Assembly: GCA_016197185.1 (NCBI GenBank)
Contig: JACPWH010000080.1
Span: 1-41,107, forward strand
Length of the DNA: 41,107 bases
Direction of reading: 5' to 3'
Source of the DNA: Ignavibacteriota bacterium
Lineage (GTDB): Bacteria > Bacteroidota > Ignavibacteria > Kapaibacteriales > UBA961
The position numbers and the translations under genes are program-made. The notes beneath the pieces are model-generated. The model was not told where the DNA came from. It searched no databases and worked only from the letters and a program-made list of their open reading frames with translations. Below are positions 1-41,107 of this stretch, piece by piece (position 1 is the stretch's first letter; every line of letters begins with the position of its first letter).

Positions 1-1
1 G

Positions 2-1993
2 GCTTTGCTCTTGCAAAGTGATAAAAGCAGATTGGAAGAAACTATTGAGTTATTGCAAACGGCTGGATTACAAAATGAGCAGTCTTTCCGCAGAATAGAG
101 CAATTGGAACGCGAAAAGAATGAATTGAATGAACGGTTAGAGGAAATCCAAGAGTTTGAGCAAAACCGCGAAATGATTCAAAAGGAGCTTGCCCGCAGAA
201 ATATTGAAGTCAATTCTAGAATAAATGAAGCTCAGCAATATAAAAATGAAATAGCTGAAATAGAAGGTAAACTATTTGAAATACCAAAACTACGTGAAGA
301 AATACTTGCCTTAAATGCTACTCTTGAAACAATTACTGATGAGCGTGACCGACTACTTACTACCCATAATGATGCTGCCGAATTCTTAGGTAATTACGAA
401 AATTTGCAATCTGAGCTAAAGCAGTCATCTAAACAAGTTCTTGAATTTCAACAACGAAAAGAAGCAGATGATGCATTAATTGCAGAAGCAACTGCGAGTA
501 TTGCCGACCTTGAGCTTAAGCTCACAACAGAGCGTTCAGGACAAGAAAGGCTCCATGTAGAGCTACGGGCAGCCAGAGATTATGAAGAGCAAATTGCACG
601 TCATCTTGGAGCTTTAGATGAGTATTCATCTCAAATAATTGATTTAAAACGTCAGAAAACACAAAGTGAATTATTATTTACCGAGGTTCAATCTGCAATG
701 CTCGCAGCGCAAGCGGCTTATGATGCAGAAAAATCGAATAACGCCGATTTGTCTGAAAAACATCAAACATTAACCGCTCAATTAGTTACGGCAACAGAAG
801 AACTTGATACCTTACTGACGAGATATGGTGCACTCGAAGAAGCCAAGCGAATTGCGGACGAAAAGAATAAGGAGCTTAACGATATGCTTACAGAAGTTAA
901 AGCAGATTGTAGAGCTGCAGTATCTTCAAAAGAACTTACTGAACTTTCCCTACATAAGGAGGTAAGTCTTCGAAATACCTTAGAAACCTCTAATCAAACA
1001 TTAACAGGTCAAATACAGCAATCAAAAGTTACAATTATCGGTTTGCATGAAGAGCTTGAAAAATTAGCATTGGCAAAAGCTGACAGCGATGAGAAATTAA
1101 GGGAAGAAATAAAGAATCACAACTCCTTGAAAGTAAATGTAGAGGTTATTAACAAAGAACTAAATGCAGCAAAAAAAGAAACTACAGTTTTGCAAGATGA
1201 ACTGGAAAAATTAGCATTGGCAAAAGCAGATGCAGAAGAAAAACTACAAAAAGGAATGGAAATAGTCGTATCTGCCGAAACAAAAGCCGAAATTTCTAAT
1301 AAACAGATAATAGCGGCTAAAAAACAAATTGATGTTTTGCAAGATGAACTGGAAAAATTAGCATTAGCAAAAGCAGACGCTGAAGAAAAATCTTATGAAG
1401 AAGCTGAACGTCGGCGTGAGATTACACAACAATTAGAATTGGAAATTAGAGAAAAATCTTCTCTCTCCAAAGAACTGCAAGTAAAAATTGAAATGGAAGA
1501 AATAGGTGCAAATGAACTTTCGTTAGAAAATTCCAGAGGTAAAGAGGAAATAAAATTATTGAGGAAAAAAATCTCGACTTTTGAAGAAGAAAAAGCCGAG
1601 TATCTAAGAATAATAGAGCAATCTAATGAAGAGCAGGAAGCATCCAAGCAACTTTTAACTATCAATAAATCACTTGAAAAGGAACGGGAAGAACTGTCTT
1701 TAGAACTAATCAAATTACAACAGACACTGAATAATTCTGAAGAGCAAATTCGGAAGACTGAAAATGAGTTTTTAATTCGCATCAATAGTATAACAAAAGA
1801 GTTAGAGTCTGCAAAAGCGGAGAATATATTATTAAAAACAAATCCGACAGAACCAAAAAAAGGTATATCTTCCGTTAAGGATTCCATTGAACCAGAACAA
1901 AATATACTTGCAGATAAACGAGCAAATGTCGTTAATAAAATCGGTGATATTTTGGCAAGATTAGAGGGTGCCTTGCAGGAATCTGAAGAGTGA
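2..1993 (+). CDS. Long coiled-coil protein, 5' end outside the window
   Basis: The reading frame is open from the left edge, so the gene is probably truncated and the TTG at 5 is not a convincing start. About 660 residues are visible, almost all heptad-rich and dominated by Glu, Lys, Leu, Gln and Ala, as in SMC-, myosin- or kinesin-like coiled coils. No nucleotide-binding or membrane motif is seen in this part. Within it, the segment LEKLALAKAD occurs three times at 1043, 1190 and 1337, spaced exactly 147 bases (49 residues, seven heptads). The C-terminus is less regular and ends in KIGDILARLEGALQESEE. Function is unknown; a structural or scaffolding role is only inferred from the coiled coil. 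The sigma factor gene follows after 132 bases, without an obvious terminator. Confidence 0.85.
   Translation, partial: ALLLQSDKSRLEETIELLQTAGLQNEQSFRRIEQLEREKNELNERLEEIQEFEQNREMIQKELARRNIEVNSRINEAQQYKNEIAEIEGKLFEIPKLREEILALNATLETITDERDRLLTTHNDAAEFLGNYENLQSELKQSSKQVLEFQQRKEADDALIAEATASIADLELKLTTERSGQERLHVELRAARDYEEQIARHLGALDEYSSQIIDLKRQKTQSELLFTEVQSAMLAAQAAYDAEKSNNADLSEKHQTLTAQLVTATEELDTLLTRYGALEEAKRIADEKNKELNDMLTEVKADCRAAVSSKELTELSLHKEVSLRNTLETSNQTLTGQIQQSKVTIIGLHEELEKLALAKADSDEKLREEIKNHNSLKVNVEVINKELNAAKKETTVLQDELEKLALAKADAEEKLQKGMEIVVSAETKAEISNKQIIAAKKQIDVLQDELEKLALAKADAEEKSYEEAERRREITQQLELEIREKSSLSKELQVKIEMEEIGANELSLENSRGKEEIKLLRKKISTFEEEKAEYLRIIEQSNEEQEASKQLLTINKSLEKEREELSLELIKLQQTLNNSEEQIRKTENEFLIRINSITKELESAKAENILLKTNPTEPKKGISSVKDSIEPEQNILADKRANVVNKIGDILARLEGALQESEE
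1043..1392 (+). repeat. Three 49-codon coiled-coil repeats inside the CDS
   Basis: Near-identical starts (TTGCAAGATGAACTGGAAAA-like) lie at 1043, 1190 and 1337. The conserved core encodes LQDELEKLALAKADAEEK in copies 2 and 3 and LHEELEKLALAKADSDEK in copy 1. The remaining part of each unit has diverged. A period of 49 residues equals seven heptads, so duplication keeps the coiled coil in register. Confidence 0.8.
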
Positions 1994-2125
1994 ACCCATA
2001 TTGAAAACTGTAAAGTATTTAGAAAAGAATTTTAAGCAACAAAAAAAACTGTAACTTTTTATTAGTGTGTTGTGTCTGTAGATTTGAATGCCGAAACCTA
2101 ACTAACTATTTCTTGGAGAAATGCC

Positions 2126-2689
2126 ATGTCGCTGTCAGTCCGAAAGCCGAGTGAAGACGAATTGCGTGCAGCTGCGGACGAATTACGTTCGGGAAGCGCG
2201 GCGGCATTTCAAGTTCTTTACAAACAGTATTCACCGAGTGTTTATAGGTTCTGTTTAAGAATGTTAGGTGAATCTTCAACGGCTCAAGATGCGTTTCAAG
2301 AAACTTTTATGAAAGTATTCGAGCATCATTCTGAATTTAGAGGGGATCATTTTCCTGCGTGGCTCTTTACTATTGCCCGGAGAGTGTGCCTTAACCATAT
2401 TCGTTCTATGAAAGAACATGATATGTTTGATGAGGAAGCACACAGTTCGGCTCCAATGATTACTTCGACTGATATTGGGATGCAGATGTGTGTAAACAAT
2501 GCACTGATGCATCTCCCGTTACAGCTTAGAGAAGCAGCTATTCTCCGTGAATACGAAGGGTATTCATATCAAGAGATAGCCTCAATTGTCGGTATTGACA
2601 TCTCACTGGCAAAGGTTCGCGTTCATCGCGCACGTTTGCTTCTTCGGAAATTATTAGCACCTGTTATGCAGGAATGGTATGAATCTTAA
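2126..2689 (+). CDS. RNA polymerase ECF-type sigma-70 factor
   Basis: A 187-residue protein with the two-domain layout of group 4 sigma factors. Region 2 spans about residues 26-95 (FQVLYKQYSPSVYRFCLRML, then DAFQETFMKVF and FPAWLFTIARRVCLNHIRS). Region 4 spans about 128-176 and carries a helix-turn-helix (YSYQEIASIVGIDISLAKVR). It should direct core polymerase to a specific promoter set. The start is supported by GGAG seven bases upstream of ATG 2126. Its 3' end overlaps the next gene by 11 bases, which suggests translational coupling with the anti-sigma factor. The stimulus and target genes cannot be read from the sequence. Confidence 0.95.
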   Translation: MSLSVRKPSEDELRAAADELRSGSAAAFQVLYKQYSPSVYRFCLRMLGESSTAQDAFQETFMKVFEHHSEFRGDHFPAWLFTIARRVCLNHIRSMKEHDMFDEEAHSSAPMITSTDIGMQMCVNNALMHLPLQLREAAILREYEGYSYQEIASIVGIDISLAKVRVHRARLLLRKLLAPVMQEWYES

Positions 2690-3608
2690 TCTTCTTATAT
2701 CGAAATACGTGGACGGCGACCTCACAGTAGAGGAAGACCAAGTCTTGCGCCGTTTATTGAGCGAGCAACCCGCTGCAAAGGAAGCATTCGATGTGGCTAC
2801 AGTGTTACATTTTTCAATGCTTGAAGATGCTGATTCTATTGTAATTCCAAATGATTTTCTTTTGGAAACCGAATCAAGAATTACAATGAAATTTGAAGCT
2901 CAGGAAGCGATTGCCAAAGCTAAATTACGTGAACAAAGAGTAAAAGCATTCAAAAGCAATATGACCAGATTAAGCTCTTTTGTGGTTGCTTTGCTGGTTG
3001 TTTGTACCGTACCGTTTAGTGATATGTTCATCGGTAGAAAATCTATTTTTGCCTCAAATATTGAGAATCAAACATCCAACTCCCAGTTTGAAACTATATT
3101 ACCGTCGTCAGATAAAGAATATAGAGCAAAGCATACACATCGCTCAAGGTTTACTACGGTAAGTACTGAATTTGCATCTTTAATTTCAACTGACGAGGTT
3201 GTAGCAGTTAATAGAGAAACATCAATTTCTGCGCCTTTGTATGATGGAGCAAGGGAAAAACCAGAACTTAATGCAAGCACTTCACTATCCTTGCCGATAG
3301 CTTCACAAAACAGCTTCTCGGTTCAGGCTGAACCAAGCAGTACCTTTGCTTCAAAAGAAAATACTTTCCTGACTTCTGCATTCCCGAGTAGAAAGAATTC
3401 AACAGAACCGACTATTGCAGAAATAGCTGAAACAACAGCAGAGAAGACCGAAATTCAAGTTAGTACCTTTGTGGCAAATAATGTTGCAAGCAACCGTGAA
3501 AATTCAGTTGCTTCAATGGCAATTTCACAAAGTGTTGCTTATTCATTAGGAGAAAACAGCAGAATTGGAGTTGAAATCGGTTATAAGGGAATAAAACAAT
3601 TTTTTTAG
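2679..3608 (+). CDS. Membrane anti-sigma factor, C-terminus apparently disrupted
   Basis: This 309-residue protein starts inside the sigma factor gene. Residues 1-60 look like an anti-sigma N-terminus (LISKYVDGDLTVEEDQVLRR...LLSEQPAAKEAF). There is no HxxxCxxC zinc motif. A single transmembrane segment lies at about 99-118 (FVVALLVVCTVPF). The rest should be periplasmic: roughly 190 residues rich in Ser, Thr, Glu and Asn. It probably holds the ECF factor at the inner membrane until an envelope signal arrives; that role is inferred from position and layout. The end is odd: a beta-strand-like stretch (RIGVEIGYKGIKQFF) runs into a T7 tract and TAG, and coding-like sequence resumes in the same frame about 100 bases later. 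Confidence 0.8.
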   Translation: MNLNLLISKYVDGDLTVEEDQVLRRLLSEQPAAKEAFDVATVLHFSMLEDADSIVIPNDFLLETESRITMKFEAQEAIAKAKLREQRVKAFKSNMTRLSSFVVALLVVCTVPFSDMFIGRKSIFASNIENQTSNSQFETILPSSDKEYRAKHTHRSRFTTVSTEFASLISTDEVVAVNRETSISAPLYDGAREKPELNASTSLSLPIASQNSFSVQAEPSSTFASKENTFLTSAFPSRKNSTEPTIAEIAETTAEKTEIQVSTFVANNVASNRENSVASMAISQSVAYSLGENSRIGVEIGYKGIKQFF

Positions 3609-3854
3609 CTTTTCTTTTGGATCTATTTTTCTATTTTCTGCCTTTTCTTCGTTGCCGTTGTCGCGGTCAACGTTTTGCAAAGAGGCGGACTGATGCAACG
3701 TTAAAGCCGTCGTGTTGTTACTGTAAAAGGAGTTGCTCTTACACTTGGTGCCGAAGCGAATGCTTTTATGGTTAATACGCCTATGGTGCAAGGGAAGCAA
3801 AGTGAAGTAAATTCAGGTGTCTTATTGGTCTATGGAATGCAAATTAAATTTTAA
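3609..3854 (+). pseudogene. Detached C-terminal part of the anti-sigma gene, with a likely inverted segment
   Basis: From 3705 to the TAA at 3852, in the same frame as the anti-sigma gene, the sequence encodes 49 residues containing VTVKGVALTLGAEANAF and ending SGVLLVYGMQIKF. It looks like terminal beta-strands with a C-terminal Phe. Between 3606 and 3704 the plus frame has two stops (TAG 3606, TAA 3702) and is T-rich. The minus strand, on the same codon grid, reads a hydrophilic open stretch (LQNVDRDNGNEEKAENRK, then IDPKEKLKK). Inverting this roughly 100-base piece would turn both stops into Leu codons and give one open frame of about 390 residues. Imperfect inverted ends are visible (AACAA 3595 / TTGTT 3715; GCTTT 3608 / AAAGC 3703), although neither pair alone restores the frame exactly. 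Inversion is an inference. Confidence 0.45.
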
Positions 3855-3982
3855 AACATATAACGAAGCCGAAAAATCTATTAAGATTTATTGTGTGGAA
3901 AATTAAAGTTTGGCAACATTCGGTAAATCTTCTTATTTTCGTTGATGTTTATTAGTGTATTTTTTGTTTTATTGGAGTTCTT

Positions 3983-6100
3983 ATGAAAAATTCGTTTCTT
4001 CTTTCTATTGTTACTGTCGGTTTTCTTTTGGGGAATGTTGGGCTAAGTACTGCTCAACAAATGAAGATAATACCCGGTCAGAATGTAGCACCTGTAGCTG
4101 AGAGATCTGTGAGTGCTGCAAAAGTATATCTTCCTAACTCCCCTGATGAAAGCACACCTATTGCTCCTTTTTCTAAAAAAGAAATTAAAAGTCTCCTGAA
4201 AAAAAACAAGAATAGCAATGTTTTGGGTGGCGATAAAAAAATTACCGCCAATATGCCGGGTATAAAGATTGGTTATACGTATTATGATTTCCAAACAAAT
4301 AATGCAATGCCGGAAAGAATAGCATATTATGATGACCAGACTAATAAATTTACCCAGATGTTTTGGATGGCTGCCAAAGATTCATCAAGGGGAAATTCAG
4401 GGGTTTCCGGTCAATTAGATGCACCCGGTTTTAACAGTTCACGCGGCGCACATTATGCTTTTATAGATGTTACAAACCCTGATTCTCCTGTTAATCAATA
4501 TGACACATGGGAGAAAATGGAAGCGGAAAAAATCGGTGGACAGCCTGAGAGACGTGGATGGCCTTCAATCGTTCAATTTAATGACGGTAGTGTAGGAACA
4601 CCTTCCCATACACCTGTAGATTTCTTTAAATCAAGTGATTATGGTGATAATACTTTTACCCGTACATCCGTAGATAAAACCACTTCAACATGGCCTCGAG
4701 CAGCAGTTGACGGTAAAGATATTGTCCATGTCATATATAATACGAATGCATCTTCAACAGGTACCGACCAAACATCAAATTTACTATGTTACAGACGTTC
4801 TACGGATAAGGGAAAAACTTGGGAGCCTGAAAAAATATTTACTAATAATGCTTTCGATGCAACAAACGGTAATTTTCCTTATGGAGCAGGTGGTGATTCT
4901 TATGCAATAGCAGCTCGTGGAAATAATGTTGTGGTCTTATATGGTAGATTTCCAAATTCTGATGCTTTCTATCGCAAATCAACAGATAACGGGGAGACAT
5001 GGACATTACCTACTTATGCTTTCCGTGCGAATTATACAGGTGTGGATACTTCGTTCTATGATGCGGATAGTGCTCGAATCCTAACTGATACTGTAGCAGC
5101 AAGCGGTGATCAATTGGATGTTGTTTTGGATTCTGAAGGAAAAGCACATTTCGTTTTTAATTTAGCTCAAAGTTATGTAATCATGACAGGTACACATCAA
5201 ACTATCAACGGGAAAGATAGCGTTAGAGTCGGCTTAAACACTTATGGCAATTTAGATGAACTTAGTGACTATCAAGATGCAAATTTAGGGTTTGGATATT
5301 ATAAAGAAGGTGATAATTTTATATATTATATTGCTCGACCTTCAACTCTTGGTTGGAATGGTACAGGGTCTATAATAAGTCGTCGTGCTGCATCAGGTCT
5401 TTGTCGTTATCCTCAATTGGGTCTTGATGAGCAAAATAATGTTTATTTGACTTTTACATCAATTAAAAATGACGATTTAAAGTCTGTAGCAATTGATACT
5501 ACAATACCATCCAGAGATGGTATTGCTGATGTTCAAGTGGATGGATTAATGGGGCATATTTATGTTACTCACCGCCTTGGAGGAGATGCAAACCCTAATT
5601 GGTCTAACCCAAAAGATATTACTCCTGAGGGTGTTGATTGCCTTTTCGGAACTCTCTGTAATAAGGTAATCAACGGAAGAATGTATATTGGTTATTCTGC
5701 TGATGCAACTCCCGGTGATCGCGTTACAAATGTAGAGCTTCCGATCGAACAAACTGAAATTTATATGTACCCTTTCCCTACATCTAGTCTGAATTCAATT
5801 CCGCCTGTTGGTGTAGAGGAAGAAGCTGCTGCAAACGAAGGGCTCGCATTAACTTCCCAGCCTAATCCCACAAGCGGTGTTACAGTATTTGGATTTACTG
5901 CTCCTCAATCAGGGAATGCAACGGTTACAATTACAAACGCACTCGGGATGAACGTGGCAACATTGTATAATGGTATGCTTACTGCCGGAGCAACACACAG
6001 TGTTAATTTCGACGCACAAAACCTTTCATCAGGTGCATATTATGCAACACTTGAAATTAACGGTCGTAAAGTTACCAAGATGGTAACAATTGTGAAATAA
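3983..6100 (+). CDS. Secreted Asp-box (sialidase-like) beta-propeller with T9SS sorting domain
   Basis: A 705-residue exported protein. Residues 1-24 form a Sec signal peptide (LLSIVTVGFLLGNVGLSTAQ). The middle carries Asp-box motifs of BNR/sialidase-type propellers: STDKGKTW at about 273-280 and STDNGETW at about 333-340, plus a divergent copy. The last 80 residues, from SQPNPTSGVTVFGF to KVTKMVTIVK, match a type A T9SS sorting domain. The protein is therefore expected on the cell surface or released. Asp-boxes mark a fold rather than an activity, and the catalytic Arg triad of sialidases was not identified, so substrate and enzymatic function remain unknown. Confidence 0.8.
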   Translation: MKNSFLLSIVTVGFLLGNVGLSTAQQMKIIPGQNVAPVAERSVSAAKVYLPNSPDESTPIAPFSKKEIKSLLKKNKNSNVLGGDKKITANMPGIKIGYTYYDFQTNNAMPERIAYYDDQTNKFTQMFWMAAKDSSRGNSGVSGQLDAPGFNSSRGAHYAFIDVTNPDSPVNQYDTWEKMEAEKIGGQPERRGWPSIVQFNDGSVGTPSHTPVDFFKSSDYGDNTFTRTSVDKTTSTWPRAAVDGKDIVHVIYNTNASSTGTDQTSNLLCYRRSTDKGKTWEPEKIFTNNAFDATNGNFPYGAGGDSYAIAARGNNVVVLYGRFPNSDAFYRKSTDNGETWTLPTYAFRANYTGVDTSFYDADSARILTDTVAASGDQLDVVLDSEGKAHFVFNLAQSYVIMTGTHQTINGKDSVRVGLNTYGNLDELSDYQDANLGFGYYKEGDNFIYYIARPSTLGWNGTGSIISRRAASGLCRYPQLGLDEQNNVYLTFTSIKNDDLKSVAIDTTIPSRDGIADVQVDGLMGHIYVTHRLGGDANPNWSNPKDITPEGVDCLFGTLCNKVINGRMYIGYSADATPGDRVTNVELPIEQTEIYMYPFPTSSLNSIPPVGVEEEAAANEGLALTSQPNPTSGVTVFGFTAPQSGNATVTITNALGMNVATLYNGMLTAGATHSVNFDAQNLSSGAYYATLEINGRKVTKMVTIVK

Positions 6101-6116
6101 ATATCTTCATAATATA

Positions 6117-6148
6117 GGACAGTCGTTAGCCGAAACAAACGGCTGTCC
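6117..6148 (+). terminator. Possible weak terminator hairpin
   Basis: AGCCG pairs with CGGCT across an AAACAAA loop, extended by GGAC/GTCC with a seven-base bulge. It lies 17 bases after the propeller gene stop. There is no clear T-run, so support is modest. Confidence 0.35.
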
Positions 6149-6349
6149 GGTATTTCTGACTCCAACGCATAAAAGTTCACGCCTGATGGTTTTAACTGCA
6201 TGATTTATTGAAAATTACAAAGTCCCAACAAAGCACATATCTTTGTTGAGAAGTACCGAGTATGTGTAGTATATAACAATTGGATAGTGTTTTTAAATTT
6301 GAAAATCAACGAATATTATAATTTTTATACATTTTTTAGGGAGAACGGT

Positions 6350-9300
6350 ATGAAACGTAATCTACTTCTTCTGGTTATCGTGATGATAACGATGCCGATA
6401 GTCGCTTCTGCGGGTATCACGGGTATTTTATCGGGTAAGGTGGTAGATGAAAAAGGGAAGCCTGTTGGCGGAGCTTCGATTCGTGTGAAAGGTACTACAC
6501 GTGGCGGTAATGCCAAGCTCAACGGAACTTTTAATATTTCCAATATTAACTCGGGTACTTATGAAATTTTGGTGAAGGCGGTAAACTACAAAGATTACAC
6601 AACTTCTGTAAGAATTTCTGCTGATCAAACTACAGAAATTACGATTAAGATGGTAGAATCTGTTGTACAAACGAAAGAAGTTACCATAACTGCAGAATCT
6701 GAAAAAAAATTGGTAAATAAAGATAAAATTGGAACTAATCGTACTGCAAATGGAGAAGACAATACAAAAATTGCGCGTGAAACTGTACAAGGTGTAGTTG
6801 CTCTTACAGCAGGTGTTCAGTCAACCGGTGCCGGTTTTGAAGTTAGAGGCAGTAGAGCTGAGGAAACCCAAATACGTGTAGATGGTTTAGATGTTGGTGA
6901 CCAATTTACAGGATCATTCGGAAATGGTGGTGCAGCATATAGCCCGACTGTTAGTAGTTTTGCTGTAGAAGAAGTTCAAGTATTGACAGGGTCTTTTTCA
7001 GCTGAGTATGGCAATGCATTAGGCGGAATTGTAAATACAGTTGTCAAGAGCGGTAGGGTTGACAAATATGAAGGTTTTGCACGTTGGAGAACAGATGCGC
7101 CTTCATTATTCGGTAAAGGTGGCAACGGTATTCAATTTATGGGAAAAGATCAAAACACCTATGAGTTCGGTGCAGGCGGACCTATTCCACTTTTAGAGGG
7201 TTCTACTTTTTTTGTAACCGGTAAATATGCTCACGAACAATTTGTAAATCAAAATAATCATTTAAGCGTAATTGATCCATTAGGAAATAACTTGGGACGG
7301 CTACCATTCAATCAGTCATGGGTCCAGAACGTTACAGGTCGTCTTAAGTTTTCGTTTAGTGACATCAGTTTAAGTGTTGGGGGGCAATATGGAATATCGT
7401 CACGTGAGCGTGGCCAGTGGGCATGGTTGTATGCAAATGAATTTGGTGTGACCAATATTCGTACTGAGGGTGGGAGAACATTTGGCGATACTAATTTTAT
7501 TCCTGAATCACAAGCAAAGCCGGCTGTTGTTAATAACAATGTTAATAATTTGTTTGTTTCTATCAACCATGTACTTGGTCCCAGTACTTATTATGAATTT
7601 AGAGTATCAACAAATATAACAAATACAGATGTTTCAAAGAGAAGCAGTTTTTCTAATCCATCGTTGTTAGGTGGAATTGAAACGTATAAACCTATAGACG
7701 AATTTTCACAGGTACCAGATCCAACAAATCCAACTCGTTTTGCTGCCGGAAGTGATAGGGTTATTGATGTTTTTCAACAATTATCAACAGTTAAACCCAC
7801 GCCATCTGAAGACGGTTACTATATGAGCCAAACGTTCAGACAAAGGAATAGTATTACAGGTTATTACGAAGGTGCCGCAGATAACTTAACCACCAAAAAC
7901 GCTTATGGTTTCGTAGGTGTATTCAATTTACACGGGAATGAACGTCAGTATGACTTACGCAGCTCAAATTTTTTACAGTTCGACGGAAATTTCAATACAA
8001 TTGTTAATTCGTCAGACTTAGTAAAACATAATATCAAAGCTGGCTTTGAATTAAGAACATTTGTAGTTAAACGTTTCCAGAACAGTTTAGCTTGGGAAAG
8101 CAGTGGCTTCTATGACGTTTATACAGATGAATTTAAAAACCCTTATGCAGATAATGAGACAGCTAAACGAATTACTGAACAGCCAAAGAAGCCAATATCC
8201 GGAGCAGTATATTTACAAGATCAAATAAGTTACAAAGGAATTATTATTAATCCGGGGGTTAGATTTGATTTTACAGATCCTAATTCAACCTACAGAATAC
8301 AAGATACTTCATTTACTCCTATAACTTCCGACTCAGGATTTGCAAAAACAAATCTAAAATATCAGATTAGCCCACGTATTACTATTGCCTACCCAATTAC
8401 CGATAGGTCAATTTTGAATTTCAGCTATGGTGTGTACTTTCAAATGCCTCTCTTGAATCAATTGTTTGATTCATATAATAAAGATCAGGTAAGATCAGCT
8501 GATATTCTTGGTGACCCACAAATTAAAGCACAAAGAAACAATCAATATGAAATTGCTTATAATTTGCAATTGACTGATGATTTTGCTTTTGATGTTACCG
8601 CATATTATAAAGAGAATTTCAATCAAGTAGGATTAAAACCTGCATTCAGCCTTGGAACTTTGTATTGGGTTTATACTGTTACTGAATATGGAAGCAGCCG
8701 AGGTTTGGAATTTACTCTAAAGAAAAGAGCTACGAATAATATTGGCTTAAATCTAAATTACACATTAGCTTCAACTACGTCAACAGGTGCTTCTGCTACA
8801 GCAAACTATAATCTTACTCCTGACCCTGCAACCGGTAAGCTACCGTTCCCGATGACACCGACTCCTTCAGACGGAGACCGTCGCCATCAATTGACTGCCA
8901 TTGTTGATTTCAATTGGGCAAAAGATGAGGGACCGTCAATCGGGGGAATTAAACCTCTAGAAAATGTCAATCTTAATTTGACCACACGATTCCAAACAGG
9001 TTTACCTTATACATTGTTAAATAGAAAAGGCGGGACTGCCATCAGTGAAAACAATAGTGAGCGTCAACCATCATGGTGGCAAACTGATATGCGTTTTTCA
9101 AAAGATTTCCCTCTTCAAAATTGGTTCGGTGAAGGAATGGGTAAAACAACAATTGTTTTCTTTGTAGATATTCTTAATTTGTTTAATAGAACTGATTTTA
9201 ATAAGGTGTACGATAGAAGCAGTGATCCGGATCAAGATTATAATGAATACGCAAAACTTCAATCAAGTTATGCAGCTACAACCTATTATAAAAATGCATC

Positions 9301-9511
9301 TTCAAATAATTCAGCTTCAATTTCAGCAGGTCAGTACGATCGGTTTGGTAATAGAATGTATTCTGCCCAAGCTGATGGCAATGGTGACGGTCAGGTTACA
9401 CAACTTGAAACATATCAAGCATATCTAAGATATGTTAAAGATGCTCAAGCACTTAGAGTCAATTATCAAACACCTCGCCAAGTATTCTTTGGCTTTATGC
9501 TTCAGTTCTAA
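6350..9511 (+). CDS. TonB-dependent receptor-like outer-membrane protein
   Basis: A 1053-residue protein from ATG 6350, chosen because AGGGAG precedes it and a signal peptide follows (LLLLVIVMITMPIVASA); the frame is open further upstream to 6287. Residues 20-100 form a carboxypeptidase-regulatory-like domain (SGKVVDEKGKPVGGASIRVK). A plug domain follows at about 140-240 (VDGLDVGD; VEEVQVLTGSFSAEYGNALG). The remainder is a beta-barrel ending in Phe (RQVFFGFMLQF). No TonB box was recognised. Near the C-terminus, residues 1009-1020 (DGNGDGQVTQLE) fit a canonical EF-hand calcium loop. It likely imports or handles a large substrate at the outer membrane. No SusD partner follows; the next gene encodes a very large secreted protein instead. 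Confidence 0.9.
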   Translation: MKRNLLLLVIVMITMPIVASAGITGILSGKVVDEKGKPVGGASIRVKGTTRGGNAKLNGTFNISNINSGTYEILVKAVNYKDYTTSVRISADQTTEITIKMVESVVQTKEVTITAESEKKLVNKDKIGTNRTANGEDNTKIARETVQGVVALTAGVQSTGAGFEVRGSRAEETQIRVDGLDVGDQFTGSFGNGGAAYSPTVSSFAVEEVQVLTGSFSAEYGNALGGIVNTVVKSGRVDKYEGFARWRTDAPSLFGKGGNGIQFMGKDQNTYEFGAGGPIPLLEGSTFFVTGKYAHEQFVNQNNHLSVIDPLGNNLGRLPFNQSWVQNVTGRLKFSFSDISLSVGGQYGISSRERGQWAWLYANEFGVTNIRTEGGRTFGDTNFIPESQAKPAVVNNNVNNLFVSINHVLGPSTYYEFRVSTNITNTDVSKRSSFSNPSLLGGIETYKPIDEFSQVPDPTNPTRFAAGSDRVIDVFQQLSTVKPTPSEDGYYMSQTFRQRNSITGYYEGAADNLTTKNAYGFVGVFNLHGNERQYDLRSSNFLQFDGNFNTIVNSSDLVKHNIKAGFELRTFVVKRFQNSLAWESSGFYDVYTDEFKNPYADNETAKRITEQPKKPISGAVYLQDQISYKGIIINPGVRFDFTDPNSTYRIQDTSFTPITSDSGFAKTNLKYQISPRITIAYPITDRSILNFSYGVYFQMPLLNQLFDSYNKDQVRSADILGDPQIKAQRNNQYEIAYNLQLTDDFAFDVTAYYKENFNQVGLKPAFSLGTLYWVYTVTEYGSSRGLEFTLKKRATNNIGLNLNYTLASTTSTGASATANYNLTPDPATGKLPFPMTPTPSDGDRRHQLTAIVDFNWAKDEGPSIGGIKPLENVNLNLTTRFQTGLPYTLLNRKGGTAISENNSERQPSWWQTDMRFSKDFPLQNWFGEGMGKTTIVFFVDILNLFNRTDFNKVYDRSSDPDQDYNEYAKLQSSYAATTYYKNASSNNSASISAGQYDRFGNRMYSAQADGNGDGQVTQLETYQAYLRYVKDAQALRVNYQTPRQVFFGFMLQF

Positions 9512-9563
9512 TAACTAAATCAAATTAAACAAAACTGTTTTATTACAGAGAGGAAAATCTCAA

Positions 9564-12500
9564 ATGAAAACATATCTTAAAATTACTATCTTTGTATTGA
9601 TGCTAGCTGTGTCGGGTATTAGTATCCAAGCACGGACAAAAGAGCAAAACAAAAATAAGAAACAAGAAGGAAGTCAAGTTCTTCGTGCTTCACTTGGAAC
9701 GTTCGATTTGCAACGGAATAAAGTAAGTAGTATTGATCTCTATACTACAAATTATGGGTTAATTGGACACAATGCAGCAGCTAATATTGGAGGTGGTGTA
9801 TGGCCTCGCGGTTCAGCGAATCAATATATTTTTGGCGGTGGAGTTTGGTTTGCAGCCAAAAAGATTGTAAGAGGTGACACTGCATTGCTTTGTGAAATCT
9901 CATATAGCCCCGGCTCAGGTACTTCGTGGTTTGCTCCTGGTATGATTGAAGATGGCGACAGTTATCTGGATGAGTTCAACAAAAAATACCGTGTGTATTT
10001 CTCGACTGATTTTAACAAAGGTGATGGAGTGCCAAGTAACCTGGCAGATGGTCCTAATTGGCCTATTTGGGATAATAGCCCTAATCCATTTGATACTATT
10101 GGACAAGATAGATATGTAGGGAATTATGTTTTTGATATTAACCAAAGAAATAATACTACGAACGCTAAGGGACCTGCATTCATTTCTCAAGAAGATATAT
10201 TTGCAGTATTTAAAGATACAGATCTTAGCCGTTATGAAGGTGGAGTTGAAACACGTCGTTCTCAAGGGTATCCTTTAAGACTTCAATACGAACAGATGAT
10301 TTATTCTTGGGGATTTGGAGACTACAAAGATTTTATGTTTATTAAATATATTGTAATTAATAAATCTAATGATACTTTGTATGACTGTTGGGCTGCTCCT
10401 GCTTATGATATGGACATAGCTACTACTACTAATTCAAGTGCTGGGGCTGATAACGATCATACTCGATATGTAAATGAAGTTGATACTCTAAATCTTGCTA
10501 TTCAGTGGTCAGGTACAAATCGTGGTGAGGCTGGAAAAGGATTCGGATATATTGGTTTTGATTTTTTAGAAAGTCCTGCTGTGGATGCAAATCGCAACAT
10601 TCGACATGACCAAAAGGCATATATATCTAAAGAGCAAATTGGATTGAAAACATTTAAAAGCTGGCCTATTACAGTTGACCCAACAGAAAATGCTGAGAGA
10701 TATAATTTTGTTTCTTCGATGGATAAAGACGGTGATATTGGCGGAGCAGGCGACAAACGGTTTTTGATGTCAACCGGACCATTTAATCTTCGCCCAAATG
10801 ATACTGCAAGAGTAGTTGTAGGACTCATGTTTGCAGCTACAGCGGCGGGACAAGATGCAGACGGAACTTTTAAAGATTTGATAAATCTAATTAGAATAGA
10901 TACATTTGCACAGGCAGTTTACGATAATAATTATAAAACTCCTAAAGCACCTGACGAGGCATTCGTATATTACAAACCGTTAAATAATGCTGTTCTCATA
11001 TCTTGGGACTCAACATCTGAGATGTCGTATGATCCCCTTGAAGAAGGTATGGATTTCTTAGGATATAAATTGTATCGCGCACGCCGTGATGACTTGGATA
11101 CATTTAATGTAGATCAGCAGAATAATGCGAAAAAAGGTCCTTTCGGCTGGAAACAGATTGCAGAATGGAAAATGGATTTGCCTTTCCTAAAATCACTAGT
11201 ATCAAATGGATTTGCTCCCGGTGCACCATTCTTCGATTCAGTAAGAATTGTACAACAGCTAAATACAAGTACATTTATTGTTAGAAGATTTGCCAATCAT
11301 ACTACGTTTACAAACCCTCTTGGAACAAACCAGTGGGGAAAATACTTCGGAGGTCTGTCAAGACAAGAACGCAGCGATCTTTTTACAGGCAAGATTATAG
11401 TTGATACTCTTCAAATTACAGTGGATAGACCAACATGGGGTAATTTTTCAGTAATTTCACCGTGGTTAATCTCAACTTTGCCTTCAGGGGAGATGATAGA
11501 TTTACCATGGTATCCTGGTCCACTTGTATCTAATGGTCAATTTAAATTAGCTGATTCGATAAAGTATGCAAATCTTACAAGAAGATTGAATGAATTATTG
11601 AATACAGGTAAAGCGGCAATGGTATTTCCCAATTTTGAACCTGATACAAATGTCCGTAAGAAAATTCGCAATGAAGTTATCATTCCATATATGAACAGTA
11701 TTACAAATAATAGTACGTTTATTGATATTGGAGATGATAATCGTGATGGAGTTGTAAATGAAGATGCTGATCCAGCTTTAACTGAAAAACTAATTAATAA
11801 TGTTCAGTATTTCTACAGATTAACTGCATGGGATGAAGGTGATTACAAAATTGCTTCACCAATAAAAATTAATACCGGTATTAAAGACAGGAATCAAATA
11901 TCAGCGTATCCCGGTGCTGCTCCGGCCGGTAATAATAATGGTATTGTACAAATTGTATCAGCAGACAGTAATCTATTGGGTGGCTTGTATAACTTCCAAT
12001 TTAAGGTGTTAGATCAGCAAAGATTTTCTCAATTGTTTGCAAATAGCGATAATGAAGGTCATGAATTGGAGTTAGAATTTCAACCGATGTGGGGAAGTGC
12101 ATTTTACCCAACTCCAACTGCTGAGTCGCCTAATCCAGCAGTTTGGGGATTGTATCAAAGAGAAATTACTCTTCGGGACAAAACAACAGGTAAAACATTG
12201 TTTAAAGGAAATACATATCTTGAGCCTGTGTTAGGGAAAGCACTTGTTGGATTTTCTGCGCCCGAACTGTTTACTGAAAATGCAGCAACATATATTGGCT
12301 CCGATACATTACAAATAGATACAATCAACGGTGAACAAAATAGTTTCGGAGTGCCTACAGATAAAGGTAGAATCCTAAGAATCGGAAGATTCACTACCGA
12401 AAAAACAGGTGATGACGGAGGAACTTATTCAAGTTTAATTGATAATGAAGCAAAACAAACACTTGGATTCTCTTTCGATTACGGTATCCAACAACAAGGT

Positions 12501-13667
12501 GGAAAACTACGTATTGATACTGCGTATGTATCAACTAATACAGGAGGAGCCTCTACGCCAGTTACTTATAATTCTGATATAGGCGATCAAATTTCCCTTA
12601 CAGAACGCGTAGATACAGTGTTTGACGAAACAGGCGCAGGTAGAATAGTATTTGGTAGCTTTAACAACGGACCTGCTCATTATGAAATTGAGTTTACTCC
12701 GGGTGGTACAGAAACTTTTACTGTGCCTGTAGGAAATACCGGTGTAACAAAAGATTTCACTGTAAACTACCTTACAATGAAAGTCTTTAATAAAATTTCA
12801 TACAAACGTTTAAATGAAAAAGGTGATTCAGTTACAGTAGGATACCCTAATGAAGTTCCCCTCGTAACTCAGGCTGTTGTTGCCCCTGAATTTCCATTAA
12901 GAACAGAAGTACCAATTGGTGCTTATGATCTTTCAGCTTTTGGGTGGGTAAATAGTAGAACATTAGTAACAGCTGCAGCAAGAGCAAAACAAGCCGCAGG
13001 ATTTGTAGGGCAACAAGGTCGTTACTACCTGTCTTCTATCCAGGAAGATCCTTCAGCACCTGGTAAATTCGATACATTGGATTTTGTTCATATTTTCCAG
13101 GCTTCGGGTGCTGAATTGGGATTAGATTATGCAAATAGAGGCAGACGTGACAGAGGTACTCTTCTTTGGGATGTAAAAAGTGGTTACACGTTTGGAAACG
13201 ACTTCAAGGTAGGAGATAAACTTCAATTTAATTTAACAGGTGGAGCTACCGGCTTACCAATGCCGGGCGCAAAAATATCTGCTAAAATTATATCGAGTGT
13301 TCCTAAAATTGATGAATATACAGATAATATGTTGGATCAAGTTAGAGTAGTTCCTAACCCATATTATGTTACTACCCAAATTCAACGTTCTCCGTATGAT
13401 GCAAAGATTTTCTTTACGAAACTGCCTAAGCAATGTACAATATCGATATATACTGTTTCAGGTGAATTGATAAAGAAACTTGAACATAATGAATTTACTT
13501 CGTCAGACCCAGCTATATACGCACTGGAAGTTTGGGACTTGATTGCAAGTAGCAAACAAAGAGTTGCAAGCCAAACATTAATAGCTAAAATTGAAACTCC
13601 AAACGGTGCTCAAACAATTCAAAAATTTTCAGTTGTAGTTGGAAGTTCACGTATAGTACCCGAATAA
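9564..13667 (+). CDS. Very large secreted protein with VPNPY-type C-terminal domain
   Basis: A 1367-residue protein with signal peptide (residues 1-23, LKITIFVLMLAVSGISIQA) and GAGAGG upstream of the ATG. No enzyme family was recognised. An acidic calcium-binding-like loop (DDNRDGVVNEDAD) lies at about 724-736, followed by a fibronectin-like strand (YFYRLTAWDEGDY). The C-terminal 120 residues (VRVVPNPYYVTT; CTISIYTVSGELIKKLEH) resemble the C-terminal targeting/FlgD-like domain common in Ignavibacteria-type secreted proteins, which suggests T9SS export. It sits 52 bases after the TonB-type receptor and before a PorV/PorQ gene. A strong hairpin ends the transcript, so receptor and secreted protein probably form one unit. 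Function is unknown; surface partnership with the receptor is inferred from position. Confidence 0.75.
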   Translation: MKTYLKITIFVLMLAVSGISIQARTKEQNKNKKQEGSQVLRASLGTFDLQRNKVSSIDLYTTNYGLIGHNAAANIGGGVWPRGSANQYIFGGGVWFAAKKIVRGDTALLCEISYSPGSGTSWFAPGMIEDGDSYLDEFNKKYRVYFSTDFNKGDGVPSNLADGPNWPIWDNSPNPFDTIGQDRYVGNYVFDINQRNNTTNAKGPAFISQEDIFAVFKDTDLSRYEGGVETRRSQGYPLRLQYEQMIYSWGFGDYKDFMFIKYIVINKSNDTLYDCWAAPAYDMDIATTTNSSAGADNDHTRYVNEVDTLNLAIQWSGTNRGEAGKGFGYIGFDFLESPAVDANRNIRHDQKAYISKEQIGLKTFKSWPITVDPTENAERYNFVSSMDKDGDIGGAGDKRFLMSTGPFNLRPNDTARVVVGLMFAATAAGQDADGTFKDLINLIRIDTFAQAVYDNNYKTPKAPDEAFVYYKPLNNAVLISWDSTSEMSYDPLEEGMDFLGYKLYRARRDDLDTFNVDQQNNAKKGPFGWKQIAEWKMDLPFLKSLVSNGFAPGAPFFDSVRIVQQLNTSTFIVRRFANHTTFTNPLGTNQWGKYFGGLSRQERSDLFTGKIIVDTLQITVDRPTWGNFSVISPWLISTLPSGEMIDLPWYPGPLVSNGQFKLADSIKYANLTRRLNELLNTGKAAMVFPNFEPDTNVRKKIRNEVIIPYMNSITNNSTFIDIGDDNRDGVVNEDADPALTEKLINNVQYFYRLTAWDEGDYKIASPIKINTGIKDRNQISAYPGAAPAGNNNGIVQIVSADSNLLGGLYNFQFKVLDQQRFSQLFANSDNEGHELELEFQPMWGSAFYPTPTAESPNPAVWGLYQREITLRDKTTGKTLFKGNTYLEPVLGKALVGFSAPELFTENAATYIGSDTLQIDTINGEQNSFGVPTDKGRILRIGRFTTEKTGDDGGTYSSLIDNEAKQTLGFSFDYGIQQQGGKLRIDTAYVSTNTGGASTPVTYNSDIGDQISLTERVDTVFDETGAGRIVFGSFNNGPAHYEIEFTPGGTETFTVPVGNTGVTKDFTVNYLTMKVFNKISYKRLNEKGDSVTVGYPNEVPLVTQAVVAPEFPLRTEVPIGAYDLSAFGWVNSRTLVTAAARAKQAAGFVGQQGRYYLSSIQEDPSAPGKFDTLDFVHIFQASGAELGLDYANRGRRDRGTLLWDVKSGYTFGNDFKVGDKLQFNLTGGATGLPMPGAKISAKIISSVPKIDEYTDNMLDQVRVVPNPYYVTTQIQRSPYDAKIFFTKLPKQCTISIYTVSGELIKKLEHNEFTSSDPAIYALEVWDLIASSKQRVASQTLIAKIETPNGAQTIQKFSVVVGSSRIVPE

Positions 13668-13683
13668 ATTATTCTTATGTAAG

Positions 13684-13711
13684 CACGGCCTCTCTATTTT
13701 GAGAGGTCGTG
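13684..13711 (+). terminator. Rho-independent-type terminator
   Basis: An 11-base stem (CACGGCCTCTC / GAGAGGTCGTG, one G-T pair) encloses a TATTTT loop, 16 bases after the stop of the large secreted protein. The T-run is weak (ATCTT). Confidence 0.7.
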
Positions 13712-13769
13712 ATCTTAAAAGAAACGAAAAATAATCTAATCTCAAATAAAAAATGTTAAGGAGATAAAT

Positions 13770-14846
13770 ATGAAAAAAATACTACAATATGCTCTATGGG
13801 TACTAATAGTTGGAGTAACTACTTTTTCTGTTATGCTTGCAGAGGATACTCAAACTTCAAATGGATCTTCAGCAGGAGATTTCAATAAAGTAGGCTCTGG
13901 AGGAGGGCAGTTCCTCAAAATTGGGGTTGGTGCCAGAGCAAATGCTATGGGCGGTGCCTACGGAAGTAATAGTAATGATATTTCTTCGCTCTATTGGAAT
14001 GTAGCAGGGATTGCAGATATTAATGGAATAGCCGGAAGTTTTTCATATACTTCATGGTTTGGTGGGTTTTCGCATAATTTTGTAGGTGGATGCATTCCCC
14101 TCGGCGATAAGTATCGTGCCGGTTTTAGTATCACTTCATTCACAAGTGGTAATATTCCGATTACAACAATTGAACAATCTCAAGGAACGGGTACAAATTA
14201 CTCGGTCTCTGACTTTGCATTGGGTCTTTCGTTCGGTGGCAATATTACTGAGCAATTCGCTTTCGGCGCAACTGTAAAATATGTTCAAAATGCTTTCTCA
14301 AATGTTTCTGCCGGTGGAGTAGCTTTCGATGTAGGTTCAATTTATAAAACAGGTTTTCAGGGAACAAACGTTGCGTTCTCAATACATAATCTTGGTGGGC
14401 AACAAAGTTATTCAGGGCAGGGACTTAATGTTACAAATACTACTGTTGACGGATTAGTGTCAAATCCGGTAGATCAACAGTATTTAACGAGTCCATTTAA
14501 CCTACCGCTTATTTTTCGTGCAAATATTTCGACTGATGTGATGAGTATTATTAACGGAGAAGCAATTACTCCTGAAGATGCAGATCACAAATGGATTGCA
14601 TCTTTAGGATTCGAAACACTTTCCGATTCTCCAGAACAATTCTCGATCGGGACAGAGTATGTATGGAAAAATTTTGTAGCCATCAGAGGTGGTTATCGTT
14701 TTGGACATGATTCATTCGGTGTTTCAGGCGGATTAGGGCTTAAATACATAAGTGGCGGTTTTGATGGTCAACTTGATTATTCAATAAGTCCTACACAAGC
14801 TCTTGGTTTAGTTAACCGCTTTACTGTTTCGGTAAGAGTGCCATAA
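13770..14846 (+). CDS. PorV/PorQ family outer-membrane protein
   Basis: A 358-residue protein with AAGGAG before the ATG and a signal peptide at about residues 1-25. The mature N-terminus FLKIGVGARANAMGGAYGS and the following DISSLYWNVAGIA match the PorV/PorQ (FadL-related) family. Alternating amphipathic strands follow and the chain ends in FTVSVRVP. In known T9SS, PorV shuttles cargo from the translocon to the attachment complex, while PorQ is an accessory; which role applies here cannot be decided. It lies directly after a putative T9SS cargo gene and before a GWxTD gene. Terminators on both sides suggest its own transcript. Confidence 0.88.
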   Translation: MKKILQYALWVLIVGVTTFSVMLAEDTQTSNGSSAGDFNKVGSGGGQFLKIGVGARANAMGGAYGSNSNDISSLYWNVAGIADINGIAGSFSYTSWFGGFSHNFVGGCIPLGDKYRAGFSITSFTSGNIPITTIEQSQGTGTNYSVSDFALGLSFGGNITEQFAFGATVKYVQNAFSNVSAGGVAFDVGSIYKTGFQGTNVAFSIHNLGGQQSYSGQGLNVTNTTVDGLVSNPVDQQYLTSPFNLPLIFRANISTDVMSIINGEAITPEDADHKWIASLGFETLSDSPEQFSIGTEYVWKNFVAIRGGYRFGHDSFGVSGGLGLKYISGGFDGQLDYSISPTQALGLVNRFTVSVRVP

Positions 14847-14897
14847 TATATTTATTTGAAATATTAATTTCATATATATATGTATAGTTGAATGCTT

Positions 14898-14932
14898 ATT
14901 GCCGTTGGATGATTTATTCAACGGCAATTTTT
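14898..14932 (+). terminator. Rho-independent terminator
   Basis: ATTGCCGTTG pairs perfectly with CAACGGCAAT across an 11-base loop and is followed by TTTTTATTT, 52 bases after the PorV/PorQ stop. Confidence 0.85.
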
Positions 14933-14976
14933 ATTTGAATATGACGTTTATGTATTTAACGAAAGGGGAAAAGACT

Positions 14977-16404
14977 ATGAAAAATCGACTGTTTATTTTT
15001 TTAGCTACTTTTTTAATGATGGTAGCAATTCAAACAGAAGCAAAGAAAATTCCATTTACCGTAGATGCTGCTCAATTCCGATATGACGATACCCATAGTT
15101 TATGTGAATTTTACTACTCTTTCCCCGATACAGCATTACGATATATTAAAAATGGTAATAAATATATTGGTTCGCTTAGAATAAACCTGCAAATAAACTC
15201 CTCGACTCTTGGGGTAGTTGATAAAAAAAAATGGATTTCAGATAATATATCAGATACAGCTATCCGTACTCATCGAAGGAATCTGATAGGTCAGAAGTCT
15301 TTTATCTTATCACCGGGACAATATACAGTCGAAATAGAAATTTATGATATCAATGATTCAACAACTAATGCAAAAACAACGTTGCAATTAATTGTAAGAA
15401 CTGTACCTAAAAACTCAATTGCTCTAAGTGATATTGAGCTTGCTTCTCGAATATACCCGCAAAACTCATCTTCAGCAGATGAAGTCAATTCCGTTTTTGC
15501 AAAAAACAACTTCATAGTTGTGCCTAATCCCAAACATGAATTTATAGGTACAGAGCCTTCGCTTTCAATATATTCTGAAATATATAACGCAAAAACATTT
15601 GCACATGATAGTATTCGAGTAGAGTATAAAATTCTTGATGGTGCTAAACGCGAACAATTTACCGTGCAACTTTTACGCCCGGCACTTTCTGATGCAATAG
15701 TTGAATCCACTTCAATACCTTTGGATGGATTATCCAGCGGATTGTATTATCTTCAACTTATGGTGCAGTCGGTATCTAATCCCACTGATAATATAACAGC
15801 AATTAAGAAGTTTTATGTGCTAAACCCTGAAATGCCCGTTGAACTCGCCCCTTCACTAAGCGAAGATGAGTTATTCCATTCGAGTGAATTTGCTACTTTA
15901 TCCGCAAAACGAGTAGAAGATGAGTATAGCAAAGCAAAAATATTGGCTACTCATGCTGAAGTTCAATTGTATGAATCAATTAATGACAATATTGCTAAAC
16001 AAAAATTTCTGTATCGTTTCTGGAAAGAAAGAGACCCTAAGCCCGAAACACCGCAAAATGAACGCTTAGACGACTTTCGAAAGGCAATTGCACATGCAAA
16101 TACTTTTTTCTCAAACATTCTGATAAAAGAGGGCTGGAAAACAGATCAGGGTAGAGTTTTGATGAAATATGGTTTCCCTTCACAAGTTGATAGGCATACA
16201 AATGAATCAGGTGTTCGCCCTTATGAAATATGGTATATAGACGGAAAACAAGGGGGTATCCAATTTCAATTTGTAGATTTAAAAGGTTTTGGTAATTATA
16301 TTCAAATTAACTCAACAGCTATTGGTGAGCCTCGTAATGACAGATGGTTCGAGCAATATGTTCAAATGTTCGATTCAGGTAGCAACCAGTTAGACCCACC
16401 ATAG
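14977..16404 (+). CDS. Exported GWxTD domain protein
   Basis: A 475-residue protein from ATG 14977, preceded by GAAAGGGG. The frame is open upstream to 14899, but that start lies inside the terminator hairpin. The signal peptide is residues 1-22 (LFIFLATFLMMVAIQTEA). The middle consists of beta-sandwich-like segments. The C-terminal domain contains GWKTDQGRVLMKYGFP at 386-401, then an EIWYID strand and GIQFQFVD, which defines the GWxTD family found across FCB and related bacteria. The family has no established biochemical function; periplasmic or envelope placement is inferred from the signal peptide. The acyltransferase gene starts 13 bases later, so the two may be co-transcribed. Confidence 0.88.
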   Translation: MKNRLFIFLATFLMMVAIQTEAKKIPFTVDAAQFRYDDTHSLCEFYYSFPDTALRYIKNGNKYIGSLRINLQINSSTLGVVDKKKWISDNISDTAIRTHRRNLIGQKSFILSPGQYTVEIEIYDINDSTTNAKTTLQLIVRTVPKNSIALSDIELASRIYPQNSSSADEVNSVFAKNNFIVVPNPKHEFIGTEPSLSIYSEIYNAKTFAHDSIRVEYKILDGAKREQFTVQLLRPALSDAIVESTSIPLDGLSSGLYYLQLMVQSVSNPTDNITAIKKFYVLNPEMPVELAPSLSEDELFHSSEFATLSAKRVEDEYSKAKILATHAEVQLYESINDNIAKQKFLYRFWKERDPKPETPQNERLDDFRKAIAHANTFFSNILIKEGWKTDQGRVLMKYGFPSQVDRHTNESGVRPYEIWYIDGKQGGIQFQFVDLKGFGNYIQINSTAIGEPRNDRWFEQYVQMFDSGSNQLDPP

Positions 16405-16417
16405 AATTTTCAGTACA

Positions 16418-17296
16418 ATGAAGCAATTTGGAAATTATGTTATAGCGTTATGCTTACGTGGTATTGGTCTTGTTTGTGGAAATGTATCAATAAAACTACG
16501 TATAAAAGCTGGTGCCGCTATAGGCTTTGTTTTGCGACTCAGCAGCAAAAAACGTTTTCGAATTACATATCAAAACATACAATTAGCATTCCCTGAAAAA
16601 ACAAATGCGTGGCATCTGAAAACCGCTCGTGGATCATATAGAAATTTGGGGATAATACTTGCAGAAATAGTATCATTTCCATGGTTGAATGATTCAAAAA
16701 TTAAGGAATTGATTCATTACAAAAATATTGAATTAATAGATAAAGCAGCTTCCCGGGGGAAAGGGCTTATTCTCCTTTCGGGACATTATGGAAATTGGGA
16801 GATGCTTGCATATTCTGCTGGATTGCTATCAGGAATTTCAATAGGTATTGTTGTAATTCATCAGCATAATCCTTATGCTGATGCGCATATCAATACTTTC
16901 CGTACTCGTCATAATAATTCGATTATTCCAACTGCAAATGCTGCCAGACAAATAGTGCAAAAACTCCGTAAAGGTGAAACGGTTGCCTTGCTCGCCGACC
17001 AAGCCGCAGATGGGGCAAAAGATATTTTTGTAGATTTTTTTGGTCGTCAGGCAGCTACGTATGAAGCACCTGCAGCATTGGCATTGAAATTTGGATCACC
17101 AATAATAATCGGTTTCCCAAAACGTGAAGAAAACGGAACATATTGGGTTGAATTAAAAGAAATCACTCATGATGATTTGGAATACTCCAAAGATGGGATT
17201 GTAGAATTAACAAAACGGCACGTTGATGCTTTAGAGCAAGCCGTAAGAGAAAATCCTGAATTATGGGCATGGCAACATAACCGATGGAAAAAATGA
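16418..17296 (+). CDS. Lipid A-type lysophospholipid acyltransferase (LpxL/HtrB family)
   Basis: A 292-residue protein of typical family length. The HX4E catalytic motif is HYGNWE at residues 123-128, preceded by GKGLILLSG. A second conserved block (GETVALLADQAADGAKDIFV) binds the acceptor in relatives. An N-terminal hydrophobic segment anchors the family to the inner membrane. Members add a secondary acyl chain to Kdo2-lipid A from acyl-ACP; the exact lipid here is not known. The C-terminus (WAWQHNRWKK) is also typical. The gene overlaps the GT9 glycosyltransferase by 13 bases, so both enzymes are probably made together for LPS or a related glycolipid. Confidence 0.9.
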   Translation: MKQFGNYVIALCLRGIGLVCGNVSIKLRIKAGAAIGFVLRLSSKKRFRITYQNIQLAFPEKTNAWHLKTARGSYRNLGIILAEIVSFPWLNDSKIKELIHYKNIELIDKAASRGKGLILLSGHYGNWEMLAYSAGLLSGISIGIVVIHQHNPYADAHINTFRTRHNNSIIPTANAARQIVQKLRKGETVALLADQAADGAKDIFVDFFGRQAATYEAPAALALKFGSPIIIGFPKREENGTYWVELKEITHDDLEYSKDGIVELTKRHVDALEQAVRENPELWAWQHNRWKK

Positions 17297-18339
17297 ACAT
17301 CACTGAATTCTCTCAATTCGCAATTATTCAGACCGCATTCCTGGGTGATGTTGCTCTAACACTTCCTTTAGCAGATGCTATAAGACATTATCAACCCGAA
17401 GCCGAAATTACTTTTGTTACTACACCGATTGCTGCACCCCTTGTTGAATGCTCGGATTCTGTTAGTAGAGTGCTCAAATATGACAAGAGAAAAACACATA
17501 GCGGATTAAAAGGCATCAGTTTAATCGCTGACGAACTGAAGCAAAGTAGTATCGATTGCATAATTGCACCACATCGTTCTCTGCGAACTACATTACTTTC
17601 CATTCTAGCACACCCAAAGTATTCTATCGGATTTTCTCGTAATGCAGCTTCATTTTTATACTCAAAACGAGTTAATTACTTCACTCGTCTTCACGAAGTA
17701 GAACGAAACATAATGCTCCTTACAGCATTTGATGATATTCAAAACCCAATCGAAAAGCCTATATCTCCACCAAGTATAACAATTCCCAATTTTGATAATG
17801 AAAATGTAAGTAATTTAATTAATCATTATCAACTATATTCTCCAATAATTGCTTTTGCACCGGGTTCGGTATGGGCAACCAAACGTTGGTGTGAAGAGTA
17901 CTTTATTTCTACATCTGAATATTTTGTTTCAAAAGGATATTCATGTGTTTTTATCGGTGGGAATGAAGACTCTGAATTATGCAATCGTTTGGCAGTAGCT
18001 TCAGGTGCAATTTCGCTGGCTGGGGAAACATCCATTGTCCAAACAATTGATCTTTTAAAACGATGTGGAGCAATACTTACCAACGACTCAGCCCCTACAC
18101 ACCTTGCTTGGATTGCCGGATGCCCTGCTGTTACAATTTTTGGTGCTACTTCACCAAAAATCGGATTTGCACCTCGAGGAGACCGGAGTGTTATTATTCA
18201 GAATGAAACTCTTGCGTGCCGTCCCTGCGCCATTCATGGCGGGAATCAATGCCCACTTGGTACACTTGAGTGTATGAAATCTGTTAGACCCGAGCGTGCA
18301 ACAAGAGCAATTGAAAATATTCTTGTAAATATGATGTAG
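17284..18339 (+). CDS. Glycosyltransferase family 9 (heptosyltransferase-like)
   Basis: A 351-residue GT-B enzyme. The N-terminal motif FLGDVALTLPLADAIRHYQP, the central FAPGSVWATKRWCEEYF and the nucleotide-site block TNDSAPTHLAWIAGCPAVTI followed by FGATSP are those of ADP-heptose:LPS heptosyltransferases (WaaF/WaaC/RfaF type). Near the end lies the Cys-containing stretch CRPCAIHGGNQCPLGTLECM usual for this family. It should transfer a heptose-like sugar to the inner core or a related acceptor at the cytoplasmic face; donor and acceptor are inferred. The gene starts within the acyltransferase gene; an alternative ATG lies nine bases in. Confidence 0.9.
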   Translation: MEKMNITEFSQFAIIQTAFLGDVALTLPLADAIRHYQPEAEITFVTTPIAAPLVECSDSVSRVLKYDKRKTHSGLKGISLIADELKQSSIDCIIAPHRSLRTTLLSILAHPKYSIGFSRNAASFLYSKRVNYFTRLHEVERNIMLLTAFDDIQNPIEKPISPPSITIPNFDNENVSNLINHYQLYSPIIAFAPGSVWATKRWCEEYFISTSEYFVSKGYSCVFIGGNEDSELCNRLAVASGAISLAGETSIVQTIDLLKRCGAILTNDSAPTHLAWIAGCPAVTIFGATSPKIGFAPRGDRSVIIQNETLACRPCAIHGGNQCPLGTLECMKSVRPERATRAIENILVNMM

Positions 18340-18356
18340 GCTTTTGCTGAAAAGCC
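18339..18356 (+). terminator. Possible short terminator hairpin
   Basis: GGCTTTT pairs with AAAAGCC around GCTG, starting at the last base of the GT9 stop codon. No T-run follows, so termination is uncertain. Confidence 0.35.
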
Positions 18357-18432
18357 GCGTCTGAAAGCTGAAAATTTTGTATTTTGCTACAAAAAATAGA
18401 AAATTTGAAGCTATTTATCTCCTCGAAAAATA

Positions 18433-19206
18433 ATGAAAAACGTTCCTAAATTATCGCCAAATAGAAAAAATAATTCCAAAGCTGAGAAAGAGATAGGCGT
18501 TCGCATAAACAAATATCTTGCAGATGCGGGCATTTGCTCCCGTCGTGCTGCGGAAGAACTCGTGCGTGAAGGAGCTGTAAAAATCAATAGGGAAGTAGTT
18601 ACCGACCTTGGGCGGCGAGTCCTGACAAGTGATTTTGTAACTGTAAAGGGAGAACCTGTAACAATATACAAGAATTTGATTTATATACTCCTTAACAAAC
18701 CTAAGGATTATATAACGACAACAAGTGATGAAAAAGGTCGGAAAACTGTTATGGATATAGTTAAGAAGCGTGACCGTATTTTTCCTGTTGGGCGGCTCGA
18801 CCGTAATACTACAGGCGCATTACTTCTAACTAATGATGGTGATCTTGCATATCGACTGACCCACCCGAGTTTTGAAGTACCAAGAGTATATAATGTAGTT
18901 TTGGATAAGAAAATTGATCTTGAAGATGCAAAAAAAATAAGTGAAGGTATTGAACTTGAGGATGGAAAGACTTCTCCTTGCGAAGTGTTGGTGCAGCCGA
19001 CTGACCGTAGTCACATCACACTTGAATTACATGAGGGGCGCAACCGTGAAGTAAGGCGAATTTTTGAATCATTGGGCTACGAAGTAAAGCGTCTTGACCG
19101 TAAAAGTTTTGCAACTCTGTCAACACGAGGATTGGCAAGAGGTGAATATCGGCATTTAACCCGTGGTGAAATATTACAACTCAGAATGTCAATCGGCTTG
19201 GAGTAA
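18433..19206 (+). CDS. rRNA pseudouridine synthase, RsuA/RluB family
   Basis: A 257-residue protein. Residues about 23-75 form an S4 RNA-binding domain (RINKYLADAGICSRRAAEEL). The catalytic domain follows, with GRLDRNTTGALLLTNDGDLA; Asp123 in RLD is the catalytic residue of the family. The later block HEGRNREVRRIFESLGYEVK is also conserved. It should isomerise uridine in 16S or 23S rRNA; the target cannot be told from the sequence. A basic N-terminal leader of about 20 residues precedes the S4 domain. It is separated from the GT9 gene by 93 bases. Confidence 0.93.
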   Translation: MKNVPKLSPNRKNNSKAEKEIGVRINKYLADAGICSRRAAEELVREGAVKINREVVTDLGRRVLTSDFVTVKGEPVTIYKNLIYILLNKPKDYITTTSDEKGRKTVMDIVKKRDRIFPVGRLDRNTTGALLLTNDGDLAYRLTHPSFEVPRVYNVVLDKKIDLEDAKKISEGIELEDGKTSPCEVLVQPTDRSHITLELHEGRNREVRRIFESLGYEVKRLDRKSFATLSTRGLARGEYRHLTRGEILQLRMSIGLE

Positions 19207-19445
19207 TAGTTCTATCCGGTAAACGCTGAGACAGAATTAATTAAAAAATGGATTCTAAACATTGATTATGTTGAAATTGACAAGTGTTTAAATAATGGCA
19301 AATAAATTATAACAAGCAAGTTACGTAACACTGAGTTTGCAATTGTCTGATACTCGCCAAATCAAGTATTATTCAAATTTCAATTTATGTTGACCAAGTA
19401 CTTCATTACAGAATTTAAATTTATAGTAAATTTACAGGAACAGAT

Positions 19446-19922
19446 ATGAAATTTTTTTTCGCATTTATTTTCCTCAGTATTGTTGTTACAGCGAATCTCC
19501 ATGCCCAAGATAATCCCCCCAAAGCTAACGCTCCAAGTGAAAACCTGCCGAGTACAAGTGCCCTGCCCAAAGAAATAGTGGGAATGAGTGCTGAGTTTTT
19601 TAAACTGATGATGGTCGGGAATACAGGAGAGGCATTTCAACGATTACTAAAAAATAGCCCTATCGGTGACAAGCCTGAACAAACCAAGCGACTTACTGAT
19701 CAAGCAAAACGTGCTGAGGACATTTACGGACTGATGAAAGGCTTTGAACGTGTGGGGTCAGAATCCGTTGCCGAATCTTATATTCGTTTACGGTATCTTG
19801 CGCTGCATGATAAGTATCCTATGCGATGGATTTTTACATTTTATAGATCACCTACAAAAGGATGGATAACTGTTAATGTAAAATTCGATGATGACTCGGA
19901 ATACTTTTTCTCGAAAGAATAA
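19446..19922 (+). CDS. Small exported protein of unknown function
   Basis: A 158-residue protein with ACAGGAACAG upstream of the ATG and a clear signal peptide (FFAFIFLSIVVTANLHAQ, residues 3-20). A short Pro/Ser-rich linker follows, then an alpha+beta domain (FFKLMMVGNTGEAFQRLLKN to GWITVNVKFDDDSEYFF). The helix-first, strands-last pattern would suit an NTF2-like fold, but this is a guess from pattern alone. A Tat-exported superoxide dismutase follows 70 bases downstream, on the same strand. Confidence 0.8.
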   Translation: MKFFFAFIFLSIVVTANLHAQDNPPKANAPSENLPSTSALPKEIVGMSAEFFKLMMVGNTGEAFQRLLKNSPIGDKPEQTKRLTDQAKRAEDIYGLMKGFERVGSESVAESYIRLRYLALHDKYPMRWIFTFYRSPTKGWITVNVKFDDDSEYFFSKE

Positions 19923-19992
19923 ACAGATAAAGGATTCTTAAAAATAGTATCCCGGTAATTTAATAATTTTTTAATTAGTTAGGAGAATTACT

Positions 19993-20715
19993 ATGAATTC
20001 GAACAGACGCTCGTTTCTGGGTACGGCAGGAATTGCTACGGCTGTTTTTGCTGCTTCATCACTAAATGCCCAAGCTGTACCACCTGAAGATAAACAATCC
20101 GCAGGAAATCTTACCAAACACGAACTTCCCAATTTGCCATATAGCTATAAAGCTTTAGAGCCGCATATCGATGCGCAAACGATGGAAATTCACTATACGA
20201 AACATCATAAAGCATATATAGACGGGTTAAATAAAGCGGAGGCAGAACTTGCAAAAGCGAGAGGAGCCGGAGATTTTTCGATGATTCAACATTGGTCGAA
20301 GCAAGCTGCATTTCATGGTGGCGGGCATTTCCTTCATTCCCTGTTTTGGAGAATTATGGCACCCGCAGGAAAAGGAGGCGGAGGTGAACCCCAAGGAAAA
20401 CTGGCGGCTAAAATCAAAGAAGATTTCGGGAGTTTTGATGCCTTCAAAAAACAATTCAGTGCTGCTGCCGGAGCTGTGGAAGGAAGCGGATGGGGATTAC
20501 TTCATTATAGGGCTTCCGATAAGCGGCTTATAATAGGACAGGCGGAAAATCAACATAAACTGTCATCATGGGGAGCAACGCCCATTTTGGGGATTGATGT
20601 ATGGGAACATGCTTATTACCTGAAATATCAAAACAAGAGAGCAGATTATATTACTGCTTGGTGGAATGTGGTGAACTGGGGTGAAGTAGGGAAGAATCTT
20701 GAGGGGATGATGTAG
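19993..20715 (+). CDS. Tat-exported Mn/Fe superoxide dismutase
   Basis: A 240-residue protein with AGGAG before the ATG. Residues 1-28 form a Tat-type leader (NRRSFLGTAGIATAVFAA) ending near LNAQA. The SOD domain starts at about residue 40. Expected metal ligands are His67, His115, Asp202 and His206 (DVWEHAYYLKYQNKRADYI). Tyr75 and His71 match second-sphere residues. GGGH at 109-112 and Gln187 in AENQH fit the Mn-type or cambialistic arrangement rather than classical FeSOD. It converts superoxide to peroxide and oxygen, here probably in the periplasm after folding with metal in the cytoplasm. Most Mn/Fe SODs are cytoplasmic, so the leader is notable. Confidence 0.95.
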   Translation: MNSNRRSFLGTAGIATAVFAASSLNAQAVPPEDKQSAGNLTKHELPNLPYSYKALEPHIDAQTMEIHYTKHHKAYIDGLNKAEAELAKARGAGDFSMIQHWSKQAAFHGGGHFLHSLFWRIMAPAGKGGGGEPQGKLAAKIKEDFGSFDAFKKQFSAAAGAVEGSGWGLLHYRASDKRLIIGQAENQHKLSSWGATPILGIDVWEHAYYLKYQNKRADYITAWWNVVNWGEVGKNLEGMM

Positions 20716-20792
20716 TGGGTGGATTGTCAAGTTTATTAAATAGTTTTGAGCAAAAGATATTAAATATTTGTTTTTAATTTCATATATATAAA

Positions 20793-22009
20793 ATGTCATC
20801 TCCCCAATTCAAACGTGATTTAAAACTTCTCGATGCCACGATGATCGTTGTCGGCTCGATGATAGGCAGCGGTATATTCATTGTTAGTGCCGATATTGCC
20901 CGTAGTGTGGGCGGTGGCGGTATGCTGCTGCTTGTATGGGCTATTACCGGTTTGGTGACGCTCATTGCAGCTCTTAGCTATGGTGAGCTTGCCGGAATGA
21001 TGCCCAAGGCCGGTGGCCAGTATGTCTATCTCCGTGAAGCATATAATCCGTTTGTAGGTTTCCTTTATGGCTGGACACTTTTTACGGTTATTCAGACGGG
21101 TACAATTGCTGCAGTCGGCGTAGCTTTCGCAAAATATACAGGTGTGCTTATGCCAGTTTTCAGCGAGAAGAATATTGTGCTCCATCTCGGTAGTATTCCT
21201 GTCTCTGCTGCGCAGATCCTATCAATTGTAAGTATAGCATTCCTGACTTGGCTGAATATTCGGGGAGTTCGCGCCGGGAAAATCGTTCAGAATCTCTTTA
21301 CATCTACTAAAATAATTGCTCTTATCGGGCTGATTATCCTTGGAATAATCATTGGAAAAAATGCCGTTGCCATGGGTGCGAATTTCGATCATTTCTGGGC
21401 AGTGGACTTGAATAAGTGGGACAGTCTATCAAAATGGAACAGTTTGATTCCAACCGAAACTCCATATTCACTGGCAATTATTGCAGCAATCGGAACTGCA
21501 ATGGTCGGGTCGCTTTTTTCGAGTGATGCTTGGAATAATATTACCTTTACCGCAGGAGAAGTGGTCAACCCAAAACGAACGATTCCGTTAAGTCTGGCAT
21601 TAGGGACGGGGATTGTAACATTACTCTATATTCTTGCAAACGTTTCAAAAGAGCAGGAGAATTAAACAGCAACGGAGTTCCGGCAGTTGCATTGGTTGTT
21701 CAAGGAGTTTGGGCATGTGCTCTTTGCCTTTCGGGGAAATACGGGGATTTGCTTGATTATGTTGTAACAGCCGTACTGATTTTCTATATATTGACTATCG
21801 GCGGGATATTTATCTTACGGCGCAAACAACCGGATGCAGAGCGTCCGTACAAAGCATTCGGGTATCCTGTACTTCCGGCTTTGTATATGATCATTGCAGC
21901 AGCAATAATCTTGGATTTGTTATTATTGAAAAGTGATACCACACTGTGGGGAGTGGCAATCATTCTTACAGGAATACCAGTGTATTTTTTATGGAAACGA
22001 AAGATATAA
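20793..22009 (+). pseudogene. Amino acid permease (APC family) with internal deletion and frameshift
   Basis: The 5' part (20793-21665) encodes about 284 residues of an APC transporter, including MIVVGSMIGSGIFIVSADIA and AGGQYVYLREAYNPFVGFLY. The match stops at LYILANV near 21644. The 3' part (21644-22009) continues in another frame with FKRAGELNSNGVPAVALVV and ends RPYKAFGYPVLPALYMI...YFLWKRKI. Family members have about 65-80 further residues between these two pieces, covering one or two membrane helices. The two halves therefore look joined by an out-of-frame deletion, leaving TAA at 21663. A functional transporter is unlikely unless this is an assembly error. Confidence 0.8.
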
Positions 22010-22071
22010 AAATGTATGGATTAAACTTTGTCTATCTATTCTAAAACTTTACTTAAAATTCAAGTATATTT

Positions 22072-23379
22072 ATGAAAAATATCGTACTCCTTGTATTGCT
22101 AACTATAATCATATATGGTAATGTTTTTGGTCAATGGGTTGATGGGGGTAGAGCCCAAGATGAGCCTTTAAATGGCAATGGCGGAATACTTGTGTACAAT
22201 GGAAATATCTATTTTTGGAATGGTCAGAACCATTTCCAAATATCTACAGACAATGGGTCAACATGGACTGATCCCAAAGATTCAATTGGTGGTGCTAATC
22301 CTCATGTAAAGAAAATAGTTGCTGCACAGAACAGACTTTATGCAAATTTGAACTTCGGCACCGGAAACGGTACTCCTATTTATTCTGAAGATAATGGAAT
22401 CAGTTGGACTGCCGATACTCTTGGAGCACCGGGACATGCTCTTGGATGGGGTGGAATGCCTGCTGTTTCCGATATTTATACTTGGGGACATTGGCTGTAT
22501 GTAAAGTGGGACCAACCGGTTCCATATTCCATTAAATCATTTGGTTCGCCATATCTTTTTGATACGGTTATGAATAACGGGGCAAATCAACCTTCTTCTG
22601 TTATTGCCAAAGGCGATACATTATTTGCTGCAGGAACAAAGATATATTATACAACAGATGGCGGTGCTTCATGGGTATTTCCCGCAAATATTGGCTTTTC
22701 AGGATATGGTGGAAAGCTGTTTGTAGAGGGAAGCCGACTCTATATGATTGCCTATAGAGCGTTTGCGAAACCAGCATATCTATACTATAGTGATGATAAT
22801 GCAGAAAATTGGACAGAGGTGGATATCACTTCCTTAACTACAAAGAAAGACATCGCAGGTAATTTGTTGTTCCCCTCTACCTACTTTATCAAAGGGCAGA
22901 AAATTTGGTTTGCTGCCGGTTTCGACCATTTTAATTCTGCACCAAATATATTCAAATCAAACGACTTTGGTAAAACATGGGCATCGGATACTGTGGGATT
23001 ACCTTCAAGTTATGTTAACGGAGCAACAGGTTTTGTTTACACAGATGATGGCTATCTTTGGGTAGTGCCATCCTATAATAATATATTCAAGCAAAAGATT
23101 TCCGGTTCGACCGATATTGCTGTCACCACGTTTGAAAAAGGAAAAATTCGAGTTGTACCAAACCCTAGTAATAATCATTTTACCGTATCTTTACCCGATG
23201 GTACTATTGAGTCATTTGAGCTTCGAGATATACTTGGAAGAGTGGTGGTTTTAGGTAAAGATTTGTTTGGTTTGAATTTTTATGACATCAATGTGACAGG
23301 TGTTGCAGCTGGTTCATATCGACTTTTTCTAAAAAATAAGGCAGATGAATTTCAAAGTGTTTCTGTAGTCATTGAGTAG
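22072..23379 (+). CDS. Secreted Asp-box propeller with T9SS sorting domain
   Basis: A 435-residue protein with signal peptide (residues 1-21, LLVLLTIIIYGNVFG). Five Asp-box-like motifs are visible in order: STDNGSTW, SEDNGISW, TTDGGASW, SDDNAENW and SNDFGKTW. These give a sialidase/VPS10-type propeller of about 340 residues. The last 75 residues (VVPNPSNNHFTVSLPDG to FQSVSVVIE) are a T9SS type A sorting domain. Surface placement is expected. The binding target or activity is unknown. It starts 62 bases after the broken permease and differs from the propeller at 3983 in having shorter, more regular blades. Confidence 0.85.
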   Translation: MKNIVLLVLLTIIIYGNVFGQWVDGGRAQDEPLNGNGGILVYNGNIYFWNGQNHFQISTDNGSTWTDPKDSIGGANPHVKKIVAAQNRLYANLNFGTGNGTPIYSEDNGISWTADTLGAPGHALGWGGMPAVSDIYTWGHWLYVKWDQPVPYSIKSFGSPYLFDTVMNNGANQPSSVIAKGDTLFAAGTKIYYTTDGGASWVFPANIGFSGYGGKLFVEGSRLYMIAYRAFAKPAYLYYSDDNAENWTEVDITSLTTKKDIAGNLLFPSTYFIKGQKIWFAAGFDHFNSAPNIFKSNDFGKTWASDTVGLPSSYVNGATGFVYTDDGYLWVVPSYNNIFKQKISGSTDIAVTTFEKGKIRVVPNPSNNHFTVSLPDGTIESFELRDILGRVVVLGKDLFGLNFYDINVTGVAAGSYRLFLKNKADEFQSVSVVIE

Positions 23380-23715
23380 TAGTGATTTACTATAGAATGA
23401 GATGCATTGAATAAGAATTTCGAGGAGAAGAAATTATTCTTCAGGAAATACCCGATACTAAACAATAATTTGTTTGTTAATACTCTGTATCTTTTTTATA
23501 GCGAAATTGATGAAATGAAAAATGTGATTTCGATTATCTAATAAAAGGTTTTATTTCTCAAAATCATTGTCGATAAGAAACCTTAAACAATGATCTTGGT
23601 GCTGAATATTTGATACTAAATATTGTCAATTAAAGAAGGTTACTAACAAGTTTTTACGTAATTTAGCATCCAAATGCAATCTTCAATACTCTTATTTCTT
23701 CAAAAAGGTATTTCT
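23380..23715. other. 336-base gap with interleaved complementary arms
   Basis: No convincing gene is seen. A TTG-initiated 44-codon frame (23407-23541) exists but has no start support. Two complementary pairs are interleaved: AAGGTTT 23545 with AAACCTT 23578, and ATCATTGT 23563 with ACAATGAT 23587. Confidence 0.5.
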
Positions 23716-25869
23716 ATGATAAAATTTTTTACTTCTTTGCTCTTTATTTTCATGATTGCAAGTCTAAGTATTCATGCCCAGCAGCCAAAAGACTTTGCAG
23801 TGATGTTGAATGTATCAACACAAAAAGCTCCTACTCACAAAATTGTTATAGGGTGGGCAAAAGATAATTTTGCTAAACAGTACTCGATATTTCGCCGTTT
23901 AGCCGGGACTACAAATTGGGGCAATTCTATTGCTGATCTTGATTCAACAGCCATAAAATACGCCGATACTGCCATCGAAATTGGCAAGCAGTATGAGTAT
24001 CAAGTATTTAAAAGAGCAGTTCAAAACGACACAACTATATACCTTGGATCAGGCTATATAGTTTCAGGAATAGAAGTACCTCCTCCCTCCTTTAGAGGGA
24101 AAGTATTGTTACTTATCGATAGCACAATCGTTAGTCCTTTGAGTAATGAAATCAATCGCTTAGAAGCAGATTTACAAGCAGAGGCATGGGTAGTTGTTCG
24201 CAGATATGTCTCTCGCACTGAAGCATTCGACGGGAAAGCTGTGAAAGCTGTGAAGAATGTAATTCTACAGGAATATAATAATGATAAGAAAAACCTTAAA
24301 TCTATCCTAATACTCGGGCGTGTAGCAGTTCCATATTCGGGGAATCTAAATCCTGACGGGCATCCTGATCACTTGGGGGCATGGCCTGCAGACTGCTATT
24401 ATGGAGATATTGACGGTGATCTTGCAGGTAAATGGACAGATAATATTCTTAACAGTACATCTGCAGGGAGAGAGCAAAATAAAAATATTCCCGGAGACGG
24501 TAAATTTGATCAAACTGATTTTGGAAATAAGCTCGTAGCCGATATAAAAATAGAATTACAAGTAGGAAGGGTAGATTTCTATGATATGCCTGCTTTTAGA
24601 GACACATCTCGCCATAAAACATTGTTTGCTTCAGAACTTGAACTGCTCAAACGGTATCTCGATAAAAATCATGGATATCGCTCAGGAATGATGAATGTTA
24701 AGACAAAAGGGTGGATTGCAGATAACTTCGGATCGTATGGCGGTGATATGTTCTCAAATTCAGGTTGGAGAAATTTTTCGGCGTTACTTGGTGATACAAA
24801 TGTAAAAGCCGGCGATTATTTTACCGGTGTGGCAGATACGAATGTATTATGGGCGTATGGCTGCGGTGGAGGATATTATAACAGTTGCGGAGGTGTCGGT
24901 GTAACTGATGACTTTGTTAAGAAACCCGTAAATGCTGTATTTACTATGTTGTTTGGCAGCTATTTCGGTGATTGGGATTCACAAAATAATATCATGCGTG
25001 CTGTACTTGCATCCAATGGTTCGGCACTTACATGTACATGGGCAGGCAGACCTCAGTGGTACTATCAACACATGGGTATGGGCGAGACCATCGGCTATTC
25101 TACAGTTATCACTCAGAATAATTATATTGATTATGTGTATCGAGTAATGTATAATGCACAATACCCAAATGGAATTATCATTCTTCCGTATGGAACAAGA
25201 TGGGTACACAATGCTCTTATGGGAGACCCTACATTACGTATGAACGTAAATCAAGGTGCAGTTCCTAAACCTAAAAGCGTTGTTCAAAAAGTTGCCACGG
25301 GGCAATTCGGTACTCATGTTGTATTGCAATGCGATTTTGACGAAAAAGATGCTAATGATGTTGACGGCTTTTTTGTTTACCGTGCAGATTCCTCGACTGC
25401 AACGTATAAGCTGCTTAACACGTCAATTACAAACGGTAAAACATTTATCGATAATAATGTAACTGACCAAAAGTCGTATTCATATTTTGTTCGTGCTGGG
25501 GCACTCAGGCAATCTGCCACAGGCAGTTATTACGACTTGAGCGACAGTGTGGGTCTTACGGTTACTGCAGTGGGTGTAGATGAGGAGAATACTGCAATAA
25601 CCGGCTTAGAGTGTTCACCTGTTCCAGCGGTTCGTTATTCTGATATTCATTTTACAATGGAACAAGCAGGTGAAGCAAGTTTGGAAATCACCGATCTTTC
25701 AGGTAACAAAATCAAATCGCTTGAAAAAGATGATTATCCAAGAGGTGAGCAAACTGTTCGTTGGGATTTGACAGATTCAAGAGGAAACCATGTTAGTGCA
25801 GGTGTATATTTGCTCACCCTTACACAAAATAAACAGTCAAAAACTGTAAAAATAGTTGTAGCAAGCTAA
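23716..25869 (+). CDS. Gingipain-like (C25) T9SS cargo with altered catalytic positions
   Basis: A 717-residue protein from ATG 23716 (AAAAAGG upstream; signal peptide FFTSLLFIFMIASLSIHA). Residues about 30-110 resemble a fibronectin III domain. A caspase-like C25 domain follows: GKVLLLIDSTIV, SILILGRVAVPYSG, ADCYYGDIDGD and VGRVDF, ending with the diagnostic ALMGDPTLRMNV. At the places where gingipains carry GHGS and a C..GDF-type motif, this protein has GCGG (Cys383) and FGSYFGDWD (Ser415), 32 residues apart. Another fibronectin-like domain and a FlgD-like/T9SS sorting domain (LSGNKIKSLEKDDYPRGEQT) finish the chain. It may be a non-peptidase relative or use different residues. The next gene starts on the base after its stop. 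Confidence 0.8.
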   Translation: MIKFFTSLLFIFMIASLSIHAQQPKDFAVMLNVSTQKAPTHKIVIGWAKDNFAKQYSIFRRLAGTTNWGNSIADLDSTAIKYADTAIEIGKQYEYQVFKRAVQNDTTIYLGSGYIVSGIEVPPPSFRGKVLLLIDSTIVSPLSNEINRLEADLQAEAWVVVRRYVSRTEAFDGKAVKAVKNVILQEYNNDKKNLKSILILGRVAVPYSGNLNPDGHPDHLGAWPADCYYGDIDGDLAGKWTDNILNSTSAGREQNKNIPGDGKFDQTDFGNKLVADIKIELQVGRVDFYDMPAFRDTSRHKTLFASELELLKRYLDKNHGYRSGMMNVKTKGWIADNFGSYGGDMFSNSGWRNFSALLGDTNVKAGDYFTGVADTNVLWAYGCGGGYYNSCGGVGVTDDFVKKPVNAVFTMLFGSYFGDWDSQNNIMRAVLASNGSALTCTWAGRPQWYYQHMGMGETIGYSTVITQNNYIDYVYRVMYNAQYPNGIIILPYGTRWVHNALMGDPTLRMNVNQGAVPKPKSVVQKVATGQFGTHVVLQCDFDEKDANDVDGFFVYRADSSTATYKLLNTSITNGKTFIDNNVTDQKSYSYFVRAGALRQSATGSYYDLSDSVGLTVTAVGVDEENTAITGLECSPVPAVRYSDIHFTMEQAGEASLEITDLSGNKIKSLEKDDYPRGEQTVRWDLTDSRGNHVSAGVYLLTLTQNKQSKTVKIVVAS

Positions 25870-26769
25870 ATGAAGTCGAAAGATATACAGAATTTTCAAA
25901 ATACAGTATTAGATTGGTACAAGCATAACAAACGGGAGTTTCTCTGGCGTAGGGAAACTCCCGAGCCGTTTCTGACGCTTGTGTCGGAAGTGATGCTCCA
26001 GCAAACCCAAACATCGAGAGTAGCTGAGAAATTGCCGGTGTTTTTTGAGCAATTCCCAACTATTTTCGCCTTAGCTGAGGCAAGTAATGCAGATATTATT
26101 CGCGCATGGAAAGGGATGGGGTATAATAACCGTGCTTTGCGTCTGCGTGATGCTGCAAGACTCATTGGTGAAAGATACAATGGGCAGATTCCCCAATCAT
26201 TAGATGAACTGCTTGCCTTACCAGGAATAGGACGTTATACTGCAACTGCCCTCATGTCGTTCAGTTTCAAAATTGATATTGCAGTAGTTGATGTAAATAT
26301 CCGTCGTGTCTATTCGCGTATTTTTTTCAAAATGGAAACAACGGCTTCTGTTGCACCTGAAAAAGAAATAAATGAAATAGCGGACATGATATATCCTAAA
26401 AATCAGTCATCTGAATGGCATCAAGCCATAATGGATATTGGCGCGTTATATTGCACAGCCCGTCAGCCCGAATGCAAAAAATGTCCTTTACAAATTTTTT
26501 GCATTTCAGCCGGAGCAATGATTGAATATACATCCCCCAAACGTGCTGAACCATCTTATAACGGAATTCCTCGCAGAATTTGGCGGGGGCGGACTGTAGA
26601 GTTACTGCGAAGTGCATCTATCCTCACATCTGAAAGCATTAACCATTTTCTTTTTGGTGAATTTGCCACTCAAGATGACCATAAATGGATACGACAAGTT
26701 CTTCTTACTTTGGAGAAAGACGGGATAATTCTCCAAAATGAAAATGTGGTTCAACTTCGCGAGAATTGA
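25870..26769 (+). CDS. mutY: A/G-specific adenine glycosylase (MutY family)
   Basis: A 299-residue HhH-GPD DNA glycosylase. Residue Glu40 (SEVMLQQTQTSRV) and Asp141 (VVDVNIRRVYSR) are the expected catalytic pair. The helix-hairpin-helix is LPGIGRYTATAL. The 4Fe-4S cluster ligands are C195-X6-C202-X2-C205-X5-C211. MutY removes adenine opposite 8-oxoguanine. The usual C-terminal NUDIX-like domain that reads 8-oxoG is missing. Instead about 70 residues resemble a small winged-helix-like tail (RTVELLRSASILTSESINHF ... EKDGIILQNENVV). The ATG follows the previous stop directly, so it may be read from the upstream transcript. Confidence 0.88.
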   Translation: MKSKDIQNFQNTVLDWYKHNKREFLWRRETPEPFLTLVSEVMLQQTQTSRVAEKLPVFFEQFPTIFALAEASNADIIRAWKGMGYNNRALRLRDAARLIGERYNGQIPQSLDELLALPGIGRYTATALMSFSFKIDIAVVDVNIRRVYSRIFFKMETTASVAPEKEINEIADMIYPKNQSSEWHQAIMDIGALYCTARQPECKKCPLQIFCISAGAMIEYTSPKRAEPSYNGIPRRIWRGRTVELLRSASILTSESINHFLFGEFATQDDHKWIRQVLLTLEKDGIILQNENVVQLREN

Positions 26770-26813
26770 CTAAGCTGTCATGTTAAATTGGGTTAAATCT
26801 TTTCTTTGTTATC

Positions 26814-26873
26814 CGTTTTTTGCGTAAATTGCATTCAGGGCGGTGATAGGACAGCCCTTACCCACAAAAAACG
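26814..26873 (+). other. Nested inverted repeats before the next gene
   Basis: CGTTTTTTG (26814-26822) pairs with CAAAAAACG (26865-26873). Inside, AGGGC (26837-26841) pairs with GCCCT (26854-26858). It lies 55-196 bases after mutY and about 90 bases before the next start. It could be a terminator-like or leader structure. Confidence 0.4.
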
Positions 26874-26965
26874 ACGTTATCCTTCATTCTCTCAAAGTCT
26901 ATATAAATTATTGATTTAATAGTTTCGCTGCTAAAGTGGGTTTTGCGGCACAAGGAGAAATTATT

Positions 26966-27505
26966 ATGTCTAATAACAGACATCGCCTCTATGAAGGGAA
27001 AGTGAAAGCGTCACTTCTTCTCAAAAATCTTCGTTCGGGTGAGCATGAAATTGCTCTCTTATCAGCAAAAAGGTTTCATATCCTCCCACAGTTTTCCACT
27101 CTCAATCCTTCGGAGATTATTTCACAAGGTAAAGCTATGCGTTTAAAGCATGCCCTTGCTGTAATTGCTCTCGAAAACGGAGAGCCTGATTGGACTTCAT
27201 TCAAGCGGAAAATTACAGAGGAAGATTGCCTCTATCCTCAAACGTGGAGTGCTCATTTCAACACATGGTATGTTAACTATGACGAAGCAAAGGATCATCT
27301 TGGTAAAACAGGCGGATATTTGCTAAGTTACCGCCGGCACTACTTTATTTGTGAGGTTGGGTATATTCAAGCACTCGGACTAAGTCAATTTGAAGACGAA
27401 TGGGAGCGTATCGGGTATGATTGGGTGCATCCCGCTGATAAAGAAGCATGGAAACGGTTGTTCCATGAAGCTGAGAAACAGTATTTGGCGAGAATGCCGA
27501 AATGA
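26966..27505 (+). CDS. Conserved-looking cytoplasmic protein of unknown function
   Basis: A 179-residue protein from ATG 26966, supported by AAGGAG eight bases upstream; the frame is open further to 26936. It has no signal peptide or membrane segment. The stretch RLKHALAVIALENGEPDWTS (then FKRKI) resembles a short helical module seen in several Bacteroidota proteins, where it often precedes an unrelated domain. The rest is rich in Trp and Tyr (WSAHFNTWYVNYDEAKDHLG; DEWERIGYDWVHP) and may be one compact domain. I do not recognise a family with known function. A strong hairpin follows and separates it from the convergent carboxyltransferase gene. Confidence 0.75.
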   Translation: MSNNRHRLYEGKVKASLLLKNLRSGEHEIALLSAKRFHILPQFSTLNPSEIISQGKAMRLKHALAVIALENGEPDWTSFKRKITEEDCLYPQTWSAHFNTWYVNYDEAKDHLGKTGGYLLSYRRHYFICEVGYIQALGLSQFEDEWERIGYDWVHPADKEAWKRLFHEAEKQYLARMPK

Positions 27506-27514
27506 GATAAAATG

Positions 27515-27553
27515 AAACCGGCGTAAAGGAAATTAAATCCATTACGCCGGTTT
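27515..27553. terminator. Bidirectional terminator between convergent genes
   Basis: A perfect 12-base stem (AAACCGGCGTAA / TTACGCCGGTTT) with a 15-base loop lies between genes ending at 27505 (+) and 27616 (-). T-runs are short, so strength is uncertain. Confidence 0.75.
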
Positions 27554-27615
27554 ATTAAAGATTTTTGAGTACTATTCTTTTATCTGATGTCATCATATTA
27601 TTCATAACATCTCGC

Positions 27616-29280
27616 CTACACCTGCATAACGCCTGATTTCCACTCCTTAGCGTCAGCATTATGTGAAGCAACGGCAAGTCCGCGAGATACTATAAATCTT
27701 GTTTCAGTAGGTGATACTATTCCATCCACCCAAAGACGGGATGCTGCATACAGAGGTTCTGTTTGAGCAGTATATCGTTCCTGAATCTCTTTCAAAAGTT
27801 CCTGTTGCTCTGTTTTGGTCAATTTTTTACCCTCTTTTTCCATAGATGCAAGTTTGATCGTTAATAATGTTTTGGAGGCTTGCGCTCCACCCATCACGGC
27901 AATTTGCGCAGACGGATAGGCAAATATCAACCGTGGGTCGTATGCTTTCCCGCACATGGCATAATTCCCTGCACCATAGCTGTTACCTACTATGAAAGTA
28001 AATTTAGGAACAACAGAGTTGGATACGGCATTGACCATCTTTGCGCCGTCTTTGATAATCCCGCCTTGTTCTGCTCGAGTACCCACCATGAACCCTGTCA
28101 CATCCTGAAAAAACACAAGTGGAATTCCCCGTTGATTGCAATTCATAATAAACCGTGCCGCTTTGTCTGCACTCTCTGAGTATATTACTCCGCCAATTTG
28201 CATTTCTCCTTTTCCCGACCGTACAATTTCTCTGTTGTTCGCTACAATACCTACTGCCCAACCGTCGATGCGTCCGTATCCGCAAATGATGGTTTTACCA
28301 TATTCGGCTTTGTACTCATCAAGTTCAGAATTATCAAGGATTCTTGCTAAAAGTTCATATCCACTATAGGGCTTGGTTCGTTCGGCAGGGATTATGGAGA
28401 GTAGCTCTTCTACCGGAAACTTAGGGGGAAATGATAAAGTGCGGTCGAAAATATTTTTTTGACCCTTTGCCGGAGCAAATTTATTGACTAATGAGCGAAT
28501 AGTGTCAATTGCCTCTTGATCATCTTTTACTTTATAATCAATAACTCCTGAGATGGAAGCGTGCATCATCGCCCCACCAAGAGGTTCAATCCCTGTTTTT
28601 TCGCCTATTGCCGCTTCTACCAAAGCCGGTCCTGCTAAAAAAACACTTCCCGTCCCCTCGACTATAATCGCCTCATCACTCATAATAGGCAAATATGCAC
28701 CTCCAGCCACGCATGGTCCCATTATTGCAGCGATTTGAGGAACACCCATGCTCGATAATAGAGCATTATTACGAAATTGCCTTCCAAAATGTTCTTTATC
28801 GGGGAATATCTCATCTTGCATCGGTAAGAAAACACCGGCTGAATCCACAAGGTAAATAATCGGAATATGATTTTCGAGAGCAATTTCCTGTGCACGCATA
28901 TTCTTTTTAGCAGTCATAGGAAACCATGCTCCCGCTTTAACTGTAGCGTCGTTTGCAACAATCATACATTCCCGTCCGCATATAATTCCAATACCACATA
29001 CCACCCCTGCGCTCGGCGCACCACCCTGTTCTGCATACATATCGATTGCAGTAAATAATCCTATTTCAAGGAATTGCGAATTTTCGTCAGTAAGGAGTGT
29101 GATTCGCTCACGTGCGGTAAGTTTCCCCTTTGCTTTGTGTTTTTCGATAGAAGATTTTCCTCCGCCGAGTTTTGTCTTTTCACCTTTTGCTGTGATAATC
29201 CGTAAAAGTTCAGAATTTACATCACGATTTTTTTCAGCAGATAGATCTGATTGAAGTGGATTACCGATTTGTTTGGACAT
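27616..29280 (-). CDS. Acyl-CoA carboxylase carboxyltransferase subunit (methylcrotonyl-CoA type)
   Basis: A 554-residue protein with two crotonase-like halves. The N-terminus has KLGGGKSSIEKHKAKGKLTA followed by RERI, then LPMQDEIFPDKEHFGRQF, which is characteristic of the 3-methylcrotonyl-CoA carboxylase beta family. GPCVAGGAYLPIMSDEAII forms the first oxyanion region, and NSYGAGNYAMCGKAYDPRLI the second. It should move carboxyl groups from carboxybiotin to an acyl-CoA, in leucine breakdown or a related acyl-CoA carboxylation. No biotin carboxylase or biotin carrier gene lies next to it, so the partner subunit must be elsewhere. Substrate choice is an inference from motifs. Confidence 0.9.
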   Translation of the reverse strand: MSKQIGNPLQSDLSAEKNRDVNSELLRIITAKGEKTKLGGGKSSIEKHKAKGKLTARERITLLTDENSQFLEIGLFTAIDMYAEQGGAPSAGVVCGIGIICGRECMIVANDATVKAGAWFPMTAKKNMRAQEIALENHIPIIYLVDSAGVFLPMQDEIFPDKEHFGRQFRNNALLSSMGVPQIAAIMGPCVAGGAYLPIMSDEAIIVEGTGSVFLAGPALVEAAIGEKTGIEPLGGAMMHASISGVIDYKVKDDQEAIDTIRSLVNKFAPAKGQKNIFDRTLSFPPKFPVEELLSIIPAERTKPYSGYELLARILDNSELDEYKAEYGKTIICGYGRIDGWAVGIVANNREIVRSGKGEMQIGGVIYSESADKAARFIMNCNQRGIPLVFFQDVTGFMVGTRAEQGGIIKDGAKMVNAVSNSVVPKFTFIVGNSYGAGNYAMCGKAYDPRLIFAYPSAQIAVMGGAQASKTLLTIKLASMEKEGKKLTKTEQQELLKEIQERYTAQTEPLYAASRLWVDGIVSPTETRFIVSRGLAVASHNADAKEWKSGVMQV

Positions 29281-29785
29281 ATTAATACTAAGAAAAATAA
29301 CAGTATATTAAAATTTAAGTTTCGCTGAGGAATTATACAAAGGGAATATCTGATTAACGCATATCACTTAGATTCACTCTGTGAACTTTGTTTGCAGAAG
29401 GTAAGTAACAATTGATCAGCATTTTCGAACTGCAGTAAATTCGTAAGAATCCATAGTGTGTCTGTTCTTTTACTCTTTCCTACAAACATTGATTACAAAA
29501 TTATAATGAAAAGAAGAATTTTCTATAAGCGGTGAGGGTCGGAAAAATAAAAAATAGCTTAAATAACATTTTATATTTGTCTTGCAAATAATATTTGTAA
29601 TAATAAAACGTTCTATAAGTTTGATTCTAATTAATTATATCAAATTATATCAAAGAAAATTTGTAATTTTAAAACAATACTGTCACATCAGTCAGAGTTC
29701 AAGCGGATAGTAGGATAAAATTGAATTATGAATTTTATATTGTCGGTACTTCTTAAATGTTTTATTTTAAATTCAGGGGTATAAA
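29281..29785. other. 505-base AT-rich divergent intergenic region
   Basis: It separates the minus-strand carboxyltransferase from the plus-strand AT-hook gene, so it should hold promoters for both. No gene is seen. It is very AT-rich, especially 29530-29785. A perfect tandem copy of ATTATATCAA lies at 29634-29653. Clear promoter consensus elements could not be assigned. Confidence 0.55.
29634..29653. repeat. Tandem 10-base repeat ATTATATCAA x2
   Basis: Two perfect adjacent copies, one helical turn apart, 133 bases upstream of the AT-hook gene start. A binding site is possible, but chance in AT-rich DNA cannot be excluded. Confidence 0.5.
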
Positions 29786-30748
29786 ATGAAAGCTCTTCAA
29801 GAAAAACTTGAGAACTTAAATAAGCTTAGTAGTAAATTAAGCAAAAAATACGAAAAGTTAGACGAAAAATACGAAAAGCTTCGTAAAAAAGCGGAAAGGT
29901 TAAACGAGCAGGCGATGTTGATAAATGCTGCTTACGAACTTTTGAATCCGGAAGGAGAACGAACTGATAAACTTGCACATAGGCAGGGAACAGCAAACAA
30001 AAAGCAAGATGTGATTTACATTGATGTAGATGATAATTCTGCGGTAGAAAATGAACTGGAGCAACTTGTAGTGGTAGTGAAACCCCTTGAATATGAAGAT
30101 AATACTCCAAAAAGACGTGGCAGACCTGCGGGAGTAAAAAATAAAAAATCAGTTTTCGGAAACTATTCAACTGTATCTTCTTCAGCAGGTAGTGAAGATG
30201 AAAGTCTAGGAAATCAAATTAAGAGAAGAGGCAGACCTCCAGGTGCGAAAAACAAAAAATTATCTGCAAGTGCTAAAAAAGCTAGAAGATTAGCATTGAG
30301 ATCTGTTTTAGCATCTGCTGAAGCTCAAGATGGTACACCCAAAAGACGAGGCAGACCACCAGGGGTGAAGAATGGACAAACCTCCGCGAACTTAAATGTA
30401 ACTAATGAAATTGCACGGAACTCAATGTCCGGTATGGAATCTTCGGATGTCCAAGGTGAAGCCCCAAAAAGAAGAGGTAGACCTCCAGGTGCAAAAAACA
30501 TTAAGCCGGCTTCTCCTTCAAAAAGTAGTGCAAAAACTCGTCAAGAGTCTGCAAGTGGGATTGAATCCATGAATGTTCAAGATTCTCAACCAAGAAGACG
30601 CGGCAGACCGCCGGGAGCTAAAAATATAAAACCAACAAAAGCAAGTAAAAATGCAAAAGCTAACAATGCAGCTAATAGTGACGGAAGCGAACCTGTAGTC
30701 AAAAAACTTGGCAGACCTCCCGGAGCAAAAAATAAAAGAAGTAATTGA
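29786..30748 (+). CDS. Six-AT-hook DNA-binding protein with N-terminal coiled coil
   Basis: A 320-residue, strongly basic protein. Residues 1-50 form a Lys/Leu/Glu coiled coil (LSKKYEKLDEKYEKLRKKAE). Six AT-hooks follow, with GRP at residues 112, 149, 189, 231, 273 and 309. Five have the core (K/R)RRGRP(P/A)G(A/V)KN; the last is KKLGRPPGAKN. Spacing is 36-42 residues, and linkers are Ser/Ala/Lys/Glu-rich and probably disordered. AT-hooks bind the minor groove of AT-rich DNA, as in HMGA. An oligomerising coiled coil plus minor-groove hooks recalls the layout, not the sequence, of H-NS/MvaT/Lsr2-type silencers. A nucleoid or silencing role is inferred. The upstream region is AT-rich, so autoregulation is possible. 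Confidence 0.88.
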   Translation: MKALQEKLENLNKLSSKLSKKYEKLDEKYEKLRKKAERLNEQAMLINAAYELLNPEGERTDKLAHRQGTANKKQDVIYIDVDDNSAVENELEQLVVVVKPLEYEDNTPKRRGRPAGVKNKKSVFGNYSTVSSSAGSEDESLGNQIKRRGRPPGAKNKKLSASAKKARRLALRSVLASAEAQDGTPKRRGRPPGVKNGQTSANLNVTNEIARNSMSGMESSDVQGEAPKRRGRPPGAKNIKPASPSKSSAKTRQESASGIESMNVQDSQPRRRGRPPGAKNIKPTKASKNAKANNAANSDGSEPVVKKLGRPPGAKNKRSN

Positions 30749-30835
30749 TTACACAAAACCTTACATTCAATACGAAAGCATCTATAGAATAATTGGTGGT
30801 TTAGTGTAAAAGATTTGTTTATAGTGAAAGATATA

Positions 30836-32467
30836 ATGAGTTCTTTTGTGCTTGGCGGTAATTTAGTCGATATTCCTAACAGACGAATATATCCTGCTAA
30901 AATCGAAGTTAATAACGGTGTCATTACAGCAATAACCCCGGTAGAAGATAAATATTCTCTATTTATCCTGCCGGGGTTTATTGATGCACATGTGCACATA
31001 GAAAGTTCGATGATAGTTCCCAGTGAGTTTGCACGTTTGGCAGTTGTTCACGGAACGGTGTCAACCGTTTCAGACCCTCATGAAATAGCAAATGTATTAG
31101 GGATAGAAGGCGTTGAATATATGATTGAAAACGGTGCGAAAGCTCCGTTCAAGTTTAATTTTGGTGCACCGAGCTGTGTTCCTGCTACAGTATTTGAAAC
31201 CTCTGGCGCAGTAGTATCGGCAGAAGATATCAGGACTTTGTTCCTACGAAAGGAAGTTCGATATTTAAGTGAAATGATGAATTTTCCCGGGGTATTGAAT
31301 CGTGATGAAACAGTGATGGAAAAGATCGGAATTGCCAAAGAGTTTCATCGTCCGATTGACGGACATGCGCCCGGCTTACGAGCAATTGATGCAAAAATTT
31401 ATGCAGATGCAGGAATCACTACCGATCATGAATGCTTTACTATTGAGGAAGCATTGGATAAGCTGAAGTGCGGAATGAAGATTTTGATTCGTGAAGGTTC
31501 AGCAGCAAAAAATTTTGCAGCACTCCATCCATTACTCAAGCATCACTCAAAGTCATGTATGTTCTGTAGTGATGACAAGCATCCTGATTCGTTAGTAGCA
31601 GGTCATATCAATGAACTTGTAAAACTTTCGGTGGAATTAGGATATGATGTATATGATGTTCTTCGCGCAGCGTGTATTAACCCCGTAGAGCATTACAAAT
31701 TGGAAGTTGGACAATTGCGAATGGGAGACCCGGCTGATTTCATTTGCGTTGAGAATTTAGTGGATTTTAAGGTCATTCAAACTTATATTGACGGGAAATT
31801 AGTAGCAGAAAATGGAAAGAGTTTGATTGTTAGATCTTCGATAAATATAGTTAATAATTTTTCTGCAAATTTTAAAACAGTTGAGGATTTTAGAGTTCCT
31901 GTATATAAGGGAAAATTGAGAGTTATAGAAGCACTAGAAGGGCAGCTGATTACAAACGAAATATTTACAGATGCTTATGTTGAAAACGGTCAAGCAGTCA
32001 GTAATGTATTTAATGATATTCTTAAAATTGCTGTTGTTAACAGATATTGTGATGCACCGGTAGCAATAGGTTTTGCAAAGGGATTCGGATTAAAAAAAGG
32101 GGCGATTGCATCATCGGTAGCACACGATTCACATAATATAATTGTTGTTGGCACATCCGATGCGGAATTATGCCATGCAGTAAACGCAGTAATTCGATAT
32201 AAGGGCGGAATTTCGGTTGTAGATGGTGAAAATGAGGATGTTCTGGCTCTTCCGATTGCAGGAATTATGAGTGCTGATGACGGTTATGAAGTAGCAGATT
32301 TATATTCGCAACTGGATGCAAAAGCAAAGAAACTCGGGTCGTCACTTTTTGCACCTTTTATGACGCTTTCATTTATGGGGTTATTGGTAATTCCTGCCTT
32401 AAAACTCAGTGATAGAGGGCTTTTCGACGGAAAAAATTTCAGATTTACAAATATTTGGGCTGAATAG
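30836..32467 (+). CDS. ade: Adenine deaminase
   Basis: A 543-residue amidohydrolase. ATG 30836 fits the family N-terminus ([20 protein letters not shown]); TTG 30815 and GTG 30824 lie upstream in frame without better support. The metal-binding motif is [19 protein letters not shown], followed by [17 protein letters not shown]. Further family blocks are [47 protein letters not shown] and, in the C-terminal domain, [12 protein letters not shown]. It deaminates adenine to hypoxanthine and ammonia for purine salvage. It lies 87 bases after the AT-hook gene, without a visible terminator; a functional link is not implied. Confidence 0.93.
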
Positions 32468-32523
32468 TCGTTTATTGCCATAAAATAACGGAATCAATAT
32501 CCATTTCAAATTTTACCGTATCT

Positions 32524-32820
32524 ATGCAAGAAATACAAACAATTACAGCCTCTGAGTTGAAAGCACAATTAGCGAACGATAATGATTTAGTTTTATTAGA
32601 TGTTAGAGAACCTTCGGAACATGCCGAGAAAAACATAAGTAATTCACTTCTCATTCCTCTTGGTGAAATTCCTGCCCGAATTTCTGAACTTGAACCCTAT
32701 AAAAATCGTAAAATTATAGTATATTGCCGTAGTGGTAATCGTAGTGGACAGGCGTGTGCATATTTAGGACAGCATGGATATAATGTCACAAATTTGTCCG
32801 GCGGAATGTTGAAGTGGTAG
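32524..32820 (+). CDS. Single-domain rhodanese
   Basis: A 98-residue protein that is just one rhodanese domain: LDVREPSEHAEKNISNSLLI is the family core and YCRSGNRSG carries the active-site Cys68. The end LSGGMLKW is typical. Without a signal peptide it should be cytoplasmic and transfer sulfane sulfur, though the acceptor is unknown. It starts 56 bases after adenine deaminase. Confidence 0.9.
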   Translation: MQEIQTITASELKAQLANDNDLVLLDVREPSEHAEKNISNSLLIPLGEIPARISELEPYKNRKIIVYCRSGNRSGQACAYLGQHGYNVTNLSGGMLKW

Positions 32821-32890
32821 TATGTCGAAATTAAACAAAACTTTATTTATTATTTATTTTAATTATTCTTATAGTTAGGGAGTATCTTTT

Positions 32891-33493
32891 ATGAAATTAA
32901 CGATGTTTATTATGATGTTTGCCGTAGCTGCTTTGGTTGCAGTTGCTGGTGACAAAGACAAGGGCAAAAATGTTAAATCCAAAGGAGAAAAAGCAAAGAT
33001 GAAACCACAATATGTAATATCGGTAACTCAAGCAGGGAAATCACTTGGTGATATAGTCCTCGAATTAAATCCTGAAATTGCTCCAAAACACTGTGCAAAC
33101 TTCGACAGTTTGGTATCCGTAAAATTCTATGACGGAACAGCGTTCCACCGTGTTATCCCGGGATTCATGATACAAGGTGGAGATCCTAATACCAAAACAG
33201 ACAATGTCGCTTCATGGGGTATGGGTGATCCTTCACAAAAGAGAGTTCCTGCAGAATTTAATCCAACTCCGCACGTAAGGGGTATTCTTTCAGCAGCCCG
33301 CAGCAGTGATCCTAACAGTGCTACTTCACAATTCTTCATCTGTGTTGCCGACGCGCCCTCATTGAACAATCAATACACAGTATATGGTCATGTGGTTAGC
33401 GGTATGGAAGTTGCAGACAAAATTGTAAATTCTCCCCGCAATAATCAAGACCGTCCGAACGAAAAAATTGTGATGAAGATCAGAAAGAAATAA
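32891..33493 (+). CDS. Exported cyclophilin-type peptidyl-prolyl isomerase
   Basis: A 200-residue protein with AGGGAG before the ATG and a signal peptide (MFIMMFAVAALVAVAG). A Lys-rich linker (residues 21-40) precedes the cyclophilin domain: GDIVLELNPEIAPKHCANF, FYDGTAFHRVIPGFMIQGGD, ILSAARSSDPNSATSQFFIC and YTVYGHVVSGMEVADKI. Catalytic Arg is in FHRVIPGFMIQGGDP. It catalyses proline isomerisation in protein folding, probably in the periplasm. A second exported cyclophilin follows within 160 bases. Confidence 0.92.
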   Translation: MKLTMFIMMFAVAALVAVAGDKDKGKNVKSKGEKAKMKPQYVISVTQAGKSLGDIVLELNPEIAPKHCANFDSLVSVKFYDGTAFHRVIPGFMIQGGDPNTKTDNVASWGMGDPSQKRVPAEFNPTPHVRGILSAARSSDPNSATSQFFICVADAPSLNNQYTVYGHVVSGMEVADKIVNSPRNNQDRPNEKIVMKIRKK

Positions 33494-33651
33494 ACTACAC
33501 ATCTAAGGTTCAATTTGTCTGAAAATTGATTTTGGTATGAAAATTAGAAATAACTTATACTCAAATTAAGTATCCTGTGAACTTTGAACAGAATTTGAAT
33601 ATATTGGAGTATCTAAAGAAAATCTTAAATTATAATTACGTAAGTACGATT

Positions 33652-34266
33652 ATGAAGAAATCGAGTATAAAAATCGCTTTAATGTTTGTTTTATTACTAA
33701 CGTATAAAATAGGTTCTGCCCAACCATCGATTGTAGCTGCACAGCCTGATGCTGTTATTACTGATATAGTTACGATGGTAACTTCCAAAGGAACTATTGT
33801 GATTGGTCTCTATGGAATTGATGCACCAAAAACTGTAGCAAATTTTGTTGGATTGGCAGAGAAGGGATTTTACAACGGTATTCTTTTTCATAGAGTTGCT
33901 GAAGGATTTGTGATTCAAGCAGGAGACCCTGCTACCAAAGATTCTACCTTGCGTGCTAAATGGGGACGCGGAGGAACAAGTATCTATGGCGGTAAATTTG
34001 AAGACGAACTGAACAAAGATACCCCAAGCTACAAAAATGGGTATGCACAGGGTGTTCTGGCTATGGCAAATTCAGGACCGAATACTAACCTCAGTCAATT
34101 CTTTTTCTGCTTGGATGATTTAAGTGATCTCGATAAAAACTACACCATGTTCGGTAAAGTTTTAAAAGGAATGGATGTAGTCAGTTTGATTGGTAAACTC
34201 CCTACTCAAAATAGTGTTCCGGTTGAACCTGTCGTCATTATTTCAACAAAAGCCGAAAAGCCCTAA
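33652..34266 (+). CDS. Second exported cyclophilin-type peptidyl-prolyl isomerase
   Basis: A 204-residue protein from ATG 33652, which opens a signal peptide (SSIKIALMFVLLLTYKIGSA); the frame is open upstream to 33577 but without a plausible leader. The domain has GTIVIGLYGIDAPKTVANFV, FYNGILFHRVAEGFVIQAGD, VLAMANSGPNTNLSQFFFCL and YTMFGKVLKGMDVVSLI. It has a GRGGTSIYGGKFEDEL insert typical of one cyclophilin class and absent from its neighbour, so the pair are distinct family members rather than a recent duplicate. No Shine-Dalgarno is obvious. A strong bidirectional terminator follows. Confidence 0.9.
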   Translation: MKKSSIKIALMFVLLLTYKIGSAQPSIVAAQPDAVITDIVTMVTSKGTIVIGLYGIDAPKTVANFVGLAEKGFYNGILFHRVAEGFVIQAGDPATKDSTLRAKWGRGGTSIYGGKFEDELNKDTPSYKNGYAQGVLAMANSGPNTNLSQFFFCLDDLSDLDKNYTMFGKVLKGMDVVSLIGKLPTQNSVPVEPVVIISTKAEKP

Positions 34267-34282
34267 GATATAATTTAGGTAA

Positions 34283-34319
34283 AAAAAGAGCGTAGAAATT
34301 CAATTTCTACGCTCTTTTT
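34283..34319. terminator. Strong bidirectional terminator
   Basis: AAAAAGAGCGTAGAAATT and its exact complement flank a single C; the inner A-T pairs must open to form a loop. Flanking A- and T-runs make it work on both strands, between the cyclophilin (+) and aldolase (-) genes. Confidence 0.9.
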
Positions 34320-34353
34320 GTTTATACAATACAAATAAGATCATTCTTGATAA

Positions 34354-35364
34354 TTATGCAATTGTTACTTCATTGCACAGATATACATCTTGAATTGCAT
34401 TGAGTAATTGCACTCCTTCTTTCATTGGACGTTGAAATGCCTTTCTACCAGAAATGAGTCCCATCCCTCCTGCACGTTTATTGATGACTGCAGTTGTTAC
34501 TGCCTCAGCAAAGTCATTATCACCTGATGCTCCCCCTGAATTGATAAGACCAATTTTACCCATATAACAATTGGCTACCTGATAACGGCAAAGGTCTATC
34601 GGATGGTCGGTCGTGAGTTCTGTATAGACTCGTTTGTCGATTTTTCCATACGATGAATTACCCATATTTAGGGCAGGGTATCCACCGTTATTTTCAGGTA
34701 GTTTTTGCTTGATGATGTCAGCTTGTATTGTTACACCGAGATGATTTGCCTGTCCGGTGAGGTCGGTAGAAACATGATAATCTTTATCAGATTTGAAAGC
34801 ACTATTCCGCAAATAACACCAGAGAATCGTTGCCATTCCAAGTTCATGAGCTTGAGCAAAACAATTAGCGATTTCCACTATTTGCCGTCCGCTTTCCTGA
34901 GAGCCGAAGTAGATAGTAGCTCCTATTGCTGCTGCTCCCATATCATACGCCTGTTGAACTGTTCCGAAAAGAATTTGATCAGCTTTATTAGGATATGTGA
35001 GCAGCTCATTGTGATTGATTTTTACAATGAATGGGATTTTATGAGCATATTTTCGTGAAGAGTTGGCAAGCACTCCGAAGGTTGAAGCAACTGCATTACA
35101 TCCTCCTTCTATAGCAAGTTTTACAATGTTTTCAGGATCGAAATAAGCAGGATTTTTCGCAAAACTTGCTCCTGCCGAGTGTTCTATTCCTTGGTCAACA
35201 GGAAGTATAGAAACAACACGATTATTGCGATTGGTAGAATCGAAATATTTGGCAACAAACTCACCATTCGGAAGTGCAAGGTTTTCTTTAGGAATACCTG
35301 ATGAAGTATGATTTAGAAAATACTCGGCTTTATTGCCTAAATAGGAGGATATTGTTTCAATCAT
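34354..35364 (-). CDS. fbaB: Class I fructose-bisphosphate aldolase (FbaB type)
   Basis: A 336-residue protein of the DhnA/FbaB family. Conserved blocks are [53 protein letters not shown] and [14 protein letters not shown], which in relatives surrounds the Schiff-base Lys. [18 protein letters not shown] and [20 protein letters not shown] form the phosphate-binding end. It splits fructose 1,6-bisphosphate into DHAP and glyceraldehyde 3-phosphate, or the reverse in gluconeogenesis, in the cytoplasm. ATG at 35364 is the only good start. It ends close to a terminator shared with the cyclophilin gene. Confidence 0.92.
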
Positions 35365-35595
35365 AGGGTTTGTTGATTTAAAGTAATGTTTAGGGAGTAA
35401 TTGTAGTGCAAAAATAGTGAAGTTTGGTGATTTATAGGGTATGTGGTGGATAAGTATGATTTTTTCACGGAAGTATTTGTGAGATTATCAGGTAAAAGAG
35501 AAAACATGGGTGAATGGAGAATATATTTTTTAGTTTTGCAGAAGATAATTTCACTTGATACCAATTCATTTATAGTAGTTTCACTTTAGGAGCCT

Positions 35596-35727
35596 ATGTA
35601 TGAAAAAAATTATATTCATTTTGCTTTTGGTCACATCTCTCAGATACAAATAAATGTTTCGGATCTGTCAAATGGAGTATATTATCTCAAAATTGGTAAC
35701 GAAACGAAAATGTTTGTAAAGCAATAA
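35596..35727 (+). pseudogene. Remnant of a T9SS cargo gene (signal peptide plus sorting-domain end)
   Basis: AGGAG at 35588 is followed by ATG 35600 opening a signal peptide start (MKKIIFILLLVTSL) that hits TAA after 17 codons. In a different frame, from about 35641, the sequence reads INVSDLSNGVYYLKIGNETK followed by MFVKQ and a stop, which is the final strand pair of a T9SS type A sorting domain. A terminator hairpin follows. The simplest reading is that the whole middle of a secreted-protein gene was deleted out of frame. An ATG at 35596 opens the second frame (43 codons), but its N-terminus is only the shifted signal peptide. Confidence 0.7.
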
Positions 35728-35738
35728 TATATACAAAT

Positions 35739-35771
35739 AAAAACGGCAGGAATTACTCTCCTGACGTTTTT
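35739..35771. terminator. Bidirectional terminator
   Basis: AAAAACG-G-CAGGA pairs with TCCTG-A-CGTTTTT (12 pairs, one mismatch) around a seven-base loop. It lies between the cargo remnant (+) and the end of the large VWA gene (-). Confidence 0.75.
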
Positions 35772-35804
35772 ATTTGATAACTATAGATACGATGAATACT
35801 TACA

Positions 35805-38800
35805 TTATCTGGTAATTATGCTTTTTCTTACTGTTGAAAATTGCCCTGACGTAAACTTAACACTATATATTCCTCCTGATAGATCACCTACAGGAATTGT
35901 AATTTTGTGTTCACCTGCTCCAAGTGATGGAATTTCGATAGTTTTAATAACTTCTCCTAATTGATTAATCATAGAGAACGTTGCTTTGCCCGTTAACCCG
36001 ACACTTACGTCAAAGAAAATATCATCTGAAACAGGATTTGGATATGGCTCACTCAAAGAATACATATTACCTGTCATCGCAACAACCCGCCCATTATTGA
36101 AACACCCGAGTAACATTTCCACTGTAGTGCCTTGTGCAGAAAGAGTAAGACATTTAAGCGGACTTTCGATATTTATTATAATCGGATATGTCCCTTGCTT
36201 TTCCAAATAGGTATTCAAATCCAATGAGAAAAGTTTCTGAGATTGGAGTTCATGTATAGATTGTGTAGCAATGCCCAAAATGTTAAAAACTCCTTTGTTT
36301 TGCTCGGCATTATCAATTGACCAGTTCCATCCCGGCATTATTGGATTCACCTTTACAATATTAAGTACCTGAGGTGGAACTGTTATTTTAAAGCGAAGGG
36401 AATCTAAATTTGTATTATTTAAGTTCTCAACATTGGCGATTACTGTTACAGAAATTCTTTCACCCGGATTAAATGTAGTATTATCTGCGAGTAACTGAAC
36501 ATTTCCTGCAACAGTGTAGCCACTACCTGATATTCGGATTGTAAATACTTGATTTGCTTCTGTAGTCAGGGTAATTGTAGCAGAATAAAGTTTACTTTCA
36601 GAAGGGCTGAATATCACTTGTATGCTTCTAGAGCCTCCTGCAGGAACAACCAGAAAATCAGCAGGAGAATATGTAAATATACTACCATCACCATTGAACT
36701 CTATGTTAGTTATTTTAACATCATTTGCGGGGTCAATATTCGTGATGGTAATAGAGTCAACTGCTGATTCACATGTAAGAACCCTCTCAAAATCTATTAC
36801 AGAATCAACTTGAAGAGGTGTAAAAAAACCAAAACCTGTTATTTCGACTGTGTCATATCTTGGAATTGTAATATCAGGACCCGGTACAGCATCGGACATA
36901 ATTTCGATATGAGCAATACGTTTACCCACAGCATTAGCTGTAAATCGAATATCATACGTTTGAATATCAGATGTGTTATCCTGGATGATAAAATTTGCAG
37001 ACGGTGGCGTTGCCCACGCAAAATCTCCTGTGTTATCTCCGGCTATAGAAATGAATCGCACACCTTTGATAGCAGTTTCCGATGTTGTGCTTGGGTTATA
37101 CATCGTTAATTTACCGATTTCTGGGGAAAGCGTATTTAGGTAGGTCGGTTTAAAATCATATCCAATACCACGAACATCAGGAAGAACACCCTGTCCGTCC
37201 AAAGTACCCACTAACGGTTTAGAGAAACCCTCTACTTCAACCTGTACTGAATTATGATAAGAGAGTGTATCCTGAGGATTAAATAGCACTAAAAACCATA
37301 TACTGTCTTTTACTTTAATTGTTAAGGGCACTGTTGGAAAAATAGGAACAAAACTATTCTCAGGTTGAACCTCAAGTGATATTTTATTAATTTTCAAATC
37401 AGTAGTGCCTGTATTCCGAATCCACATTGTATCCAAATTGTCAGTTAATTTACGTTTCCTGTACCAATTAAGAGAATCAATTTTTGCCTGACGGTCAATT
37501 CCAAATCCTGTGAAGATAATTTGTTGTTCAGAGCATTCAGTAAAAACCCTCAGCACTGAAGAAAGATAGCTTGTTGCGGATGGTGTGAAACGTATAGTAA
37601 GTGCAATACATGAATCCTTCGGAATGGTAACGCCTTTTAGAGCCGATGTTAATGAAAAATCATTCGGAAAATTACCCTCAAATTTGTAATCGGTAAATGT
37701 GATTGGAATCTGACCCTTATTACAAAGAATGGCTTTAAATGTAGTGTCGTGGAAATCACCGATTTGACCTGTTCCTACAGTATTAGGCTGGTAGGCAAAG
37801 CCAAAATAGGGATCGGAGATTGTACAGTAGGAATCACTGACATCACCCAGAGATAAAATTCTCCCTATTCTTCTCACATAAAAATCTTTTGCACCTACAC
37901 TACGAATGGTTGTATCACCTGATGTGAAGTTCCCTCCGTAAGTACTTGTTTCATAGGTATTTCCAATACTGTCTTTTGCGACTCTCTGGTTGAAAGGCAA
38001 CTGATATGTACTATCTTGAAGAGATGTTATGTTACCGTTTTGATTAACAAATGCCAGAAAAGTTTTCACTACATTTGGAGACTCAAGTTTTGCTGTTATT
38101 CCACTTTCGAGGCGAATACTCATTATTCCTTGATAAGTACCTTCGATATACATTTTTTTTGTTGCAGAATCTCTTGCTATTCGCAGCGCGCGAACATTAT
38201 TTGTACTATTAATTGTAGTAAGCCATGTTTGTTTGCCGGTTGGGTCAATCTTTGCTACATATAGTTGATAAAAATTTGTTGATGTAGGCATAACCTCACC
38301 AAGAACATAGCATGAAATATCTGCCGAATCAATGGCTACTCCTTTTCCGCCTGAAAACAAATAAGGGGCGAGCGGAGCTAAAAAAGTAGCCCCGCTAACA
38401 GCCCAGATTAATTTTTCATTGTTATATCTGGCAAGAAATGCTTCTTGGGTTTTAGAAGATACAATTACCTTACCGTCGAACGTAGCCTGTTTGTTAAAAT
38501 CTCCTGTAAGATACAACGTAGAGCCATCAGAGGTAACGGTTACTGCTGTTGAAGAATCACCGGCTAATCCGCCTCCGCTCCTTGTCCATGCCGGTCCGAT
38601 CGGCTTTGGAGAATAAGGCGATACACGGATCATATAAGTATTTGGTTGGGGTGGTTTCCAATTGTAGTAATTATGCGTAGCAAACGGAGTAACCAACTGC
38701 CAGGTAGCACCAATATCCATACTGTATTCAAGTTTTACGGTATCAGTTTCCTCCACGCCTGTCCAAGAAATAAACAGAGAATCACAAGTTGAAAATGCTT

Positions 38801-40070
38801 CTCCGCCATTAGGAGTAAGAAGTGTTATTTTCTTAATACCGCCACTTAACAGAACAATAGGGGCTGAACATGGAGTACCTGATATTAATAATTGGGCTGA
38901 ACGTGCATCTCTTGGAGAAGTTTGTGTAAACTGTACTGTAATGGTACGCGAAGTTCCTTTTGCAAGAGTAAATGGGGGAGGAGTGCCGCCCCAATCAATA
39001 ATTGAAAAATTTCCTTGTGAAGAAGGGATAAATGAATGTCCTGTTACATTCATATCCCCGTTTTGTGCAGTTATTGTATATGTCTCTTGAAGGGAATTTC
39101 CTGCAGGTATATCAGGAAAAGGAGGTAATGATACTACCGAATTGATAATACCTGACACACTCGAAGGTGGAGCAATGTAAACATCGTTATATATAGTATT
39201 ACTTGGTTTATGTCTCAGGAAAACATTTCGTGTGCGGCTGGCTTCCGTACACCCCGGAGGTGAAATCCATTCAAGCCAACAGTAGGTAACAGTTTGACGG
39301 CTGCTTGTGGCAAGTGAGCTGTAGATATAATTAAGTGCATCCAGTGTTAAACTTACATACAATTGACCCCCAGACTTCTGTGCAATTTCACGCAGGTCAG
39401 TTGATGCATCATTACTCATGCATATTGCATACGTTTTAATTTTAAAGGTAACAAGTTTATTGATTATTGTTTGAGTTGAAGGTTTTGAATTGGGATTACC
39501 GTCTGTCAGGAAGATAATTGTTTTTTTAATCCAACTCGGACGTGTATTTAGGAGGTCGATAGCCCCGATTGCACCTTTTAAAAAAGGTGGGTCGTATTGT
39601 GTAGAGCCGGTTGCAGTGGAAATATTATCAATTGCCTGGATTAAAACGTCTTTATCATTTTGGAATCCAATTTTTAGGTAAGAATCACCATTGAAAGTAA
39701 TGATGGCAATATAGGTATTTGCATTGAACACCAAATTATTTATGAATGTTTTTGCGCCTTCTTTTACCCAATCCAGTCTTTTCTTACCCCCACCAACAGG
39801 TTCATCCATAGAGGTACTGATATCAATCACTAAAACTGCACTTAATGATGGATCATCGGGTACGGTAGTGCAATTTACTTTTAGTGTGGACTTCATATCA
39901 ATGCCATTTTCTTGAACAACAAAATCTTGCAGTTTGGCATTGTTGAACATCGGACCTGACCCGTATGCTTTAACTATAGGATAACCTGAAGCATCTACAC
40001 CGGTAAATTGAGCTTTAGCTATTCCATAGCCAAGCACAAATAACAGTAAAAATGGTAAAAACTTTTTCAT
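35805..40070 (-). CDS. Large VWA-domain T9SS cargo protein
   Basis: A 1421-residue protein; the start at 40070 opens a signal peptide (KKFLPFLLLFVLGYGIAKA), and an earlier in-frame ATG at 40130 is less likely. A von Willebrand A domain spans about 75-270 with MIDAS motif DISTS at 83-87 and FLTDGNPN. Later come choice-of-anchor D (ASH-like) beta-sandwich repeats (LTIRFTPSATSYLSSVLRVF and others, about 760-1150). A cohesin-like module follows (NPGERISVTVIANVENL), then the T9SS type A domain (PYPNPVSDDIFFDVS to VRKSIITR). It is probably a surface adhesin or structural protein; the partner is unknown. It shares its last two modules with the upstream gene. Confidence 0.85.
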   Translation of the reverse strand: MKKFLPFLLLFVLGYGIAKAQFTGVDASGYPIVKAYGSGPMFNNAKLQDFVVQENGIDMKSTLKVNCTTVPDDPSLSAVLVIDISTSMDEPVGGGKKRLDWVKEGAKTFINNLVFNANTYIAIITFNGDSYLKIGFQNDKDVLIQAIDNISTATGSTQYDPPFLKGAIGAIDLLNTRPSWIKKTIIFLTDGNPNSKPSTQTIINKLVTFKIKTYAICMSNDASTDLREIAQKSGGQLYVSLTLDALNYIYSSLATSSRQTVTYCWLEWISPPGCTEASRTRNVFLRHKPSNTIYNDVYIAPPSSVSGIINSVVSLPPFPDIPAGNSLQETYTITAQNGDMNVTGHSFIPSSQGNFSIIDWGGTPPPFTLAKGTSRTITVQFTQTSPRDARSAQLLISGTPCSAPIVLLSGGIKKITLLTPNGGEAFSTCDSLFISWTGVEETDTVKLEYSMDIGATWQLVTPFATHNYYNWKPPQPNTYMIRVSPYSPKPIGPAWTRSGGGLAGDSSTAVTVTSDGSTLYLTGDFNKQATFDGKVIVSSKTQEAFLARYNNEKLIWAVSGATFLAPLAPYLFSGGKGVAIDSADISCYVLGEVMPTSTNFYQLYVAKIDPTGKQTWLTTINSTNNVRALRIARDSATKKMYIEGTYQGIMSIRLESGITAKLESPNVVKTFLAFVNQNGNITSLQDSTYQLPFNQRVAKDSIGNTYETSTYGGNFTSGDTTIRSVGAKDFYVRRIGRILSLGDVSDSYCTISDPYFGFAYQPNTVGTGQIGDFHDTTFKAILCNKGQIPITFTDYKFEGNFPNDFSLTSALKGVTIPKDSCIALTIRFTPSATSYLSSVLRVFTECSEQQIIFTGFGIDRQAKIDSLNWYRKRKLTDNLDTMWIRNTGTTDLKINKISLEVQPENSFVPIFPTVPLTIKVKDSIWFLVLFNPQDTLSYHNSVQVEVEGFSKPLVGTLDGQGVLPDVRGIGYDFKPTYLNTLSPEIGKLTMYNPSTTSETAIKGVRFISIAGDNTGDFAWATPPSANFIIQDNTSDIQTYDIRFTANAVGKRIAHIEIMSDAVPGPDITIPRYDTVEITGFGFFTPLQVDSVIDFERVLTCESAVDSITITNIDPANDVKITNIEFNGDGSIFTYSPADFLVVPAGGSRSIQVIFSPSESKLYSATITLTTEANQVFTIRISGSGYTVAGNVQLLADNTTFNPGERISVTVIANVENLNNTNLDSLRFKITVPPQVLNIVKVNPIMPGWNWSIDNAEQNKGVFNILGIATQSIHELQSQKLFSLDLNTYLEKQGTYPIIINIESPLKCLTLSAQGTTVEMLLGCFNNGRVVAMTGNMYSLSEPYPNPVSDDIFFDVSVGLTGKATFSMINQLGEVIKTIEIPSLGAGEHKITIPVGDLSGGIYSVKFTSGQFSTVRKSIITR

Positions 40071-40108
40071 ATTCATTAGTTTTTGGTAAATGAAAAAATA
40101 CAAATAAA

Positions 40109-40142
40109 AAGGGATGCATATTGAAGTCAATCTGCATCCCTT
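40109..40142 (-). terminator. Rho-independent terminator for the upstream minus-strand gene
   Basis: On the minus strand, AAGGGATGCA and TGCATCCCTT form a 10-base stem with a 14-base loop followed by a TTTTTATTT run, 36 bases after the stop of the gene that ends at 40178. Confidence 0.85.
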
Positions 40143-40177
40143 AGATGAAGCCGTAGCCGCTAAAATATCAGTTCAGA

Positions 40178-41107
40178 TTACTTCGCAATATATAAGCGTT
40201 GTTGTTCCATGTATGGACCTGAACGTAATACGTAGAAATACACTCCGGGAGGCAAAGGAGCAACATTTAAGGTAATCTCATACGTACCGGACTGCTGATA
40301 CTCGTTAACCAATGTTTGAATCTGCTCGCCAAGAGAATTGTAAAGCATGATCTCAGTATTACCCGGTAAACCGATTCCATACTCAAACTTCGCTTCATTT
40401 GTTGACGGGGAAGGCTGAGGCGATTTAAGCTGATAATATGTATCACTTGAACTGACGAGACGACCTGCACGGAAACATATATTTGCCATATCAAATCTCG
40501 TACCTCTGCTTGTGGTCGGAACACAATTTGCAAGTCTTGAAGGAACACTTCCTGTTACTGCTACAGGATAAATTGTTGTATCTCCCAAATACGAATTGAG
40601 ACGGAGGACAAATAAGTCCATATTTGTTCTTGGTGTTGTTAGAGTAGGTCCATTTCCGACAACTGTTATTGTAGTCTGTGTACCGGATCTTGCGATCGTA
40701 GAATTCCATGTCCAATTAGTAAGAAGAGATGGTATTACAGGTGTCTTATCGGCATAACTAAATAGTTTTGAAGGGAATACAAATGTAAATTTCAATGAAT
40801 CAAGAACCGAACTTCCCAAATTGCCGAGAATGTCGGCTTTCACAGTTATATTGGCAACTTCACCCGGATTAAGTCTTGTTATGCTTGATGAATCAGGTGT
40901 TACATAGAAATTAATAGGCACTAACGTACCCACACCCTGCACCTGCACACTCTTCGGACCCACCTTGATAGAGCTTGTGAATAATCCTGCTTTATCGGGG
41001 AGGAAGGTAACTGTAAATTTATTTGAACCTGGTTTTATAGTAACCCTTCCATTTGGTTCTACAGAGAAATTAGGGCTATTTGAGCTTACGTCAATATCAA
41101 CGTCAGA
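40178..41107 (-). CDS. T9SS cargo protein, 5' end outside the window
   Basis: The minus-strand frame is open to the right edge, so the N-terminus is missing; a GTG at 40963 is internal. About 309 residues are visible. The first part is an anchor-D-like beta-sandwich (KPGSNKFTVTFLPDKAGLFT). Next comes a module with NPGEVANITVKADILGNLGS and DSLKFTF, similar to the one in the neighbouring VWA protein, closing with CFRAGRLV. The end is a T9SS type A domain (SPQPSPSTNEAKFEYGIGLP; GTYEITLNVAPLPPGVYFYV). A surface or secreted role is expected. A terminator follows the stop, so it is not necessarily co-transcribed with the VWA gene. Confidence 0.85.
   Translation of the reverse strand, partial: SDVDIDVSSNSPNFSVEPNGRVTIKPGSNKFTVTFLPDKAGLFTSSIKVGPKSVQVQGVGTLVPINFYVTPDSSSITRLNPGEVANITVKADILGNLGSSVLDSLKFTFVFPSKLFSYADKTPVIPSLLTNWTWNSTIARSGTQTTITVVGNGPTLTTPRTNMDLFVLRLNSYLGDTTIYPVAVTGSVPSRLANCVPTTSRGTRFDMANICFRAGRLVSSSDTYYQLKSPQPSPSTNEAKFEYGIGLPGNTEIMLYNSLGEQIQTLVNEYQQSGTYEITLNVAPLPPGVYFYVLRSGPYMEQQRLYIAK

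Follow-up and report, generated by a model that had tools for sequence, protein, structure and literature searches.

Results

A hook-protein gene in an ordinary chromosomal setting

The window, by which we mean the whole stretch of 41,107 nucleotides analysed here (Ignavibacteriota bacterium, assembly GCA_016197185.1, contig JACPWH010000080.1), contains an open reading frame in which a leucine-zipper-like coiled coil, an acidic linker and a tail of AT-hook motifs follow one another (Table 1). By Pfam, the neighbouring genes encode a carboxyltransferase, an adenine deaminase and cyclophilins, an ordinary chromosomal setting, and no Rfam RNA or tRNA genes were found within the window.

Table 1. 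Positions of the hook-protein gene, its parts and its upstream region in the window.
Feature	Positions	Strand	Description
AT-rich intergenic region	29281..29785	.	505 bp, 26% G+C; between the divergent carboxyltransferase gene and the hook-protein gene
Whole CDS, chromosomal ORF	29786..30748	+	320 aa, 34.9 kDa, pI about 10.3; ATG start, TGA stop
N-terminal conserved module	29786..29983	+	residues 1-66; leucine-zipper-like coiled coil 2-53, then short conserved tail ERTDKxAHR
Acidic fast-evolving linker	29984..30109	+	residues 67-108; 10 acidic vs 3 basic residues; predicted disordered
Hook 1 KRRGRPAGVKNKK	30110..30148	+	residues 109-121; RGRP core
Hook 2 KRRGRPPGAKNKK	30221..30259	+	residues 146-158; RGRP core
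Hook 3 KRRGRPPGVKNGQ	30341..30379	+	residues 186-198; RGRP core
Hook 4 KRRGRPPGAKNIK	30467..30505	+	residues 228-240; RGRP core
Hook 5 RRRGRPPGAKNIK	30593..30631	+	residues 270-282; RGRP core
Hook 6 KKLGRPPGAKNKR	30701..30739	+	residues 306-318; degenerate core

The leader ATTCAGGGGTATAAAATG (window 29767-29785), before and at the start codon, is common to the three species sequenced from the genus, the single difference being one inserted A in the genome that we call G001; the wider upstream region has diverged, and the conservation of the leader supports translation of the reading frame. The coil also has a lower synonymous divergence (pS 0.38) than the linkers or the adenine deaminase (about 0.62), and the near-identical leader and the low coil pS together hint that the 5' end of the mRNA is constrained or that expression is high. 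The AT-rich intergenic region is possibly a site of autoregulation. No promoter is claimed from the Bacteroidota-type TAnnTTTG motif, as this is barely enriched in the window, and the terminator-like matches inside the gene arise from the repeated hook DNA. Elsewhere in the window, an amino-acid permease gene (20793-22009) is seemingly split, with a 290-aa reading frame whose match is limited to roughly the first 240 of the 427 profile positions, followed by a separate one of 105 aa, which may reflect a frameshift, a pseudogene or an assembly error; on the minus strand, positions 35805-40130 encode a 1441-aa VWA protein that combines HYDIN/CFA65-type Ig domains with a type IX secretion sorting tail.

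Coiled coil and hook array

Judged by its pattern, the coiled coil is real. Eight consecutive Leu/Ile residues occupy the heptad d positions (L4, L11, L18, L25, L32, L39, I46 and L53), a run of a length reached in 2e-5 of shuffles, and AlphaFold2, given the three orthologs as input, builds residues 2-53 as a single helix with pLDDT of about 90-96. The a positions of the zipper include the small or polar S15, A36 and A43, which we count against an architectural-protein reading. Beyond residue 53, the model is of low confidence, apart from a weak helix at 161-177, and the tail is predicted to be disordered.

In the tail, the unit GRPxGxKN starts at residues 112, 149, 189, 231, 273 and 309, the spacings of 37, 40, 42, 42 and 36 agreeing with the regular 36-42 residues of the original prediction; at the DNA level, the hooks are six 46-nt repeats, with copies 111, 120, 126, 126 and 108 nt apart. 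The six GRP tripeptides compare with a maximum of 3 and a mean of 0.13 in 100,000 shuffles of the protein. Five of the six hooks have an R-G-R-P core with basic residues on its flanks, as in AT-hooks of the HMGA type; the sixth reads KKLGRP rather than RGRP, and the earlier description needs correcting for this hook. The score of the Pfam AT_hook model (PF02178), 11.1 bits, lies below the gathering cut-off of 17.4, so that a Pfam annotation would leave the hooks unnamed; the model is only 13 residues long, which makes this weak evidence in either direction. The arrangement originally described, six hooks behind a coiled coil, is nevertheless borne out by the motif positions, the shuffles, the heptad pattern and the AlphaFold2 helix.

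Orthologs, selection and repeat history

Whole-genome searches recovered orthologs in no genomes but the other two that have been sequenced from the genus. The ortholog in G002 (uncultured Ignavibacteria bacterium, CALMMI010000577.1) is 332 aa long, with seven hooks and, like the window gene, an adenine deaminase gene downstream; that in G001 (Bacteroidetes bacterium SZAS-91, JAFDZU010000010.1) is 189 aa long, with four hooks, the same divergent carboxyltransferase upstream and different genes downstream. The homologue search and hook count proposed with the original prediction thus give three orthologs, with four, six and seven hooks. In G001, one of the four hooks has RGRP and three have LGRP, which means the loss of one minor-groove arginine and makes a strict equivalence to HMGA uncertain.

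No ortholog turned up in 11 other genomes of the family, and no homolog outside the genus was found among 60 relatives. With the coil profile, the 123 genomes of the order gave no convincing match, the weak ones at E of about 1e-3 looking like generic coiled coils, and with the full profile, samples of the class (391 genomes) and the phylum (395) gave nothing homologous; no relatives were seen in phages, plasmids or viral contigs (IMG/VR). The protein is missing from every other genus of the family and so does not qualify as a general, essential chromosome protein of the lineage. In sister genera, the carboxyltransferase has another gene upstream of it, and the hook-protein gene was thus gained or relocated in the genus.

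By a codon scan for GRPxG[A/S]KN across the 395 phylum genomes, hook arrays are confined to the genus, with no or single matches elsewhere. The sole other exact match to the hook-codon pattern in the protein's own genome is a single GRPKGAKN at the usual hinge position of a serine-recombinase/resolvase-like protein (L056:1158-1793, contig C207). The only extra match of the full profile in the phylum, in genome G133, was set aside as a SixA-type protein that carries RGRKP repeats but is unrelated. This 541-aa reading frame (L041:637-2262) has an N-terminus resembling a SixA-type phosphohistidine phosphatase and, in its C-terminal half, about ten regularly spaced KKRGRKP[A/G]xK repeats; it is a further case in bacteria of AT-hook-like motifs in an array, here joined to a domain where they would not be expected.

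Between the window protein and its G002 ortholog, which come from the two most closely related species, the coil (pN/pS 0.03, 97% identical) is the most strongly constrained part, the hooks (0.12, 90% identical) are also well conserved and the linkers (0.53, 49% identical) are under weak selection; the acidic segment has a pN/pS of 0.22, and the neighbouring adenine deaminase, our yardstick, one of 0.19. The N-terminal module is near-invariant across the three species. The low values of coil and hooks relative to the linkers are direct evidence that both modules are functional and are the parts that count, and the drift of the linkers that it is their length and flexibility that are needed, not their sequence. 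The two-module protein is real and constrained, with a hook array that is changing in length.

How the array changed can be followed in part. Hooks 1-6 align one to one between the window protein and G002, and the extra C-terminal hook of G002 lies just 14 residues further along. Linkers 3 and 4, each of 29 aa, are more similar to one another than chance would give, in both nucleotides (P = 0.0002) and amino acids (P = 0.0023; ten pairs tested), and the remaining linkers show little or no detectable relatedness. Of the past repeat expansion in the original prediction, what stands is an apparent expansion of hook-plus-linker units in mid-array, supported by the hook numbers of 4, 6 and 7 and by the similarity of linkers 3 and 4; the comparison of linker pairs does not demonstrate it for the outer linkers.

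Family searches

Fold, sequence and profile searches found no housekeeping domain (Pfam, NCBIfam, PHROGs, PADLOC, and the PDB by sequence and by fold), a finding of which would have refuted the original prediction. When the PDB was searched by sequence with the whole protein, a single hook, the array of hooks and the coil as queries, there were no matches, and the fold search of the model gave noise only, as is expected of a mostly disordered model. By homology, the protein is a genus-specific orphan outside the H-NS, Lsr2, CarD and HMGA families: the Histone_HNS domain of H-NS (PF00816) has no match in it or in the three genomes of the genus; Lsr2 (PF11774) has none in it and solely sub-threshold matches elsewhere in the genus; no CarD_CdnL_TRCF domain is found by Pfam, the N-terminus being a single helix; and the six hooks, the basic C-terminus and the empty PDB sequence search do not fit the HMGA family.

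The original prediction had raised the question of other silencers, and the genus is indeed without a detected H-NS and without Lsr2 above the cut-off, the protein's own genome holding two copies of HU. The lack of H-NS and Lsr2 fits the existence of another silencer; the same would hold for most Bacteroidota, from which the known silencers are, to our knowledge, typically absent, and such absence alone leaves a silencing role unproven.

Discussion

Plant AHL proteins combine a PPC domain with one or two hooks, and the window protein differs in having no Pfam match to the PPC domain, or indeed to any other. The likeness is in the hook itself: AHL type-I AT-hooks consist of RGRP and a GSKNK-type extension (PMC12430185), and hook 1 of the window protein reads RGRPAGVKNKK. 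The extension similarly resembles that of the second hook of HMGA1, RGRPKGSK... (PMC11354804). HMGA1 and HMGA2 also string several AT-hooks along a disordered chain, but their hooks number three, their C-tail is acidic and they lack a coiled coil, and no homology was detected beyond the hook motif. The earlier label "HMGA-like" is thus apt for the motif but not for descent, and most G001 hooks lack the first arginine of RGRP.

The known silencers pair an oligomeriser at the N-terminus with a minor-groove binder at the C-terminus, and multivalence raises their affinity, H-NS and Lsr2 reaching the AT-rich minor groove via a Q/RGR AT-hook-like motif (PMC4466236). Going by the sequence and the AlphaFold2 helix, the window protein appears to have the same order of parts as H-NS, Lsr2 and MvaT, a putative oligomerisation module at the N-terminus and then a C-terminal tail that would bind the AT-rich minor groove; the difference is that these proteins have one folded domain with one motif per subunit, whereas here there are six free hooks on a disordered tail. 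The H-NS paralogue Ler makes do with one inserted arginine, that of VGR (PMC4466236), and by analogy the LGRP hooks, one of six in the window protein and three of four in G001, may be weaker, one-arginine versions.

On balance, the sequence features make the protein probably a genus-specific, oligomeric and multivalent architectural DNA protein that binds the minor groove and is associated with the nucleoid. The original prediction of an oligomerising coil joined to an AT-hook array is supported as regards the architecture, on the strength of the heptads, the AlphaFold2 helix and the selection on both modules, and from this architecture we infer DNA binding and oligomerisation. The N-terminal helix would form a dimer or higher oligomer, and each hook would enter the minor groove of a short AT tract, in the manner of HMGA1 hook 2 and the AHL type-I hooks. 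A dimer would offer about 12 weak sites on flexible linkers, and such an array could provide avidity for long AT-rich DNA and a chance of bridging two segments; the probable outcome would be compaction and/or repression of AT-rich regions, alongside HU. Binding by avidity would also explain why the number of hooks tolerates change.

Such a protein might act as a global silencer, like H-NS and Lsr2, or as a promoter-specific architectural factor. A promoter-level factor similar to CarD fits the anatomy equally well. CarD of Myxococcus is a bacterial protein whose disordered, HMGA-like hook tail, an RGRP array behind an acidic stretch, binds the AT-rich minor groove (PMC4374960); it has three or four hooks, their number varying among orthologs, and is lineage-restricted (PMC4374960, PMC9304148). 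The window protein shares the disordered basic tail with several RGRP hooks, the acidic segment before it, the lineage restriction and the varying hook number, but has a coiled coil where CarD has a folded RNA-polymerase-binding domain, and it and its orthologs have 4-7 hooks of the GRPxGxKN type rather than three or four. With CarD as precedent, the coil could be the docking site for RNA polymerase, a sigma factor or some other regulator, which the hooks would hold at a small number of AT-rich promoters, and the protein would in that case not be a bulk nucleoid protein; the 26% G+C of the upstream region would suit this, and the identity of the coil (97%) compared with the linkers (49%) could reflect a heterotypic partner. 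Self-association of the coil, however, accounts for that conservation by the coil pattern alone, and Pfam detects neither CarD_CdnL_TRCF nor another protein-interaction domain; nothing ties the gene to one pathway, and its downstream neighbour varies between species. We regard promoter-specific regulation as rather unlikely.

That the basic hooks bind or condense structured RNA instead of DNA seems improbable to us. HMGA1 AT-hooks and a non-canonical, extended AT-hook can bind RNA (PMC11354804), and the tail is strongly basic and disordered; the conserved GRP-xGxKN unit, however, matches the DNA-binding hooks, HMGA1 hook 2 and AHL type I, and in studies cited by PMC11354804, 7SK and TAR RNA are bound by the first HMGA1 hook only. 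Nor does the window hold RNA-linked neighbours. The restriction to one genus, the want of relatives and a gene gained or moved, as the sister genera differ upstream of the carboxyltransferase, might even recall a phage or plasmid remnant or a functionless, spurious low-complexity reading frame. This is largely refuted, and very improbable, given that purifying selection acts on the coil and the hooks between species, that three intact orthologs share a conserved translation leader, and that the phage and plasmid searches were empty.

To return to the nucleoid-associated architectural protein, its most far-reaching form is one that we hold only tentatively: a bacterial chromatin protein of a new, recently evolved class, in which a zipper would make the dimer and a disordered array of many AT-hooks would condense or silence AT-rich DNA, the hook number expanding and contracting between species and the principle being different from that of H-NS, Lsr2, MvaT and Rok. 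If this were true, a bacterium would have independently built the plan of a xenogeneic silencer from HMGA-type hooks, with many weak sites in a disordered tail replacing one folded domain. The species with 4, 6 and 7 hooks would then form a natural series for relating avidity to hook number, and the recent origin, within one genus, would make the protein suited to the study of how a nucleoid protein arises.
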